Source: Halobium salinum (GTDB taxonomy: Archaea; Halobacteriota; Halobacteria; Halobacteriales; Haloferacaceae). From it: 64,000 nt of DNA. Below are positions 1-64,000 of the stretch, piece by piece. Made by a program: the position numbers and the translations under genes. The notes under the pieces are model-generated. The model worked only from the letters and a program-made list of their open reading frames with translations. It was not told the origin of the DNA and did no database searches. Position 1 is the first letter of the stretch. Each line of letters opens with the position of its first letter. The stretch lies in assembly GCF_026586625.1 (NCBI RefSeq), contig NZ_JAODIW010000006.1:1153061-1217060 (forward strand), read 5' to 3'.

Positions 1-701
1 GCGATTTTCGCACCGGCCTCGACCGGCGGTAGACCGCCAGCGTGGATGTTCGAGATGACCGACTTCTTCGCCGTTGGGGCACCGCGTTTGGGGCCGTAAA
101 CCATGTACGCACTCAGGCTCTCGGCAGTTCGCAGGCCGGGGCGCTCGCCGATTAAGTTGACACAACACTCAGCGTCCAGTTCCTCGCCGATGGCGTCCAT
201 CACATCGACCCGCCCGAACTCGACGAAGACGGGTGTGCCCACCGACAGCCCACGTTCGTCGAGTTCGTCGATGAGCGCCGGCAACAGGTCCGGGATGTTC
301 GCTTCGATCGCAGTCGAACTCAGCCCGTCGGTGATAATCACCTGGACGTCCGGGTGTTGCTGACACTGTGTGTGGAGGTACTCGACAGTCTCTTCGGGGA
401 TCTCCGCACCGAGGTCCGGCCGAGCGAGGTACTGGTCTTTGTCCTCGACCAGCGTCCGAACCTTCACGAGATCGAGGTCTTCGACGAAGGCGTCGCTGAC
501 GGTCGTCAGGACCGCGTCGCGGGCGCGGCCGTGGTCTGCTTGGAAGGTGAGCATCGTCTCCGTTCGTGGGCGCGGACCGGCCCTCCCGACACCGAGTCGG
601 GAGGGGTTGCGCGATACGATGCGTTCGAGTCCGTTTTCGTCGGGGCTGTCTCCAGCCTCGTTACGCCCCGTGGGTGTGTCGTCAATTGGAGTCATGGTCA
701 T
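1..701 (-). CDS. eutC: Ethanolamine ammonia-lyase small subunit (partial, 3' end outside window)
   Basis: EutC is the light subunit of the adenosylcobalamin-dependent lyase that splits ethanolamine into acetaldehyde and ammonia in the cytoplasm. The reading frame is open to the left edge, so the C-terminus is missing. It starts at 701 with an ATG that overlaps the eutB stop (ATGA); a second in-frame ATG lies at 695. Typical EutC segments are visible: SRNPSRLGVGRAGPRPRT, FQADHGRARDAV, DGLSSTAIEAN, CVNLIGERPGLRTAESLSAYM and ISNIHAGG. The first ~25 residues are acidic and variable. The overlap with eutB argues for translational coupling of the two subunits. Confidence 0.95.
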   Translation of the reverse strand, partial: MTMTPIDDTPTGRNEAGDSPDENGLERIVSRNPSRLGVGRAGPRPRTETMLTFQADHGRARDAVLTTVSDAFVEDLDLVKVRTLVEDKDQYLARPDLGAEIPEETVEYLHTQCQQHPDVQVIITDGLSSTAIEANIPDLLPALIDELDERGLSVGTPVFVEFGRVDVMDAIGEELDAECCVNLIGERPGLRTAESLSAYMVYGPKRGAPTAKKSVISNIHAGGLPPVEAGAKI

Positions 702-2059
702 GTGAAGATGGTCGGATCGCCCGCACGGTCGGTCAGCGTGCCGTCGTGCCAGATGTCCATCTCTTCGAGCCACGTTCGGAATTCGGGTGCTGGACCGAGG
801 TCGAAAATCTCCCACAGCGCTGCGGCGTCGTGGTAACTATTGGATTGGTAGTTCAGCATGACATCGTCGCCCATCGGCACTGTAATGAAATAGTTTGCAC
901 CGGCGGCACTCAGGAGGACGGCGAGGTTCTCGATGTCGTTCTGGTCGGCGTCGATGTGGTTGGTGTAGCAGGCGTCGATTCCCATCGAGATGCCGTGGAG
1001 TTGCCCCATGAACACGTCCTCGAGCCCGGCCCGGATTACCTGACGACCGTCATACAGGTATTCGGGGCCGATGAACCCGACGACGGTGTTGACGATGAAC
1101 GGGTCGTACCGTTTCGCTAGCCCATAACAACGCGCCTCCAGCGTGAGCTGGTCGACGCCCTCGTGTGCGTCGCCCGAGAGCTCTGCGCCCTGCCCCGTCT
1201 CGAAGTACATCACGTTCGGTCCACTGGACGTACAGCGGCGCTCGGCGAGGTCGTGAGCCTCGTCGAGCAGCTCGACGTCGATGCCGAACTCGTCGTTGCC
1301 AACCTGAGTCCCGGCCAAACTTTGGAAGATTAGATCCGCCGGCGCGCCGTCCCGGATGGCGTTCATCTGCGTTGTTACATGCGCAAGACAGCAGTTCTGG
1401 GTCGGAATCCCCCACTCCTCGATAAACTCGTGTGTCCCCTCTAGAATGCGCGTCGTCGTGCCCACGTTGTCCTCGACGGGGTTGATGCCGATGACTGCGT
1501 CACCGACACCATACGACAGACCTTCTCGCGTCGAGTCGAGGATCCGGTCGACGTCGTCCGCCGGGTCGTTCGGCTGCAGTCTGAACGACAGCGTCCCCTC
1601 GGTGCCGATGGTGTTGTTACAGCGCGCAGTCACCTCCATCTTCGAGGTGACCAACACGAGATCCATGTTCGACATGATCTTCGTGACAGCCGCGATCATC
1701 TCGCTCGTCAGTCCGGAACGGATTGCGCGAACCTCCCGGTCGGTTGTCGATGAGTCGACGAGAAATTCGCGCAAATCGGCGACTGTCCAGTCTCGGATCC
1801 GCTCGTAAATCGGCTCTCGGACCGCATCCTGGATGACTCTCGTCACCTCGTCTTCGTCGTAGGGAACTACTGGATTCTCACGCAGTCTCTCGAGGGTCGT
1901 TTGGCTCAGCGCACGCTTTGCAGCGACGCGCTCGGCATCTGAGTCCGCCGCGAGGTTCGCAAGCTCGTCCCCCGTCTTTGGCTCGTTAGCCTTCGCGAGG
2001 AGGGTCTGAATCGACTCGAACGTATAGTCGCCGGCGGATAGTGTGTTAGCTGTTCCCAT
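698..2059 (-). CDS. eutB: Ethanolamine ammonia-lyase large subunit
   Basis: EutB carries the active site of ethanolamine ammonia-lyase and, with EutC, binds adenosylcobalamin. At 453 aa it matches the family's usual length. Family segments include ARCNNTIGTEGTLSFRLQPN, VGDAVIGINPVEDN, QNCCLAHVTTQM and GDDVMLNYQSNSYHD near the C-terminus. The ATG at 2059 is preceded by an AT-rich promoter-like stretch. The gene overlaps eutC by 4 nt. No eut microcompartment gene, reactivase or transporter lies in the visible part; they could be beyond the left edge. Codon use is less GC-rich than in genes to the right of 4.7 kb, consistent with a foreign segment. Confidence 0.97.
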   Translation of the reverse strand: MGTANTLSAGDYTFESIQTLLAKANEPKTGDELANLAADSDAERVAAKRALSQTTLERLRENPVVPYDEDEVTRVIQDAVREPIYERIRDWTVADLREFLVDSSTTDREVRAIRSGLTSEMIAAVTKIMSNMDLVLVTSKMEVTARCNNTIGTEGTLSFRLQPNDPADDVDRILDSTREGLSYGVGDAVIGINPVEDNVGTTTRILEGTHEFIEEWGIPTQNCCLAHVTTQMNAIRDGAPADLIFQSLAGTQVGNDEFGIDVELLDEAHDLAERRCTSSGPNVMYFETGQGAELSGDAHEGVDQLTLEARCYGLAKRYDPFIVNTVVGFIGPEYLYDGRQVIRAGLEDVFMGQLHGISMGIDACYTNHIDADQNDIENLAVLLSAAGANYFITVPMGDDVMLNYQSNSYHDAAALWEIFDLGPAPEFRTWLEEMDIWHDGTLTDRAGDPTIFT

Positions 2060-2100
2060 ACCATGAATCGTTCGTAGCTGTCGGTATTAGTCCTCGCTGT

Positions 2101-2134
2101 TAATTAATAAACTTTAGTTTGGGATACTAAAGTA
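2101..2134 (-). promoter_or_regulatory. Putative eutBC promoter with 7-bp dyad
   Basis: An AT-rich box (minus strand TTTATTAATTAA, 2101-2112) lies about 45-55 nt before the eutB ATG, a plausible haloarchaeal TATA element. It abuts an inverted repeat, ACTTTAG (2112-2118) and CTAAAGT (2128-2134), with a 9-nt spacer. A dyad just upstream of TATA is a common position for an operator. The regulator is unknown. Confidence 0.45.
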
Positions 2135-2241
2135 CGGTTTCGAGATAGAGAGAATCAATCCAAGATCATCAAACGGAGGGAGTCGTGACGTCCGCTGGAT
2201 TAGAGCATCTCTATATGGAGTGGCTCCGGAAAGGACTCTGA

Positions 2242-2267
2242 GATAGCCAATCTCGAGATAGGCTATT
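2242..2267. other. Imperfect 26-bp palindrome centred on CTCGAG
   Basis: GATAGCC near 2242 and GGCTATT near 2261 face each other around CTCGAG, and AATAGGCT recurs at 2272. It lies just downstream of the membrane-protein gene ending at 2290 and about 180 nt upstream of eutB. It could be a terminator stem for the former or a regulatory site for the latter; the sequence does not decide. Confidence 0.35.
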
Positions 2268-2289
2268 TCAGAATAGGCTGTCTGAGCGA

Positions 2290-2898
2290 CTACTGTGGAC
2301 GCTCTGAGCGACCGTCGAATAGTGAGGTAAACCGTACCAGCAACGCGAGCGCGATAGCGATTCCGAGCGTCGGATATTCGACGCTGACGAGCGCCCACTT
2401 CACCGTTTCGGAGGCGTTCATGAGACTAATCAGGATGGTCGCGTAGTCGTCGGGGTTCGTGTAGATCAGGATGACCCAGAGGTTCTCCAACGAATCAAAG
2501 AGTCGAGAGAAGAACGTCAGGCCCATCCCGACCTTCGGAATCAGTCCCAACCAGTCGTGGAACTCAAGCGTCTTGAGGGCGATCGAGTGGAGCGAGAAAA
2601 ACAACAAGAACCCCGCGACGATGAAGACGTAATCGAGAATCGAGAGCAGCATCACGGAGTCCATGACGGGGTCGAAAGCCTGCAGTATCGCATCCACTTC
2701 CGCTCGGGTCGTCGCCGCCTGTAAATCCGTAGTCGAATAGCCGGTGGTTTCGATTTGGCGTGTCACCGGGACGAACCCCAGGACAATCACCCCGACGAAG
2801 ACACAGAATGATACACCGGCGACTACACCGTGGGTTCGAGAGGAGAACGCATCCGCATATCGCTCGACGGGGCGAAAGAGTGCATGCAGCCGTTGCAT
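2290..2898 (-). CDS. Four-helix membrane protein of unknown function
   Basis: This predicted 202-aa protein starts at the ATG at 2898 (MQRLHALFRPVERYADAF). An upstream in-frame ATG at 2979 would add a 27-residue basic, poorly conserved-looking leader and is less likely. Hydrophobic segments lie near residues 20-43, 76-105, 118-145 and 170-195, with an acidic loop after the first helix. The segment GMGLTFFSRLFDSLENLWV is a notable amphipathic stretch. I do not recognise the family. It sits upstream of eutB in the same direction but is separated by 230 nt containing dyads, so it is probably not co-transcribed with eutBC. Confidence 0.8.
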   Translation of the reverse strand: MQRLHALFRPVERYADAFSSRTHGVVAGVSFCVFVGVIVLGFVPVTRQIETTGYSTTDLQAATTRAEVDAILQAFDPVMDSVMLLSILDYVFIVAGFLLFFSLHSIALKTLEFHDWLGLIPKVGMGLTFFSRLFDSLENLWVILIYTNPDDYATILISLMNASETVKWALVSVEYPTLGIAIALALLVRFTSLFDGRSERPQ

Positions 2899-3067
2899 AG
2901 GAAGGGATCGGTCCCGCTCACGCTTCTTTCGACCGATGTGATTCTCTACTCCACATCCATCCCAGCGTGCTTCCCCCATACGGGTGTCGTGACAGGCAGC
3001 TATCGAGCCAGTACTCGGTGTCGATTTCGAATGTGGGACTGCACTCTCGAACCCATCGACCGGAGCG

Positions 3068-3523
3068 CTAAATCGGCTCGGCGAACGCCACCGTCTCCTT
3101 CACGTCGGTGATCTCCACTTCCACTTCGTCACCGGGTTCGGTCCCCGAGACGATGACGATGAACCCACGCTCGACGCGGGCGAGGCCGTCGCCCTGGTCC
3201 CCGAGGGTCTCGATGGTCACCGAGCGGATCTCCCCCTCGCTGACGGGCGGTGATTGGGCGTTCGGCCGCGACCGTGACGAGGTCGACGTCGACGTCGATT
3301 GCGTGGAGGGCTGCTCGGAACCCGAACCCTGTGTCGAACTGGGACGCCCAGAGGACGCAGCCGTGGACGTCGCCCCGTCGAGGAGTGCAATCCGATACAA
3401 CTCGGTTTCGTCCAGCGACCCGTTCTGGACGAGTTCCTCGGGAATCGGGACGACGTAGCGGTCGCCGTCGCGTTCGATAGAGGCTTCGAACAACAGCCGG
3501 ATTGATTCCGGAATGGTTGACAT
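3068..3523 (-). CDS. TRAM domain-containing protein
   Basis: This 151-aa protein ends in a TRAM domain (about residues 95-151: GEIRSVTIETLGDQGDGLAR, then FIVIVSGTEPGDEVEVEI), the small beta-barrel that binds RNA in tRNA-modifying enzymes. Haloarchaea carry many stand-alone TRAM proteins, proposed to act as RNA chaperones. The N-terminal ~55 residues contain the usual haloarchaeal segment ending in ELYRIALL. A Ser/Thr/Gln-rich linker (about residues 52-90) is unusually long and low in complexity. ATG 3523 was chosen because the upstream frame (to 3697) has no family character. Confidence 0.85.
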   Translation of the reverse strand: MSTIPESIRLLFEASIERDGDRYVVPIPEELVQNGSLDETELYRIALLDGATSTAASSGRPSSTQGSGSEQPSTQSTSTSTSSRSRPNAQSPPVSEGEIRSVTIETLGDQGDGLARVERGFIVIVSGTEPGDEVEVEITDVKETVAFAEPI

Positions 3524-4238
3524 TGTTGGTCCTACGGGGTAGACAAATAAAATCCATCGGAATCTGAGTGTCTGCATTTTGGATAGTTGCTTGGCAGGTT
3601 TCGGAGACGCTCCGAGGCATTTCCACACTCGACTCTCCGTGTCGGACTCCGTCGAGAGACGCTCTCGTCCGATCAGCGTCGTCGAATCGGAGGTCACAAT
3701 CGGTCGAATCGTCCGGTGGAGACCTGTTCAGCCTGTATCGAAACGCATCTGGGACGGAACGTGACCACGGAGGGGAATCGACAGAGAAGACCACACAAAG
3801 TGGTTCAGGCGCTCGAATTCGGGCGTTTCGAGTAGCAGGTGTGTTTCGAGGCGGCGGTGACGACCCACGCAAATCGCCAGACGGGAACCGATTGTGAAGA
3901 TCTGTGGTGCTATGGGACCGGGCCACGAGTTATGGTTCACGCTCGGATAGTCCCAAATCGAGCACCTCGCACCCGTCTCTCTGTGATTCCACCTGTATCA
4001 CATCCTATCCTAGTTCCGTTCCGCCTGCCCATTACTGGTCTCTACCGGAGGATATGACCGATTGTAATTATCGAAATAGGGCCGCTTGTCCGACGAAACC
4101 GACTCTACTCGCTGTTCGACCGCTGTCACCGATTGTAGGGTACTTCGCATTCGTCGTGATTGACTCGGTTCTGTTGGCGTGGGGCACGAGGGTACGTCGA
4201 GGAGAATCTCTCGTCACCTCCAAGGGTGGAGGCGACGA
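3524..4238. other. Gene-poor, AT-richer stretch (about 715 nt)
   Basis: No convincing coding sequence was found on either strand; the open frames here lack haloarchaeal codon bias and recognisable motifs. The nonamer ACCGATTGT occurs three times (3887-3895, 4057-4065, 4128-4136). The stretch lies between the TRAM gene and the integrase relic and probably consists of decayed mobile-element DNA. Confidence 0.6.
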
Positions 4239-4581
4239 ATGGCTACACGCCACGAAGAGCAGGTCGCGAGAAGCATCGACCCCGAAACGGCGGTTGCGGA
4301 GTACCTCCAGACGCGACGGGAGGAGGCCCTGAGCGATGCGACGATCCACGCACACGAGTACCGGCTGTCGCACTTCGTCAGGTGGTGTCGCGCTTTCCGA
4401 GCGAGTGGCCGAACAGGGTGCGTGTGAGCCGATGAACGTCACGCCGTCTGTACTGGGGAAACACTATGATATGCGTTCAGAGCGCGAGAAGATGTCTGCT
4501 CGACGGGACGTGTCCGACGCGATTTATCGAGCGTCAAATAACCCCTGTAGCAGCCGCTCCGGAGTTGTAGAACCGAGTTAG
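4239..4581 (+). pseudogene. Decayed tyrosine recombinase (XerC/D-type integrase) relic
   Basis: Two pieces of a haloarchaeal phage-type integrase are visible in different frames. From 4239 the first frame gives an N-terminal SAM-like core-binding start (DPETAVAEYLQTRREEALS, then HEYRLSHFVRWCR). From about 4390 the +1-shifted frame gives what looks like the extreme C-terminus (VTPSVLGKHYDMRSEREKM), including the probable catalytic Tyr of HYD. The middle, with the catalytic Arg/His residues, is absent. The gene therefore carries an internal deletion plus frameshift and cannot be active. Its place beside tRNA-Ile fits integration at a tRNA gene. The assignment rests on pattern recognition, not a database search. 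Confidence 0.75.
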
Positions 4582-4608
4582 GTGGCTGGGGAGTTGTCCC
4601 GGCCCCTA

Positions 4609-4631
4609 AATTCCCACCGAGGGTGGGAATT
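4609..4631 (-). terminator. Perfect 10-bp hairpin just 3' of tRNA-Ile
   Basis: AATTCCCACC (4609-4618) and GGTGGGAATT (4622-4631) form a perfect 10-bp stem with a 3-nt loop, 9 nt past the tRNA 3' end on the minus strand. It may act in tRNA transcription termination or 3' processing. It may also be part of the old integration junction. Confidence 0.5.
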
Positions 4632-4640
4632 ACTTCGATG

Positions 4641-4714
4641 TGGGCCAACGCGGATTTGAACCGCGGACCTCCCGGTTATCAGCCGAGCGCTCAACCTGAC
4701 TGAGCTATTGGCCC
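4641..4714 (-). tRNA. tRNA-Ile (GAT)
   Basis: On the minus strand a 74-nt cloverleaf runs from GGGCCAATAGC to the discriminator A. The acceptor pair is GGGCCAA/TTGGCCC, the anticodon loop CTGATAA gives GAT, and the T loop is GTTCAAATC. CCA is not encoded and no intron is present. It reads isoleucine AUC codons. The integrase relic next to its 3' end marks it as a past integration target. Confidence 0.97.
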
Positions 4715-4747
4715 AGGTGAGCGCATTCACCACTTCCGCCGGATTCT

Positions 4748-4755
4748 GTTTAAGC
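4748..4755 (-). promoter_or_regulatory. Probable TATA box of tRNA-Ile
   Basis: GCTTAAAC on the minus strand lies 34-41 nt before the tRNA 5' end, a suitable distance for an archaeal tRNA promoter with a short leader. Confidence 0.45.
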
Positions 4756-4902
4756 GTTTCCGTTCGGCATTCCCCTTACGTGGTTCGATTTCGGCCGCGT
4801 TGCGCGTGCGTTGCGTGTGGATAGCCGAAACGCGGGGCGAGCCGCGACGGACCGCGACCGCCGGGAGAGGAGACGCGCGCGACAACTCTCGGATTTACTC
4901 GG

Positions 4903-4956
4903 AGAGTATGTATCAAGTTCAACGATAGTAGTAATACTCTTCAAACAAATACTTGA
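4903..4956 (+). promoter_or_regulatory. AT-rich promoter region of the subtilase gene with nested inverted repeats
   Basis: The GC content drops sharply here. AGAGTAT (4903-4909) faces ATACTCT (4934-4940), and CAAGT near 4914 faces ACTTG near 4951. The stretch AGTAATACTC would serve as a TATA-like element 30-45 nt before the gene. Nested dyads suggest regulated expression of the exoprotease. Confidence 0.35.
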
Positions 4957-4982
4957 GTCCACACCATTCAATGACGGAGGCA

Positions 4983-6464
4983 ATGACAGACCTCGACAGG
5001 CGAACGTTCCTCGGAACCGCAGCGGCAGGTGGCATCGCACTGGCCGGGATGGGCGTGACGAGCGCCGCCGACCCGGAGAGCGACGCGGAGCAGTACGTCG
5101 TGACCGCCACCGGGCAGGTACGAACGCGTCTGGAGAAGGCGGGGGTCACCGTTCGAGCGACCGTCGCCGACGACACGGTCGCGCTGGTCGAGGCGCCGTC
5201 CGGCGAGGCGGTCCGCGACGTCTCCGGCGTCCGGTCCGTCGAGCCGAACGTGGGGTACCAGGCCGTCGGGCCGGCCCATCAGTCCACGGAGGACTCGTGG
5301 AACGATACGCTCGCCGAGGACCAGTGGGACAAGCACGCCGAGACGACCGGCGCGTTCGAAGCCCACGACACCGCGACGGGGGCCGAGCGCTCCGTCGCCA
5401 TCATCGACACGGGTATCGCTCCAGACCACCCCGATGTCGCCGCCGAGATGAGCCGCGGAAAGCTCTTTCGCGCCGACGGCGCGAGCGCCCCGGACGGGTC
5501 GCCCACCGTCGACGGCGACACGACCGTCGAGGCTCGACTCCCGCCGAACGGCGAGGAGGTCGCGGCCTACACCTACCTCGGGTCGCCGGCCACGCGGTCA
5601 CAGCCCGCTGGCGACGACGTGGACTCTCACGGTACCCACTGTGCAGGCATCGCGACCGGCGTCCACGACGGGACGACCGGCATCGCCGGGATGGCTCCCG
5701 ACGCGTCCGCAGTACCGATGCGCGTCTTCTACTGGAAGGAGTACGAGGGGTACCCACTGGACACGGACGACGACGGCGAACAGGAGGAGGTCACCGTCAC
5801 GACGCTGTGGACGACCGACTTCGACATCCTGAGCGCCATCGACTACGCGGCGGAGCAGGAGGTCGACGCCGCGAACATGAGCCTCGGTGGTGGAGTGCTG
5901 AAGGGCTCGGCACACGCGAGCGGCGAACACGTCGCCTACCAGCGCGTGGTCCAGTCGGCCGTCCAGCGCGGGACGGTCGTCACGACGAGCGCCGGCAACG
6001 CCGACGCCGACCTGCAGCACGAGGGGTACTACACGCTGCCGAACAGCGTCCCCGGGTCGGTGAGCGTCTCCGCGACGGGACCGAGCAACGAACTCGCGTT
6101 CTACTCGAACTACGGCACGAGCGACATCGACGTGGGCGCCCCCGGCGGCGGCTACGGCACCCTCGAGAAGACCCTCGCGAGCGACACCGAGTGGCCGTAC
6201 CCGACGAACCTCGTCCTCTCGACGGTCCCCGCGGACCTCAACGACGGGAAGCAGTACGCCTACTACGCCGGCACCTCGATGGCCGCGCCGCAGGTCGCCG
6301 GGTTGGTGGCGCTCGTCCGCGAAGTGAACCCCGACCTGAACGCGAAGCAGGTCCAGAGCATCGTCCAGAACACGGCCCGGTACAGCAAAGGCAAGAGTAG
6401 CGCCGACCTCGGGGCGGGTGTCGTCTACGCACCCGACGCCGTCGCGGAGGCGTCGAGACGGTAA
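4983..6464 (+). CDS. Secreted halolysin-like subtilisin-family serine protease
   Basis: This S8 peptidase of 493 aa has a Tat signal (DRRTFLG followed by a hydrophobic Ala/Gly stretch, cut near residue 28), then an I9-type propeptide (about 35-100), then the catalytic domain. The triad is visible: Asp142 in IIDTG, His216 in DSHGTHCAG and Ser432 in GTSMAAP, with SAGN providing the oxyanion Asn. The protein ends shortly after the catalytic domain and lacks the C-terminal extension of some halolysins. ATG 4983 places the twin arginine near the N-terminus; ATG 4971 is also possible, and GGAGG lies between the two. It acts outside the cell on proteins. Confidence 0.93.
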   Translation: MTDLDRRTFLGTAAAGGIALAGMGVTSAADPESDAEQYVVTATGQVRTRLEKAGVTVRATVADDTVALVEAPSGEAVRDVSGVRSVEPNVGYQAVGPAHQSTEDSWNDTLAEDQWDKHAETTGAFEAHDTATGAERSVAIIDTGIAPDHPDVAAEMSRGKLFRADGASAPDGSPTVDGDTTVEARLPPNGEEVAAYTYLGSPATRSQPAGDDVDSHGTHCAGIATGVHDGTTGIAGMAPDASAVPMRVFYWKEYEGYPLDTDDDGEQEEVTVTTLWTTDFDILSAIDYAAEQEVDAANMSLGGGVLKGSAHASGEHVAYQRVVQSAVQRGTVVTTSAGNADADLQHEGYYTLPNSVPGSVSVSATGPSNELAFYSNYGTSDIDVGAPGGGYGTLEKTLASDTEWPYPTNLVLSTVPADLNDGKQYAYYAGTSMAAPQVAGLVALVREVNPDLNAKQVQSIVQNTARYSKGKSSADLGAGVVYAPDAVAEASRR

Positions 6465-6510
6465 CTCGGAGACATCGAGCGGCGAAGGCGTCGCCGTCCG
6501 CGTCGGTCGT

Positions 6511-7005
6511 TCAGTTAGACTCCGACTCCTCGTCCCGGTCGAACCGGTACGAGTTGGGGTCGACGTCGTACGTCTCCTGTTTCGGGAACCCGCCCGTCCA
6601 CGTTCCGCCGGAGACGAACCCGTCCATCTTCCTGTCGAGGTACGGCTTCGCCACGTAGCGTTTCACCACCTCGCGGATGGGGTAGCGGGTCACCGGGACG
6701 GCGAACAGGAACCCGATGAGGTCGGTGACGACGCCGGGCGTGAGTAGGAACGCCCCGGCGGCGATGAGCATCCCGCCGTCGATGAGCTGGTCGGTCGGGA
6801 GCTGTCCGCTCGACAGCTTCCGCTCCAGCTTTCGCATCGTGTGACGCCCCTCCGCCCGGACCAGTAGCATCCCAATCAGTCCCGTCAGGACGACGAGCGC
6901 GACCACGACCAGCGGGTCGAGGACGAACCCCGCGAGCGCCACCAGCGCCAGCGAGTCCGCGAGCGGGATCAACAGCAGGAGCGCTATCAGGTAGCGCGGC
7001 TTCAT
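6511..7005 (-). CDS. FxsA family membrane protein
   Basis: This 164-aa protein matches the FxsA family: an N-terminal hydrophobic helix pair (ALLLLIPLADSLALVALAG and VVVALVVLTGLIGMLLV), the conserved ARG-like turn with a basic helix, and a third-fourth helix pair (GAFLLTPGVVTDLIGFLFAV). Bacterial FxsA affects phage T7 exclusion, but its molecular role is unknown. The C-terminus is a cytoplasmic, charged tail (residues ~125-164). ATG 7005 (MKPRYLIAL) was preferred over 7032 because homologues begin there. It is followed 108 nt upstream by a TrmB-type regulator in the same direction. Confidence 0.88.
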   Translation of the reverse strand: MKPRYLIALLLLIPLADSLALVALAGFVLDPLVVVALVVLTGLIGMLLVRAEGRHTMRKLERKLSSGQLPTDQLIDGGMLIAAGAFLLTPGVVTDLIGFLFAVPVTRYPIREVVKRYVAKPYLDRKMDGFVSGGTWTGGFPKQETYDVDPNSYRFDRDEESESN

Positions 7006-7113
7006 GCGTGCGGGTTCTCGTCGGCCGGTCATAGGCCTTTTCGTCGGACCGTCCCCGGTCGAGGCTCGACGTTCGACCTCGACCGCCGACGGACATCGAG
7101 GCGGCTCGACCCG

Positions 7114-7953
7114 TCAGTCCTCGAAACTCGTCGGGTCGAAACTCGCCGGGTCGAGGTCGAGCGGCTCCGCGTCGAGCCACCGCGGCTCGAACGCCCCGGC
7201 GACCTCCGTGGCGAACTCGGGGTCCTTGAGGTCTATCATGGCGAACGCCTCGTCGGGGTCGAGCGGGTTCGGCACCTCGATACACACCTCCACGTCGTCG
7301 ATGAGGTTGAACGTCCCCGGGACGCTCGAACACGTCCGCACCTCGAACGACGGGTGGGGCGCGAGGCGCTCGACGTACCGCTCGCCGACGCTCGGCGGGA
7401 GCGACTCGACGTGCTCGGGCGTCATCAGCAGCGACACCTCGACACCCCTGTCGAGGGCGCTCTCGAGCTGCTCGGCGATGCGGTCGCCGACCTCCCCGAG
7501 GTCGAACTGGATAGAGGAGTGGCCGGCCACCATGACGATGTACTGGTCGGCGGCGGCGAGACGTTCGAGCAGGAGGTCCAACGACTCCTCCAGTCCGACC
7601 GCGGCAGTCCAGAACTGCCCCTCGATGGGCTCGGCGGCCTCCAGTTCGTCGGAGAGCTCCTCGACGATTTCCTCGTACTGCTCCGCCTTCTCGTCGAGTT
7701 CGCGCTTCTTGTCGGCGAGGAGCCGGTCGAGCGCCGCGTCGGGCTCGACGGCGACGTACTTCTTCGGGCGGCTCGCCGCCTGACTCCGCACGAGGTTGTA
7801 CTGCTCCAGACTGTTGAGGACGTCGTAGATGCGGCCCATCGGCACGTCGCTCGCCCGGGACAACTCCTTCGCCGTTGTCGGTCCCGTTCGGAGGAGGGAC
7901 CGGTACGCTCGTTCCTCGTACTCGGAGAGCCCGAGGTCGCGGAGGTCGGCCAT
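7114..7953 (-). CDS. TrmB family transcriptional regulator
   Basis: The first ~75 residues form a winged helix of TrmB type (LGLSEYEERAYRSLL, TAKELSRASDVP, RIYDVLNSLEQYNLV). A charged coiled coil follows (about 85-115). The C-terminal half resembles the effector part of haloarchaeal TrmB-like regulators (ADQYIVMVAGHS). TrmB proteins typically sense sugars or other metabolites and control transport or central metabolism genes; the ligand here cannot be inferred. ATG 7953 (MADLRDLGL) is the standard start. The frame continues open upstream only as a shadow of the next gene. Confidence 0.9.
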   Translation of the reverse strand: MADLRDLGLSEYEERAYRSLLRTGPTTAKELSRASDVPMGRIYDVLNSLEQYNLVRSQAASRPKKYVAVEPDAALDRLLADKKRELDEKAEQYEEIVEELSDELEAAEPIEGQFWTAAVGLEESLDLLLERLAAADQYIVMVAGHSSIQFDLGEVGDRIAEQLESALDRGVEVSLLMTPEHVESLPPSVGERYVERLAPHPSFEVRTCSSVPGTFNLIDDVEVCIEVPNPLDPDEAFAMIDLKDPEFATEVAGAFEPRWLDAEPLDLDPASFDPTSFED

Positions 7954-8102
7954 GGAGTACCCTTCGTCTCCCCCTTCAAAAACCCATCGAGCGTTTACAC
8001 TCCGGTGTCCGTGTCGCTCGTTTTCGCCGGGCAAGTGCCCACCACGCCGGGGGTGCCAGTGCGTCGCTGTGCCGCTCAGTCGCCGACCGGCCGAGGTCGG
8101 CC

Positions 8103-9830
8103 TCACCCCGACGCGTGCTCGGCGACCAGCGCCATCAGGTCGTCGGGCGTCTCCGCGCGGTGTGCGTCGTCGCCGACGAGCAGGTACGCGGCGTCGCCGG
8201 TCGTCTCCTCGGGGCCGACACGTCCCTCTAGTTGGGCGGTGGCGTTCGGGACGACGACCTTCTCGTGGTCGGCGACGCGGAGGGCCGCCCGGTGGAGGTC
8301 GGAGCCGACGGGCGCATCGAGGGCGACGACGAGCGGGTCGCGACAGAGCCGGCCGGCGACGGCACCGTAGCCGGCGACCTGCACGCCGATTCGGTCCCAC
8401 GCGCCGGCGAACGCGCCCACCGCCTCGCGCGCGACCTCCCGGTATCGGGGGTCGTCGGCGAGGACCGCCAGGTCGAGCAACGCGTCGGCCATCTCGACGG
8501 TGTCGTCGAGCGGGCGGAGCGGGCGGTCGAGGAGCCCCGGTCCGGCCGCCGGGCCGTCGCGGAAGCTCCCCTCCTCGTCGTCGAACAGCGTCGCGAGCGC
8601 GTAGTCGGCGGCGTCGCGAGCCACGTCCAACCCCTCTCCGAGCACCGTCTCCGCGCGGGCGAACGCGGCGGCGACGCGGGCCTGGTCGGCCAACAGGCCG
8701 GCTTCGCCCACCTCGTCGCTCTCCCGGTAGTGGACGACGGCGAGACCGGGTGCGTCGGCGTCGACGGCGCCGTCCGCGAACCGTTCGTCGTCGGCGAGGC
8801 TCTCGGGGTCGACGAGCAGTTCGTCTTCGAGGTACGCCATCGTCCGCTCTGCGTACTCCCGGGTGCGCTCGTCGTCGGTGTAGGCGTGGTACGTCAGGAG
8901 GGCGTCGACGGCGAGCGCGTTGGCGCCGGCGTAGGCGGTCAGGTCGCGGCGCGGCCCGGTCGCCGACTCGCGCTCCTCGGCGTCGAGTTCGTAGTACGAG
9001 CGCCCGCCCGCCGGACCGACGCTCCCGCCGAAGGCGACGCCGGTCCAGAGCCCGTCGGTCAGGAAGTCGACGGCGGCGTCGGCGGTGTCGCGGTAGCTCT
9101 CGTCGCCCGTGTAGAGGTAGGCGTTCGCGAACGCCCGCAGGAGCGCCGCGTTCGAGTCCAGCAGTTTCTCGTGGTTCACGTCGCCCCAGTTGCGCGCGCC
9201 GGCGTACCGGAAGAACCCGCCCGCCACCCCGTCGGAGAGGTTGCGCGTAATCGCGTCGAGGGTCCGCAGGGCCTGCTCGCGCTCGCGCTTGAGCGCGAAC
9301 TCGACCGTCCGGGGGAGCGGGAACTTCGCGTCGCTCCCCCAGCCGGCGAACTCCCCGTCGTACTTGTCGCCCAACTGGCCCGCGACGTGGGCCTCGATGC
9401 GGTCGTCGACCGGCCCTCTGGGAGTCGGCTCGCCGGCGAGCGCCCGCGGGACCCGACCGCCGGACTCGCCCTTCGCGTCCCACGTCTCGCGCACGCGGTC
9501 GAGCACCTGTCGCATCCCGCCGGGCCCGAGGTACGTCGCCCCGGTCAGGAGCTTTCCGGAGGGCGTGGTGAACACCGTCGAGGGGAACCCGCCCATGTTG
9601 TATCGTTCGCGTACCCGGGGATGCCGGTCCACGTCGACCCGAACGGGGACGAACCCGTCGTTGACGTTGGCGGCGATTCGCGGCTCGGCGTACGTCTCCA
9701 CGTCCATCTCGTGGCAGTCCCCACACCACGTCGCGGAGAGAGAGAGCAACACCGGCTTACCCGTCCGGTCGGCCTCGGCGAACGCCTCGGCGCCCCACTC
9801 GCGCCACTCGACGCGCGTGTCGTCGTCCAT
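8103..9830 (-). CDS. DUF255 (YyaL/SSP411-like) thioredoxin-fold protein
   Basis: This 575-aa protein has an N-terminal thioredoxin-like domain with WCGDC (Cys36 and Cys39), then an (alpha/alpha)6-barrel region like N-acyl glucosamine epimerases. Family landmarks are SATWCGDCHEM, GGFPSTVF, SDAKFPLP, GVAGGFFRYA and HEKLLDSNA. The family (YyaL in bacteria, spermatogenesis-associated protein 20 in animals) has no firm biochemical role; a redox role linked to carbohydrate binding is suspected. The usual family length is about 650-700 aa, so this haloarchaeal form is shorter. ATG at 9830 (MDDDTRVEWREW). Confidence 0.88.
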   Translation of the reverse strand: MDDDTRVEWREWGAEAFAEADRTGKPVLLSLSATWCGDCHEMDVETYAEPRIAANVNDGFVPVRVDVDRHPRVRERYNMGGFPSTVFTTPSGKLLTGATYLGPGGMRQVLDRVRETWDAKGESGGRVPRALAGEPTPRGPVDDRIEAHVAGQLGDKYDGEFAGWGSDAKFPLPRTVEFALKREREQALRTLDAITRNLSDGVAGGFFRYAGARNWGDVNHEKLLDSNAALLRAFANAYLYTGDESYRDTADAAVDFLTDGLWTGVAFGGSVGPAGGRSYYELDAEERESATGPRRDLTAYAGANALAVDALLTYHAYTDDERTREYAERTMAYLEDELLVDPESLADDERFADGAVDADAPGLAVVHYRESDEVGEAGLLADQARVAAAFARAETVLGEGLDVARDAADYALATLFDDEEGSFRDGPAAGPGLLDRPLRPLDDTVEMADALLDLAVLADDPRYREVAREAVGAFAGAWDRIGVQVAGYGAVAGRLCRDPLVVALDAPVGSDLHRAALRVADHEKVVVPNATAQLEGRVGPEETTGDAAYLLVGDDAHRAETPDDLMALVAEHASG

Positions 9831-9973
9831 GCCCCGTCGTCGGAGGGCGCCGCGGGTAAGAGCTTCGAGATTTCCGGGCGTGAGCCGGACTGCCGTCTCG
9901 GGGACCTCCGGTCGGCACGTGAGGCGACGCCCCGGGCCACCGGCTTCATGCGGCTGGGGCCTCGTCTTCGACC

Positions 9974-10291
9974 ATGTCCACCGACGAGACGCCGACCCTG
10001 GCAGACCGCACCGCCGACCTGCACGCTCATCTCGAAGCGACCGAGGAACAGCCCATCGACGCGACCGCAAACCGCTGGATAGGCGAGGCCGAGGCGGTCG
10101 CCGGGGACGTTGCGGCGCTGGCCGCGGGGGAGGACGTCGACGAGTCGGTCGTCGCCGAGCGCGTCGGCCACGTCCGGGAACTACTCTCGAACGTCGACGA
10201 GACGGGCGACTCCGGCGCCGACGAACACGTCGCGGCCGCCCGCGCCGAGGCCGAGGGAATCATCGACCGAATCGAGGCGGCGAACAGCTGA
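9974..10291 (+). CDS. Conserved small acidic helical protein
   Basis: This predicted 105-aa soluble protein is very acidic and almost wholly alpha-helical, with Ala- and Glu-rich heptads (DVAALAAGEDVDESVVAERVG) and a C-terminal helix ending in IDRIEAANS. There are no cysteines, membrane segments or catalytic motifs. Codon bias is fully haloarchaeal, which supports a real gene. I do not assign a function. It starts 143 nt from the divergent DUF255 gene. Confidence 0.75.
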   Translation: MSTDETPTLADRTADLHAHLEATEEQPIDATANRWIGEAEAVAGDVAALAAGEDVDESVVAERVGHVRELLSNVDETGDSGADEHVAAARAEAEGIIDRIEAANS

Positions 10292-10346
10292 GCGCGGGCT
10301 CCCGTCCTGTCCGTCCGGCGCTACTTCAATCCCGTTCGGCGCCATC

Positions 10347-10883
10347 TCAATCCAGGTCCGCGTACCGCGCGACGGCCGGGTCGACGTCGTCAGGAAGCGA
10401 CTCGACCCACCGAACGTCGGCGACCTCCGGGTCGTCGGTCCCGACCGTGCCGCCGACGTATCGCCCCTCGAAGAACGCGCCGAGTCGGTACAACGCGTCG
10501 TCCGTCGCCGACCCCTCGCCGTCGGCGACGAGTCGAACCCGTCGGCAGAAGCGCAGTCCCGTCACCTCGCAGTCGACGCCGGTCTCCTCTCTGACCTCCC
10601 GTACGGCCGACTCGACGAGCGTCTCGCCTCCCTCTAGTCCACCGCCCGGTACGGACCACGTCCCGCTTCCGGTCGCGCGCTGGAGGAGCAGTCGGCCCTC
10701 GTCGTCGCGGACGTACGCGGCCCCGCCGTCGAGGACGCCGTCGGCGACGACCCGGGCCATGTCCCGAAAGCGGCCCGGCGACACCGTCATCTCCTCGTCG
10801 TAGACCGGCGCGTCGCCGTAGTCGGCCCGGAGCGACTCGACGAGGCCGTCGACGCGGGCACGACTCTCGGATTCGAGCGACAT
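10347..10883 (-). CDS. NUDIX hydrolase
   Basis: The Nudix box is complete: GGGLEGGETLVESAV followed by REVREETGV, fitting Gx5Ex7REUxEExGU (about residues 73-96). The 178-aa protein has an N-terminal helical extension typical of haloarchaeal members (ARVDGLVESLRADYGD). Such enzymes hydrolyse nucleoside diphosphates linked to another moiety; the substrate is not predictable from the sequence. ATG 10883 opens with MSLESESRARVD. Confidence 0.92.
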   Translation of the reverse strand: MSLESESRARVDGLVESLRADYGDAPVYDEEMTVSPGRFRDMARVVADGVLDGGAAYVRDDEGRLLLQRATGSGTWSVPGGGLEGGETLVESAVREVREETGVDCEVTGLRFCRRVRLVADGEGSATDDALYRLGAFFEGRYVGGTVGTDDPEVADVRWVESLPDDVDPAVARYADLD

Positions 10884-11009
10884 GGGTGGTCGTCGCTCGG
10901 GATGGTGGTAGTGTTCACGCTTCACCGCGTGAGGGCGAACTCGACTTCCCCCGACGTCCTCCGGCTCCCCCCGACTTCCGAACTCCTCCGACTCTCTCCG
11001 ACCACCAAC

Positions 11010-11053
11010 TTTATTAACGAAACCGAGCAGATTAACAACGTGAGCGTTATTAA
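11010..11053 (+). promoter_or_regulatory. ZIP transporter promoter with dyad over the expected start site
   Basis: TTTATTAA (11010-11017) is a good TATA element. An inverted repeat, TTAACAACG (11032-11040) and CGTTATTAA (11045-11053), 8 of 9 positions paired with a 4-nt spacer, covers the position about 25 nt downstream where transcription should begin. That is the classical place for an archaeal repressor, plausibly a metal-responsive DtxR/SirR or Fur-type protein. Confidence 0.5.
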
Positions 11054-11078
11054 CTCCGAAGTAGGAATTCACAATCGA

Positions 11079-11906
11079 ATGCGACGACCCTCAGTGCTCG
11101 GTCTCGTCGGCGCAGGCTGTCTGCTCGTACTGTCGACGCTCGCGATGTACGCCGACATCGACAACGCCGGGAAGCTCCTCGTCGTCGCGTGGGTGGCCTT
11201 CGGAGCCATGACGGTCGCCGGCGCGCTGGGCGCCCGGACCGGCGACCGCTCGGCCGGTACGCTCGTGTGGGGCAACGGGCTCGCCGCCGGTGCGATGGTG
11301 ACGAGCGCGGCCGTCTTCCTCCTCCCGACGGCCATCAACCACCAGGCCCAGTGGGGCGGCGTCGGCGTCGCCTCCGGACTCCTCATCGGCTACGGGGCCC
11401 ACACCGTCGGCCACCGCCTCGCGCACATGGACCTCCCGATGGACCGCACGGTCGCCGAGCTCACCGCCCACGCGCTCTCGGCGGGCGCCATCATCGGCGT
11501 CGTCTACGGCAACATGAACGTGAGCCTCCTGCTCGGCCTCTCCATCGTCTCCCACAAGGGCCCGGCCGGCTACGCCGCCGCGGGTCGGCTCGTCCGCGAC
11601 GGCCGCGACTGGTCCGTCCTCCTGCTCCCCGCCGCCGGCGTCGGTCTCACCGCCATCGCCGCGAGCCTCGTCGCGCTCCCGGCCGCACCGGCCGTCCGCG
11701 GCGTCGTCTTCGGCTTCGCGACCGGCGTCTTCCTCCACGTCGCCATGGACTTCCTCCCGCGCTGTGAGATCGGCAGCGAGGTCCACGACGCGCTCTCGGT
11801 CGACGGCGAGGCCCACCACATCCTGGACCGTCTGCGCGTCCACGCCGTCGCCAGTACGGCCGTCGGGGGAGCGGTCGTCCTGCTTTCGTGGGTCGCCATC
11901 GCCTGA
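11079..11906 (+). CDS. ZIP family divalent metal transporter
   Basis: This 275-aa integral membrane protein has about eight hydrophobic helices. The ZIP signature region shows His residues in helices 4-5: HTVGHRLAHMD and SIVSHKGPAGYA, the latter matching the HNxPEG-like metal site. It probably imports zinc, iron or manganese across the cytoplasmic membrane; specificity cannot be read from the sequence. The ATG at 11079 was chosen because the 60 upstream codons are promoter-like and AT-rich. Expression is probably controlled by the dyad overlapping the start site. Confidence 0.88.
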   Translation: MRRPSVLGLVGAGCLLVLSTLAMYADIDNAGKLLVVAWVAFGAMTVAGALGARTGDRSAGTLVWGNGLAAGAMVTSAAVFLLPTAINHQAQWGGVGVASGLLIGYGAHTVGHRLAHMDLPMDRTVAELTAHALSAGAIIGVVYGNMNVSLLLGLSIVSHKGPAGYAAAGRLVRDGRDWSVLLLPAAGVGLTAIAASLVALPAAPAVRGVVFGFATGVFLHVAMDFLPRCEIGSEVHDALSVDGEAHHILDRLRVHAVASTAVGGAVVLLSWVAIA

Positions 11907-11992
11907 GCCGTCTCACCTCCCTCTCGACTCCCGCTTCGAGGTCGTTCGACTCCGGCGGTATGTTTTTCATCCGCACATTCCACAGTCGAACG

Positions 11993-12271
11993 ATGTCGTT
12001 CGAACCACACGCCGTCAGCGCGCGGGCGTCCGAACTCGCGGTCCAGGTCGCCATCGCGGCCATCGTCGTGCTCCTGCCGGGCGCCGCCTACTACGGCGCC
12101 ACGGGCGACCTGTGGGGGCTACGCGTTCCGCTCCTGCTCGGGGTCCTCTCGGTTCTCTCCTTCCTCCTCAGCCTCGTCGCGGGCTACGCCGCCAGAAAGG
12201 AGGACGCCGCACACGCCGAGTACGAGCCGATGCAGAGCGTCCAGAGCCGGAGCAGTCGGGACGACCGATGA
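11993..12271 (+). CDS. Small two-helix membrane protein
   Basis: This predicted 92-aa protein (MSFEPHAVSARASELAVQ) has two hydrophobic helices (about 16-37 and 48-68) and a hydrophilic C-terminus. The stop overlaps the next ATG (ATGA), so it is co-translated with a 39-aa single-helix protein. I do not recognise a named family. A possible function is as a partner or assembly factor of a membrane complex. Confidence 0.75.
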   Translation: MSFEPHAVSARASELAVQVAIAAIVVLLPGAAYYGATGDLWGLRVPLLLGVLSVLSFLLSLVAGYAARKEDAAHAEYEPMQSVQSRSSRDDR

Positions 12272-12387
12272 CCGCGACGGCTCTCCAAGTCGAGTTCCTC
12301 GGGCACCTTGTCGGCCTCGCCGTCTTCGGCGTCGTCGCCCTCGCGGTCGCGGTCGCCGTCTTCTGGGCGCTCCAGCGCTACTTCTGA
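12268..12387 (+). CDS. 39-aa single-helix membrane peptide
   Basis: This short frame begins with the ATG that overlaps the preceding stop by 4 nt and reads MTATALQVEFLGHLVGLAVF and onward to a C-terminal RYF. It has one strongly hydrophobic helix of about 22 residues. The overlap and the haloarchaeal codon bias argue for a real microprotein translated by coupling. Function unknown. Confidence 0.6.
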   Translation: MTATALQVEFLGHLVGLAVFGVVALAVAVAVFWALQRYF

Positions 12388-12454
12388 CGGCCGAACGCTC
12401 CCACCGACCGACCGCAACGCGCAAGCGCCCCGCGGGCGAGGTCCGGACGAACCG

Positions 12455-13276
12455 ATGACCGTCGTTCTCTGTGGCGTCGGCGGCGACGCCGGCAACGTCG
12501 CCCCCGACCCGACTGTCGACCCCGACGGACGCTTCGAGTACGTCCCGATTCCCGAGAAGTGCGACACTACCGAGTCGAGGAGTTACGGCACGACCCCGCT
12601 TCGACACGGCGACGGCACCCTCGCCGACCGGGTCGACTGGCTCCAGTCGAGAGGGGACTACGACGGCGGGCGTCCGGAGGTCGTCGCCACCCACCCGCTC
12701 CACCACGACCCGAACTTCGAACACCTCACCTACGGCGAGCACCGGCGACGACCCTCCCCGTACGTCCAGACCCTCGCCGCGCTCGACCCGGGCGACGCCG
12801 TCGCGTTCTACACGGGCCTCCGACCGGAGGACGGCGGGAAGAAACACCGCTACCTCGTCGGCTACTTCGCCGTCGCCGCCGTCACCGTCGTCGACCCCGA
12901 CCTCCCCGTCGCGGAGAAGCGCGACCTCCTGCGGCGGCACCCGCACAACGCCCACACGAAACGGTTCGAGGCCCGTGGCGCGCTCTACTACCAGGACCCC
13001 GACACCGACGCGCCGGTAAAGCCGGTCGTAATCGTCGACGGGCGGGCGCCCGGCGGCCTGCTCGACCGGGCGGTGAAGCTGACCGACCGCCTCGAACGGC
13101 GGATGTTCCGCCTCTCGCCCGCAGTCCAGGAGGCCCTGCGACCCCTCGACCGCGACGGCGACCCGGTCCCCGAGGAGGAGTCGGTGTCGCTCGGCGGGTT
13201 CAAGCCCGTCGTCGCCTGCGACGTCGACCTCGGCGAGTTCGTCGACTGGGTGGAGACGCGTCAGCGACCCCGGTAA
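12455..13276 (+). CDS. Nmad3-like putative nucleotide-modification-associated protein
   Basis: This 273-aa protein opens with VVLCGVGGDAGNVAPDPT, then DGRFEYVPIPEKCDTTESRSYG. This pattern resembles the Nmad3 (nucleotide modification associated domain 3) family, which was named from genomic association with modified-base systems; no catalytic activity is established. DPGDAVAFYTGL and YLVGYFAV follow in the middle, with a basic region around RRHPHNAHTKRF. No methyltransferase, restriction or phage gene is adjacent, which makes its presence here puzzling. Family assignment is from memory of the motif and should be treated as probable. Confidence 0.6.
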   Translation: MTVVLCGVGGDAGNVAPDPTVDPDGRFEYVPIPEKCDTTESRSYGTTPLRHGDGTLADRVDWLQSRGDYDGGRPEVVATHPLHHDPNFEHLTYGEHRRRPSPYVQTLAALDPGDAVAFYTGLRPEDGGKKHRYLVGYFAVAAVTVVDPDLPVAEKRDLLRRHPHNAHTKRFEARGALYYQDPDTDAPVKPVVIVDGRAPGGLLDRAVKLTDRLERRMFRLSPAVQEALRPLDRDGDPVPEEESVSLGGFKPVVACDVDLGEFVDWVETRQRPR

Positions 13277-13337
13277 CGACCGTCGACCCGCACGCCCGGA
13301 CCGCCGCGTTCATGTCTTCGGGTCGATAGACGACCGT

Positions 13338-14243
13338 ATGAGCGACCCCGGCGCCGACCGCGACGCGGAGTCCGAACACGCCGGCCACAGCGGCGACCGG
13401 GAGGGGACCCGCGGCGACGACTCGACGGACGAGCGGGGTGACACCGTCGTCTCCCGCCTCTCGCCCGAAGAGGCGTTCTCGCTGCTCGGCCACGAGACGC
13501 GCCTGCGGACCCTCGAAACCCTCAGCGCCGCCGACGGCCCGCTCGCGTTCTCCGAGTTGCGCGAGCGCGTCGGCGCCGACGACCCCGGCGGGTTCAACTA
13601 CCATCTCGGAAAGCTCGTCGGCCGGTACGTCCGGAAGGTCGACGGGGCGGCCGAGAGCGGCACGCGAGCCTCGTTGACCGCTGCACCCGACACGGTCGAG
13701 GGGTACGAACTCACCATGCCCGGCCGACGGATGGTCGGCGCGGTCCTGTCCGGGGGGACGACCAAGGGACTCGATGGCGACGCCGACCCCGTCCCCGTCG
13801 ACGCCGACTGCCCCAACTGCGGCGCGGCGATGCGGGCGCAGTTCCGCGACCACGGCGTTCGCGTCGGCTGTGACGACTGCCCGTTCGACTTCACGAACCC
13901 CGAAATCCCGCCGGGAGCGCTGGAGGGCCGCCCCCACGAGGCGGTCCCCGAACTCGTCGACCGCTGGCTCAAACGCGGGAGCGCGGTCGCCGAACACGGC
14001 TTCTGTGAGGTGTGTGACGGCCCCTTCGAGCGCCGGTTTCTCGTCTCGACCGACGACGACGCCCCCGACTGGCTCACCGGCGAGGCGGGCGCAGAGGTGA
14101 CCGTACGCGACCGTTGCGCCCGGTGTGGCTACGGCTGGCACTCCTCGGTCGCCGCTGCGGTCACGGACCACCCGGCCGTCGTCGCCTTCCACTGGGAACA
14201 CGGGGTCGACCTCCGCGAGACGCCACGGTGGGAACTCCCGTAG
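13338..14243 (+). CDS. HTH/zinc-ribbon regulator (DUF7347/DUF7351 type), ended by an early TAG
   Basis: After an acidic N-terminal tail (1-35), residues ~38-120 form an ArsR-like winged helix (EEAFSLLGHETRLRTLE, LAFSELRERVG, GGFNYHLGKLV). The middle has two zinc-ribbon-like units: CPNCGAAM with CDDCPF, and CEVCDGPF with CARCGYGW. The reading frame stops at TAG 14241-14243 right after ETPRWELP. The same frame then continues for 46 sense codons that match the expected C-terminal strand region of the family. The gene is therefore truncated, or the stop is read through. It precedes an MFS exporter with two tandem dyads between, so it may regulate that gene; this is inference. Confidence 0.8.
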   Translation: MSDPGADRDAESEHAGHSGDREGTRGDDSTDERGDTVVSRLSPEEAFSLLGHETRLRTLETLSAADGPLAFSELRERVGADDPGGFNYHLGKLVGRYVRKVDGAAESGTRASLTAAPDTVEGYELTMPGRRMVGAVLSGGTTKGLDGDADPVPVDADCPNCGAAMRAQFRDHGVRVGCDDCPFDFTNPEIPPGALEGRPHEAVPELVDRWLKRGSAVAEHGFCEVCDGPFERRFLVSTDDDAPDWLTGEAGAEVTVRDRCARCGYGWHSSVAAAVTDHPAVVAFHWEHGVDLRETPRWELP

Positions 14244-14384
14244 CTGAGCGTGGCGGGCGGGCGGGTCGCGAGCGAGCACCCGCTCCGCGTCGAAGTTCCG
14301 GTCGAACTCGACGGCGAGACGCTCGTCCTGACGCTGGACCGCGACGGTGAGGTGGTCGCGGAGCGGCGAGGGAGCCGGAACTGA
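14244..14384 (+). pseudogene. In-frame C-terminal remnant beyond the amber codon
   Basis: Continuing the frame of the preceding gene past TAG gives 46 codons, with the segments EHPLRVEVPVELDGETLVL, TLDRDGEVVAERRG and a terminal SRN, then TGA at 14382-14384. The strand-rich pattern and codon bias look like real protein rather than intergenic DNA. It reads as the last part of the regulator, separated by one nonsense codon. Confidence 0.7.
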
Positions 14385-14396
14385 CAGCACGCGGAT

Positions 14397-14438
14397 AGAA
14401 ACGCGTTTCTGCCACCTCGCCGATAGAAATGTAATTCT
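14397..14438 (+). promoter_or_regulatory. Two tandem dyads upstream of the MFS gene
   Basis: A perfect 14-bp palindrome, AGAAACGCGTTTCT (14397-14410), and an imperfect copy, AGAAATGTAATTCT (14425-14438), share the context GATAGAA and TTCTGC. Their centres are 28 bp apart. They lie 40-80 nt before the MFS ATG at 14478, in the promoter. They look like paired operator sites for one dimeric regulator. Confidence 0.6.
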
Positions 14439-14477
14439 GCGGACAGTTAAGGCGGGCGCTCCCCTGGACACTCGTGC

Positions 14478-15830
14478 ATGGCTTCGTTACGCTCGAACGG
14501 GACGTTCGTCCGACTGCTCCTCGGGCGGGTCGTCACCAACGCCGGCGACAGCCTCTACTCCGTCGCCGCGATGTGGCTCGTCTACGACCTCACCGGCTCC
14601 GCGCTGTACACCGGAGTCGCCGGCTTTCTCACGTTCAGCACGCAGGTGCTGCAGGTGTTCCTCGGCCCGCTCGCCGACCGGTGGTCCCTTCGCTCGGTTC
14701 TCCTCGGCACGCAGGCCGTCCAACTGGTCGGCGTCCTGCTCGTCCCGGCGGCCGCCGCGACGGGGCACCTCTCGGTGTGGCTCGTGCTCGGCCTGATGCC
14801 CCTGCTCGCGCTCCTCAATCAGTTCGTCTACCCGGCACAGCACGCGGCGCTGCCCAGTATCGTCGACGACGACCAACTCGTCCGGGCGAACTCCCTGTTC
14901 TCCTTCGCGTACCAGGGCGTCGACATGGCGTTCAACGCCGCCGCCGGGGCGCTCATCGTCCTCGTCGGCGCCGTGACGCTCTACCTCGTCGACGCCGTCA
15001 CGTTCGCGCTCGCGCTGGTGCTGTTCGTCGAGGTGGTCGTCCCCGAATCCGAAGTCGAGGAGGACGGAGCCGGTGACACCGCGGACACCGCAGACAGCGC
15101 AGACACCACCGACAGCGATGACTACGGTGGCGACGACGCCGACGATGGCTCCTACCTCGGCGACCTCCGGGAGGGGTTCGGCTACGTCCGGGGGTCGCTG
15201 GTCCTCCCGATGGTGCTGGGGTCGGCGGTCGTCAACGGCGCGTTCGGGATGGCCGTCGCCGCCCTTCCGGCGTTCGCCGACACCCTCGGCGGCCCGACCG
15301 CCTACGGCCTCCTGACGGCCGCGCTCGGGGCCGGTAGCCTCGCCGGCGCGCTCGGGGCCTCGTACGTCGAGGACCTCCCCTACGGACGCCTCCAGGTGGC
15401 CGCCAGCGTCGTCTCCGCCGGCTGTATCACCGCGGCGGTACTCCTCCCGGGCCTCCTCCCCACCGTCGCGCTGTTCTTCGCGTTCTTCGTCCCGTCGGGA
15501 GCGACTGGCGTCGTCGGCTCCTCGATGCTCCAGTCGGCCGTCGACGACGCGGTGCTCGGGCGGGTGATGTCCGTCCGCAACGCGGCCAGTTCGGCGATGA
15601 TGCCCGTCGGCGCGCTGGTCGGCGGCTGGCTCGCGACCGTCGTCGGCCCGGCCGCCGTCGTCGGGTCGCTCGGCCTCGCTTCGCTGTTCTACGCGTCCTT
15701 CTTCGTGCTCCACCCAGGTCTCCGTACGCTCCCTCGCGTCGCTGACGCCGACGAGTCGGTGCTCGGGGTCACCGACGGGAGCAGGGCGAACACCCGACCG
15801 CGGACGGCGGCTACGGTCGGCGACAACTGA
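14478..15830 (+). CDS. MFS transporter, probable drug or metabolite exporter
   Basis: This 450-aa protein has about 12 membrane helices in two halves. The first half shows the MFS start (RLLLGRVVTNAGDSLYSVA) and LADRWSLRSVLLG, the loop 2-3 motif. An acidic Asp/Thr-rich linker (about 198-225) separates the halves. The second half has YGLLTAALGAGSLAGALGAS. The organisation resembles bacterial MFS exporters of the EntS/macrolide-efflux group. The substrate is unknown. The paired dyads upstream suggest inducible expression, and the HTH/zinc-ribbon gene ends just before them. Confidence 0.88.
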   Translation: MASLRSNGTFVRLLLGRVVTNAGDSLYSVAAMWLVYDLTGSALYTGVAGFLTFSTQVLQVFLGPLADRWSLRSVLLGTQAVQLVGVLLVPAAAATGHLSVWLVLGLMPLLALLNQFVYPAQHAALPSIVDDDQLVRANSLFSFAYQGVDMAFNAAAGALIVLVGAVTLYLVDAVTFALALVLFVEVVVPESEVEEDGAGDTADTADSADTTDSDDYGGDDADDGSYLGDLREGFGYVRGSLVLPMVLGSAVVNGAFGMAVAALPAFADTLGGPTAYGLLTAALGAGSLAGALGASYVEDLPYGRLQVAASVVSAGCITAAVLLPGLLPTVALFFAFFVPSGATGVVGSSMLQSAVDDAVLGRVMSVRNAASSAMMPVGALVGGWLATVVGPAAVVGSLGLASLFYASFFVLHPGLRTLPRVADADESVLGVTDGSRANTRPRTAATVGDN

Positions 15831-15905
15831 ACGGCCCGCCGTCGGCGGAGTGACTGGCGACGAGGATATCCGCTGACCTACCTTCTAGAAGGACCGGTGA
15901 ATACG

Positions 15906-16205
15906 ATGGCGTATCTCCTCACCCAGTTCACGGTTGCCGACTTCGACGAGTGGCAGGCGTACTTCGACCGCAACGACACCTTCCGTACCGAGCAGGGCCA
16001 GCGGAGCTACCGGACGTTCCGGTCGCTCGACGACTCGACCGAGGTCGTCGTACTCCTCGAGTTCGACGACCCCGACGCGATCAGGGCGTTCACGGGCTCC
16101 GAGGAGTGGCACGAGCGGATGGCCGAGGCCGGGGTCCGCGGGGTGCCCGAGATTTCGATTCTGGAGGCGGTCGCGGAGAAGCCGCGACAGTCGACCGCGG
16201 CGTAG
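15906..16205 (+). CDS. Small dimeric alpha/beta-barrel protein
   Basis: This 99-aa protein (MAYLLTQFTVADFDEWQAYF) has the ferredoxin-like pattern of the dimeric alpha/beta-barrel superfamily: a first strand, a helix with DEWQAYFDRND, the middle strands VVVLLEFDD, and a helix DAIRAFTGSEEWHERMAEAG. Related stand-alone proteins include cyclase and antibiotic-biosynthesis-monooxygenase-like folds. No specific catalytic residue identifies the reaction. An in-frame GTG at 15897 is an alternative start. Confidence 0.75.
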   Translation: MAYLLTQFTVADFDEWQAYFDRNDTFRTEQGQRSYRTFRSLDDSTEVVVLLEFDDPDAIRAFTGSEEWHERMAEAGVRGVPEISILEAVAEKPRQSTAA

Positions 16206-16244
16206 TCCCCCACGCGCTCCCTCTTTCGACCGTCCGCAGCCGGG

Positions 16245-17573
16245 TCACGCTCCCCCGAGATATCCCCACGCGTGGAGTTTGTCCCCCTCGCCGTTCACCC
16301 ACCGCTCGCCGATGTCGTCGCGGTAGTACATGTTGGGCAGGATTACGTCGTCGACGCGACGGTAGGCCTGTCGGCGGGCGCCCTGCATCGTCGTCCCCTT
16401 CCCGGTGACGACGAGCACCACGCCGGAGGTGCCGGCGACGCGCCACTGGTCGTCCTCGCACTTCACGTCCTCGACGTGGACGCCCTCGGGGGCGTTCGCC
16501 AGCCGGTCGCGGTCGGTCCACTCCCGGGCCGGGCGGCTCTCGAAGCCGATGGCGGCGTCCTGGGCGAACTCCGCGAACGTCCCCGGGTCGGTGTAGGGGA
16601 ACGGGGGGAGACAGACCCGCACCGCGATTTGGAACCCGGTGTGCACGTCGAGCGGCGGGGCGTCGCCCCGCGCGAGCCCGTGGAAGAAGTCGCCGATGGG
16701 GGTCTTCATCCCCTCCTCCATCAGGAAGATGGTGGGGTAGCCGAAGCGCGGCGTGAACTCGAGCGGGTAGACCCCGGCCGCGTTGACGATGCAGTTGAGG
16801 TCGATGTAGCCGACGTACCCCTCCTCGGCGAGCGTCGACTCCAGCCGTTCGAGGGTTCGGTCGAACAGCCGATTCCGACCGGTCCACGTCATGCTCGTCC
16901 CCATCTCGCCCGTCGAGGGACCGACGTTCCCCGGGAACAGCTTCTTGTGCTCGAAGTTGAGGTTCACCGGGCCGACGAACCGCGACCCGTCGAAGAAGCC
17001 GCCCACGGCGACCTCGACGCCGTCGGCGCGCTTCTGAAGTTGGAAGCGTTCGATCTTCTCGCCCCACGATTTCTGATACGCCCGGAGCACGCGAATCACG
17101 TCGGAGCCGTCCGCCTCGTCGCCGACGTACACCAGCCGTTTCACGTTCTGGACCTGCCCGCTCGGCTTGATGACGTACGGGTCGGGGTTCTCCTCCACGA
17201 ACGCGATGGCCTCGTCGAAGTCGCGGAACTCGCGGTGTGGGAGGACGTTCACCCCCATCCGCGCCAGTTCGGACTGGCCGAAGTCCCGGTCGTCCTCCAG
17301 CCGGTCGGTGTACTCGGTGCCGCCGACGACGTGGTGGCCCTCGGTACGGAGACGCTCCGCGTGCTCGCCGAAGCCGAACACGTCGTCGAACACGACCGTG
17401 TCCGCCCAGTCCACGTGGGCCTCCCAGTCTTCGACCTTCGGGACGAACCCGTTCGCTATCTCGCGCTCGTCCGCGTTCCCGATGTAGTACCGGACCTCGT
17501 GGCCCTCCTCCTGGACGCGCCAGGCGATGTCGCCGATCAGCCCGTCGTGAGAGACGAACAGGAAGCTGTGCAT
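16245..17573 (-). CDS. PurD-like ATP-grasp ligase of unknown substrate
   Basis: This 442-aa protein resembles phosphoribosylamine-glycine ligase. It has an N-terminal domain (HSFLFVSHDGLIGDIAWRV), an ATP-grasp core (DPYVIKPSGQVQN near 160, GVEVAVGGFF near 205, YIDLNCIV near 275, EFTPRFGYPT near 290) and a C-terminal domain. It lacks the standard PurD N-terminal GGREHA motif, so I do not call it purD. ATP-grasp enzymes join a carboxylate to an amine or thiol using ATP; the partners here are unknown. A TATA-like box lies 20-30 nt before the ATG and two 33-bp direct repeats lie just upstream. Confidence 0.8.
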   Translation of the reverse strand: MHSFLFVSHDGLIGDIAWRVQEEGHEVRYYIGNADEREIANGFVPKVEDWEAHVDWADTVVFDDVFGFGEHAERLRTEGHHVVGGTEYTDRLEDDRDFGQSELARMGVNVLPHREFRDFDEAIAFVEENPDPYVIKPSGQVQNVKRLVYVGDEADGSDVIRVLRAYQKSWGEKIERFQLQKRADGVEVAVGGFFDGSRFVGPVNLNFEHKKLFPGNVGPSTGEMGTSMTWTGRNRLFDRTLERLESTLAEEGYVGYIDLNCIVNAAGVYPLEFTPRFGYPTIFLMEEGMKTPIGDFFHGLARGDAPPLDVHTGFQIAVRVCLPPFPYTDPGTFAEFAQDAAIGFESRPAREWTDRDRLANAPEGVHVEDVKCEDDQWRVAGTSGVVLVVTGKGTTMQGARRQAYRRVDDVILPNMYYRDDIGERWVNGEGDKLHAWGYLGGA

Positions 17574-17611
17574 GGCGGCGCCTCGCGCCCGCAGGTAGTA
17601 AACGCTCGGCT

Positions 17612-17685
17612 GTGTGGAGTCGGCCAGTTGTGTGAGGTGGGGTCACCCGGCCGTGTGGAGTCGGCCAGTTGTGTGAGGTGGGGTC
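17612..17685. repeat. Two perfect 33-bp direct repeats upstream of the ATP-grasp gene
   Basis: The copies at 17612-17644 and 17653-17685 are identical over 33 bp and are spaced with a 41-bp period; each starts GTGTGGAGTCGGCC and ends AGGTGGGGTC. They lie 40-110 nt upstream of the start codon on the minus strand. The rest of 17574-17859 shows no gene on either strand. Confidence 0.85.
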
Positions 17686-17859
17686 GCGTCCGCACCGCGA
17701 CCGGTGCTCCTGCTCCCGTCGACCTACTCGCACGGCAGAGACGGCCTGTGCGTCGACGACCTGGAGCGGCCGGTCGGCGTCCGGCCACTCGTCCGCCTCG
17801 GTGTCGTCCGAACTCCGGTGACCCGTCGGCGACCGTTATGCGGCCGGTGTAGTCGGCGT

Positions 17860-18168
17860 TCAGGGCGTTTTCGTGCCGGGTTCTCCGGTCGCGTCCTCGC
17901 CGTACCAGAACTCCAGTCGTCGGCGCGTCTCGTCGACCGTCGAGCACCGCCGAATCGAGTCGGTCGGACTCTCCGCGGGCGGGAAAACCACGAAGTTGTC
18001 CATCCCGCCTTCGACCGGTTCCCAGCGGTCGCCGAACTCCCGGAGCGGGTCGTCCGGCGGGAAGTCGGTCGGCGAGGGTCCGGACGCGCCGCCGCGGTCG
18101 ACGGTTCGTCGACCGTCGTCGGCCGAGGCGCCGCCGAGGAGGGTGCGGACGCTGTCGAGGAGGCTCAT
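17860..18168 (-). CDS. Hypothetical protein, 102 aa
   Basis: The predicted protein opens with MSLLDSVRTLLGG, a short amphipathic helix, followed by a disordered Gly/Pro/Asp stretch. It has one compact C-terminal part containing VEGGMDNFVVFPPAESP and RRRLEFWYGEDA. The C-terminal aromatic-rich portion looks folded. I do not recognise a family. Codon bias supports a gene. It faces a divergent zinc-ribbon protein gene 200 nt away. Confidence 0.65.
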   Translation of the reverse strand: MSLLDSVRTLLGGASADDGRRTVDRGGASGPSPTDFPPDDPLREFGDRWEPVEGGMDNFVVFPPAESPTDSIRRCSTVDETRRRLEFWYGEDATGEPGTKTP

Positions 18169-18368
18169 GGGAGGGCGTTGCCGCCGAGGACACCTAAGCG
18201 GCCGGGTCGGCCGGGGTGGGCGACCGCCCTCGCAGGGACCGTCACGGCCGGAACGGCACGATTGGGCAGCGACTCGTCCGAGCGGCGACTCGGTCGCCTG
18301 CGTGTGAGAGTCTATCCAGGCGCCGTCGGAACGGTGGTCGCTTAACCCCCCGTCCCCGACGTGGAGAT

Positions 18369-18641
18369 ATGTTCGTCGACAGCCCGCTCTTTCTCGGCGC
18401 CGCGCTCTTCGCCACGTGGCTACTGGTGGTGCTCCTCTATCACTACCCGGAACCGTCTAGCCCGGCCGCGAAGCGGTCGACCGCCGCGACCGGGTCCCGA
18501 CCCGACCGACCGAACAGCCCCGACCGAACCGACCGTTCTGCTCCGGGCGACGGTTCGACGGCCACCTGCCCCAGGTGCGGTGCGGAGAACGCGGGGGAGT
18601 ACCGCTTCTGTCGAGCGTGTACGTCCCGCGTTCGGTCCTGA
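18369..18641 (+). CDS. Membrane-anchored zinc-ribbon protein
   Basis: This 90-aa protein has one N-terminal membrane helix (LFLGAALFATWLLVVLLYH), a Ser/Pro/Asp-rich linker, and a C-terminal zinc ribbon (CPRCGAEN, then YRFCRACTSRV). This architecture is common in haloarchaea (DUF7577-like) and resembles the protein at 50121-50411 in this window. The ribbon faces the cytoplasm if the N-terminus is outside. Function unknown. Confidence 0.8.
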   Translation: MFVDSPLFLGAALFATWLLVVLLYHYPEPSSPAAKRSTAATGSRPDRPNSPDRTDRSAPGDGSTATCPRCGAENAGEYRFCRACTSRVRS

Positions 18642-18718
18642 TCGACCCGGGAGCTGGGGGGCCGCTCGAAACCGGCCCCCACGCTTTCAAGCGAGCCGTC
18701 GATAAACCCCGCTATTCC

Positions 18719-20146
18719 ATGGGTCGGTCGTCGTCGATAGCGAGCAGCAACGTCGTCTCCCGGTTCTTTACGCGGCTCGGCGACGTAGCCAGTCGAGTCG
18801 TACAGCGTTACCTCCCGGACGCGTTCATCTTCGCCTTACTGTTGACGTTGGCGACGATGGTGCTCGCGGTCGGTCTCACGCCGAAGGGGCCCGCTGACGT
18901 GGCACGCCACTGGTCGGACGGGTTCTGGTTCGTGTTGACGTTCTCGATGCAGTCCTCACTCGCGCTCATCACGGGGTGGGTGTTCGCGGACTCCCCGCCG
19001 GTCAAGCGGGTTCTCGGCCGCATCGCCAACGTCCCCGAATCCCAGTTTCAGGCGGTGTTCGTCACGGCACTCGTCGGCCAACTGCTCGGGCTGTTCCACT
19101 GGGGTGTCGTCCTCATCGGGAGCGCCATCCTCGCCCGCGAGATCGGCATCGCGATGGATCGGAAGGACATCGACGTCCACTATCCGCTGCTGGTGGCCGC
19201 CGGCTACGCGGGGCTGCTCCCGTGGCACCAGGGGCTCTCCGCGGCCTCGTCACTGCTCGTCGCGACCGAGGGTCACCTCTTCGCCGGCGAGATCGGCGTG
19301 GTCCCCGTCTCACAGACCATCTTCCACCCCGCCAACCTGCTCATCGTCGCCGCCGTCGTCCTGACGACGGTGCTCGTCATGCCGATGATGACGCCCGACC
19401 GGCGGGAGAACATCGTCACGGTCCCGCAGTCGAAGCTACGGGAGGCGGGAACGATGATGGCCGACGGGGGCGCTGCGTCCCGGAGCGACGACCTGCGGTC
19501 GAGTTCGCTCCGGGACGCGCTCCTCGACACCCCCCTCCTCGGCGGGGGCGTCGGCCTGCTGATCGGCGCGTACCTCGTCTACCTCCTCGCGACGAACCCG
19601 TTCATGCAGGTGTTCAACCTCAACGTGTTCATCTCCTTCCTGTTCGCACTCGGTCTGCTCTTTCACTGGCGGCTCCGGAGCTACGTCGACGTGCTCAGAC
19701 GGGCCGTCGAGGGGGCCAGCCAGATCATGATCCAGTTCCAGTTCTACGGCGGCATCATGGGTATCATGGCGTGGTCGGGGCTCGCCGAACTCATCGCCTC
19801 GACGTTCGCCGCGCAGGCGACCAGCACGACCTGGTACCTCTTTACCTTCCTCGCCGCCGGCATCGTGAACTTCTTCGTCCCGAGCGGCGGCGGCCAGTGG
19901 GTCGTCACCGGGCAGGTGCTCATCGACGCCACACAGCAGATTCCCGGCGCGAATCAGAATCTCATGATCGTCGCGTTCGGCATGGGCGATCAGTGGACGA
20001 ACATGATTCAGCCGTTCTGGGCCATCCCCGTGCTCAGCATCGCCGGGCTCTCCATCCGCGACATGATGGGGTACGCGGCGGTGCTGTTCGTGTTCAGCGG
20101 CCTCGTCATGGGTGCCGGGGCGCTCCTCATGGGGGTGGTGTACTGA
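18719..20146 (+). CDS. AtoE-family short-chain fatty acid transporter
   Basis: This 475-aa polytopic protein matches the AtoE/TIGR00366 family: RYLPDAFIFALLLTL at the N-terminus, GLFHWGVVLIGSAI, VHYPLLVAAGYAG, FHPANLL, FVPSGGGQWVV and FGMGDQWTNMIQPFWA. AtoE proteins are thought to take up short-chain fatty acids such as acetoacetate or butyrate. The gene overlaps the next one by a single base (TGATG). The next gene encodes a divergent relative, so the two probably act together. Confidence 0.9.
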   Translation: MGRSSSIASSNVVSRFFTRLGDVASRVVQRYLPDAFIFALLLTLATMVLAVGLTPKGPADVARHWSDGFWFVLTFSMQSSLALITGWVFADSPPVKRVLGRIANVPESQFQAVFVTALVGQLLGLFHWGVVLIGSAILAREIGIAMDRKDIDVHYPLLVAAGYAGLLPWHQGLSAASSLLVATEGHLFAGEIGVVPVSQTIFHPANLLIVAAVVLTTVLVMPMMTPDRRENIVTVPQSKLREAGTMMADGGAASRSDDLRSSSLRDALLDTPLLGGGVGLLIGAYLVYLLATNPFMQVFNLNVFISFLFALGLLFHWRLRSYVDVLRRAVEGASQIMIQFQFYGGIMGIMAWSGLAELIASTFAAQATSTTWYLFTFLAAGIVNFFVPSGGGQWVVTGQVLIDATQQIPGANQNLMIVAFGMGDQWTNMIQPFWAIPVLSIAGLSIRDMMGYAAVLFVFSGLVMGAGALLMGVVY

Positions 20147-21600
20147 TGGCGACCGAGGAGTCGACGACCGACGGCGCGACCCGAAGCGGGCCCTACGCCG
20201 GCGACGGCGGACCGACCCGGTTCGTCCCCGAGTTCGGCTCGTACCACCCCACGGCGCTGGCTCTCGCCGCGCTACTGGCTCTCGCCGTGCTGCTGGCGAC
20301 GCTTCCCCGACTTGGGCTCGTGACCGGCCTCGAACAGCTCGCGACGGGGTTCTACGGGCTGTTCGCCGTGCAGATGGCGCTCGTCCTCTGGTGGGTGTTA
20401 TCGGCGACGGCCGTCGAGTCCCCCTACGTCGGCGCCGCTCTCGACCGGCTGGCGGCTACGATGCCCGCCGGCCCGCGGAGCGCCGTCGCCGGGACCGCCC
20501 TCCTCGGGCTCGTCCTCGGCTGGGTGAACTGGGCGCTCGGTCTCGTCGGCGCCGTCCTCGTCGGCCGGCGACTCTGCCGACGCGCCGCCGACGCGGGCAC
20601 CCCGGTTCACTACCCCGCGGTGCTCGTCGGCGCGCTCCTCTCGCTCGTCACCGCCACCGTCGGCCTCACCAGCCCCGCCGCGCTCCTGATGGCCGACGAG
20701 TCCGGGACGACGAACTTCCTCGCCGACTCGGTCGGCGTCGTCCCGCTCGGCGCGTTCGTCCTCCACCCCGCCAACCTGGTCGTCCTCGGGGCGATGTTGG
20801 TCACGCTCCCCGCCGGACTCGCGCTCGTCGCGCCGACTGGTGAGGGCGACCGGGACGCGAGCGACGACGATGGCCGCTCCGGCGTCACCACCGTCGACGA
20901 GGTGGAGCCCCTGCTCGGCGACTCCATCCGCAACGTGCTCGCCCGGACCGGCGACGAGGAGACGGAGTCGCCCGAGACCGACGTGGAGGGTGACGAGGAG
21001 ACCGTCCCCGCCGACCGCCTCGAACGCTCCCGGCTCCTCACCGCGGTCGTCGTGGCCGTCGGCGCGGTGTCCATCGGCTGGCAGTGGTTGCTCGGGGCGA
21101 ACGTCTCCCTGCTCGGTGTCCTCTTCGCCCTAATGATGCTCGGGATGGCGACGCAGGTTCGCCCGCTCGGCTTCGTCGCGGCGGCGTCGGACGCCACCCG
21201 ATGGGTCGAGCATCTCGTCGTCCCGTTCCTCCTCTACGGCGGCGTGTACGCCCTTCTCTCGGAGAGCGAACTGTACGCGCCGATCGGCGACGCGCTCGCC
21301 GCGACGGGGCTCCCGGCCGTCGCGTCGTATCTGGCCGCGCTCGGACTCGGACTCCTCGTCCCCGACCCCGGCTCCGTCTGGGTGCTGCTCGCTCCCGCCG
21401 CCACGACGACGGCGGCGGGCGCCGACGCGCTCCTCGTGTCTACGATGTACGGAGCCGGCGTGTCGAACCTCTGGGTCGGTTTCATCTTCCTCGGCGTGCT
21501 GGGAGTACGCGGCTTCGGCTGGCGGCGGTATCTGACGTACGCTGCCGGGCTGACGGTCTACCTCTCGGCTCTCGTCGGCGGCGCGCTGCTGCTGTTCTGA
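20146..21600 (+). CDS. Divergent AtoE-like membrane protein paired with the preceding transporter
   Basis: This 484-aa protein aligns by eye with the upstream AtoE protein: LGWVNWALGLVGAVLVG corresponds to LLGLFHWGVVLIGS, VHYPAVLVGALLSL to VHYPLLVAAGYAG, and SVGVVPLGAFVLHPANLVV to IGVVPVSQTIFHPANLLI. The later substrate-site motif SGGGQW is replaced by PDPGSVW and GMGDQWTNM by YGAGVSNLW. An acidic loop (about 230-285) is inserted between the halves. It has 10-12 membrane helices. It may be a non-catalytic or altered-specificity partner of the first protein. Confidence 0.75.
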   Translation: MATEESTTDGATRSGPYAGDGGPTRFVPEFGSYHPTALALAALLALAVLLATLPRLGLVTGLEQLATGFYGLFAVQMALVLWWVLSATAVESPYVGAALDRLAATMPAGPRSAVAGTALLGLVLGWVNWALGLVGAVLVGRRLCRRAADAGTPVHYPAVLVGALLSLVTATVGLTSPAALLMADESGTTNFLADSVGVVPLGAFVLHPANLVVLGAMLVTLPAGLALVAPTGEGDRDASDDDGRSGVTTVDEVEPLLGDSIRNVLARTGDEETESPETDVEGDEETVPADRLERSRLLTAVVVAVGAVSIGWQWLLGANVSLLGVLFALMMLGMATQVRPLGFVAAASDATRWVEHLVVPFLLYGGVYALLSESELYAPIGDALAATGLPAVASYLAALGLGLLVPDPGSVWVLLAPAATTTAAGADALLVSTMYGAGVSNLWVGFIFLGVLGVRGFGWRRYLTYAAGLTVYLSALVGGALLLF

Positions 21601-21632
21601 GCGACTTCGAGGCGCCGGTCGGCCCGCACCTC

Positions 21633-21935
21633 TCAGCGCTCCCGTTCGGCCGGACGGATCACCAGTTCGTTCACCGCGACTCGCGGCGGTCGTTCGACGG
21701 CGTAGCGGACGGCCGAGGCAACGTCGCCGGAGCACAGCGGGGTAATCTCGTCCAGCCGGTCGCCGAGCGGCCCGTGCTCGTCGGGGAGGTCGGTCTCCAC
21801 CAGCCCGGGCGAGACGAGGGTGACCCGGACCCTCTCGCCGATCTCCGTCCGAAGCGCCTCCGAGAACCCCCGGACCCCGAAATTCGTCGCGTTGTAGCCG
21901 GCGTATCCGGGCGCCGGCTCCCGGTCCTCCGCGAA
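21633..21935 (-). pseudogene. C-terminal remnant of a short-chain dehydrogenase
   Basis: No start codon or Rossmann N-terminus is present. The minus-strand frame ending at the stop 21635-21633 encodes GYAGYNATNFGVRGFSEAL, then RVRVTLVSPGLVETDLPDE and AVRYAVERPPRVAVNELVIR, a typical SDR C-terminal half. The catalytic YxxxK is YNATN here, so the active-site lysine is lost. It is therefore a decaying fragment. Confidence 0.75.
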
Positions 21936-22023
21936 AGTAGCTGTCGTCCACGGCCCGACGGCCGGCGACCGCTCGTAGAGTCTAACGCCACGATTTATGC
22001 CGTCTCGACTCGCGAGAGCCTAT

Positions 22024-22425
22024 ATGTCGACGTTCGTGCTCGCGACCAATTCCGTCCACACCAGCGCGACGCTCTGTGACTACCTCGAATCACGACTGGC
22101 GTCCGACGACGTCGTCTACGCCGTCAACTCCCAGCGCGGCGGTGACGAGACCGGCGCCGACGACGTGCGCGACGGGGAAGACGCGCTGAACGCGGTCCGG
22201 GCCCGGCTCGGCGGGGTCGCGACCGTCGAAACCGAGCAGCTCGTGCGCGGAAACGACCCGGCCGAGGACGTGCTCCAGTACGTCGAGGAGGTCGACGCCG
22301 ACGAGCTCGTCGTGGGCGTCCGCAAGCGCAACCCGACCGCGAAGGTCGTCTTCGGGAGCGTCGCACAGGACATCCTCCTGAACGCGAACGTACCGATGCG
22401 GGTGGTGCCACGCGAGGAGGTCTGA
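22024..22425 (+). CDS. Universal stress protein (UspA) family
   Basis: This 133-aa Usp-fold protein shows the start FVLATNSVHTSATLCDYL, the middle DADELVVGVRKRNPTAKVVF and the end GSVAQDILLNANVPMRVVP. The G-x9-G(S/T) nucleotide loop is partly degenerate (GVRKRNPTAKVVFGSVA), so ATP binding is uncertain. Usp proteins respond to stress in the cytoplasm. The start is ATG 22024; the promoter box GATTTATG lies about 35 nt upstream. Confidence 0.88.
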   Translation: MSTFVLATNSVHTSATLCDYLESRLASDDVVYAVNSQRGGDETGADDVRDGEDALNAVRARLGGVATVETEQLVRGNDPAEDVLQYVEEVDADELVVGVRKRNPTAKVVFGSVAQDILLNANVPMRVVPREEV

Positions 22426-22439
22426 GAGGGACCGACGGC

Positions 22440-22646
22440 TCAGTCCTGAGAGCCGGTGAGCGGGGCCGGCGACTGGTTGACGAACCAGAAGACGGCGGTC
22501 GCGACGACCGCGCTCGGCAGGAGCGCGAGGACGAGAAAGCCCGGCCCGGCGCGACTGCTCAGGAGGGTGTACGCCAAGACGGTCCCGAGCAGGGCCGAAC
22601 AGAGGAGGATGAGTGCGTCGAGTCGGCGGCGGAGGGCCGGTTCCAT
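22440..22646 (-). CDS. Small two-helix membrane protein
   Basis: The predicted 68-aa protein (MEPALRRRLDALILLCSALL) has two helices (about 11-32 and 35-56) and a short polar tail. It is widespread in form among haloarchaea, with no known function. It converges with the Usp gene 14 nt away, and shares direction with the TIGR00300 gene 34 nt upstream. Confidence 0.7.
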   Translation of the reverse strand: MEPALRRRLDALILLCSALLGTVLAYTLLSSRAGPGFLVLALLPSAVVATAVFWFVNQSPAPLTGSQD

Positions 22647-22680
22647 GGGCCGACACCGTCCGGCGTCGGGATAAACGGAC

Positions 22681-23958
22681 CTACTCCCCGGCCTCCGAGC
22701 GCTCCTCCGCGCCCCCGCACGCCTCCGAGCCGAGCACCTGGTCCGCCAGACTCGGCACGAACGTCCCCACGTCGGTGACCATCCCGATGGCCTGCGAACT
22801 CCCGCGGTCCAGCAGTTGGGTGACGGTGGCGGGGTTGATGTCCACACAGACGACCCGCGTGGTGGAGGGGAGGCAGTTGCCGACCGCGACCGAGTGCAGC
22901 AGCGTCGAGAGCATCACCACGAGGTCGGCCTCGTGGGCCTGCTCGCGGATGGCGTTCTGCGCCTCGACGGCGTCGGTGATGGTGTCCGGCAGCGGCCCGT
23001 CGTCACGGATGGAGCCCGCGAGCACGTAGTCGACGCCGCTCTCGATGCACTCGTACATCACGCCCTCGGTGATGAGACCCTCGTCGACGGCCTCGGCGAT
23101 GCCGCCCGCCCGAATCACCTCGCTGATGGTGTAGATGTGGTGTTTGTGGCCCTTTCGAGGGTGCTCCATCGTCTCCATGTCCATCCCCAGCGAGGTGCCG
23201 TACAGGTTGCGCTCGATGTCGTGGGTGGCGAAGCCGTTGCCCGCAGAGAGCATGTCGACGTACCCCTCGCGGACGAGGCGGGCGAGGGCGTCGCCCGCGC
23301 CGGAGTGGATGACCGCCGGACCCGCCACCACGAGCACTTTCCCGCCGCGTTCTTTGGTCTCCGCGAGTGCCTCCGCGACCTGCCGGATGAGCGACTCGGA
23401 GGGGCGCTCGGAGGAGACGCCGCCCTGCATGAACCCGAAGGGGCCGGAGGCGTCGCGGGGGCGCTCGGGGGGCTTGACGCGGATGCCCGTCTCCCCCACG
23501 ACGACGAGGTCGCCCTCGTCGATGGCGTTGAGCACCTTCGTCCGGGCCGTGGTCGGTTCGTCACCCTCCCCGGGGTCTACGACGACGGCGCAGTCCATCT
23601 CGATTCGGTCGACCGACACCCACTCGCCGTCGACGCGCACCTCCGTCGGGTGGTTCGTCGTCGAGTAGAAGGCGTCGGGGACGACTTGGTCGGCGGGCGC
23701 CGGCTTCAGCGTCGCGTCGCGGGGGTCCGCGAGCGTCGCGCCGTTCTGGTGGAGTTCGTGGAGGATACCGACGAGGTCCTCCTCCGCGTCGGCGCTGACG
23801 GTCATCCGGCAGTACGTCTCCTCGTCCTTGTGGCGGCCGACGTCGAACTCCTCGACCTCGAAGGCGCCGCCCATGTCCATGACGACGCCGAAACAGCGCT
23901 GCATCATCCCCGAGTCGATGATATGCCCCTGCAGTTCGACGGTGCGTGCGACTGTCAT
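22681..23958 (-). CDS. Archaeal ornithine cyclodeaminase (TIGR00300/LOR-SDH family)
   Basis: This 425-aa protein belongs to the TIGR00300 family, in which an archaeal member has been shown to convert ornithine to proline and ammonia with NAD. The N-terminal LOR/SDH-like domain shows VELQGHIIDSGMMQRCFGVV and FDVGRHKDEETYCRM; the C-terminal half holds the Rossmann domain (VLVVAGPAVIHSGAG) and ADLVVMLSTLLHSVAVGN. It would serve proline synthesis from arginine or ornithine. ATG 23958 is clear. The C-terminal ~15 residues are acidic and variable. Confidence 0.9.
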   Translation of the reverse strand: MTVARTVELQGHIIDSGMMQRCFGVVMDMGGAFEVEEFDVGRHKDEETYCRMTVSADAEEDLVGILHELHQNGATLADPRDATLKPAPADQVVPDAFYSTTNHPTEVRVDGEWVSVDRIEMDCAVVVDPGEGDEPTTARTKVLNAIDEGDLVVVGETGIRVKPPERPRDASGPFGFMQGGVSSERPSESLIRQVAEALAETKERGGKVLVVAGPAVIHSGAGDALARLVREGYVDMLSAGNGFATHDIERNLYGTSLGMDMETMEHPRKGHKHHIYTISEVIRAGGIAEAVDEGLITEGVMYECIESGVDYVLAGSIRDDGPLPDTITDAVEAQNAIREQAHEADLVVMLSTLLHSVAVGNCLPSTTRVVCVDINPATVTQLLDRGSSQAIGMVTDVGTFVPSLADQVLGSEACGGAEERSEAGE

Positions 23959-24035
23959 GGCTCACAGTCGGCACGACGAGGCTATGAAGCTGGTGACGCG
24001 GGCAGGCCTTCCAACGCCATAACGCCATACCGCCG

Positions 24036-24275
24036 TCAGCGCATCTCGTCGAGGCCGGCGTACGTGCCGCGCTCGGCCGACAGCCACGCACCGCCGGTCG
24101 CCGCCGCCTGCGACTCGTACACGACGAGCTCGTCCGGCGCGAACTCCACCGGGGCGGGGAAGTCGCCCGCTCGCGGGTTGAACGCGAACTCGAGCGAGGC
24201 CGACGGGAACTCCTCGGGGTCGGGCCGCTCCTGTTCGTCGTCCGTCCGGGGGGCCGGGTCGCGTGGAGCGCTCAT
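24036..24275 (-). CDS. Conserved small haloarchaeal protein
   Basis: The predicted 79-aa protein has a proline/Asp-rich start and a folded-looking core (SASLEFAFNPRAGDFP, then ELVVYESQAAATGGAWLS). It has no membrane helix, cysteine or catalytic motif. Codon bias supports it. Function unknown. Confidence 0.65.
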   Translation of the reverse strand: MSAPRDPAPRTDDEQERPDPEEFPSASLEFAFNPRAGDFPAPVEFAPDELVVYESQAAATGGAWLSAERGTYAGLDEMR

Positions 24276-24337
24276 TGGCCATCGCTCGGCACTGAACGCA
24301 CTTGTAAGTTCGCGCACGTCTGAGTGACTATTCGGAG

Positions 24338-24730
24338 TTACTGGACAGTAAGGCCAGTCTCCCAGTCGCGACGCGCGAACGCCCCGCCGGCGCCGACGAG
24401 CGCGTTCGGGAGGGTCAGTCCGAGAACGACGATAGCCACCGCGAGGGCCGGGTCGACCGTGCGAACGACACCCGAGAAGAGCCACAGGGTGGGCTCGCCG
24501 GTCGCGAGCGCGAGGTACGCCGCGGCGACGACCAGGGGGACCCCCCACGCGACGGCGACGGCGAGGCCGACCGCGGCGCCGCGCCGCACCGACCCGTCGG
24601 CCCAGCGGCCGGCCACGGCGCTCCCGAGGAGGCCGCCGACGGGGGTGAGGTACCCGAGGGCGAGAAACAGGGCGGACTCGACGAGGAGGGCGACGACGAC
24701 GCCGAAGACGAGACCGCGAAACGTAGACAC
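24338..24730 (-). CDS. DUF5518-like membrane protein
   Basis: Read from GTG 24730 this is a 130-aa protein with four hydrophobic segments, starting VSTFRGLVFGVVVALLVES. Gly-rich helices (GYLTPVGGLLGSAVAGRWAD, with conserved Gly) resemble the DUF5518/DUF5683 class of small haloarchaeal membrane proteins. Upstream codons in the same frame are not membrane-like and include poorly biased sequence, which supports the GTG start. Function unknown. Confidence 0.7.
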   Translation of the reverse strand: MSTFRGLVFGVVVALLVESALFLALGYLTPVGGLLGSAVAGRWADGSVRRGAAVGLAVAVAWGVPLVVAAAYLALATGEPTLWLFSGVVRTVDPALAVAIVVLGLTLPNALVGAGGAFARRDWETGLTVQ

Positions 24731-24776
24731 TCGGGATAGTCGTCGGCCGAGAGCAAAAATATCGCGGCAGCGAGTC

Positions 24777-24797
24777 GGCCAGCGCTTGTGGCTGGCC
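24777..24797. terminator. 7-bp stem-loop between two minus-strand genes
   Basis: GGCCAGC (24777-24783) and GCTGGCC (24791-24797) form a stem with a 7-nt loop. It lies about 140 nt past the nitroreductase stop and 50 nt before the next gene. It is possibly a terminator or processing signal. Confidence 0.35.
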
Positions 24798-24937
24798 GTC
24801 GTGGCGCTCAGTCGCACTTCCGCGACGGCGTGTCGGAGCACGACGTGCCGTACCCCGACTGCTGTCGCTTCAGGCTAGTCGTCCACACCTCCGCGTCAGC
24901 GAGAGGAGCGGCGATAAACCGCCGCTGCTCGTGGCGC

Positions 24938-25627
24938 TCAGTCGTCCCCCGTCGCCGGCGTCGTCGCCGCCTGCTCCCCCTCGCCGTCTGCTACCGGGTC
25001 GAACTCCCCGAAGTGGACGATTTCGTCGACCGGACGGCGGAACTTCCGGGCGTTCTCCACGTCGTCGGCGTCGTCGGCGGGGTAGCCGAGCGTGACGAGC
25101 ATCACCGGCTCGTACCCCTCGCCGATGTCGAACTCCTCGACCAGCGCCTCGGCGTCGAACCCCTCCATCGGACAGGAGGCGACCCCGTGGCTCCACGCGG
25201 CGTTCATCAGCGCCATCGCCGCCAGCGAGGTCGAGCGCGTGGTCCAGACGCGGCGCTCGTCCTCGGCCATGTCGGCCATCCCCTCGACGTTCTCGCGGAC
25301 GGCCTCCTTCGCGTCCTCGTCCGGCAGGTAGTCCTTCTCCACCCAGTCGTCGAGCACGCGGTCGACGTGGGCCGTCGGGTCCTCGTTGCCGAGAACGACC
25401 ACCGCGGCGGAGGCGTCGGTGACGTGCTCCTGCCCGCCTGCGACCTCCTGCAGGCGCTCGCGGTCCTCGTCGTCGGTCAGCACGAGGAACTCCCACGGCT
25501 GGAGGTTGTACCCCGAGGGCGCGTAGCGCACCTCCTCGAAGATCGCCTCGACCGTCTCGCGGTCGACCGTCTCGTCTGCGTAGTCGTGCACGGACCGTCG
25601 CGTAGTGACGACTTCGTCGTAGTCCAT
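24938..25627 (-). CDS. Nitroreductase family protein
   Basis: This 229-aa FMN-dependent oxidoreductase shows the nitroreductase start (YDEVVTTRRSVHDYADETV), the flavin-binding APSGYNLQPWEFLVL segment, SLAAMALMNAAWSHG and VMLVTLGYPADDADD near the C-terminus. Members reduce nitroaromatics, quinones or flavins using NAD(P)H; the physiological substrate is unknown. A Glu/Thr-rich tail follows residue ~215. ATG 25627 is unambiguous. Confidence 0.93.
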   Translation of the reverse strand: MDYDEVVTTRRSVHDYADETVDRETVEAIFEEVRYAPSGYNLQPWEFLVLTDDEDRERLQEVAGGQEHVTDASAAVVVLGNEDPTAHVDRVLDDWVEKDYLPDEDAKEAVRENVEGMADMAEDERRVWTTRSTSLAAMALMNAAWSHGVASCPMEGFDAEALVEEFDIGEGYEPVMLVTLGYPADDADDVENARKFRRPVDEIVHFGEFDPVADGEGEQAATTPATGDD

Positions 25628-25745
25628 CGTGCCGGGGTCGAAGGGTTGGTCGTAATTACCGCCCGCGGAGGCGGTCGAATCGACCGGTTCTGTCCCCTCA
25701 AGCAGGACGTAATTTTTGGTGTCGAACGCTAGCGGTCAGCACACA

Positions 25746-26165
25746 CTACGGGACGACCGTGACCGGAACCACCGTGTCGCGGATGACCGCCTCGGTGACG
25801 CTCCCGAGGAGGACCCGCCGGATGCCCTCGCGGCCGTGGCTCCCCATGACGACGTGGGTGTACCCCGCCTCGTCGGCGACTTCGACGATGGTTCCGGCCG
25901 GGCGACCGACCTCGACCATGGTGTCGACGCGGCCCTCCAGCCCGGTGGTCGCCTCGGCGAGGAGTTCCTCGGCGTCGGCCTTCGCCGACTCGAACCACTG
26001 TTCCGCGCCGCTCGGCACTCCCGACCCGGCGGTGTACCCCGCCTCGCCCGGGTTGATGACGTTCAGGAGCGTCACGGTCGCCTCCGGCCACTCGCTCGTC
26101 GCAAACTCGAGCGCGCGCTCCGACGGCGGCGACCCGTCGAACGGCACCAGGATGCGCTTGCCCAT
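25746..26165 (-). CDS. Universal stress protein (UspA) family
   Basis: This 139-aa Usp protein has the ATP-binding layout: RILVPFDGSPPSERALEFA at the start, the middle AEELLAEATTG, and GYTHVVMGSHGREGIRRVLL followed by GSVTEAVIRDTVVPVTVV. The G-x2-G-x9-G(S/T) loop is intact, so it probably binds ATP. ATG 26165 (MGKRILVP) is preferred over 26192. It lies 111 nt beyond the 3' end of herA in the same direction. Confidence 0.93.
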   Translation of the reverse strand: MGKRILVPFDGSPPSERALEFATSEWPEATVTLLNVINPGEAGYTAGSGVPSGAEQWFESAKADAEELLAEATTGLEGRVDTMVEVGRPAGTIVEVADEAGYTHVVMGSHGREGIRRVLLGSVTEAVIRDTVVPVTVVP

Positions 26166-26240
26166 AGGTACCAGTAGACGCCGACCGGTCAAAAAACACG
26201 ATGCGCTGACGCGGCCGACCCGCGGCGGCCTCTCGGATGG

Positions 26241-26301
26241 TCAGTCCCCGTGTCGGGTCACACACCGCCACGGCAGTCAATCGCCGTGTCGGGTCACACA
26301 C
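26241..26301. repeat. Partial duplication of the herA 3' end
   Basis: CGTGTCGGGTCACACAC occurs at 26249-26265 and again at 26285-26301; the flanking TCAGTCCC and TCAATCGC also match in part. The second copy is the C-terminal codons and stop of herA; the first lies just beyond. The period is 36 bp. Confidence 0.8.
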
Positions 26302-28130
26302 TTCGACAGCCCGGTCAGCTCCACCGGCTCGGAGTTGTCCGGCGAGTACACCACCATCTGGCCCTTCTCCATATAGGGCACCTTGTCGGCGAGCGAGGCG
26401 GGGATGTTCACCGACTTGATGGCGTCCTCGTCGCCGAGGTTGAGCACGACCTTCGTGTTCACCTGCTTGAACACCGCCTCGGCCACGTCCTGTGGGTCCT
26501 GGGTGATGAGGAAGAGACCCAGTCGCTCCTTTCGGCCCTGCTTCGCCGCCTCGGTGAACTTCGTGACTACCTTCCGGGCCTGCACGCTCTCGGCGTCGGC
26601 GAGGAAGTTGTGGGCCTCGTCCATTCCGACGACCAGCGGGGTATCCTTGATGCGCTGGTGCTGGGGGCTGTTCGAGAGCTTCTCGTCGACGAGGAGGCTC
26701 GCCACCGCGAGAACGACGATTTCGGTCGCCCGCGAGTCGTTGATGTGGTACGTCGGGACACAGGAGAGCCCGCCGGGCCGGACGAGTTCGTGGACGAGGT
26801 CCGTGATGGGCCGCGCGTCCCGGTCGAACACCTGGTTCGCGGCCTTCGTCCGGGTCTTCCGCATCACCGCGTCGTAGGTCGCCTCGTGGACCCGACCCGA
26901 CTCGTCGAGCTCCTCCCGGAGGGCGGGGTCGTCGAGGAAGTCCACGAACCCGCCGTACGTCGACCCACCCTTCGAGAAGAAGCGGTCGAGCAACAGTGTG
27001 AGCGCGTTGTACTGGTTGTCGTTGAGGCTGGCGCCGGCGACGAGCCACGGCCGCCGCTTCACCATCGAGAACGGAATCGTGAAGCGGACCTGCTCGGCGC
27101 GGTGGCCCTCGCCGGGGTAGGTGGCGCCGCCGACCTTCGGTACCATGGCGACGGTGTCGTCGTGGCCGCCGTGGGCGACCCCCTCGCGGTCGAGTGTCCG
27201 GGCGAAGCCGGCGTCGAGGTCGGGGTTGTCGTCGTGCATCTGGCTGTACTCGTCCTGCGGGTCGAACTGGACGACCGCCGGGCGCACCGTGCGCCCGTCG
27301 TTCATCGGGTACGAGAGCGAGGCGTCGAGGTACTGCCGGAGGATGTTCTTCGAGGCGTGGGTCTTGCCCGACCCGGTCCCACCGGCGACGAGCGTGTGCC
27401 GGAAGACGAGCGGGTCGCCGTCGGCGTAGTCGTCCTTCAGGCGGTAGTCCACCGTCGGCGGTTCGGCGGCCGTCCTGACCTTCTCCCCCCCGACCGAGAG
27501 GTGGCCGAGGAAGACGCCCTCCTCCGGAATCTTCAGTCCGGTCTTTATCTGCTCGCCGTCGGTCGCCTCGCGGACGACGGCGCCCGGCTTGGGCACGCGG
27601 TCGGTCATCCGTCGCTTCAGGTCGCCGTCCTCGCGGTAGAGAACGGCGACGGGTTCGAGGTCGGCGACGAACTTGTAGTCGCGCTCCTCGAACTCGTCCC
27701 GGCGCATCGCCCGCCGGGCGTGAATCTCGGTGGCGTCGTCGGCCTCGAACTCCTGGGCGTACTCTAGCGCGACGATGCGGGAGAAGAGGAGTTCGTCGTC
27801 GGGGTAGGGGACGAGCAGGTACTTCCCGAGGCGAACGAGTTCGCGGTTGTCGGTGGTGACGTACGCCCGGAGGGTCGTCTCGTCGCCGTCCTCCGACACT
27901 CGGAGTCCCCCCGAGACCGAGACGGCGCCGATGCCCGTGTCGGCGCCGAGGTCGTCGAACGGGAGGCGCTCGAAGTCGTCGACGGTCTTCCGGTCGCCGC
28001 CGGTGCCGACGTCGCTCGCGGAGTCGGCCTCGTCGGCGTCCGCCCGAGCGGCTCCCTCGCCGTTCTCACGCGGGCCGTCGTCCCCCTCGGCGTCGTCGCC
28101 GCCGAAGTCCGTGAAGTCCTCCAGAGTCAT
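26277..28130 (-). CDS. herA: HerA-like DNA translocase/helicase
   Basis: This 617-aa protein has an acidic N-terminal tail (1-55), a HAS-barrel region (about 60-185) and a RecA-like hexameric ATPase. Walker A is GGTGSGKTHASK (about 250-260); Walker B is LVVGMDEAH; ITQDPQDV and the late Arg region complete the motor. HerA is a ring translocase that works with the NurA nuclease, Mre11 and Rad50 in 5' end resection for recombination repair. The nurA gene lies 1.2 kb to the right in the same orientation, split from herA by two genes on the other strand. Confidence 0.95.
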   Translation of the reverse strand: MTLEDFTDFGGDDAEGDDGPRENGEGAARADADEADSASDVGTGGDRKTVDDFERLPFDDLGADTGIGAVSVSGGLRVSEDGDETTLRAYVTTDNRELVRLGKYLLVPYPDDELLFSRIVALEYAQEFEADDATEIHARRAMRRDEFEERDYKFVADLEPVAVLYREDGDLKRRMTDRVPKPGAVVREATDGEQIKTGLKIPEEGVFLGHLSVGGEKVRTAAEPPTVDYRLKDDYADGDPLVFRHTLVAGGTGSGKTHASKNILRQYLDASLSYPMNDGRTVRPAVVQFDPQDEYSQMHDDNPDLDAGFARTLDREGVAHGGHDDTVAMVPKVGGATYPGEGHRAEQVRFTIPFSMVKRRPWLVAGASLNDNQYNALTLLLDRFFSKGGSTYGGFVDFLDDPALREELDESGRVHEATYDAVMRKTRTKAANQVFDRDARPITDLVHELVRPGGLSCVPTYHINDSRATEIVVLAVASLLVDEKLSNSPQHQRIKDTPLVVGMDEAHNFLADAESVQARKVVTKFTEAAKQGRKERLGLFLITQDPQDVAEAVFKQVNTKVVLNLGDEDAIKSVNIPASLADKVPYMEKGQMVVYSPDNSEPVELTGLSKCVTRHGD

Positions 28131-28319
28131 GTGGCGGTCCACGGGAGCGCCCGTCAAGGACCTTTCCCTCGAATCCGACAGGTTTCCCCCCTCGGTGCCG
28201 ACGAGTCGTTTTCATCGAATCGACAGGTCGGACGGTCGAATCGTCCCGAATTCACACGAACGTGCGCGTCCGACGCCCGTCACACGGCGCTTTTTACCGC
28301 TCGTCACCTACGTATCGGT

Positions 28320-28661
28320 ATGATACTAGTCCGCGGTAGCGGCGGCGGGACGGCGCTCACGGGAACGATCTACGAGCGCGGCGAGACCGCCCCGTCGTTC
28401 CGCGGGGCCCCCGACGAGGACGCACCCTACGTCTGGGTCTGTGACGAGTTCTACGAGGTCGAGAGCGGCGGGTCGGCGACCGTCATCGACGGGAAAGAGA
28501 TTCGCATCGCCTTCGAGTCGCCCATGCCGCGCGGGTTCGAGACGCGCGAACAGGCGCTCGACGCGGCGAAGGAGCACATCCGGACCCAGTTCGCCCGGGT
28601 CGGCGTCGCCGAGGACACCGTCGAGATGGAAGTGACGAAGTCGGAGCCGGGCCGGGCCTGA
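28320..28661 (+). CDS. DUF7113-like conserved haloarchaeal protein
   Basis: This 113-aa protein (MILVRGSGGGTALTGTIYER) has strand-rich N-terminal segments and YVWVCDEFYEVESGG, a helix EQALDAAKEHIRTQFARVG, and a final strand DTVEMEVTKSE. It is widespread next to herA in haloarchaea as far as I recall. A TATA-like CTTTTTACC lies about 27 nt upstream, so the transcript should be leaderless. Function unknown; the position suggests a link to DNA repair but does not prove it. Confidence 0.75.
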   Translation: MILVRGSGGGTALTGTIYERGETAPSFRGAPDEDAPYVWVCDEFYEVESGGSATVIDGKEIRIAFESPMPRGFETREQALDAAKEHIRTQFARVGVAEDTVEMEVTKSEPGRA

Positions 28662-28749
28662 GCCGAGAGCGGGGCGTGAGTAGCGGCCAGCCCTACCGGG
28701 AGGGCCAGCACGTTTTTTGAAATTTCGCCGGTAGTAGCCCAGCGCGAAC

Positions 28750-29295
28750 ATGCCCGAGAACCCCCAAAAACAGACCAGCGAGGAGGTCGACGAAAAGCAG
28801 CTCGAACTGGCGAAGAAGGCCGGCGACGCCTACTTCGAGGCCGTCGAGTACATGGCGAACGAGGTGGCTCACACCGGCGACCACCAGGAGGCCGACGAGA
28901 TTATCGTCGCCTTCGCACAGGAGGAAGCCGAGGGGATGTACCGGCTCGAATCCGAGGGCGAGTTCGAGTGGGTCGCCCCCGGCGACGATAACTGTCACGT
29001 CGAGGTGACCGCGATGGACGCCGAGGACAAGCGGATGATACCCGAACTCGACATCGAGTTCACGCTCGAACGCGACGGCGAGGAGTTCGGCCCCCACGAG
29101 GCCGACTTCCTCTGGCACCCCGGGCTGTTCCACTACGGGAAGAACGTCGAACTCCCGGAGGGCGGCACGTACGACCTCCACGTCGAGGTCGATGCGCCGA
29201 CGTTCATGCGCCACGACGAGCAGAACGGCGACCGCTACGGCGAGTCGGTCTCCGTGACGTTCGAGGACGTGGACATCGAGACCGGACAGGACTGA
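28750..29295 (+). CDS. P19/Tpd-like iron-transport-domain protein without signal peptide
   Basis: Residues 75-181 resemble the P19/Tpd (PF10634) fold that binds periplasmic iron: HVEVTAMDAEDKRMIPELDI, LWHPGLFHYGKNVELPEG, YDLHVEVDAPTFMRH. The first 65 residues are a charged helical region (EEVDEKQLELAKKAGDAYF). There is no signal peptide or lipobox, so it appears cytoplasmic, unlike classical P19. The HYG motif and nearby His residues could bind metal. Located between herA and nurA. The family call is by motif and the role is unknown. Confidence 0.65.
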   Translation: MPENPQKQTSEEVDEKQLELAKKAGDAYFEAVEYMANEVAHTGDHQEADEIIVAFAQEEAEGMYRLESEGEFEWVAPGDDNCHVEVTAMDAEDKRMIPELDIEFTLERDGEEFGPHEADFLWHPGLFHYGKNVELPEGGTYDLHVEVDAPTFMRHDEQNGDRYGESVSVTFEDVDIETGQD

Positions 29296-29326
29296 GTCGG
29301 TCGCCGGCGTTGGCGACCTCGAACCC

Positions 29327-30568
29327 CTACTCGTACTCCGCGCCCCACCGCGAGTCGTCGTAGGTGCGCAGGAGCTCGGAGTCGAAGCGCTCCTCGAACT
29401 TCCGACGGAGCGCCGCCTTCTCGGCCGCGCTGATGCGCGCCAGTTCGTCTGCCTTCGCCACGGCCGGCGGCGGCCCCCGGGTCGCGGCCACGTCGTGGAG
29501 AATCTGCGTCGTCAACGCCTCGCGGCGCTCCTCGTCCTTCGTGAAGGCGTACGGGGCCTCCACCTTGTAACAGAGGTCCTCGCGCGGGTCGTAGACGACG
29601 AAGAACGTCACCTCGTAGCTGTCGGGCTCGAGTTCCCGCTCGATGCCGAGCGCGTCGCCGTCGGCCGCGAGCGTGCGGTCCGAGCCGCCGCGGGAGACGA
29701 ACCACGAGGTGAACGTGAGGTCGGTCGTGTCGCGCTCGCCGCCCGACCGGCGTTCGAGCAGGCGGGTGAACATCGCCGTATCGTCGACCCACGGCGCCTC
29801 GACATCGCGGTCGTCCAGGCTCCGCGTGATGAGCTTCGCGGAGGGGTTCTTCACGAAGCCACAGAGCGGCACGTCGCGCTCGACGAACTCCTCGACGAGG
29901 CGGACGTAGTTCTCCACGATGGCGCGGGGTTTCGCCTCCCGCGCGAGTTCGGCGAGTTCGGCGTCGCGGTCCTGCCAGTTCAGGAGTTCTTTGGGGTACA
30001 GCGGCCCGTCGAGCACCAGCAGGTCGTCGACGGCTCCGGCGCAGTGGCGCGCGTGGGAGCTCTCTGCGAGGTACAGCGACAGCGCGTGGACGACCCCCTC
30101 CGCGTACCGGTTGACTCGGGGGGCGTGGAGCACCCGCAGTCGGCCGTACTCGTCGTCGTAGCTCTCCCAGGCGCGGTCGTGGTTGGCGGCGACCCCGCGG
30201 GTGTGAACGGTCGCAACCTGGCTGCGCATGCGGTGGAGGTCCAACTGGGAGGGGACGGCGGCCATCGCCGCCTGCGCCACGTCGAGGACGAGGCCGTTCT
30301 TGAACGACGTGGGGTTGATAGTGCCCGAGTCGAGTCCGTGGACGGTCGGATACGGCGGGTCGACGAGTGCCACCTCGTCGACGGCGGCCGCCCGAAGCCG
30401 CTGCTCGCCGACCGGTTCCACGACGGTCCGGCCGCCCGCGCGGAGCGGGTCGAGCCACTCCTCCCAGACCGTTCGGGCGAGCGCCTGGTGGTCGCTGTCG
30501 TCGGCGTCCTCGGCGATGAACCCCGCGAGGCGCGCGATTCCGTTGACGTGGACGGGGTCGAGCGTCAC
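29327..30568 (-). CDS. nurA: NurA nuclease
   Basis: NurA is the dimeric nuclease that partners HerA in end resection. The 413-aa protein shows the first conserved acidic motif in VHGLDSGTINPTSF, the second in DLLVLDGPLYPKELL, and the C-terminal segment with FVVYDPREDLCYKVEAPYA. These acidic residues bind the catalytic Mn. It is longer than many archaeal NurA proteins, as in other haloarchaea. ATG 30568 begins MTLDPVHVNGIARLAG. Confidence 0.9.
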   Translation of the reverse strand: MTLDPVHVNGIARLAGFIAEDADDSDHQALARTVWEEWLDPLRAGGRTVVEPVGEQRLRAAAVDEVALVDPPYPTVHGLDSGTINPTSFKNGLVLDVAQAAMAAVPSQLDLHRMRSQVATVHTRGVAANHDRAWESYDDEYGRLRVLHAPRVNRYAEGVVHALSLYLAESSHARHCAGAVDDLLVLDGPLYPKELLNWQDRDAELAELAREAKPRAIVENYVRLVEEFVERDVPLCGFVKNPSAKLITRSLDDRDVEAPWVDDTAMFTRLLERRSGGERDTTDLTFTSWFVSRGGSDRTLAADGDALGIERELEPDSYEVTFFVVYDPREDLCYKVEAPYAFTKDEERREALTTQILHDVAATRGPPPAVAKADELARISAAEKAALRRKFEERFDSELLRTYDDSRWGAEYE

Positions 30569-30607
30569 GTTCCGGCCGAGGGATGCCAGGGGGCTAAAAG
30601 GTGCGGG

Positions 30608-30892
30608 TCACTCCTCGGTGCGGTCGCGGTCGCGAACGCGGTCGGCGGGTTCGGGTCGACCGCGTTCGTCTCGGGCCATCTTCTCCGCCGCCCCTGCGAT
30701 GCGCTCGACGGCGACGACGAACCGCCAGAGCAGCCACAGCGCGACTGCGCCGCCACCCAGGTAGACGACGAACACCACCCACGCGAGAATCTGGCCGGCG
30801 ACGAGGACGCTGTACAGGAACGAGAGGACGAGGAAACCGACCGCGAGCGCGAGCCCGCGGCGGCCGATGGGGAGCGTCGACGTGGAGGACAC
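30608..30892 (-). CDS. Small two-helix membrane protein
   Basis: The predicted 94-aa protein has two helices (about 14-36 and 38-60, ILAWVVFVVYLGGGAVALWL) and a charged C-terminal amphipathic tail (VERIAGAAEKMARDERG). It precedes nurA on the same strand with a 39-nt gap and may be co-transcribed with it. Function unknown. Confidence 0.7.
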   Translation of the reverse strand: MSSTSTLPIGRRGLALAVGFLVLSFLYSVLVAGQILAWVVFVVYLGGGAVALWLLWRFVVAVERIAGAAEKMARDERGRPEPADRVRDRDRTEE

Positions 30893-30937
30893 GCGGAACC
30901 GGTCCCACCGCTGATAGATAACGCTTCGCGTCGGCGT

Positions 30938-31327
30938 TCACCCCTCGACGACGGCCTCGAAGACCGGGAGCACGCGCTTGGCGTCGGCGCCGTCTTCGAG
31001 AAAGACGAGCGTCCGCGGCGGCCGAACGGCCTTCGGTCGAACACGGAGGTCGGCGTCGGTCGCGGCCGCCGCCGCGACGTCGGGCTGGACGAGGAACTCG
31101 ACGCGGGCACGGTCGGGCTGAACGTACACTTCGGCGACGCGCTCGGGTTCGGCGTCGGTCTCGTCCCTGCGAGAGAGGGCGAACGCGAAGGCGCCGTCGG
31201 TCGTCGGCTCGACGTCCGGGTCGGCGTCGACGACGGAGAGCGAACCGAGTACGCCCCGGTCGCCCTCGACTTCGGAGGCGAGGAGTTGGGCGATGCGCTT
31301 CCCGTCGCGGAGGCGGTCCTGCACCAT
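30938..31327 (-). CDS. Conserved hypothetical protein, 129 aa
   Basis: The protein opens with a helix MVQDRLRDGKRIAQLLASEV followed by alternating strands (AFAFALSRRDET, VAEVYVQPDRARVEFL) and ends RTLVFLEDGADAKRVLPVF. It is soluble and strand-rich. No family name is assigned with confidence. It lies 45 nt upstream of the two-helix gene on the same strand. Confidence 0.7.
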   Translation of the reverse strand: MVQDRLRDGKRIAQLLASEVEGDRGVLGSLSVVDADPDVEPTTDGAFAFALSRRDETDAEPERVAEVYVQPDRARVEFLVQPDVAAAAATDADLRVRPKAVRPPRTLVFLEDGADAKRVLPVFEAVVEG

Positions 31328-31424
31328 ACCGGTGGCTCTCGCGGCGTGGGGTTACGCCTTTCCGTCGCCCTCGACAGCAGACGCCCCGGTGCGTGACGAA
31401 CAGGCGGTGCGTGGGCTGGAAGAA

Positions 31425-31461
31425 CGGGGTGGCGCGCCGCGCACCTGCCGGGACCACCCCG
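31425..31461. other. Structured noncoding segment
   Basis: CGGGGTGG (31425-31432) pairs with CCACCCCG (31454-31461), and the loop contains further GC-rich self-complementarity. The 31328-31523 interval has no gene on either strand. It may act as a terminator for the DUF2240 gene, or it may be a small RNA. Confidence 0.3.
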
Positions 31462-31523
31462 TACCGCTGATTAGCTCACGGGCGGTCTGGTCGCGTCCTC
31501 GTATATGAAGTGTCGGCCGGCGC

Positions 31524-31979
31524 TCAGCCTCCGCCCTCACGCAGTCCTCGCTTCGTCCGCTCGGCCACGTCGCCGACGTCGACGCCGCGCCGGAGTGCGT
31601 ACAGGACGGCGGCGGTCTCGAGGGTGACGCCGAGTTCGGCCTGCTTTCGGTTGACCGCCGCGACCGTCTCCTGTTTGTCCTCGCCGGCGGCGACGAGCGC
31701 GTCGAGGGCGCGCTCGAAGGTGGACTGCTCGCGGAGGACGGACTCGTCGGGGACGAACTCGTCGGGCACCGCCACCTCGTCGGGGTCGAACGTGACGACC
31801 ACGTCGCCGTCCTCCCGGTCGAGGAGGCCGCGGCCGGCGGCGACGTCGATGAGACGCTTCGCCTGGTCGGGGGAGAACCAGTCACGGTCCAGCGAGAGCG
31901 CCACGACGAACTCCCCCTCCCCGAGACGCTCTTTACCGCGCTGGCGGAAGGGGACTGCGACGGTCACCTCGAGACTCAT
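31524..31979 (-). CDS. DUF2240 family archaeal protein
   Basis: This 151-aa protein matches DUF2240: MSLEVTVAVPFRQRG, EGEFVVALSLDRDWFSPDQA, RLIDVAAGRGLLDRED with a winged-helix-like layout, then VPDEFVPDESVLRE. A second helical part (ALDALVAAGEDKQETVAAVN, YALRRGVDVGDVAERT) completes it. The family is archaea-specific with no known function. ATG 31979 was chosen over 32006 because MSLEV begins the conserved domain. Confidence 0.85.
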   Translation of the reverse strand: MSLEVTVAVPFRQRGKERLGEGEFVVALSLDRDWFSPDQAKRLIDVAAGRGLLDREDGDVVVTFDPDEVAVPDEFVPDESVLREQSTFERALDALVAAGEDKQETVAAVNRKQAELGVTLETAAVLYALRRGVDVGDVAERTKRGLREGGG

Positions 31980-32064
31980 CGTCCGGGAGACGGGGCAAGG
32001 GAACACTAAAGCTTGCTACTCGTCGAGCGCGCCGAGGACCGGACGATAGTCTCCGAGACACGTC

Positions 32065-32484
32065 TCAGACCGGTGCCGACCCGTCGCCGCCGGGATAATC
32101 GCCGTCGGCGTGAACGGTGCGGTCCGGGGCGTCGAAGCCGTCGAGGGCGTCGGGAGCCTCCGAACCACCGGGGTGACCGGGTCCGCTGGGCGTCGCGACG
32201 ACACGGTGGTCGCCGAACACCGTCACCTCGCAGTCGCCGACGGTGAAGCTGACCGACCCCTGAGGCCGAGGGGTACCGTCGTCCTTGGGCGCGAACAGCG
32301 CGTGGAGGGCGTCCGGGTCGACGTAGTCGTTCAGGACCACGTCGAGTTCGGTGACCGGGACCCCCGTCGCGTCGCTCACCGCGAACGCGACCGTCGTGCC
32401 GAGATGGGTCGTCGCGTTCCGCTGCCGTTCGGTGACGGACGCTGACGGCTCCCGTGGCGGTGTATCCGTAGTCATTCCAGGCAT
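32065..32484 (-). CDS. HalOD1 output domain protein
   Basis: This 139-aa protein carries a HalOD1 domain (about 35-105: AFAVSDATGVPVTELDVVLN, DALHALFAPKDDG, VSFTVGDCEVTVFGDHRVVA). HalOD1 is a haloarchaea-specific output domain seen with bacterio-opsin activator-like and two-component proteins. The tail is disordered and Gly/Asp-rich. A second ATG at 32475 is possible. No receiver or kinase is adjacent. Confidence 0.8.
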   Translation of the reverse strand: MPGMTTDTPPREPSASVTERQRNATTHLGTTVAFAVSDATGVPVTELDVVLNDYVDPDALHALFAPKDDGTPRPQGSVSFTVGDCEVTVFGDHRVVATPSGPGHPGGSEAPDALDGFDAPDRTVHADGDYPGGDGSAPV

Positions 32485-32600
32485 TTTACTCCCGGAAGAA
32501 ACACAAACCCGCCGAGAGCCGTGGTATCTTGCGGCTGGACCGCCGACGGCGTGAGCCCCGTTCCGAGCGATTCAAGTATGTCGTAGCAGTTTTACCGGAT

Positions 32601-32978
32601 ATGAAGCACCAGGGACGCTCCAAGCGGAAGCGAACCGGGGGCCGTCGCAAGCGGTTCCGGAACAAGAAGCGCTACCAGCTCGGCCGCCAGCCGACCGAGA
32701 CGACCGTGGGCGAGCCGCGGTTCCGCGTCATCGACTCGCGCGGCAACGAGAAGAAGGTCCGTGCGCTCTCGACGAACGTCGCGCAGGTCGCCACGGGCGG
32801 CGAGACGGTCGAGGCCGAGATAGAGAACGTCGTCGACAACCCGGCGAACGTCAACTACATCCGCCGGAACATCATCACGAAGGGCGCCGTCATCGAGACG
32901 AGCGAGGGCACGGCTCGCGTCACCTCGCGTCCCGGCCAGGTCGGCCACGTCAACGCCGTCCTCGTCGACGACGAGTAG
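32601..32978 (+). CDS. rps8e: Ribosomal protein S8e
   Basis: This 125-aa archaeal S8e shows the basic start MKHQGRSKRKRTGGRRKRFR and the core with TTVGEPRFRVIDSRGNEKK, NPANVNYIRRNIITKGAVIE and a final VGHVNAVLVDDE. It is a component of the 30S subunit and has no bacterial counterpart, which confirms the archaeal origin. Length equals the family norm. ATG 32601 follows a short AT-rich stretch. Confidence 0.98.
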   Translation: MKHQGRSKRKRTGGRRKRFRNKKRYQLGRQPTETTVGEPRFRVIDSRGNEKKVRALSTNVAQVATGGETVEAEIENVVDNPANVNYIRRNIITKGAVIETSEGTARVTSRPGQVGHVNAVLVDDE

Positions 32979-33100
32979 GCCCCCGTTCTCGGGAGTTCTC
33001 TTCGCGAGTCGTTCGTCCGTGAGCGTCCGCTAACGGTGAGCCACGTCGGCTCTTAGGGTTCTCCCACACCCCCGCCGACCGCGACCGGTGAGCCGTCGCT

Positions 33101-33808
33101 TCAGCGCGTCGCCTTCCGCCACGCCTTGCGGTCGACGCGGGCGCCGTCTATCTCCTCGGCCGACGCGTCGGTAGCGACCCAGACGAACTGGGCGGCGGCG
33201 TCCTCGGGGTCGTGGCCGTTCCCGCCGGTGAGGTCGGTGGCGACGAGACCGGGGTCGACGACGGTCACGACCTGCTCGCAGTCGACGGCGAACCCGCGGG
33301 CGACGGCCTCGGCGCCCGCCTTCGAGACGGCGTAGGCGCCCATTCCGGCTTTCGCCTCGTGGGCGACCGACCCGGAGGGGACGAGCACTCGCCCGTCGGC
33401 GGGCATGTGCGGGAGCGCCTCGCGAACCGTCGCGAACACGCCGCGGACGTTCGTCCGGAGGGCGTCGTCGAAGGCGCTGTAGGACTCTTCGTCCATGGGC
33501 ATCTCCCCCGGTGCGCCGTGGATGACGGCGGCGTTGGCGACGACGACGTCGACGCCGTTCCCGTCGCCGGCGCGGGCCGCGGTCTCCATCAGGCGCTCCG
33601 CGTCGAACTCGTCGCGGACGTCGGCGTGGACGCCCTGGACGGCGTCCGGCCCCGCGGCGACGTCCGCCGCGTCGTCGACGACGGCTGCCAGCGCCTCCTC
33701 GTCGCGGGCGCAGGCGACGACCGTCGCCCCTTCCGCCGCGAACGCTCGGACCAGCGCCGCTCCGATCCCTCGGCTCCCGCCGGTGACGACCACGGTCTGT
33801 CCGTTCAT
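33101..33808 (-). CDS. Short-chain dehydrogenase/reductase
   Basis: This 235-aa SDR is complete: TGGSRGIGAALV nucleotide loop, ADVRDEFDAERLM, NAAVIHG, NVRGVFATVREAL and the active-site YAVSK preceded by SGSVAHEA. The cofactor strand ends VVACARDEEAL, which suggests NADP. Substrate unknown. It is divergent from crtD, with 116 nt between start codons, but nothing ties it to carotenoid synthesis. Confidence 0.92.
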   Translation of the reverse strand: MNGQTVVVTGGSRGIGAALVRAFAAEGATVVACARDEEALAAVVDDAADVAAGPDAVQGVHADVRDEFDAERLMETAARAGDGNGVDVVVANAAVIHGAPGEMPMDEESYSAFDDALRTNVRGVFATVREALPHMPADGRVLVPSGSVAHEAKAGMGAYAVSKAGAEAVARGFAVDCEQVVTVVDPGLVATDLTGGNGHDPEDAAAQFVWVATDASAEEIDGARVDRKAWRKATR

Positions 33809-33894
33809 ACGGCGCCGTTGGGTCGTTCGGACCCTAAGCGTTCGCCAACCGGTACTCGAGCGGACGACGGTACCCGACAGGTCGGGTCAGTCGC

Positions 33895-33901
33895 TTTATA
33901 A
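33895..33901 (+). promoter_or_regulatory. TATA box of the carotenoid operon
   Basis: TTTATAA lies 24-30 nt before the crtD ATG at 33925, so transcription should begin at or next to the start codon, giving a leaderless mRNA. Confidence 0.6.
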
Positions 33902-33924
33902 TACGGACGCCCTTAGGTCACGAC

Positions 33925-35574
33925 ATGCGACCGGTCTCTGACCTCTCCTCGCTCTCGGGCCAGTCCGTCGTCGTCGTCGGCAGCGGCTTCGGCGGCCTCT
34001 CGACCGCCTGCTACCTCGCCGCCGCCGGCGCCGACGTGACCGTCCTCGAGAAGAACGAACAACTCGGCGGACGCGCCTCCCGCCTCGAGAAGGACGGGTT
34101 CCGCTTCGACATGGGCCCCTCCTGGTATCTCATGCCCGACGTGTTCGAGACGTTCTTCGGGCACTTCGGAAAGCGCCCCGAGGAGTACTACAGCCTCTCC
34201 AGACTCGACCCACACTACCGCATCTTCTTCAAGGACGGCGACCGGGTCGACATGGTCCCCGACCGGGAGACGAACCGGGAGACGTTCGAGGCGTACGAAC
34301 CCGGCGCCGGCGAGGCGTTCGAGGAGTACCTCGAGAAGTCCAAGCGCAACTACGAAATCGGCATGCGCCACTTCGTCTACGAGGACCGCTCGTCGGTGTC
34401 GGACTTCCTCGACCCCCGCCTCGCGAAGTACGCCTGGGGGTTGTCGCTCGTCGGGTCGATGCAGGACCACGTCGAGAACTACTTCGACCACCCGAAACTC
34501 CAGCAGATAATGCAGTACACCCTCGTCTTCCTCGGGGGCGCGCCGAACAACACGCCGGCGCTGTACAATCTGATGAGCCACGTCGACTTCGACCTCGGCG
34601 TCTACTACCCCGACGGCGGCATCGGCGCCGTCGTCGACGGCATCGTCGACCTCGCCCGCGAACTGGGCGTCACCTTCCACACCGGCGCCGAAGTGACCGA
34701 GATTCGCGGTCGGCGCGGCGGGTTCGTCGTCCGCACTGTCGGGGCCGACGACGCGGACGAGGCGGCCACGGGGAGCGTGGACACCGGCGTCGTGACCACC
34801 GAAGCCGGCGCGACCGAACCCGCCGAGACCGACGGCTCCGGCGTCGTATCCACCGACGCCGGGAGCGGCGCGGGCCGGGAGTTCTTTCCGGACCTCGTCG
34901 TCAGCGACGCCGACTACGCCCACACCGAGCAGGAACTGCTCGCGCCCGAGAAGCGCCAGTACGACGCCGACTACTGGGACTCGCGCACGTACGCGCCCTC
35001 CGCGTTCCTGCTGTACCTCGGTGTCGAGGGGGACGTCGAGGAGTTGGCCCACCACACGCTCGTCCTGCCGACCGACTGGGACGACCACTTCGAAACCATC
35101 TTCGACGACCCGGCGTGGCCCGACGACCCCGCCTACTACCTCTGTGTCCCCTCGAAGACCGACGACACGGTCGCCCCCGAGGGCCACAGCAACCTCTTCG
35201 CGCTCGTCCCCATCGCGGCCGGCTTGGAGGACACCCCCGAGATTCGCGCGGAGTACCGGGACCTCGTCCTCGACGATATCGCCGAGAACACCGGCGTCGA
35301 CCTCCGGGACCGAATCGTCATGGAGGAGACCTTCTGCGTGAACGACTTCGCCGACCGCTACAACAGCACGCAGGGGACCGCCCTCGGACTCGCTCACACG
35401 CTCCGACAGACCGCCCTCTTCCGCCCGCCCAACACCTCGGAGACCGTGCCCGGCCTCTACTTCACGGGGTCGTTCACGACGCCCGGTATCGGCGTCCCGA
35501 TGTGTCTCATCAGCGGACTGCTGACCGCCGAGAAGATGGGCGAACTGGAACGCGAGGCGAAGCGGTCGGCGTGA
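33925..35574 (+). CDS. crtD: Carotenoid 3,4-desaturase (CrtI/CrtD family)
   Basis: This 549-aa flavoprotein shows the FAD motif VVVGSGFGGLSTACYLA, then LEKNEQLGGRAS, the GPSWYLMPD carotenoid-desaturase segment, and a C-terminal LYFTGSFTTPGIGVPMCLISG. In haloarchaea the crtD-lyeJ-cruF cluster makes bacterioruberin, with CrtD introducing the 3,4 double bonds; phytoene desaturation itself is done by another CrtI. The downstream order fits CrtD rather than CrtI, but the sequence alone does not separate them. An acidic Thr/Glu/Asp insertion occurs near residues 275-310. Confidence 0.9.
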   Translation: MRPVSDLSSLSGQSVVVVGSGFGGLSTACYLAAAGADVTVLEKNEQLGGRASRLEKDGFRFDMGPSWYLMPDVFETFFGHFGKRPEEYYSLSRLDPHYRIFFKDGDRVDMVPDRETNRETFEAYEPGAGEAFEEYLEKSKRNYEIGMRHFVYEDRSSVSDFLDPRLAKYAWGLSLVGSMQDHVENYFDHPKLQQIMQYTLVFLGGAPNNTPALYNLMSHVDFDLGVYYPDGGIGAVVDGIVDLARELGVTFHTGAEVTEIRGRRGGFVVRTVGADDADEAATGSVDTGVVTTEAGATEPAETDGSGVVSTDAGSGAGREFFPDLVVSDADYAHTEQELLAPEKRQYDADYWDSRTYAPSAFLLYLGVEGDVEELAHHTLVLPTDWDDHFETIFDDPAWPDDPAYYLCVPSKTDDTVAPEGHSNLFALVPIAAGLEDTPEIRAEYRDLVLDDIAENTGVDLRDRIVMEETFCVNDFADRYNSTQGTALGLAHTLRQTALFRPPNTSETVPGLYFTGSFTTPGIGVPMCLISGLLTAEKMGELEREAKRSA

Positions 35575-35599
35575 CCGCAGCCGTGACTCGGAGGGAGCC

Positions 35600-36556
35600 G
35601 TGACCGAGAACGCCGACGGGCAGGGGCAGGGGCAGGGGGCGACCACCCGCGGCGAGGAGTCTCGCGAGTCGACGCCGCGCGAGTCGGCGGTGAACGCAAA
35701 CGGCGTCGCCGACCGAGGGCTCGCCGCCAGCGCCCGCTACCTCCTCACCCTCTCCAGACCGCGCTTCTGGTTCTACCTCGCCGGCCCCGTCGTCGTCGGG
35801 GTGACCTTCGGCGCCGGGTCGGTGGCGGAGCTGTTCGCCCCCGTCGCCCTCCTCCTGTTCGCGTACTTCCTCCTCCCGGCGAACGTCCTGTTGTACGGCG
35901 TCAACGACGTGTTCGACGCCGACGTGGACGCCGGGAACCCGAAGAAGGAGGGGCGGGAGGCGCGCTACCGGGGGAGCCGCGGGGTCGTCGCCGCGGTGAT
36001 TCTCTCCGGCCTGCTCGGCGTCGCACTCTTCCCCCTCACGGACCCGGCCGCGTGGCCGTGGCTCGCGGGGTTCTTCCTGCTCGCGGTCGAGTACAGCGCG
36101 CCGCCGTTCCGGTTCAAGACGACGCCGTTTCTCGACTCGCTGTCGAACGGACTGTACGTCCTGCCGGGCGTCGCCACCTACGCCGCGCTCGCGGGGTCGG
36201 CGCCCCCGATACTGGCCGTCGCCGGCGGCTGGCTCTGGACGATGGGGATGCACACGTTCTCCGCGATTCCGGACATCGAACCGGACCGCGAGGCCGGCAT
36301 CGAGACGACCGCGACGTACCTCGGGAAGTCCCACACCTACGCCTACTGCGCCGGCGTCTGGCTGCTGGCCGCGGGGGCGTTCGGCCTCGTCGACTACCGG
36401 CTCGGGGCGCTGCTGCTCGTCTACCCGCTGTTCGTCGTCGGCGTCGCCCGTTCCGACGTAGCCGTCTCCCGCGCCTACTGGTGGTTCCCGGCGCTGAACA
36501 CGCTGGTCGGGATGCTCATCACCCTCGGCGGGCTGTGGGGGCTGGTCCGTGGCTGA
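35600..36556 (+). CDS. lyeJ: Lycopene elongase/1,2-hydratase (UbiA family)
   Basis: This 318-aa UbiA-type prenyltransferase has about eight helices. The two Asp-rich motifs are NDVFDADVD (about 102-110) and DIEPDREAG. It adds C5 dimethylallyl units to lycopene with hydration, giving C50 precursors of bacterioruberin. The start is GTG 35600, preceded by GGAGG with 5-nt spacing. A hydrophilic ~40-residue N-terminal tail precedes RYLLTLSRPRFWFYLAGP. It overlaps cruF by 8 nt. Confidence 0.9.
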   Translation: MTENADGQGQGQGATTRGEESRESTPRESAVNANGVADRGLAASARYLLTLSRPRFWFYLAGPVVVGVTFGAGSVAELFAPVALLLFAYFLLPANVLLYGVNDVFDADVDAGNPKKEGREARYRGSRGVVAAVILSGLLGVALFPLTDPAAWPWLAGFFLLAVEYSAPPFRFKTTPFLDSLSNGLYVLPGVATYAALAGSAPPILAVAGGWLWTMGMHTFSAIPDIEPDREAGIETTATYLGKSHTYAYCAGVWLLAAGAFGLVDYRLGALLLVYPLFVVGVARSDVAVSRAYWWFPALNTLVGMLITLGGLWGLVRG

Positions 36557-37436
36557 CGGCGAGACCTCGTCGGGCCGCTCGCTCGGCGGGCTCAGAGAGC
36601 GGCTCCCCTCGGACCGCTTCGAGGCCGAGCGCCTCGCCGACGACCTCGTCCGCGAGCACCGCTTCGAAATCGCGGTCGTCTTCCCGCTCGTCGGCGCCGT
36701 CCTCCTGCTCGCGAGCGCCGAGGGGCTCCTCCCGGAGCCGCTCGCGTTCAACCCGTGGCTCGTGCTCTCGGGCGTGCTCGTCATGCGTTCACCCCTGCTG
36801 GCGGGAGTGTTCCCGCTCATGACCCGGCGGGCGACGGCGGGCGTGCTCGCGCTCTGTGGCTACGCCTACGCGGTGGAGTACGTCGGCATCCAGACGGGGT
36901 TCCCCTACGGCGAGTTCTACTACGGCGTCGACCTCGGGCCGACCGTCGGCGGGGTGCCGCTGGGACTCCCCGTGTTCTTCCTGCCGCTGGTGATGAACGC
37001 CTATCTGCTCTGTCTGCTGCTGCTCGGCCCGAGCGCGGACAGCAGAGCGCGCCGGCTCGTGAGCGTGATTCTCGTCGTGCTCCTGATGGACGTGGTGCTC
37101 GACCCCGGCGCCGTCGCGCTCGGCTTCTGGGTGTACCCGAACGGCGGGGCGTTCTACGGCGTTCCCCTCTCTAACTACGCCGGCTGGGTCGTCTCCGCGA
37201 CGCTCACCGTCTTCGTCATGGACGCCGCCTTCGACCACGCCGCCCTCCGCGCCCGACTGGAGCGCTGTGCGTTCATGCTCGACGACCTCGTGAGCTTCGT
37301 CATCCTCTGGGGCGGCGTCAACGCCGTCTACGGCAACTGGATTCCCGTCCTCGTCGCCGTCGGCCTCGGAGCCGGACTGCTCCGGACGGAGCGCTTCGAC
37401 GCCGACCTCCTCGGTGCGGTCGGCGTCGGCCGCTGA
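36549..37436 (+). CDS. cruF: Bisanhydrobacterioruberin hydratase CruF
   Basis: This 295-aa membrane protein (carotenoid biosynthesis protein, DUF422 type) has about seven helices. Family landmarks are YAVEYVGIQTGFPYGEFYYG, LGLPVFFLPLVM, DVVLDPGAVALGFWVYPNGG and FYGVPLSNYAGW. CruF hydrates the end groups of bisanhydrobacterioruberin to give bacterioruberin, the red membrane pigment. GTG start at 36549 inside the end of lyeJ. It converges with crtB. Confidence 0.9.
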   Translation: MADGETSSGRSLGGLRERLPSDRFEAERLADDLVREHRFEIAVVFPLVGAVLLLASAEGLLPEPLAFNPWLVLSGVLVMRSPLLAGVFPLMTRRATAGVLALCGYAYAVEYVGIQTGFPYGEFYYGVDLGPTVGGVPLGLPVFFLPLVMNAYLLCLLLLGPSADSRARRLVSVILVVLLMDVVLDPGAVALGFWVYPNGGAFYGVPLSNYAGWVVSATLTVFVMDAAFDHAALRARLERCAFMLDDLVSFVILWGGVNAVYGNWIPVLVAVGLGAGLLRTERFDADLLGAVGVGR

Positions 37437-37484
37437 GGTCGACACCACCGCTCCACCGACGCCACCGCTCCGTCGTGACCGCGG

Positions 37485-38471
37485 CTACTGCGTCGGGAGC
37501 CCCTCGGTGTGGTCCACTTCCGGCACCCGGTCGTCCGAGCGCACGGCGCTCACCCGCTCGAACACGGTCGTCGGGTCCGAGGAGAGCGCCCAGTGCATCC
37601 GGGTGCGAGCCAGCGCGGCGACCATCCGCAGGCGGCCGAGTTGGGGGGTAGCACTCACCACGTCGTACCCCCGCTTTCTGATGAGGCGGTGGTGTTCGGC
37701 GTACAGCACCGCCGAGAGCAACACGGCGAACTGGCAGTCCTCCGGGAGGTACTGGATACCGGCGACGCCGTCCCGGTACAGCCCCTCGGCGCGCCGGAGC
37801 TCTGTCCGAACCGCGCCGGCGACCCGGTCGTCGAACTCCAGCCGGCGAACCTGTTCGGGGTCGACGCCGTGGGCGTGCAGGGTCTCCTCGGGGAGGTAGA
37901 CCCGGTCCCGGTCGACCACGTCCTCGCGCACGTCGCGCACGAAGTTCGTGAGCTGAAACGCCTCGCCGAGGGCGGTGGCGTGCGGGAGCGCTCGGTCGGG
38001 GTTCTCGGGCTCCATGATGGCGACCATCATCCGGCCGACGGCGGCCGCCGAGCCGTCCATGTAGGCCTCCAACTCCTCGTAGGTCGCGTAGCGGTCCGTG
38101 TCGATGTCGGACAGCATGGCGTCGACGAACACGTTCACGTCGTCGTCGGCGATGCCGTACCGTTCCCGGAGTTCGGAGAACGCCCGGAGCACCGGGTCGG
38201 CGCTCGGAGGCGACCACTCGCTGTCGCCGGAGTCGTTCGTCTCCTGTCGGCCCAGCGCCTCCGCTCGGAGCCGTTCGAGGCGCTCGCGCTGTTCCTCCGG
38301 GGGAGCGGTCTCGGCGGCGTCGACGACCTCGTCGGCGAGCCGGAAGAACGCGTACAGCACGTACGTCGGGTGACGCACCCGCTCGGGGAGGAGGCGGGTC
38401 GCGAAGTGGAACGTCTTCCCGGTTCGTCGTTGTATCGCCTTGCTCCGGGCGACCTCGTCGTCGCTCACCAT
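37485..38471 (-). CDS. crtB: Phytoene synthase
   Basis: This 328-aa squalene/phytoene synthase carries both Asp-rich motifs: FFRLADEVVDA (about 42-52) and NFVRDVREDVVDRDRVYLP (about 180-198). It condenses two GGPP into phytoene. It lies tail to tail with cruF and supplies the pathway completed by the operon on the other strand. A disordered acidic stretch around residues 73-92 is typical of haloarchaeal forms. ATG at 38471. Confidence 0.95.
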   Translation of the reverse strand: MVSDDEVARSKAIQRRTGKTFHFATRLLPERVRHPTYVLYAFFRLADEVVDAAETAPPEEQRERLERLRAEALGRQETNDSGDSEWSPPSADPVLRAFSELRERYGIADDDVNVFVDAMLSDIDTDRYATYEELEAYMDGSAAAVGRMMVAIMEPENPDRALPHATALGEAFQLTNFVRDVREDVVDRDRVYLPEETLHAHGVDPEQVRRLEFDDRVAGAVRTELRRAEGLYRDGVAGIQYLPEDCQFAVLLSAVLYAEHHRLIRKRGYDVVSATPQLGRLRMVAALARTRMHWALSSDPTTVFERVSAVRSDDRVPEVDHTEGLPTQ

Positions 38472-38618
38472 GACGGGTGGAGGTGGGGGGCTCGACGGGC
38501 TCCCGTCCGTCCGGTGCTACGTGTCGGGCGGCTCATCACTCTCGTAAGCTAGGGCCGGACCTGACATAACAGTTCGTGCGCCGGCCGTCGTGACTGCGGT
38601 TCCGTCGCCTCGAGACGG

Positions 38619-38756
38619 TCAGTAGAACGTGTCCGCGCAGTCGAAGACGACGCCGTGCTGCGGGCAGACGTACTTGCAGTGGCGGTGGTACATCGGCTCG
38701 CCACACATCGGGCAGGGGCGACCGCCGTGGTCGACCGTCTCCGTCTCCTCGCTCAC
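38619..38756 (-). CDS. CPxCG-type small zinc finger protein, 45 aa
   Basis: The frame from GTG 38756 to stop 38619 encodes a 45-aa protein with two zinc-ligand sets: CPMCGEPMYHRHCKYVC and CPQHGVVFDC. Such CPxCG-type microproteins are numerous in haloarchaea and some affect growth, motility or biofilm formation. Spacing after a promoter-like gap and codon bias support it. An ATG start is not available; GTG is the only reasonable start. Confidence 0.75.
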   Translation of the reverse strand: MSEETETVDHGGRPCPMCGEPMYHRHCKYVCPQHGVVFDCADTFY

Positions 38757-38949
38757 GCTCGGTTCTCGGCGCCGGGGCGGCTAAGCGTTTTCCTCCGGGG
38801 AGCGCGCCCGAACCACTCGCGGGGCGCTCGACTGGCTGACCACCCGTGCGACGCCGAGTCCCGACGTTCGAGAACCGGCGGGCGCAGGGGACGATAGCCG
38901 TCAGCCTCGCCGGTGACGACCCCGACCAGCTACCCGTTGGGGTGGACTT

Positions 38950-39062
38950 CCGAAGGGGCTGGGTGCTGGACGAAACACGGGGAAGCAAGCACCGCAACCG
39001 CGAGCGAGGCGAGCGGTGGGGAGCGCAGCGACCCGCGCGAGTTCAGCACCCGGGGGCTTCGG
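38950..39062. repeat. 113-bp element bounded by an imperfect 19-bp inverted repeat
   Basis: CCGAAGGGGCTGGGTGCTG (38950-38968) faces CAGCACCCGGGGGCTTCGG (39044-39062), with 14 of 19 positions paired. The interior is purine-biased with GAGCGAGGCGAGCGG and GGAGCGCAGCGACC. It sits in the 38757-39152 gap, where no gene is seen. It resembles a small nonautonomous or REP-like element. Confidence 0.5.
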
Positions 39063-39152
39063 TACGCTACGAGACCGCCACGGCGCTCACGAAGACGAGA
39101 ACAGCGGAGAGAAGAGCCGCAGAAAGGTCACAGCAGACGCGAACTGCTCAGA

Positions 39153-42100
39153 CTAGCACTCGGACCAGCCGCAGGACTCGCAGGTCTTGCACCCTTCCGA
39201 GAAGTAGAGGCTCATCGAGCCACACTCGGGGCACTCCGGACTCTCACCCTTCGCGAGCAGTTCGTCGGTCGCGTCTTCGAAGTCCTCGGCCGAGGGGCCG
39301 TCGTCGGGCGTGGCGGCGTCCACGCTGGCGTCCGTATCGACCGCCGAGGCGTCGACCGCGGCGCCGCCGTCGGTCTCCGAGGCCGAGGCGTCACTCGTCT
39401 CACCCTCGACTTCGGTCAGACTCTGCTGTTTGGGGTACGGCTTGTCGATCTCGTCGTCGAGGTAGCGGCGCATCGCCGTACCGATGGCGTCCGGGATGGA
39501 GTTTATCTGCTCGCCCTTGTCCCAGGCGACCTTCGGACTGCGGGTGCCCTTCAGCTCGTCGACGATTTCCTCGGGGTCGACGCCCGAGCGCAGGGCCGTC
39601 GAGATGACCTTCGCCAGTGCCTCGGTGAAGGAGTTGGTGAACCCGCCGGAGTGGCCGATGTTCGCGAACAGTTCGAACGGACGACCGTTCTCGTCCTCGT
39701 TGATGCTCACGTACACCTTGCCGTAGCCGGTGTCGATGCGCTGGGTGACGCCGTGGAGCACGTCCGGACGCGCCTGCTTCTCGGCGTACTCGGGTTCGAC
39801 GCCCTCCATCAGCTCGGCCACGTCGGTCTGGAGCTGGGCGCGGACCTCCTCGCTGTCGAGGAACCCTTCGAGCCCGCCGAAGACGGCCTGAATCTGCTCG
39901 ACGATGGCCTCGGCGGCCTCCTCGTCGTCGGCGAACTCGGCGTTGTCGGCGCGCGTCGTCAGCACCTGTTTCGAGCGGGTGCCGTCGCGGTAGACGGTGA
40001 CGCCCTTCCCGCCGTTGTCGTAGATGTAGCGGTACACCTCGTCCATGTCCTCGGCCGAGGCGGAGTTCGGGAAGTTGCAGGTCTTCGAGATGGCGGAGTC
40101 GACGCCCTCCTGGCAGGCACACTGCACCGACGCGTGTTCGATGCCGGAGAGGTCGCCGGTGACGACGAACAGTTCGCCGATGGCGTCCGGAACGGTGTCG
40201 AGCCCCTCGACGCCGTCGAAGCGGTTGGTCGCCATCTGCTCCTGGGCCTCCTCCTTCACGGCGTCGACGTCGACGTCGTTGGCCTCCAGGGTGCGCAGGA
40301 AGTAGTCGTCGAACTCGACGAGCATCTCGTCGCCCTGCACGTCGTCGGAGACGTTCTTGTAGTAGGCGACGTTGTAGATGGGCTCGCAGCCGCCGGTCGT
40401 GTTGCCGACCATCGAGGTGGTGCCGGTCGGCGCGATGGTCGTCGTGTTGTGGTTGCGAACCGGGTACCCCTCGGCCCAGTCGTCCGCGGACTCGCCGGTC
40501 TGCTTCTCGAACCACTCGCGGTACTCGGTCGGGTTCGCGTACTTCGAGTGGCCCCAGTCCTCGAAGGAGCCGCGCTCCTCGGCGAGTTCGTGGGAGGCCG
40601 CCTTCGACCCGTGGTTGATGTGGGTCATGAGCTGTCGGGCGACCTCGTTGCCGGCGTCGGAGCCGTAGCGCACGCCGAGCTGGATGTAGAGCTGGGCGAG
40701 CCCCATGACGCCGAGGCCGATTTTTCGCATCTCGCGGACCTTCTGTTCGATTTCGGGCACCGGGAAGTCCGACATCGTGACGACGTTCTCCAGGAACCGG
40801 GTGCCGTACTCGATACGGTGGTCGAACTCGTCCCAGTCGATGGCGTCGCCGAGGAACGCCGCGACGGCCGCTTCGTGGGAGTCGTACTCGTCGCCGTGCT
40901 CCTCGTGCCAGACGCGCCAGTCGGGCGCGTCGAGGGCGGCGAGCGTCGAGAGGTTGATGTGGCCGAGGTTACAGGCCTCGTACTCCTCCAGGGGTTGCTC
41001 GCCGCAGGGGTTCGTCGCGAGAATCTGGTGGTCGGGGTGCTCCTCCACGTCGAAGGAGTGTTCCTTGTTGACGCGCTCGAGGTAGATGACGCCCGGTTCG
41101 CCGTTCTCGTGGGCACCACTCACCATGTGGTCCCAGATTTCCGTCGCAGGGACCGACAACACCTCGCCGACCTCGACGTGCTCGCCGAGGCCGAACATCT
41201 CGTACAGCTCCTTCGTCTGGGGCGTGGCGACGTGGGGCTCCTCCGTGCGTGGGTTCGTGAAGACGAACTCCTCGTCCGCGTAGAGGGCGTCCATGAAGTC
41301 GTCGGTGACGCCGACGGAGATGTTGAAGTTCGAGAGGTGACCCTCGACGGCGTTGCGGAGGTGCTTCGGGACGCGCCCCTCCTCGTCGATGAGCTCGCGG
41401 GCCTCCTCCAGCGCGTCGGCGAAGGAGGTGTGGGTGTAGTCGTCGGGGTCGTTCAGCCGCAGCGAGTGTGCCAGCGAGACGTCCTTGTTTTTCGCGTGGA
41501 TGAACTGGATGACGTCCGGGTGCGAGACGCGCATGACGCCCATCTGGGCGCCGCGGCGGGCGCCGCCCTGCGCGATGGTCTCGCACATCTGGTCGTACGT
41601 GCGCATGAACGTGATAGGCCCCGAGGCGATGCCGCCGGTCGAGCCGACCGCGTCGCCGTACGGGCGGAGCTTCCAGAAGGCGTACCCCATCCCGCCGCCG
41701 GACTGGAACACTTCCGCGGCCTCCTGCATCGTCTCGTGGATGTCGGTGATGTCGTCCTCGGGGGAGTCGACGAAGCAGGCCGAGAGCTGCTGGAGTTCGT
41801 CGCCCGCGTTCATCAGCGTCGGCGAGTTCGGCATGAACGACAGCGACTCCATCGATTCGCGGAACTCGTCGCGCACGTCCTCGACGTGGCTCCGAATCTC
41901 CTCGGGGAGCTCGGGGACGACGGTGTCGTAGGAGAACTTCGAGACGTTGTACACCGTCAACTGGGTCTCGGCGTCGTCGCCGACGGAGACGCCCTTGCCG
42001 AACACCTCGGCCGCGAGTTCGTCGCGGCGCGGGTGGTCGGGCTTGAGCTGGTCAGGCGTCACCGTGACCTCGACGTCCCGTTTCTCGGCCTCGTAGACGG

Positions 42101-42305
42101 CCTCCGCGAGCGAGATGTTCTTCGCGACGCGGACGAACAGCTCCTCCTGCGTCTCGATGAGTTCGCCGTCCGCGTCCTTGCGGAGGTAGCGGGCCGGCAG
42201 GATGTTCTGGTACGCGTTGCCGGTCATCCGCGCTTCGAGCGTGTCGCCCTCGGTCCGCTTGATGGGCAGACGAATCTCGTCGGCGTCGACCTCGGACCGG
42301 CTCAC
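39153..42305 (-). CDS. nrdJ: Adenosylcobalamin-dependent (class II) ribonucleotide reductase
   Basis: This 1050-aa class II reductase makes deoxyribonucleotides. It shows the family start LPIKRTEGDTLEARMTGNAY, the substrate-site Cys in LSACFVDSP, ATNPCGEQPLEEYEACNLG and PTGTTSMVGNTTGGCEPIYN, and a Cys-rich tail (CPECGSMSLYF, then CKTCESCGW) that relays electrons. A Ser/Asp/Ala-rich linker (about 960-1015) precedes the tail. The start is GTG 42305: the LPIK segment must be included and no ATG precedes it reasonably. The GTG overlaps the stop of a 22-aa ORF. Confidence 0.95.
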   Translation of the reverse strand: MSRSEVDADEIRLPIKRTEGDTLEARMTGNAYQNILPARYLRKDADGELIETQEELFVRVAKNISLAEAVYEAEKRDVEVTVTPDQLKPDHPRRDELAAEVFGKGVSVGDDAETQLTVYNVSKFSYDTVVPELPEEIRSHVEDVRDEFRESMESLSFMPNSPTLMNAGDELQQLSACFVDSPEDDITDIHETMQEAAEVFQSGGGMGYAFWKLRPYGDAVGSTGGIASGPITFMRTYDQMCETIAQGGARRGAQMGVMRVSHPDVIQFIHAKNKDVSLAHSLRLNDPDDYTHTSFADALEEARELIDEEGRVPKHLRNAVEGHLSNFNISVGVTDDFMDALYADEEFVFTNPRTEEPHVATPQTKELYEMFGLGEHVEVGEVLSVPATEIWDHMVSGAHENGEPGVIYLERVNKEHSFDVEEHPDHQILATNPCGEQPLEEYEACNLGHINLSTLAALDAPDWRVWHEEHGDEYDSHEAAVAAFLGDAIDWDEFDHRIEYGTRFLENVVTMSDFPVPEIEQKVREMRKIGLGVMGLAQLYIQLGVRYGSDAGNEVARQLMTHINHGSKAASHELAEERGSFEDWGHSKYANPTEYREWFEKQTGESADDWAEGYPVRNHNTTTIAPTGTTSMVGNTTGGCEPIYNVAYYKNVSDDVQGDEMLVEFDDYFLRTLEANDVDVDAVKEEAQEQMATNRFDGVEGLDTVPDAIGELFVVTGDLSGIEHASVQCACQEGVDSAISKTCNFPNSASAEDMDEVYRYIYDNGGKGVTVYRDGTRSKQVLTTRADNAEFADDEEAAEAIVEQIQAVFGGLEGFLDSEEVRAQLQTDVAELMEGVEPEYAEKQARPDVLHGVTQRIDTGYGKVYVSINEDENGRPFELFANIGHSGGFTNSFTEALAKVISTALRSGVDPEEIVDELKGTRSPKVAWDKGEQINSIPDAIGTAMRRYLDDEIDKPYPKQQSLTEVEGETSDASASETDGGAAVDASAVDTDASVDAATPDDGPSAEDFEDATDELLAKGESPECPECGSMSLYFSEGCKTCESCGWSEC

Positions 42306-42370
42306 GCCGACCACCCCGACTCGCCGTCGCGGAGCGCCCCGCGGACCGCCGCGTCGAACTCGCCGTTCAT
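42302..42370 (-). CDS. Short leader ORF coupled to nrdJ (22 aa)
   Basis: The frame ATG 42370 to TGA 42302 encodes MNGEFDAAVRGALRDGESGW plus two residues. Its stop overlaps the nrdJ GTG (GTGA). GGAGG lies 12 nt before the ATG. It may be a coupling leader that loads ribosomes on nrdJ, or a small haloarchaeal protein. Its upstream extension (to 42697) has no protein character. Confidence 0.5.
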   Translation of the reverse strand: MNGEFDAAVRGALRDGESGWSA

Positions 42371-42729
42371 CGGTACTGTGCCTCCGGGCCGGCAGCACCC
42401 TCCGACCGGCCGATTTTGTCTCCTGTAATCGTCGTGCATCCGTTCATCCTGTGACGGGCAATCGATACGAAGCCATCCCCATAACAGCTTCGTTTGCGCT
42501 AATCCAAGTGTGATTGTGTAGCGATGCCTCTTGGCTCTGATAGTGCGAACCGGGCCAAATTTCTGCTCGTTCGTGGGTACACTCCGGGGCGGTATAAGGC
42601 TATTCAGACCGGACCGAAAGTGGTCCGTCTCGACAGTTCCCCCCGGCCGAAACCACCTATCTCCGGCGGCGTACGGCGGTCTTGGGCACGCACCCAAAAC
42701 TTATAGCCGGGCGTGAGTATCCATCCGAT
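42371..42729. other. Divergent promoter gap upstream of nrdJ (359 nt)
   Basis: No gene is seen. A 7-bp dyad, ACGAAGC (42467-42473) and GCTTCGT (42487-42493), lies about 100 nt before the leader ORF. CGGACC/GGTCCG (42610-42627) forms a second short stem. CTTATAG at 42700-42706 is a TATA box 24-30 nt before the gene at 42730. I do not see a convincing cobalamin riboswitch. Confidence 0.5.
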
Positions 42730-42936
42730 ATGTCCGTACTCGGTGCCACACTTCCGGTGCTTCAGGCTGGTGTCCTGAACACCCCGCTCGGTCAGTTGCT
42801 CGCGGCGCTCGTCGCGCTCGCGCTGGTGTTGCTCGTCGGTCGACTGTTCCTCCGGATGGCCTGGCGCGTCGTCACCATCGGAATCGTGCTCGTCGCCGCC
42901 GCGCTCGCGGTGTCGATGCTCGGCATCGGATTCTGA
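42730..42936 (+). CDS. Small two-helix membrane protein, 68 aa
   Basis: The protein (MSVLGATLPVLQAGVLNTPL) has two long hydrophobic helices (about 21-43 and 45-65) and ends SMLGIGF. A TATA box is 24-30 nt upstream, so the mRNA is probably leaderless. Function unknown. Confidence 0.7.
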   Translation: MSVLGATLPVLQAGVLNTPLGQLLAALVALALVLLVGRLFLRMAWRVVTIGIVLVAAALAVSMLGIGF

Positions 42937-42973
42937 CCGGTCGGCGCCTCCCTCCGACAGAACCGACCCGCGA

Positions 42974-43671
<698 letters not shown>

Positions 43672-43675
<4 letters not shown>

Positions 43676-45456
43676 CGGCTCGCCTCCGGGGCGGTCTCGC
43701 CGTGGTCGAGGCCGGCGCCGCCAGCATCCGAACGCTCGATACGTTCGAGCGCCGCCAGCACGCCGCCCATCTTCTTCTCGGTCTCCTCGTACTCGGCGCC
43801 GGGGTCGCTGTCGGCGACGATGCCGGCGCCGGCGCGGACGGTGACCCGGTCCTCGTCGCCGGACTCGTCGACCGTCGCGGTCCGGATGACGATGGCGAGG
43901 TCGGCGTCCCCGTGCCACGAGAAGTAGCCGACGCCGCCACCGTAGACGCCGCGGGGGGTCTCCTCCAGTTCGTCGACGAGTTCCATCGCGCGCACCTTCG
44001 GCGCGCCGGTGAGGGTGCCGGCCGGGAACGACACCCGGACGGCGTCGAAGGCGTCGCGGTCGGCGGCGAGTCGACCCGTCACGGTCGACTCGATGTGCTG
44101 GACGTGGGAGTACTTCAGCACGTTCATGAACTCCTCGACGCGGACGCTGCCGGCCTCGGAGACCCGGCGCACGTCGTTTCGCGCGAGGTCGACGAGCATC
44201 GTGTGCTCGGCGCGCTCCTTCGCGTCGGCGAGCATCTCGCCGGCGAGGCGGCGGTCCTCGACGGGGCTCGACCCGCGCGGGCAGGTGCCCGCGATGGGGT
44301 TCGAGACGACGCGGTCGCCCTCGACGGAGACGAGCGTCTCGGGGCTGGCGCCGACGACCGAGCGGTCGCCGTGGCGAAGCAGGTACATGTACGGCGATGG
44401 GTTCACCGCGCGAAGGGCGGCGTACAACCCGACGGGGTCGATTTCGCCGCGTAGTTCGCGCGTGCGAGAGATGACGGCCTGGTACACGTCACCGTCGAGG
44501 ACGTGTTCTTTCGCACGGCGGACCGCGTCCTCGTAGGCCTCGCGGGAGCCGGCTGTCTCGCCGGTCTTCACGAACTCGCCCGGGTCCGGCTCCTCGGCCG
44601 CGGCGAGGGTCGTCGATACCCTGTCGACCTCGGCGAGGAGCTCGTCGTACACCGCGTCGGGGTCGTCCGCCGGTCGGACGACGGGCGTGAACACGAGCGA
44701 CGCCGAGTCGGCCTCGTCGTCGAAGACGAGCGTGCGGGTCGTGAGGACGAACTCCGCGTCCGGGAGGTCGGCGGACGGTAACTCGCTACCGTCCCCGTCC
44801 GGGAGCTCCGAGTCGGTCGCCCCCCGTTCCACTCCGACCTCGTCCAGCCAGAGGTCGTACACCGCGTCGTAGGCGAGGAAGCCGACGAGGCCGCCGTCGA
44901 GGTGGCGCCGTTCGGTGTCGGGAAAGCCGACGCGGGTCACGTCCGGGAGCGCCCCGCGGAGCCGGTCGAGCGTGTCGCCGCCGTCGTCGTCGACGCGTTC
45001 GACGCCCTCGCGGACGAGGTCCGCCGCGCGGCCCCCCAACGACTCGACGTTCGCGCCGTCGGCGCCGACGGAGACGACGGCCTCCGGGTCGTAGCCGACG
45101 AAGGAGAAGCGCGCGTGGCGGTCGGCGCCGCCGCTCGCGTCTTCTCTGGTATCGACGCCTGCCGGACTCGGTGACGGGGCGAAGGCGCCGTCCGGGTCCG
45201 AGGAGGCGACTTTCTCCGCGCTCTCGAGCAGGAACCCGTAGTCGCTCCGGTCGGCGAGGGCGGTGTAGGCGGCGAGCGGGGCCACGTCGAGGTCGAGGTC
45301 GGCCGCGAGGTGGACGACCGCGGGGCCGTCGACGCGCTCGACGCCCTCGACGAACGCCTCGCGGGTGGTGTCGAGGGGCGCCTCGGACGCTCCGGCGCCG
45401 GCTCCAGCGCTGGTGTCGGAGCCGACCGAGCCATCGGTGTCGGCCCCGTCCGTCAC
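43672..45456 (-). CDS. trpE: Anthranilate synthase component I
   Basis: This 594-aa protein converts chorismate and ammonia to anthranilate. The Trp feedback motif LLES is present (about 76-79). The chorismate-binding C-terminal half shows DVYQAVISRTRELRG, NPSPYMYLLRHGDRSVVGAS, ETLVSVEGDRVVSNPIAGT, EHTMLVDLARNDVRRV, KYSHVQHIESTVTG and SFPAGTLTGAPKVRAME. It starts at GTG 45456, overlapping the trpF stop (GTGA). An extended acidic N-terminus is typical of haloarchaea. Paired with TrpG. Confidence 0.95.
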
Positions 45457-46127
45457 AGGGCCACCTCCGAGTCGGTGTCCTCCCGGACCGCCTCGCCCGC
45501 CCGCTTCGCGCTGCGGACGAACGCGCGGACGGCGTCGTGGTCCTTCACCCCGCCCGAGGCCTCCACACCGCTCGCCACGTCGACGGCGTACGGCCCGACA
45601 GCCTCGACCGCGTCGGCGACGTTGTCGGGGTCGAGCCCGCCGGCGAGAATCAGCGGCATCGGAAGCGACGCCGCCAGTTCTCGGGTCCGCTCCCAGTCGT
45701 GGGTGCGGCCGGTCCCGCCGGCGCCATCCTCGCTCACGGAGTCGACGAGCACCGCGTCGACGGCGCCTTCGAGGTCGAGCGCGCGGTTCGGCTCGTCGCT
45801 CGGGACGACCGCGACGAGTCGCGAGCGAGTCTCGGCGCGGACGAACCGGAACTCGTCGGGGTCGAAGTCCGCGTGAAGCTGGAGGACGTCCGGCTGGACG
45901 ATTTCGGCGAGTTCGACCGCGCGCTCGGGCGAGTCGGGCATCGTGACGAGCGTCGTCGTGAGGAACGGCGGGGCGCTCGCGACCAGCGAGGCGGCCTCGC
46001 TCGGGTCGACCTCGCGGGGGGTGTCGACGGACACGTCGGCGATGACGCCGACCGCGTCGGCGCCGGCGTCGGCCACCGCCCGGAGGTCGGCCGCGCGGGT
46101 CACGCCGCAGACCTTGACACCGACCAT
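45453..46127 (-). CDS. trpF: Phosphoribosylanthranilate isomerase
   Basis: This 224-aa TIM barrel isomerises PRA to CdRP. It shows VKVCGVTRAADLRAV with the catalytic Cys, IVQPDVLQLHADF, VLVDSVSE with the catalytic Asp, LILAGGLDPDNV and AVDVASGVEASGGVKD. One nucleotide separates its ATG from the trpD stop, and it overlaps trpE by 4 nt. The operon lacks trpC, trpB and trpA, which in haloarchaea usually lie in a separate operon. Confidence 0.95.
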   Translation of the reverse strand: MVGVKVCGVTRAADLRAVADAGADAVGVIADVSVDTPREVDPSEAASLVASAPPFLTTTLVTMPDSPERAVELAEIVQPDVLQLHADFDPDEFRFVRAETRSRLVAVVPSDEPNRALDLEGAVDAVLVDSVSEDGAGGTGRTHDWERTRELAASLPMPLILAGGLDPDNVADAVEAVGPYAVDVASGVEASGGVKDHDAVRAFVRSAKRAGEAVREDTDSEVAL

Positions 46128-46128
46128 C

Positions 46129-47145
46129 TCAGTCGGCCTGCGTCGCGGGCGCGACCCCGCGCAGGTCGTCCAGTTTCTCGGCGGCGGCGCCGGAGTCGAT
46201 AGCCTCCCGGGCCCGGTCGACGCCCGCTTCGAGCGTGTCTTCGAGGCCGGCGACGTACACTGCCGCGCCGGCGTTCGCGAGGATGAGGTCGCGCTTCGGC
46301 CCGGTCACGTCGCCCGTGAGGATGCCGGTCATGTCGTCGGCGTTCTCCTGGGGCGTGCCGCCGGCGACCTCGGAGACCGGCGCGGGGTCGAGACCGAGGT
46401 CCTCGGCGGTGAGGGAGTACGTCTCGACCTGGTCGCCGTCGACCTCCGCGACGACCGTCTCGTCGTGGATGCAGATTTCGTCCATGCCGGAGCCGTGGAC
46501 GACGAGCGCGCGCTCGACGGGCATGTGCTTCAGCGCGCGGGCGACGACGGGGACGAGGTCCGGGTCGTAGACGCCGAGCACCTGCGCCTCGGCGCCGGCG
46601 GGGTTCGTCAGCGGCCCGAGCACGTTGAACAGCGTCCGCATCCCCAACTCCTTGCGCGGGCCGATGACGGCCTTCATCGCCGGGTGGAACACCGGCGCGA
46701 GCATGAAGCCGATGCCGTCGCGTTCGATGGCGTCCTCGACGTCGTCCGGTTCGGCCTCGACGTTCACGCCCGCGACTTCGAGCACGTCCGCGCTCCCCGA
46801 CGAGGAGGAGACGGAGTAGTTGCCGTGTTTGGCCACCGCGGCATCCGCGCCGGCGGCGACCATCGCGCTCGTCGTCGAGACGTTGATGGTGTCGTAGTCG
46901 TCGCCGCCGGTGCCACAGGTGTCGACCAGCGGGCGCCGGTCGGGGTCGATGGTGCGGGCCGCGTCGCGCATCCCCTGTGCGAAGCCGGCGATTTCGGCCT
47001 CCGTCTCGCCCTTCGCGCGGAGCGCCGCCAACAGCGCACCCATCTGTGCCTCCGTCGCCTCCTCGAAGACGAGGCGCGCCGCGTCGCGTGCCTCGTCCAC
47101 GGTCAGGTCCTCCCCGTCGGTCACCCGTCTGATGTAGTCCTGCAT
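46129..47145 (-). CDS. trpD: Anthranilate phosphoribosyltransferase
   Basis: This 338-aa enzyme joins anthranilate to PRPP. It contains the motif DTCGTGGDDYDTINVSTTSA and KHGNYSVSSSSGSADVLE, with FMLAPVFHPAMK and FNVLGPLTNPA later on. It is the first gene of trpDFEG. The ATG at 47145 lies about 11 nt downstream of the operator-like dyads, so transcripts have a very short or no leader. Confidence 0.95.
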   Translation of the reverse strand: MQDYIRRVTDGEDLTVDEARDAARLVFEEATEAQMGALLAALRAKGETEAEIAGFAQGMRDAARTIDPDRRPLVDTCGTGGDDYDTINVSTTSAMVAAGADAAVAKHGNYSVSSSSGSADVLEVAGVNVEAEPDDVEDAIERDGIGFMLAPVFHPAMKAVIGPRKELGMRTLFNVLGPLTNPAGAEAQVLGVYDPDLVPVVARALKHMPVERALVVHGSGMDEICIHDETVVAEVDGDQVETYSLTAEDLGLDPAPVSEVAGGTPQENADDMTGILTGDVTGPKRDLILANAGAAVYVAGLEDTLEAGVDRAREAIDSGAAAEKLDDLRGVAPATQAD

Positions 47146-47155
47146 TGTGGAACAC

Positions 47156-47197
47156 CGATGTACGTCTTCGTATTACGATGTACAAATACGTACATCG
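47156..47197 (-). promoter_or_regulatory. trp operon operator: three CGATGTAC-type sites
   Basis: CGATGTACG (47156-47164), CGATGTAC (47176-47183) and the inverted CGTACATCG (47189-47197) lie 11-52 nt before trpD. The first two are 20 bp apart and the last two form a dyad with a 5-nt spacer. The core TGTACA resembles the TRP box bound by the archaeal repressor TrpY. A TrpY-like repressor is therefore plausible. Confidence 0.6.
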
Positions 47198-47301
47198 ACT
47201 TAAGCGTGTTGGAGAGTGTGATAGTCAGTGTCGCAGTGGCGTGTCTGGGGGCCTCGGGGGCGTGTGGTTCGGGAGCAAACCGACACGCGGCACCGGATTC
47301 C

Positions 47302-47321
47302 GGAACCCTTAATTAGGTTCC
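47302..47321 (+). promoter_or_regulatory. Palindromic AT core in the tRNA-Val promoter
   Basis: GGAACC (47302-47307) and GGTTCC (47316-47321) flank an AT-rich core with TTAATTA, 39-58 nt before the tRNA. The core is a likely TATA element. Confidence 0.4.
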
Positions 47322-47359
47322 TGGGAAACGAAGGAGTGCAGCAGCAAGCGAAACCAGGC

Positions 47360-47434
47360 GGGTTGGTGGTCTAGTCTGGTTATGACACCTCCTTGACATG
47401 GAGGAGGCCGGCAGTTCAAATCTGCCCCAACCCA
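47360..47434 (+). tRNA. tRNA-Val (GAC)
   Basis: This 75-nt cloverleaf has the acceptor pair GGGTTGG/CCAACCC and discriminator A. The anticodon stem CCTCC/GGAGG holds the loop TTGACAT, anticodon GAC, and the T loop is GTTCAAATC. No intron and no encoded CCA. It reads valine GUC codons, the main valine codon in this GC-rich genome. Confidence 0.97.
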
Positions 47435-47465
47435 CTTTCCGATTCTTCGCAACGACGAGCGATGG

Positions 47466-47490
47466 GAGGCGTGAACGAAGTGAACGCCTC
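47466..47490 (+). terminator. Stem-loop downstream of tRNA-Val
   Basis: GAGGCGT (47466-47472) and ACGCCTC (47484-47490) form a 7-bp stem with an 11-nt loop, 31 nt past the tRNA. It may serve as terminator between the tRNA and the convergent beta-helix gene. Confidence 0.4.
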
Positions 47491-47573
47491 GGAATAGCGA
47501 ACGGCGAAGTCGTGAGTCAGCGAGCGGTCCGTGATGCGGGACGGCTGTATAGGGTTCGAACGAGGTCCGGCAG

Positions 47574-49418
47574 TCAGAACTCCTCGGCGGCGAACTTCGC
47601 CCCGTCGACCCAGATGTCGACTCCGGGATCACCGGACAGCACCTCGAAGTCGGTGACGAACCCGGAGAACCGGTACGTGTCCGACGACCACTTCACCGAC
47701 CCTTCGGCGACGGGACCGCGTACCACGTCGTCCCCGGACTCCAGGTTGTCCCCCGCCTCGAGGTCGCCGGACACCTCGAAGCGATATCGGGTCCGGGTAC
47801 CGGAGCCGACCACCGCGATGTCCGACACTACGACCGGGTCGGACGCCGTTCCGTCCCCGTCGAGGCTGGACCCGTCGCTGTCACCGCTCCGCGTCGTCAC
47901 GTCCGGGAACGCCCACGGAGCGTACTTCGAGCCGTTCGCCCAGACGTCTACGTCCGGGTCGCCGCTCAAGACCTCGAACCCGGTGATTTCACCGGTGTAG
48001 TGGTAGTTGTCACTCAGCCAGCGAACGTTCCCCTCTGCGACCGACGTCCCGGTCCAGTCCTCTCCACGCTCGGTGTCGGACGTCCCGGAAATCTCGCCGG
48101 ACACTCGGACCACGTACGTCGACCCGTTCCCCGTCCCGACGACGGCCATCTCACGCCGCTCCAGAATCCGGTCCCCGTTCACCCCGACGCGCACCGGGTA
48201 GAGCGAGCCGTACCGGTTCCCCGCCACCGAAATCCCGAGGTCCGACGGGTCGTGCTCGCGTCCGTCGGGGGTCGTCGCCCGAATCGCGGCGACGCTGTTG
48301 TCGCGAGCGGTCCGCATCGAGTCGGGGTACGCGAGGACGTTGTCCCGAATCGAGGCGTAGCTCCGCGGCTCCCCCCGGATGCGCACCGCACTCCGGTAGT
48401 ACTCGCCGCCGTGGACGTCCACCCCGGCGAGCACGGTGTTCTCGTGGACCGTGATGCGCTGACCGGCGCCGGCGTCGCTCGCGTCGCCCGTGACCTCCGA
48501 GTAGTCGTGCATATCGATGTGGTGAGAGGTCGTCCGACTCCCGATCAGGTTGCGACGGAGGTGGTACGAACACCGGGGTGCGCCACTCGAGGCGACCGCG
48601 TGGCGGTTGTGGTCGAAGTAGTTCTGCCAGACGAACGGTTCGCCGCGGTACACCACTACGCCGTAGCCGCGTCGGTAGCAGGCGTTGTCGACGATGTCGT
48701 TGTTGTGGACGAACGTGCCGAGCGGGTAATCATTGACGGTACCGTGTCGTCCGATTTCGATGCCGGCCTGCGTCCAGCCCCGTACGACGCAGTTGTCGAC
48801 GGCGACGTCGTGTCCCTCGATGGAGACACCGGTCGCCCAGTCCAGCGACCGTTGCTGCGACCGAGGCACGTACTCCGGCCAGTCCGCCTCGATACGCATG
48901 CCGGTGAGTCGCACACCGTCCCCGGTCACCCGGATGAGGGGGTCCGTCTCGTTCGCCGTAAAGAGGCGCGCGCCGTGGCCCGTAATACCGCGTCCGGACG
49001 CGACGGTGACGTTATCGGTCGAAATCGTGAGAGGTGCGCGACGACGGAACGCGGTGAAGTCGAACCGGTTCTCCGGCAGCCAGATCACGTCGCCGGGGCG
49101 CGCCCCCTCCACGGCCTCGACGAGTTCGTCGGGCGTCTCCGCGACGTGCGTCGCGTCCCCCGGCCGAACCGTCGGACCCGCCTCGAAGTACCGGATGTGA
49201 GGGGACTGTGCGCCGGTGCCGGCCACCTTCCCGACCCACGGACCGCCGCCGAGCGGGCGACCCTGCGTGAGTAGTTCCGGGGGTTCGTACTCGTACTGCG
49301 ACGGAGCGGCGCGGACGGGCTCCTCCGCGGCGACGGTACCGACAGCGGCGTTCCGTCCGACCGCGGCGACGCCGGCGGAGACCATCACAGAGGAGAGAAA
49401 CTTTCTTCTACTGAACAT
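47574..49418 (-). CDS. Tat-secreted right-handed beta-helix protein with two C-terminal modules
   Basis: This 614-aa protein begins with a Tat signal (MFSRRKFLSSVMVSAGVAAV). Residues ~75-390 form a right-handed parallel beta-helix with rungs such as ITGHGARLFTANET, NCVVRGWTQAGIEI, VHNNDIVDNACYRRGYGVVV and ISVAGNRYGSL, as in polysaccharide lyases and pectinase-like proteins. Two repeats of about 75 residues follow, each with VVGxGxxxxYxxxVSG, an EGxVxWxSDxYxxxG core and FEVLSGDPxVDxWxxG. A secreted or surface polysaccharide-binding role is likely; no catalytic residues were identified. Confidence 0.85.
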   Translation of the reverse strand: MFSRRKFLSSVMVSAGVAAVGRNAAVGTVAAEEPVRAAPSQYEYEPPELLTQGRPLGGGPWVGKVAGTGAQSPHIRYFEAGPTVRPGDATHVAETPDELVEAVEGARPGDVIWLPENRFDFTAFRRRAPLTISTDNVTVASGRGITGHGARLFTANETDPLIRVTGDGVRLTGMRIEADWPEYVPRSQQRSLDWATGVSIEGHDVAVDNCVVRGWTQAGIEIGRHGTVNDYPLGTFVHNNDIVDNACYRRGYGVVVYRGEPFVWQNYFDHNRHAVASSGAPRCSYHLRRNLIGSRTTSHHIDMHDYSEVTGDASDAGAGQRITVHENTVLAGVDVHGGEYYRSAVRIRGEPRSYASIRDNVLAYPDSMRTARDNSVAAIRATTPDGREHDPSDLGISVAGNRYGSLYPVRVGVNGDRILERREMAVVGTGNGSTYVVRVSGEISGTSDTERGEDWTGTSVAEGNVRWLSDNYHYTGEITGFEVLSGDPDVDVWANGSKYAPWAFPDVTTRSGDSDGSSLDGDGTASDPVVVSDIAVVGSGTRTRYRFEVSGDLEAGDNLESGDDVVRGPVAEGSVKWSSDTYRFSGFVTDFEVLSGDPGVDIWVDGAKFAAEEF

Positions 49419-49439
49419 TATACTGGAGCAGAAATTACC

Positions 49440-49462
49440 TATAGAATGTAAGAGTTTCTATA
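49440..49462 (-). promoter_or_regulatory. AT-rich promoter dyad of the beta-helix gene
   Basis: TATAGAA (49440-49446) and TTCTATA (49456-49462) form a 7-bp dyad, 22-45 nt before the ATG at 49418. An A/T run follows (minus strand TTTTTTTATAG), which includes the likely TATA element, so the dyad overlaps the core promoter. Confidence 0.5.
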
Positions 49463-49551
49463 AAAAAAGAGACATGCGCTGCGAGAGAGAGCTACCGGGA
49501 GCGGCGAGAGCAGCCTCGAAACGGCGTGAGCGGAGCCGCGACCGACGGCGG

Positions 49552-49959
49552 TCAGAACGGCGCGTTCACGCTCGAGTCGTCGGTCGAAGACGTGTCGCTT
49601 TCGAGTACGTCCGGGTCGGCGTTCAGCGTCTCGGCGAGCTGTCCGCGCTCGTCGAGTTCGGCGAGGATGTCACTCCCACCGACGAACTCGCCGTCGACGA
49701 ACGTCTGTGGGGTCGTCTCCCAGTCGCTGTGTGCGGCGAGCGCCTCCCGGAACGCGTCGATGTTTTGGAGGACGTCGACCGTCGCGACGTCGTCACGGTA
49801 CTGCCGAATCAAACCGAGCGCCCGTTTCGAGTAGCCACACTGTGGCATGTGCGCAGTCCCCTTCATGAACAGCACGACCTCGTTGTCGGCGATGGCTCCG
49901 TCGACACGACTCCGTACCTCTTCTGCGTCTAGCTGCGGCGCGTTCGGGTCGAATGTCAC
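49552..49959 (-). CDS. Monothiol glutaredoxin
   Basis: This 135-aa protein is a Grx4/GrxD-type monothiol glutaredoxin with the active site MPQCGYSKRALGLI (CGYS in place of the usual CGFS), then TTPQTFVDGEFVGGSDIL. FMKGTAHMPQCGYS matches the family start. Such proteins carry or transfer [2Fe-2S] clusters. The C-terminal ~25 residues are a disordered acidic tail. ATG at 49959. Confidence 0.93.
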   Translation of the reverse strand: MTFDPNAPQLDAEEVRSRVDGAIADNEVVLFMKGTAHMPQCGYSKRALGLIRQYRDDVATVDVLQNIDAFREALAAHSDWETTPQTFVDGEFVGGSDILAELDERGQLAETLNADPDVLESDTSSTDDSSVNAPF

Positions 49960-50120
49960 GGGTGGGCTTGTCCCGCGGCGCCCTAAGCCCTTGTGTCGGT
50001 CCGCGATGCCTCACGGTCCTCTAACAGCCATCTCCGAACCCGACGGCTCCGGGCTCTCTAACTCCGGCGAACCAGTACGGGGACCGTCAACGACTAACAC
50101 GATGAACCCTTGTACGCTAT

Positions 50121-50411
50121 ATGGAAGTCTGGCAGAAGGTCCTCATGGCGGCGGGCATCTGCGTGGCGCCGTCGCTACTGTTCCTCGGGCTCTGGCGGGG
50201 GCTGATGCGGTTGCGCGACGACGACCTGATAGACCGAACCAGCGACGACTGGAACGAACCGTACGTCGGACCGACCATCGTCCCCCGGAGCGTGGTTCCC
50301 GGAAGCGACCAGAAGGTGCCGGCGCGGGTCGACTTCGTCGTGTGTGACCAGTGTGGCGCGCCCAACGCCGAGGGGTCCCGGTACTGTCACGAGTGTCTGT
50401 CGCGAGTATGA
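50121..50411 (+). CDS. Membrane-anchored zinc-ribbon protein
   Basis: This 96-aa protein has one N-terminal helix (VLMAAGICVAPSLLFLGLW), a hydrophilic middle and a C-terminal zinc ribbon (CDQCGAPNAEGSRYCHECLS). It shares this plan with 18369-18641 and appears to belong to the same DUF7577-like group. Function unknown. Confidence 0.8.
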   Translation: MEVWQKVLMAAGICVAPSLLFLGLWRGLMRLRDDDLIDRTSDDWNEPYVGPTIVPRSVVPGSDQKVPARVDFVVCDQCGAPNAEGSRYCHECLSRV

Positions 50412-50429
50412 TGGTGTAAAGAGAACGGT

Positions 50430-50453
50430 GCTGGTGGAATCGACAACACCAGC
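50430..50453 (+). terminator. 7-bp stem-loop after the zinc-ribbon gene
   Basis: GCTGGTG (50430-50436) and CACCAGC (50447-50453) form a stem 19 nt past the stop codon. It is likely the 3' end signal of the zinc-ribbon gene. Confidence 0.45.
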
Positions 50454-50545
50454 TCTGGGTCGGTAGCTCCCGCAAGCCCCCGACCTCTGGACTCGCGCAC
50501 CTCGCTGCGCGCCTCGGTCGTTCGCTTCGCTCACTCCCTGTCGTT

Positions 50546-50786
50546 CGAGAGGCGCTACGCGCCTCTCGTGATGTCGCCGGAGCCAACGGCTCCGGCTGCT
50601 AACCGGAACGCGAGGCGTTCCGGTGATGTCGTCGGAAGCCGTTGGCTTCCGACTGCTTGCCGGACGCAGTCCGGCAATGACGGGAGAGCTTCGCTCTCCC
50701 GAACCACGGTGCTTGCGTCGGTGTGCTTCGTCCAGAGCTGAGCGAGAGCGAAGCTCTCGCGAGCAGCCGGAGCCTCCGCTTCCGGC
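50546..50786. repeat. Tandem array of eight short stem-loops, mostly with trinucleotide loops
   Basis: Eight hairpins follow one another: 50546-50568 (10 bp, loop TAC), 50576-50596 (9, AAC), 50603-50623 (9, GAG), 50631-50653 (10, GTT), 50657-50677 (9, GCA), 50681-50701 (9, TTC), 50742-50760 (8, GAA) and 50766-50786 (about 8 with a bulge). The stems differ in sequence. Spacers of 3-7 nt recur as TGATGTC or TGCTTG-like words, apart from one 40-nt gap (50702-50741). The array fills the 487-nt gap between convergent zinc-ribbon and sucD genes, and no ORF is credible there. Confidence 0.9.
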
Positions 50787-50898
50787 GACCCGGCCCCTTC
50801 CGAACCCCCACCCGACGGTGGTAGGCCAGAAGTCGCCGCACCCCCTACGCTCGGTGAGTCACAAAAGAAAAGCCGCATCCTCGAACCGCGACGGGACC

Positions 50899-51768
50899 CT
50901 ACAGGAAGTCCTCGATGTGGTCGGCGACCTCCTCGGGGGTGTCGCCGACGGGGACGCCCGCGTCGTTGAGGGCGTCGATTTTCGACTGCGCCGTGCCGGT
51001 GCCGGAGCCGGAGACGATGGCGCCGGCGTGGCCCATGCGCTTGCCCGGGGGCGCCGTGCGGCCGGCGATGAAGCCGGCGACGGGCGTGTCCATGTGTTCG
51101 GCGATGTAGGCGGCCGCCTCCTCCTCGTCCTCGCCGCCGATTTCGCCGCACATCACGACCGCGTCGGTGTCCTCGTCCTCCTCGAACAGTTCGAGGGCGT
51201 CGACGAAGTCCGTTCCGATGATGGGGTCGCCGCCGATGCCGATGGCTGTCGTCTGGCCGATGCCGCGGTCGGTGAGGTTCGAGACGACCTGGTAGGTCAG
51301 CGTGCCCGAACGCGAGACCAGCCCGACGTTGCCGGACTCGAAGATGTTGCCCGGGAGGATGCCGAGTTTGGCCTCGCCGGGGGTGATGATGCCGGGGCAG
51401 TTCGGGCCGATGAGGCGGGTGTCGACCTCCGAGAGGCGCTTGTACACCTTCGCCATGTCCTGGGTCGGGATACCCTCGGTGATAGCGACGACGAGGTCGA
51501 GGTCGGTGTCGAGCGCCTCGAACAGCGCGTCGCCGGCGAACGCTGGCGGCACGAACACGACCGAGGCGTCGGCGTCCTCCGCCTCGACGGCCTGGTGGAC
51601 CGTGTCGTAGACGGGGACGCCGTGGACCTCCTGGCCGCCCTTTCCGGGGACCGCGCCGGCCACGACGTTCGTCCCGTACTCTATCATCTGTCCCGCGTGG
51701 AACTTCCCTTCCCCGCCGGTGATGCCCTGCACCACGACGCGGGTGTCGTCGTCGACGAGAATGCTCAT
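50899..51768 (-). CDS. sucD: Succinyl-CoA synthetase alpha subunit
   Basis: This 289-aa protein has the CoA-binding start [42 protein letters not shown] and the phosphorylated-His region [19 protein letters not shown]. It converts succinyl-CoA to succinate in the TCA cycle with ATP or GTP formation. ATG 51768 overlaps the sucC stop. It ends about 110 nt from the hairpin array. Confidence 0.97.
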
Positions 51769-52910
51769 TGGTTGACCTCCTCAGCGTCGCTGACCGCACG
51801 CTGCACGGCGTCTTCGAGTGTCTTCTCCACTTTCACGAGGTCGGTGTTCAGAATCTCCATCCCCTCCTCGGCGTTGGTGCCGGCGAGGCGGACGGTGACG
51901 GGCTTCGGAATCTCGTCGAACTGCTCCAGCGCCTCGTTGATACCCTTCGCCACCTCGTCACCGCGGGTGATGCCGCCGAAGATGTTGAACACGACGCTGT
52001 CGACGTTCTCGTCGGAGAACACCATGTCCAGCGCGTTGGTGACGCGCTCGGCCTTGGCGCCGCCGCCGATGTCGAGGAAGTTGGCGGGCTGTCCGCCGTA
52101 GTAGTCCACGAGGTCGAGTGTCGTCATGACGAGGCCGGCGCCGTTGCCGATGATGCCGACGTTCCCCTCCAGTCGGACGTAGTCGAAGCCGTACTCGCCG
52201 GCCTTGCGTTCGAGGTCGTTCTCGTAGGCCGCCTCCTGCATCTCCTCGAGGTCGGGCTGGCGGAACAGCGCGTCGTCGTCGATGTTCATCACGGCGTCGG
52301 CGGCGATTACGTCGCCGTCGCTCGTAATCATCACCGGGTTCACCTCGATGTCGGAGGCGTCGCGCTCCTCGTAGAGGTCGTAGAGGGTCGTGAGAATCGA
52401 GGCCACGTCGCGGCTGTGCTCGCGGTCGACGCCGGCGTCGTACACCGCTTTGCGGGCCTGGTAGGGATGCATCCCGAACGCGGGGTCGACGTGCTCGCGG
52501 GCGATGGCCTCCGGGTTCTCCTCGGCGACCTCCTCGATGTTGACGCCACCCTGCGTCGAGACCATGGCGACGGGCTTGCCCTCGCCGCGGTCCATCGTGA
52601 CGCCGACGTACAGTTCGTTCACGAAGTCGACGCCGGCCTCGACGAGGACCGATTCGACGGTGTACCCCTTGAGGTCCATCCCGAGGATGGCTTCTGCGGC
52701 CTCGCGGGCCTCCTCCTCGTTCTCGGCCAGTTTGATACCGCCGGCCTTCCCGCGGCCGCCGACGTGGACCTGTGCCTTCACCGCGACGGGGTAGCCGATC
52801 TCCTCGGCCGCCGCCACGGCCTCGTCGACGCTCTCGGCCAACTGGGAGTCCGGTACCGGAATCCCGGCCTCGGCGAAGACCTCCTTCGCCTGGTACTCGT
52901 GGAGTTTCAT
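51765..52910 (-). CDS. sucC: Succinyl-CoA synthetase beta subunit
   Basis: This 381-aa ATP-grasp subunit starts [20 protein letters not shown] and contains [19 protein letters not shown], the acceptor-binding [18 protein letters not shown] and [16 protein letters not shown], and [15 protein letters not shown]. With SucD it forms the alpha2beta2 or alphabeta enzyme of the TCA cycle. The start is ATG 52910. The two genes overlap by 4 nt. Confidence 0.97.
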
Positions 52911-53072
52911 GCGTCCCTATGCGGGCGGCGTCCGGGCTTAAATCCCGGCGGTACGGGGCGAGCGTTGCCACGCCACAGGGGCCTTGCCGGTTCTGGAAAA
53001 GGGTACTCGAAGCCGAGTCAGGGCCGGTGTCGAGCGGGTCCGGGCGGCGGTGGGCCCACTACGACGCGGCGG

Positions 53073-53372
53073 TCACTCCACGTCCAGCGCGTCGCGGGCG
53101 ACGCCGACCCCGCCCACGAGAACGCCGAGGAGGACCAGCACCGCGCCGAGGGCGACGACGGCGTTGTACGTACACACGTCGCCACAACTCGCGCCGGCCA
53201 CCTCGACCGCGAGCGTCCCGGGGTCGACGCCGAGGACGGTGCCCGCCGAGGGAGCGCCGCGGCCGCCGCAGGTGCCGGCCTCACAGCCCCACTCGACGCC
53301 GAACAGCCACGCGACCGACCCGACGAGGAGGCCCACGCCGAACAGCGACATCCCCCATCGCTTGAGTCCCAT
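53073..53372 (-). CDS. Small membrane protein, paralogue of 53430-53711
   Basis: The 99-aa protein starts MGLKRWGMSLFGVGLLVGS, has two helices (about 6-26 and 70-92) and a Cys-containing extracellular loop (CEAGTCGGRG and SCGDVC). The upstream gene is clearly related. ATG 53372 was chosen to match its paralogue. Function unknown. Confidence 0.8.
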   Translation of the reverse strand: MGLKRWGMSLFGVGLLVGSVAWLFGVEWGCEAGTCGGRGAPSAGTVLGVDPGTLAVEVAGASCGDVCTYNAVVALGAVLVLLGVLVGGVGVARDALDVE

Positions 53373-53402
53373 TGGTGGCCGGACTCGCCCCCGAGTCAAA
53401 GG

Positions 53403-53752
53403 CGGTTCGGTAGGGTTCGAGGACGGGGCTCAGTCCTCGTTCAAGACGTCCCGAGCGACACCTGCCCCACCGACGACGACACCGAGGACCAGGAGAGCAC
53501 CGAAGACCGTCGCCAGCGGCGACCCACAGCGGGTCTCACCCTCGGCGTACAGCACGAAGAACGTCGACGGGTCGAAGCCGGTCAGCGTCGCCGTCGGGCC
53601 GACGTCGGGGTAGGACGCGAGCGAGCAGACCCCGAGCGGGTAGACGTACCAGAGACTGCTCGCGAGCAACCCCACGCCGAACAGCACCATCCCCCAGCGT
53701 TTCAGTCCCATTGGCGGGTCGACTCGCGCTCGGCTAAAAGTCGGTTCGGTAG
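53403..53752. repeat. Tandem duplication unit of about 339 bp
   Basis: CGGTTCGGTAG at 53403-53413 and 53742-53752 marks matching positions before and after the 53430-53711 gene. The start regions of both paralogous genes also match, so a tandem duplication of gene plus flank, followed by divergence, is apparent. Confidence 0.55.
53430..53711 (-). CDS. Small membrane protein, paralogue of 53073-53372
   Basis: The 93-aa protein reads MGLKRWGMVLFGVGLLASSL, with two helices (about 6-28 and 68-88) around a Cys-containing loop (GVCSLASYPDVG, ETRCGSP). It ends GVVVGGAGVARDVLNED, mirroring GVLVGGVGVARDALDVE of the neighbour. The two are tandem duplicates. Function unknown. Confidence 0.8.
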   Translation of the reverse strand: MGLKRWGMVLFGVGLLASSLWYVYPLGVCSLASYPDVGPTATLTGFDPSTFFVLYAEGETRCGSPLATVFGALLVLGVVVGGAGVARDVLNED

Positions 53753-53766
53753 GTTCCGAGCCGGGG

Positions 53767-53979
53767 TCACTCCTCGGGGTCGACGTAGAACCGCGTCAGC
53801 CCACACTCCGGGCAGACGTATGCGAACGGCTGAACCTCCTCCTCGAAGCCGAGTTTGCCGAGGACGCCGCCTCTCGACTTCCCCGTGCGCAGGCGGAGGG
53901 AGTCCCCCTGAAACGTCGTCACGGGAGTCGTCTTCGCCATGTCGACCCCGCAGTCCGGGCATCGGCGTTCGGTGGTCAT
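53767..53979 (-). CDS. Zinc-ribbon protein, 70 aa
   Basis: The protein has two CxxC pairs, CPDCGVDM at the N-terminus and CPECGLTRFY at the C-terminus, with LRTGKSRGGVLGKLGF between them. It probably forms one zinc ribbon. Related small proteins occur widely in haloarchaea without known function. ATG 53979 starts MTTERRCPDCG. It lies 55 nt upstream of the duplicated membrane-protein genes. Confidence 0.75.
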   Translation of the reverse strand: MTTERRCPDCGVDMAKTTPVTTFQGDSLRLRTGKSRGGVLGKLGFEEEVQPFAYVCPECGLTRFYVDPEE

Positions 53980-54247
53980 GGGTCGAGTGAGGTGGGCCGG
54001 GAGCAAAACGGCGATGGTGGGGTCAGGTGGTCGACGAGCGGTGGAACGGTCCCGTGGCACCGGTCTCGTGGCGCGTGCTGGCGCGACCGAAGGGAGCGAA
54101 GCGCACAGCGAGTCCCCGGAGTCGACGCGGCGGGGACCCTCGAGAGTCGTCGCCGGACGTCGACTGACCTCGTAGCCGTCGGCGCCACCGACCCGACTCG
54201 AACCCGACTCGCCTTTACTCCTCCACCGACAACCCCGAACCAGCAAA

Positions 54248-55111
54248 ATGGAAGACCTCGGTACCCCGGTACTGGACAACCACCTCCACCTCGACCCGCG
54301 TCACGGCAGAGGCATCGACGCCGTCGAGGACTTCGCACACTTGGGAGGGACGCACCTGCTCGTCGTCAACAAACCTTCCTGGCTCCTCGGCGTCGAGCCG
54401 GAGAAGGACGACCCGAGAGACGACTTCCGAGCCGTCTTCGAGGAGACGCTCGACGCCGTTTCCGACGCCGACTCGGTCCTTCGAGGCAGGGCGTGGCCCG
54501 TCCTCGGCGTCCACCCCGGGCTCGTCTCGAAACTCGTCGACGACCGCGGGTTCACCCCCGAGGAGGCGCGCGACACCATGCAGACCGGCCTCGACGTGGC
54601 CGCGGAGTACGTCGCGGACGACGACTGCGACGCGCTCGCGCTGAAGACCGGGCGCCCGCACTACGAGGTGACGGACGCCGTCTGGGAGGCCTCCAACGAC
54701 GTGCTCAAACACGGGCTGGCGTTGGGCGCCGAGGGCGACTGTGCGGTGCAACTCCACACCGAGGGGACCGACGACCTCACGGAGGTCGCGGCGTGGGCCG
54801 AGGAACGCGGCCTCGCGCGCGAGAAGGTCGTCAAGCACTACGCGCTCGGTCGGCTAAAGGGGCCCACGCCGAGCGTGATGAGCGAGAAGGACCGCCTGCT
54901 CGACGCGGTGGAGAACGGGGCGCCGTTCTTGATGGAGACCGACTTCGTCGACGACCCGGACCGACCGGGTGCGGTGCTCGGGCCGAAGACGGTCCCGCGT
55001 CGCGTGCGGTGGTTGCTGGAGGAGGGTCACGAGGACGCGGTCAGGAACGCACACGTCGAGACGCCCGAACTCGTCTACGGCATCGACACCGAGGCGACGC
55101 TGTCGGAGTGA
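54248..55111 (+). CDS. TatD-like metal-dependent hydrolase
   Basis: This 287-aa amidohydrolase-superfamily protein has the metal-binding DNHLHLDPRHGRG at the N-terminus, GVHPGLVSKL, VQLHTEGTDD, KHYALGRLKGPTPS and LMETDFVDDPDRPGAVLGPK. The HxH and later His/Asp residues match a divalent metal site as in TatD DNases, though this archaeal subgroup has no tested substrate. A TATA-like CTTTACT lies about 30 nt upstream of ATG 54248. Confidence 0.85.
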   Translation: MEDLGTPVLDNHLHLDPRHGRGIDAVEDFAHLGGTHLLVVNKPSWLLGVEPEKDDPRDDFRAVFEETLDAVSDADSVLRGRAWPVLGVHPGLVSKLVDDRGFTPEEARDTMQTGLDVAAEYVADDDCDALALKTGRPHYEVTDAVWEASNDVLKHGLALGAEGDCAVQLHTEGTDDLTEVAAWAEERGLAREKVVKHYALGRLKGPTPSVMSEKDRLLDAVENGAPFLMETDFVDDPDRPGAVLGPKTVPRRVRWLLEEGHEDAVRNAHVETPELVYGIDTEATLSE

Positions 55112-55224
55112 ACGGCTGGGTTCCGGCGATAGGCGTCGCGTCGACGGGGTCTCGGGGGGTTCGATGGATGGGTGACCTTTGCCGATAGGAAAGGCCTTTG
55201 AATGACCAGAGTGAGGGTGGAGGT

Positions 55225-55809
55225 ATGTCAGACGAAGCTCCCGAGCAGTTCTACACCGAGGAACGGTGGCAGAACTGGTTGACGCGTGTCGAAGACGAGG
55301 AACTCGACCCCGAGAACGAGGACTCCGCGCGGCTCCTCCTGAACCTCCAGGACGACGCCGCCATCGCCATCGCGAAGATCGTCTCGGCCTACGAGGACGA
55401 CCGCCTCGGCCAGGAGGAGGCCGTCGAGGAGCTGAATCAGGTGCGCGACATCGTCCTCACCGAGGTCGACTTCGACGACGAGGAGAAGATGATGCTCATC
55501 GACGGCGTCCAGACCAGCCTCGTCCCGGCGTTCTACTCCGCCGAGGAGTTCATCGCCGCCGGCCCCGCCGAGGAGGGCACCGTCGACGACTTCGTCCGCG
55601 CCGCCGCCAGCGCCGAGGCCGAAGAGGACCTCGACACCGCGCTCGGCTACTGCGTGCAGGCCGGCACCCTCATCATCGACGGCGAGGAGCTCGACATGGC
55701 CGTCGTCGAGGAAATCGAGTACGGACTCGTCTCCGAGTGGGTCAACGGACTCGACAGCCTCCAGAGCGCCATGAGCGACCCCGAACTCGTCGAAGAAGAC
55801 GAGGCCTGA
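55225..55809 (+). CDS. DUF2150 family protein
   Basis: This 194-aa very acidic helical protein (MSDEAPEQFYTEERWQNWLT) matches the archaeal DUF2150 family: NEDSARLLLNLQDDAAIAIA, EVDFDDEEKMMLIDGVQTSL and DTALGYCVQAGTLI. The fold is helical and cytoplasmic with no known activity. ATG 55225 is directly preceded by GGAGGT, which is too close for a functional SD, so leaderless initiation is likely. Confidence 0.85.
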   Translation: MSDEAPEQFYTEERWQNWLTRVEDEELDPENEDSARLLLNLQDDAAIAIAKIVSAYEDDRLGQEEAVEELNQVRDIVLTEVDFDDEEKMMLIDGVQTSLVPAFYSAEEFIAAGPAEEGTVDDFVRAAASAEAEEDLDTALGYCVQAGTLIIDGEELDMAVVEEIEYGLVSEWVNGLDSLQSAMSDPELVEEDEA

Positions 55810-55920
55810 GTCGCGTCAGGCCGACTCGGACCGAGCAAATCGAGCGGGCCCGTCGGTCCGGGGACTACATTCACGGAAGGAAGACTTTTCTACCCCTCTA
55901 CCTTTTCACACCGGTAACTC

Positions 55921-58278
55921 ATGTTCCGGGGAGACGAGCGTGCGGTCTCGGAGACGGTCGGGGCCGTGTTGCTGTTCGGCTTCCTCATCGTCTCGATGTC
56001 GATGTACCAGGCGACCATCGTCCCGGCGGCCAACGAGGAGGTGGAGTTCAAGCACAGCCAGTCGGTGCAGGCGGACCTCGTTCGCCTCCACGGCACCGTC
56101 GGAGAGGTGGCCGCCACCGACGCCCTACGGTCGGTGTCCGTGAGCCTCGGTACTCAGTACCCACAGCGGACGTTCTTCGTCAACCCGCCGGACCCCGCCG
56201 GACGGCTCTCGACGACCGACGACCGGTTCGTCGGTCTCATCAACGCCGAGGCGGACGGCGAGACCGGAGACTTCTGGCGGGCGGCGAACTACCACGACGT
56301 CTACGACGCGGTGCAGAATCACGACCCGGGTTTCGCACGCGAGCAGGAGGGGTGGTGGATTCACTCCCACCGGGCGGTCGAGTACCACCCGAACTACCAC
56401 GCCGACACGGGTGACTGGCGGGTCGTGCTCGACCCGCCCGGGTTCTACAGCGAGTACGACGGGACCCCCGTCAAGCGGTCGTCACGGTCGCCTATCGACG
56501 GGCGCCGAATCCGACTGGTGCTCGTCAACGGCTCGCTGTCGACCGCCCACTCGGGGACGGAGAACGTCGACGTCGAACCGGTCAGCGCCGACACGCGGAC
56601 GGTGACTGTCGAGAACGGCGGGAGCGACCCCATCCTCCTCCACTATCCGACCGAACTCCCGAAGTCCGAGTGGGCGACCATCATCGAACCGGAACGAACC
56701 GGGAACGGCGGTCACGTCGCGAACTGGGACTACTACACCTACGAAGGCCAAGACTACGTGTATCTGGTCCTCGAGAAGGGCGTCGAGTACGACCTGTCGC
56801 TCGCGAAGGTCGGGGTCGGAAGCGAGGTGAGCGACGAACCCCCGCAGTACGCCGTCGACGTGGCGGGTGACGGGGCGGCGGTCCCGGAGGACGGGACACA
56901 GCGGGTCACCGTCGAGGTGCGCGACGCGTACAACGGGCCGAAAAGCGGCGTTCCCGTGACGGTCACCGACCCTGCGACGCTCGGAACCGTCTCGGCCCCC
57001 GGCGGAGACGACGGCGTCGTCCGCACGGACGAAGACGGACGCGCGACGTTCGTCTACGAACCCGACGGGCCCGTCCACAGCACGCAGACCGACGAGTTCG
57101 CGCTCGGGTTCGACGGCCCGGACGCCGGCGGTGACCGCGGGTCGAACGCGGCAGAGCGCGTCGACTTCGAGGTCGAACTGCGCGACACGGACGACAGCAG
57201 TCCGCCCGTCGCCGGCCTCCGCTGGGAGAGTGCGGCCGACTGGAACGCCGGCGACGGGCGGAGCGTCGTGCACGAGGAACTCCCCGGCACCGACTGGACG
57301 GACGCCGGGACGCTCCGACTCGGCTACACCGCCGAGGACTCCAGTCTCGTGAGCTACTGGGCGCTCGACGAGCCGTCCGGGTCGACCGTCCGCGACGCCG
57401 TCGGCTCGAACGACGGGACGAACGCGGGCGGGTCGATCGGCGCAGCGGGGGCTCACGGCTCGAACGGCTACCGATTCGCCGGCACCGGTGAGCGCGTCGA
57501 CGTCGACACCAACATGGACGTCGCGGGCTCCGGGCTCACCCTCTCGGCGTGGGTGAAGGCCGACTCGTGGAATACGAACGGCGACCAACGTATCATCTCG
57601 AAGGCGACCGGGGAGCAGGACCCCGACCACTACTGGATGCTGAGCGAAGCGCAGACGAAGAACCCGCGGTTCCGACTGAAGACCGGCGGCTCCACGACGA
57701 AACTGGTGGCGTCGTCGACCGTCCCGGCGGGCGAGTGGGTGCACATGGTGGCGACGTACGACGGCGGTCACATGCGAATCTACGTTGACGGAACGCAGGT
57801 CGCGGTCAAGCAGAAGACAGGTACCGTCTCGACAAACTCCGAAGTGCCGGTCGCGCTCGCGGCAAACCCCAGCGGCGCACAGTCCCTCGACGGTAATCTC
57901 GACGAGGTACGCGTCTACGACCGCGGCCTCTCGGCGAGCGAAGTCGAGGACATGCACCTCGCCGGGAGCACCGGTGAGTTCAGGACCGACTGGAAGACCA
58001 CCGACGGGACACACGACGTCGGGAGCCTGCGACTGGAGGACGTCGAGGCGTCTATTCCGCCCGGCACGTCCGCGACGGTGTACGTCGAGAGCGACACGGA
58101 CGGGGACGGCGTCGTAGAGGAGACGAGCGACCCGGTCGAACTCGACGGGAGCGGCGGGCCGTACGTCGTCTCCGGCCTGACGGCGGACAGCGGGACGTTC
58201 CGCCTGCGGGTCGAACTCGACACGACGAGCCCCTCGAAGAGCCCGACGTTCTCGGGCGCGACCGTCGACGACGCCTGA
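55921..58278 (+). CDS. Pilin-like surface protein with Ig-like and LamG domains
   Basis: The 785-aa protein starts with an archaeal type IV pilin-like N-terminus: DERAVSETVGAVLLFGFLIV. A Big_1-like Ig domain (about 320-400: VTVEVRDAYNGPKSGVPVTV, DEDGRATFVYEPDG) is followed by a LamG/concanavalin-like domain (about 475-680: SYWALDEPSGSTVRDAVGSN, LTLSAWVKADSW, HMVATYDGGHMRIYVDGTQV, NLDEVRVYDRGLSASEVEDM). It is probably processed by the prepilin peptidase and anchored by the N-terminal helix, presenting carbohydrate- or ligand-binding domains outside. Unusually large for a pilin. Confidence 0.85.
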   Translation: MFRGDERAVSETVGAVLLFGFLIVSMSMYQATIVPAANEEVEFKHSQSVQADLVRLHGTVGEVAATDALRSVSVSLGTQYPQRTFFVNPPDPAGRLSTTDDRFVGLINAEADGETGDFWRAANYHDVYDAVQNHDPGFAREQEGWWIHSHRAVEYHPNYHADTGDWRVVLDPPGFYSEYDGTPVKRSSRSPIDGRRIRLVLVNGSLSTAHSGTENVDVEPVSADTRTVTVENGGSDPILLHYPTELPKSEWATIIEPERTGNGGHVANWDYYTYEGQDYVYLVLEKGVEYDLSLAKVGVGSEVSDEPPQYAVDVAGDGAAVPEDGTQRVTVEVRDAYNGPKSGVPVTVTDPATLGTVSAPGGDDGVVRTDEDGRATFVYEPDGPVHSTQTDEFALGFDGPDAGGDRGSNAAERVDFEVELRDTDDSSPPVAGLRWESAADWNAGDGRSVVHEELPGTDWTDAGTLRLGYTAEDSSLVSYWALDEPSGSTVRDAVGSNDGTNAGGSIGAAGAHGSNGYRFAGTGERVDVDTNMDVAGSGLTLSAWVKADSWNTNGDQRIISKATGEQDPDHYWMLSEAQTKNPRFRLKTGGSTTKLVASSTVPAGEWVHMVATYDGGHMRIYVDGTQVAVKQKTGTVSTNSEVPVALAANPSGAQSLDGNLDEVRVYDRGLSASEVEDMHLAGSTGEFRTDWKTTDGTHDVGSLRLEDVEASIPPGTSATVYVESDTDGDGVVEETSDPVELDGSGGPYVVSGLTADSGTFRLRVELDTTSPSKSPTFSGATVDDA

Positions 58279-58365
58279 CCGGTCGCCCCACGGTCCCTCG
58301 CCGTTTCGACGGACGACGTACTCGCCATCGACAGGCCCAAATACCGCAGGTGCAAGTGAACGGTC

Positions 58366-59703
58366 ATGACCGAGGTCGGCATCGACGCCATCGAAATCTG
58401 GACCGGCAAGCTGAAACTGGACCTGCCGAACACCTTCGCACCCGCGAAGGACGAGGACCCCGAGAAGTACACGAAGGGGCTCGGGCTGGAGTCCTCCTCG
58501 TTCCCGGACGTCCACGAGGACATCGTCACGATGGGCGCCAACGCCGCCAAACGCCTGATGGAGCGACGCGGGCTGGAACTCGACGACATCGGCCGCATCG
58601 ACGTGGCGACCGAGTCCTCCTTCGACAACTCGAAGCCCGTCTCGACGTACATCGCGGGCTGTCTCGAACAGCGCTTCGAGGGGAACCTCCACCACGCGAA
58701 CAAGGGCGAGCGGAAGTTCGCCTGCGTCGCCGGCACGCAGTCCATCGACGACGCGTACAACTGGATCAAGGCCGGGCGCCACCGAGGACGCTCCGCACTG
58801 GTCGTCGCCACCGACACCGCGCTGTACGCCCGCGGGGACCCCGGCGAGGCGACCCAGGGCGCCGGCGCCGTCGCGATGCTCATCTCCGAGGACCCGGACG
58901 TGGCCGCGCTGTCGACCGAGCAGGGGTACGGCAGCGCCGACGAGACGGACTTCCTCAAGCCCAACCAGCAGTTCCCCAGCGTCGACGGGAAGCGTTCGAT
59001 GCAGGTGTACCTCGCCCGGATGCGCGAGGCCCTGGAGGACTTCGAGAGCGTCGCCGGCGACACCCACCCCGACGACTTCGCGTACATCCCCTTCCACACC
59101 CCGTTCCCGGGGATGGTCCGGCGGGCCGGCCTCCTCGGATATCGGCACATGATTCGTGACACCGAAATCGAGGACGAACTGGCCGGCGAAATCGGTCGTC
59201 AGCCCCGCGAGGAGGAGTTCGACTCCTGGGAGGCCTACGAGGGCGCCATCCGCGAGTACATGGACGACCTGAAGGAGACCGACGCGTACCGCGACTGGTA
59301 CGGCCGCGTCATCGACCCGACGCTCACCATCGCCCGCAACGTCGGCAACTGGTACACCGGCTCCGTCCACGTCGCCCGCGCCTCCGCGCTGAAGAACGCC
59401 GCCGAGACCGGCCGGAAGCTCTCCGGTGAGAAGCTCCTCGTCGGCTCCTACGGCTCCGGCGCGCAGGCCGAGATTCACGCCGAGACGGTTCAGGACGGCT
59501 GGAAGGATGAGATATCCGACCTCAACGTCGACGAACAGCTGGCCCGTCGCCACGACATCGAGTACGAGGAGTACGAGGAGATTCACGACGTGCACAACCA
59601 CGACAAGGGGATCGACATCGACTCCTTCACCCAGCCCAGCGGCGAGTTCGTCTTCGACGGCTGGGGCGACATGAACCAGCGCAAGTACAGTTACGTCGAG
59701 TAG
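58366..59703 (+). CDS. hmgB: Hydroxymethylglutaryl-CoA synthase
   Basis: This 445-aa enzyme condenses acetyl-CoA and acetoacetyl-CoA, the first committed mevalonate step toward archaeal lipids and carotenoids. The nucleophile Cys120 is in ERKFACVAGTQ, the catalytic His in YIPFHTPFPGM, with GIDAIEIWTGKLKLDLP at the start and VGSYGSGAQAEIHAETV near the C-terminus. It is of the longer, eukaryote-like archaeal type. ATG 58366 is clear. Confidence 0.96.
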   Translation: MTEVGIDAIEIWTGKLKLDLPNTFAPAKDEDPEKYTKGLGLESSSFPDVHEDIVTMGANAAKRLMERRGLELDDIGRIDVATESSFDNSKPVSTYIAGCLEQRFEGNLHHANKGERKFACVAGTQSIDDAYNWIKAGRHRGRSALVVATDTALYARGDPGEATQGAGAVAMLISEDPDVAALSTEQGYGSADETDFLKPNQQFPSVDGKRSMQVYLARMREALEDFESVAGDTHPDDFAYIPFHTPFPGMVRRAGLLGYRHMIRDTEIEDELAGEIGRQPREEEFDSWEAYEGAIREYMDDLKETDAYRDWYGRVIDPTLTIARNVGNWYTGSVHVARASALKNAAETGRKLSGEKLLVGSYGSGAQAEIHAETVQDGWKDEISDLNVDEQLARRHDIEYEEYEEIHDVHNHDKGIDIDSFTQPSGEFVFDGWGDMNQRKYSYVE

Positions 59704-59786
59704 CCACCCGCCGCAGAACCGACCTCGTTCTCCGACCCGCCTAGCTCGGCCGGCGCGTTCGACTCGGTCGACCGCTCCCGGCGCTC

Positions 59787-60170
59787 TCAGTCGGGCCTCT
59801 CGTCTCGGTTCTCGTCGTCGTCTCGATTCCCGTCGTCGCCGTTTCGACCCGCACGGGCACCCTCTCGACCGTCGTCGAAGCGCACGTCCAACGCGACCGA
59901 GCCACCGTCGACGCGGACGCGGACCTCCTCGAGCCGACACTCGTAGGTCCGGTAGTGGTTTCCGTCCTCGTCGTAGGCGACGGACTCGGCGAGCGCGTCG
60001 TGCTCACAGAGGGCGTCCAACCGCCGGTAGACGGTCGGCCCCGAGGCCGCGCAGTGCTCGGCGAGGTCGTCCGCCGAGCGCGACTCGGCGTCCGTCAGCG
60101 CGAGAATCTCCCGTGCCACCCCGTCGCCGAGCAGGTCGAACAGCGACCCTGCCTCCCACCCGTGGGCCAT
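59787..60170 (-). CDS. ArsR-like winged-helix regulator
   Basis: This 127-aa protein has a winged helix in its first 70 residues: SLFDLLGDGVAREILALTDA, SADDLAEHCAASGPTVYRRL, DALCEHDALAESV. The tail is a poly-acidic/Arg disordered stretch (GRNGDDGNRDDDENRDE). A divergent two-helix membrane gene lies 197 nt away, a common pairing in haloarchaea. Target genes are unknown. ATG at 60170 (MAHGWEAGSLF). Confidence 0.85.
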   Translation of the reverse strand: MAHGWEAGSLFDLLGDGVAREILALTDAESRSADDLAEHCAASGPTVYRRLDALCEHDALAESVAYDEDGNHYRTYECRLEEVRVRVDGGSVALDVRFDDGREGARAGRNGDDGNRDDDENRDERPD

Positions 60171-60367
60171 GGTGGCACGTGGGCGGTGAGTCACTAAAGG
60201 GCTGGCCGACGACAGCGGTCGTCGAGTCAGAGTCGGTGTCGGCGTCGAGGGTGCTTAGTCGAGCCGTCAGTCCGAGCGTCGGTCCGCGTCGCGCCCCGAC
60301 GGTAGCTTCAGTCGGTGAAGCTCCGAACCGCCTTCTTGTGGCTGGCGCTCGACACTCCGCGTGGATT

Positions 60368-60685
60368 ATGGGTGAACTTGTTCGTGGCACGGTCGACGGG
60401 GTCGACTCGCCGAACGATGTCGTGGACTCGGCCCGTAATCAGCTACGAGGAGCGGTGAACGACCATCCGGTGGTCGTGAAGCTCCTCTTCACCGTGGCCG
60501 CCTTGCTGGTGGCCGGGGTCGGGCTCGCGCTCCTTGAGCCCGGGAACCCCGACAACACCGCGATGCTGAACGTGTTTGCGAGCCTCGCTATCGTGCTCGC
60601 GTACACGGTCGTTGCGGCGTCGGTGGTCGTCGGAGCCGTCATGGCCTCCCAGTGGCTCATCGGCCGAGGCCGGACGGCCGCCTGA
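60368..60685 (+). CDS. Two-helix membrane protein paired with the HTH regulator
   Basis: The 105-aa protein has an amphipathic start (MGELVRGTVDGVDSPND), then two helices (about 36-56 and 68-96). It faces the ArsR-like gene, and haloarchaea often pair such regulators with small membrane proteins of this type (DUF7521-like). Function unknown. Confidence 0.7.
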   Translation: MGELVRGTVDGVDSPNDVVDSARNQLRGAVNDHPVVVKLLFTVAALLVAGVGLALLEPGNPDNTAMLNVFASLAIVLAYTVVAASVVVGAVMASQWLIGRGRTAA

Positions 60686-60756
60686 GAGGACCATCCGGTC
60701 GCGTCGCTCGCCGGCAGACCGAGCCGGCCCCGCCAGGCCGGCGCGTCGCTCCCCAG

Positions 60757-61476
60757 TTAGGGGAGTGCTCGAAGGTCGTCGAGCATCGCGTCAAGGTCGC
60801 GGGTCGAGACGGCGAGCGAGAAGCCGTCGATGCGCGCCAGCTTCGGCGCGTGGGGCCACAGCTCCTCCTCCGTGACGCCGTGGAGGACGACCGCGTTCGG
60901 CGTCGGGTTCACGACGCGCATCGCCACCAGCGGCGACTCCCCGCGCGTGACGCCGGTGAACGCGAGGACGCGGTTCGTGCTCTGTCCGTACAGCCGGTAG
61001 AACTCGTCGCTCGACAGTCGGGTGATGGCCTGGATGCTGTCGATGACGGTGTGGCCGCTCACGTAGTCGGTGTCGCCGCGCACGAGTTCGGTCGCGTCCA
61101 TCGCCTCCCAGAGCCGGTCGAGCGGGACGCTCGTCGGGTACTCCCGGAGGTCATGGACGATGTCCGACTCGAACCCCGCCGACAGCACGCGGGCGTACTG
61201 CCGGATACGCCCGCCGCCGCGGGACTCGTCGATGTCGAGCAGTCCCTCCACCATCCGACTGACGACGCCGATGCCGGGGCTCTTGCGCCGGCCGCTCTCG
61301 TAGTCCGAGACGACCGACGAGGAGACGTCGAGGTGGTCGGCGAGCTGGGTCTGGGAGACGTCGAAGTCCGTCCGCCACTTCCGGAGCGTGGCGCCGGGGT
61401 CGTCACTGAGGGTGATTTCCCCCGCGATGCGCCGCGCGAGGTCCGTCCGCGGGGTGTCACCGCCGTGCCCGCTCAT
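60757..61476 (-). CDS. XRE-type HTH regulator (COG1709-like)
   Basis: This 239-aa protein has an N-terminal Cro/C1 HTH (about 22-85: LRKWRTDFDVSQTQLADHLD, SSSVVSDYESGRRKSPGIGV) and a C-terminal domain (TVIDSIQAITRLSSDEFYRL, RVLAFTGVTRGESPLVAMRV) conserved in archaeal COG1709-type regulators. The C-terminal part resembles a small-molecule-sensing fold. ATG 61476 begins MSGHGGDTPRTD. Confidence 0.88.
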   Translation of the reverse strand: MSGHGGDTPRTDLARRIAGEITLSDDPGATLRKWRTDFDVSQTQLADHLDVSSSVVSDYESGRRKSPGIGVVSRMVEGLLDIDESRGGGRIRQYARVLSAGFESDIVHDLREYPTSVPLDRLWEAMDATELVRGDTDYVSGHTVIDSIQAITRLSSDEFYRLYGQSTNRVLAFTGVTRGESPLVAMRVVNPTPNAVVLHGVTEEELWPHAPKLARIDGFSLAVSTRDLDAMLDDLRALP

Positions 61477-61713
61477 CCCTCGTCTCCCCGTCGGTTCGAC
61501 TCGTGTGCCTCGCCATATTCGACCGTCTCGACCCTCTCGGCCATGCCGCCACGTCCGGCTGTCGAGCCGAAAAACGTATCGAAGGCGGGGTTCGTCGACC
61601 GTCGAACCCGACGGCCGCTGGAGTCGTCCCCGTCGAGTCACCGTTCGGGCGAGACGGGCCGTCGGTGCGGCCGCCGCGCAAGGTTCATCCCGCCCCGGTC
61701 GAAACCGGCGGTC

Positions 61714-62373
61714 GTGCCGTCGACAGTCGTCCATCTCGCCGTGGCCGCCCTCCTCGCCACGGCCCTGCTCGGCCGGGAGTTCCGCCCGCGAACCGTCGCC
61801 GTCGTCCTCCTCGCGGTGGCGCTGGTCGACGCCGACGCGTTCGTCGGGCTCTACCTCCCCGGTGCCCACCGCTCGCTCTTTCACACGCTCCTCCTCCCGC
61901 TCGTACTCGGGGTCGCGCTCCTCGTCGACACCCGCCTCCGAGAGCGGTCGGCGCTCCGGGAGCGGTGGGGTTCCGGCGCCGTGCGGGTCGCGTGGGTCGT
62001 CGCGGCCGCGGTGCTGTTCGCGGGTATCTTCCCCGACCTGTTCACCAACGGCGTGAACGCGTTCTATCCGCTCCACGACCGGTTCTACACCGTCGACGGA
62101 CGGCTCGCGCTGTCCAATCAGCGGGGGCTCGTCCAGTCGTTCGTACAGGGGCCGCCGGAGACCGTCCACACGACGGAGAACCTCCACTACCGCACCGGCG
62201 TCGACCCCTCGCCGGGCGCCGAGTCGGCGACCGTCGAGCGGGTGTTCCCGGTGGTCAACGGCGGCTGGCAGCTCATGCTCGTCATCGTCGGCGCCGTGAC
62301 GCTCGGCGTCCGACTGTGGGAGACACGAGGGACGCGCGGCACGCGAGCGGAGACCGCGGACGGCCGCCGGTAG
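61714..62373 (+). CDS. Membrane-bound metal-dependent hydrolase-like (YdjM-type) protein
   Basis: This 219-aa protein read from GTG 61714 has about four helices and the layout of the YdjM/LexA-binding membrane hydrolase group: VDADAFVGLYLPGAHRSLFH with HRSLFHTLLLP, and later FPDLFTNGVNAFYPLHDRFY. The Asp and His residues probably bind metal in the membrane plane. The exact substrate is unknown. No ATG is available at the N-terminus; GTG 61711 or 61714 fits. Confidence 0.75.
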   Translation: MPSTVVHLAVAALLATALLGREFRPRTVAVVLLAVALVDADAFVGLYLPGAHRSLFHTLLLPLVLGVALLVDTRLRERSALRERWGSGAVRVAWVVAAAVLFAGIFPDLFTNGVNAFYPLHDRFYTVDGRLALSNQRGLVQSFVQGPPETVHTTENLHYRTGVDPSPGAESATVERVFPVVNGGWQLMLVIVGAVTLGVRLWETRGTRGTRAETADGRR

Positions 62374-62490
62374 CGTCCTGCGCCCCTCGCTACGCCGCCG
62401 TCAACACCGTCGACGCCGGCGGACGGGACGACCCGCCTCGTCGCCGACGCCGACGGAACCACTCTTGTCGCCGCCGCTCGGAGAGGGCCT

Positions 62491-63078
62491 ATGACCGTCG
62501 ACGTGCGACCGTACCGGGGCGACGACCCGGACGACAGAGCCGGCCTCTGGGCGCTGAAGCGGGCGTTCGAACTCGGCCTCGGCTCGGGTACCGGTGGCGA
62601 GGAGAAGCGCGAGACGTACGAAGGGAAACTCACCGACGACTACCGGGAGCGCTGGCTCGCGTGGGCCGACCGGTGTGTCGAGGAGGACGCGGACTGCATC
62701 GTCGTCGCCGAGACCGGGGAGTCGGGCGACGGGCGCGACGGCGGCGTCGGAGCCGACGAAGCCGACGGAGCCGGCGGCGAAGACGACGCCGCCGACGCCA
62801 GCGGAGGCGACCTCGTCGGCTACGCGTTCCTCCTCCCCGAGTCGATGGCATTCGTCTGGGACGCGGCGGTGTTGAACGAGCTGTTCGTCGCACCCGAGCA
62901 CCGGGGGACGGGCCTCGCGGACGACCTGATGGCGGCCGTCCTCGACGCCGCCCGCGACCAGACGCTCCCGCTCGACCGCCTCGTCCTCGACGTGGACCGC
63001 GAGAACGACCGGGCGCGGGCGTTCTACGACCGCCACGGCTTCGAACACTGGGGCGAGATGGTCGCCCGGGAGCTCTGA
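62491..63078 (+). CDS. GNAT family N-acetyltransferase
   Basis: This 195-aa acetyltransferase shows the GNAT core: DLVGYAFLLPESM (strand beta4), VLNELFVAPEHRGTGLADDL with the acetyl-CoA pyrophosphate loop RGTGLA, and DVDRENDRARAFYDRHGF. A Gly/Asp-rich acidic insertion sits around residues 75-105. The acceptor is unknown. ATG at 62491. Confidence 0.9.
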   Translation: MTVDVRPYRGDDPDDRAGLWALKRAFELGLGSGTGGEEKRETYEGKLTDDYRERWLAWADRCVEEDADCIVVAETGESGDGRDGGVGADEADGAGGEDDAADASGGDLVGYAFLLPESMAFVWDAAVLNELFVAPEHRGTGLADDLMAAVLDAARDQTLPLDRLVLDVDRENDRARAFYDRHGFEHWGEMVAREL

Positions 63079-63143
63079 GGCGGTGTCACCGACCGGCGAG
63101 GAGTATCGAGGGCGTTAAGCGGCGACGCTCGGAACCGCGGAGC

Positions 63144-64000
63144 CATGTTGTTGCGGAACGCGACGCTCGTCGACGGGGGCGAGGTCGAGAGGGGTGCCAT
63201 CGCGGTCGACCGAGAGACCGGAACCATCCGGGCGACGGGCGACCCGGAGCGACTGGACGGTGAGCGGGTCGTCTCGCTCGAGGGCTACACGGTGCTTCCG
63301 GGGCTGGTCGACGCCCACGTCCACCTGTCGCTGTCGGGCGAGCGGAGCGTCGAGGACGTGGTCGGGATGAGCGACGCCGAACTGGCGCTCGTCGAGGCGC
63401 GGAACGCACGGAAGACGCTGGAGGCGGGCGTCACGGGGCTCCGCGTCATGGGCGCCGCCGGCGTCGACCCGGTGGTCCGCGACGCCGTCGCCGTCGGCGA
63501 CCTCCCGGGACCGCGGATGACCGCGAGCTGCCGGTCGATAACCGTCACCGGCGGGCACGGCCACCACCTCGGTCGGGAGATAGACGGCCCGCACGACGCT
63601 CGGAAGGCGGTGCGCGAGCAGGCGAAGCGCGGCGCCGACTTCGTGAAGTTCATGACGACCGGCGGGGTGACGACGCCCGGAAGCGACCCCGACAGCGTCG
63701 CGCTCACCGACGACGAACTGGACGCGCTGGTCGACGAGGCCCACCGCCGGGGGCTGCCGACGGCGACACACGTCCACGGCGCCGAGGGCGCCGTCGCGGC
63801 GGCACAGGCGGGCGTGGACACGGTCGAGCACGGCACGTTCCTCGACGACGACGCTATCGACGCCCTCCTGCGTCACGACGTGACGCTCGTTCCCACCCTC
63901 TCGGCGCCCCACCACATCGTCCGCAACGTCGAGGCGGCGACCGAGGAGGACACCCGGAAGACCCGCGCCATCTACGAGCGACACGTCGAGTCCTTCGAGC
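63144..64000 (+). CDS. Amidohydrolase-family metal-dependent hydrolase (partial, 3' end outside window)
   Basis: The frame opens at ATG 63144 and runs off the right edge, so at least 285 residues are seen. It shows the amidohydrolase start MLLRNATLVDGGEVERGAIA, the metal motif LPGLVDAHVHLSLSG, GHGHHLGREIDGP, GADFVKFMTTGGV with the bridging Lys, and ATHVHGAEG, then VEHGTFLDDD. It resembles imidazolonepropionase-like and Xaa-Pro dipeptidase-like members. The substrate cannot be named from this part. Confidence 0.9.

Follow-up and report, generated by a model that had tools for sequence, protein, structure and literature searches.

The window analysed here, the whole 64,000-nucleotide stretch of a Halobium salinum contig, contains a pair of convergent genes, one zinc-ribbon-like and encoding 96 aa (50121-50411, + strand) and the other sucD, encoding the alpha subunit of succinyl-CoA ligase (50899-51768, - strand). 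This gene arrangement bears out a preliminary description made from the letters of the region, the zinc-ribbon Pfam matches lying slightly below the curated cut-offs. Between the two genes lie eight hairpins at 50546-50786, at exactly the coordinates first given. Seven of them are perfect (50546-50568, 50576-50596, 50602-50624, 50631-50653, 50657-50677, 50681-50701 and 50742-50760, + strand), with stems of 8-10 bp and 3-nt loops, while the eighth (50766-50786, + strand) is imperfect. The stems differ between the hairpins and the spacer TGATGTC recurs, both as originally noted, and the exclusion of CRISPR likewise holds, as it is the spacers that are conserved and constant repeats are lacking. 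A known Rfam family was also rejected, the best match scoring 19.1 bits against a cut-off of 55.

The array folds far more strongly than shuffled sequences, both as RNA (z = -8.8 and -9.4 for the two strands) and as DNA (z = -12.1). Genome-wide hairpin statistics, based on 1.257 Mb of the contig (C11) and on model searches, identify it as the one place in that 1.257 Mb where more than three such hairpins are clustered. Among perfect intergenic stems of at least 9 bp in the 1.257 Mb, 35 carry a 3-nt loop, against 0-12 with a loop of any other single length; a C-loop-G closure is present in 32 of these 35 triloop hairpins.

The first reading missed that the array is just the middle part of a larger dispersed element, with its hairpins grouped in units. 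Comparison with the contig using blastn revealed that the flanks of the array, and not the hairpins alone, are repeated many times. The window copy of this structured non-coding element, hereafter referred to as the host, occupies 50471-50813 (+ strand), with the 5' motif CGCAAGCCCCC at 50471-50481 and the 3' motif GGCCCCTTCCG..CCCACCC at 50792-50813. More than 20 full or partial copies were identified across 1.26 Mb of this contig by blastn, motif spacing and profile matches, including those near 175248, 185110, 680299, 798408, 859079, 866495 and 1080429. In simple copies the motifs CGRAAGCCCCC and GGCCCCTTYCG..CCCACCC are spaced 97-104 nt apart; the spacing is 150-161 nt in copies with one extra hairpin pair and 319 nt in the window copy. 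Compared with array-less copies, which read CCTG^CGGTGCTTGCG (^ marks a junction here and below), the window copy carries an extra stretch, TCGTT-[6 hairpins]-AACCA (50541-50706, + strand), at the insertion point CCTG^CGGTGC. Some copies consist only of the outer stem (548495, 607814; locus L339), as if the interior had been precisely deleted. The host appears to be an unnamed, dispersed and covarying structured repeat of ~130 nt.

The arrangement of the hairpins is modular, an outer pair enclosing two inner units, and one more pair occupying a second host site. Hairpin 1 (50546-50568, no strand assigned), CGAGAGGCGC-TAC-GCGCCTCTCG followed by the spacer TGATG^A, is the left half of the outer pair, and hairpin 6 (50681-50701, no strand assigned), CGGGAGAGC-TTC-GCTCTCCCG followed by AACCACGG, is the right half. 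Inner unit a (50574-50628, + strand, 55 bp) reads TC-hairpin 2 (50576-50596)-TGCTA-hairpin 3 (50602-50624)-GATG and was recovered both by a covariance model (1.8e-15) and by pattern match. Unit b (50629-50679, + strand, 51 bp), an independent covariance-model match (8.8e-10), lies in tandem to it and reads TC-hairpin 4 (50631-50653)-TGCTT-hairpin 5 (core 50659-50675)-AATG, its spacers TGCTT and AATG being slightly decayed. Once inner units of the form TC[hp]TGCTA[hp]GATG are subtracted, the outer pair [hp]TGATGA[hp] remains; the outer pair with hairpin 1 is also present at loci L181, L182, L199, L260 and L317-L323. At the second site (50742-50786, no strand assigned), hairpin 7 (50742-50760), the spacer GAGCA and the imperfect hairpin 8 (50766-50786) directly precede GGCCCC, an arrangement repeated in host copies near contig positions 1010739 and 429639. 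In related genera the array follows the plan TGTCGTT[hp]TGATGT(C/T)[hp](T/C)GCTA[hp]GATGTC[hp]TGCTA[hp]GATGA[hp]AACCACG, with different stems and with four or six hairpins.

One alternative is a bidirectional transcription terminator, or an insulator, between the convergent genes, and two observations agree with it, namely the strong folding of both strands and the enrichment of convergent spacers, which hold 18 of the 40 perfect C-closed triloop hairpins (in 8 of 22 spacers) yet only ~14% of the intergenic bases. However, no hairpin followed by a T-run was found within 50380-50930, and the sucD transcript would first meet a T-tract, CTTTTCTTTTG (minus strand, ~50872-50862), lying between the sucD stop and the array. 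In relatives, T-tracts are retained downstream of sucD without hairpins, while the zinc-ribbon/sucD spacers of other genera, one of them only about 66 bp long, are free of both array and host. The terminators mapped by Term-seq in archaea, Haloferax volcanii among them, are U-tracts without hairpins (PMC8716108). Moreover, many copies of these hairpins occupy tandem or divergent spacers, transposons or genes. The array resembles clustered-hairpin or U-tract terminators in placing hairpins near convergent genes and differs from them in having no U-tract after its hairpins and in not being shared by the orthologous spacers of other genera. A terminator or insulator role is therefore most improbable, and the enrichment in convergent spacers may reflect where insertions are tolerated.

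Homologous spacers were compared and the stems tested for covariation, with the result that the orthologous spacers of other genera are array-free and the stems covary among dispersed copies. A sucD-side array in genome G015 (L015) is placed and oriented in the same way with respect to sucD, with another upstream neighbour; at that site the related locus L339 retains a mere short remnant, and L341 has no match to the stretch past the sucD end. The G015 array was therefore left out of a locus-by-locus covariance test, for which the dispersed copies were substituted.

Of the 348 unit pairs left free by the search pattern, 338 are Watson-Crick, compared with a shuffled expectation of 213; the remainder consists of 2 G.T, 5 A.C and 3 other pairs. 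A selected alignment of the unit shows double changes in 14 of 20 pairs and no single-sided changes, but as it was chosen for perfect stems the pattern-free count is the fairer measure. Versions of the hairpins with one mismatch are at background level, with almost none observed. The loops, counted in perfect hairpins, are also constrained: of 46 second hairpins, 40 have a loop that matches R-N-A or the complementary T-N-Y, against a background of 17% (p 8e-25), and the same rule applies to 25 of 40 intergenic C-closed triloops overall (p 2e-10) and to 6 of 55 in coding regions. DNA triloops of the C-GNA-G type are unusually stable. Judged from these sequence patterns, the near absence of G.T pairs and the C-[RNA/TNY]-G loops suggest pairing as DNA rather than RNA, and point to DNA folding on either strand, or to correction of stems at the DNA level, in preference to selection on one RNA. 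The earlier suggestion of selection on folding thus stands insofar as pairing is kept while the stems change, whereas the roles proposed with it (terminator, mRNA stabiliser, small RNA) are unsupported; the presence of the same units in the ends of transposons and within a protein gene, and the scarcity of G.T pairs, speak against an mRNA stabiliser or discrete RNA. Covarying stems in intergenic DNA are usually taken as evidence for RNA, and the DNA folding suggested here by the lack of wobble pairs, the loop rule and the sites of insertion calls for caution in RNA-discovery pipelines.

RNA-level selection could nevertheless act on the host, which would then be a structured non-coding RNA with the hairpin pairs as variable expansion helices. 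The 5' arm of its stem P2, CTCTGGAC (50485-50492, + strand), forms an inverted repeat with GTCCAGAG at 50730-50737, and the homologous stem covaries among copies. In 13 copies the outer stems P1 and P2 are 92.7% paired, with double changes in 12 of 17 pairs and variants such as CGAAAG/CTTTCG, CGGAAG/CTTCCG, GCAAAG/CTTTGC and CCGAAG/CTTCGG, a result matched by 0 of 500 shuffles; the consensus fold of the host has 33 pairs, of which 22 are double-changed, and includes some constant G-U. Several copies in genome G152 (L317-L321 and L323) carry TTATAA-like boxes ~45 nt upstream of CAAAGCCCC, which suggests that some host copies are possibly transcribed as discrete RNAs. Against RNA-level maintenance of the hairpin pairs stand their presence at transposon ends and within a gene, away from the host, the near absence of G.T from their stems, the lack of a TATA-like box at the window copy and the lack of an Rfam match above threshold, and this explanation is considered quite unlikely.

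A further explanation dispenses with selection, the stems being kept perfect by correction at the DNA level (through template switching, or through mismatch repair acting on extruded hairpins) and the array being a neutral palindrome-prone repeat. It accommodates the near absence of one-mismatch stems, the wholesale replacement of loops over constant stems, and loop changes that resemble hairpin inversion plus one substitution (for example GAA/TTT and TCC/GGT in G152). Correction alone, however, leaves the conserved spacers, the discrete insertions and the loop rule unexplained, and an identical pattern would be expected from a transposase that requires stems to be perfect, as with the TnpA-REP enzymes of two bacteria, which lose cleavage with a single stem mismatch (PMC8266576). 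It is accordingly regarded as a possible, though doubtful, account.

The commonest form of the inner unit, TC-[9-10 bp hairpin]-TGCTA-[9-10 bp hairpin]-GATG, measures 51-58 bp. An untied pattern, fixing part of one hairpin and the spacers, gave 106 matches in 46 of 148 family genomes and 14 genera, and a reversed control gave 0 matches. The covariance model, whose E-values for the unit are rough, matched 151 of 194 class genomes and 62 of 66 haloarchaeal genera, and placed the unit at 17 distinct positions in its own genome with E<1e-3, two of them inside the array.

Filled and empty sites were found at the ends of TnpB-type (IS605/IS1341-type) transposons and in a carbonic-anhydrase gene, rather than at the locus of the window copy within its own genus. 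Filled transposon ends read TTGAGGGTG^TC[hp]TGCTA[hp]GATG^GGGCTT versus the empty TTGAGGGTGGGGCTT; the unit-free transposon sequence CTTGAGGGTGGGGCTTTGATGTGGACTC occurs at 18 places and its filled form is CTTGAGGGTG^TC..GATG^GGGCTTTGATGTGGACTC. The gene beside these sites is TnpB (Pfam), and insertion within CCCCACCCT..AGGGTG^GGG next to it corresponds to the near-terminal palindrome of an IS605-type transposon. In the filled/empty pairs the unit is flanked by GGTG on the left and GATG on the right; as the two differ, GATG is part of the unit and the target is not duplicated. In the transposon ends the unit follows G(G/A)TG and terminates in GATG. A 58-bp unit frameshifts the carbonic-anhydrase gene (Pro_CA, Pfam) in two species (G035, G107); it lies at about 1473-1531 in L249 and L250, and its sharing by two related species with small loop differences implies an old shared insertion. 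By contrast, an identical four-hairpin block at three loci with different flanks in G041 indicates recent spread of that block. Units also stack in tandem, with two in L233 and three in one spacer of L313, the longest stack of the unit seen.

Other hairpin families were also encountered. A second type of mobile hairpin pair (L236, L238), with the spacer CGCACA and ends GACGTT, occupies positions after GCGTT in these TnpB transposons too and has its own filled and empty sites (CAGGCGTT^..GACGTT^GATTCGG). On contig C11, near-identical pairs GCCAGAAACC / GCCAGAACGC with the spacer TGGATA and T-rich flanks occur at 341735, 514460, 904973 and 1057991; their stems are identical and their 3-nt loops differ, including GGA vs TCC, a difference that inversion of the hairpins would produce. 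In Halorubrum and a MAG, triloop hairpins of 7-8 bp form arrays (L087 6232-6316, L097 6281-6493, L043 6218-6302, L075 6152-6190) that lie in frame inside an apparent kinase-like protein-coding gene and encode repeated VEHGS..SR peptides.

The recurrence of the modules across many genera, the covariation of the stems, the existence of both filled and empty sites and the disruption of a protein gene make it fairly likely that the array is a pile-up of ~55-bp non-autonomous two-hairpin insertion elements nested in the dispersed structured host. The array itself probably arose as a by-product and has no function dedicated to sucD or the adjacent gene. The unit would insert 3' of a GATG-like site (GATG, GGTG, CATG), and, since its right end carries GATG, each insertion would recreate the target and permit tandem stacking. 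Two inner units would thus have entered the spacer of the outer pair, the outer pair the host, and a further pair the second site of the host. Both spread and selection may act on DNA-folded hairpins, as in single-strand transposition of the IS200/IS605 or REP type, with the mobilising enzyme presumably supplied in trans. A Y1_Tnp domain (PF01797), present in 103 of 148 family genomes, was not detected in the genome carrying the window. A link between unit number and Y1 TnpA was rejected, because across 70 family genomes the two numbers do not correlate (rho 0.15, p 0.21), and no transposase has been connected with the unit. From this absence and the lack of correlation, the enzyme may have been lost, borrowed or be of another kind.

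More tentatively, the units may constitute a class-wide ~55-bp family that moves as folded single-stranded DNA, is recognised by shape (a perfect stem and a C-[RNA]-G triloop) and not by sequence, and targets the hairpins in the guide-RNA-coding ends of TnpB transposons, which its members would thereby silence naturally. On the pile-up reading in general, what was loosely a 'structured intergenic region' would become a defined and searchable mobile unit in most haloarchaea, and would supply specific substrates with which to look for the enigmatic enzyme behind the movement of mini-repeats in these archaea. No earlier description of the unit was found in the literature searched, which did not extend to subscription papers and ISfinder.

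Among known systems, SMR-A of Haloquadratum walsbyi is, like the unit, a transposase-free haloarchaeal mini-element with an unknown mobiliser, and both insert into near-terminal palindromes of IS605-type transposons with no target-site duplication (PMC3119063). SMR-A elements are ~110 bp long, >95% identical and bounded by terminal inverted repeats (PMC3119063), whereas the unit measures 51-58 bp, has two separate hairpins with diverse compensatory stems, is class-wide and stacks in tandem. Terminal-only PATEs, or core-deleted IS605-type elements (HqIRS46, ISHwa23, 52 bp; PMC3119063), share with it a length of about 52-58 bp, two near-terminal palindromes and the absence of target duplication; unlike theirs, the stems of the unit are not conserved in sequence, and no autonomous IS with unit ends was identified, none of the four TnpA loci inspected being flanked by them. 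The unit has the subterminal hairpins (A and B) and the fixed short one-sided target motif (a GRTG-like 5' flank) of PATEs, while the Y1 (HUH) TnpA expected of a PATE-bearing genome was not found in its own; identity with PATEs proper was rejected, as length and uniformity differ from the published descriptions. Bacterial REP dimers or REPINs and CGTC-tagged REPs, the latter without a dedicated transposase (PMC3733652), are likewise short palindrome pairs spread in trans with short conserved tags beside the stems (PMC3116915, PMC3733652, PMC8266576), and some REP systems need perfect stems (PMC8266576). The haloarchaeal unit differs from them in its 3-nt loops, in having no GTAG tag and no linked RAYT gene found, and in its own tags TC, TGCTA and GATG, with a GATG end and insertion after GATG-like sites.
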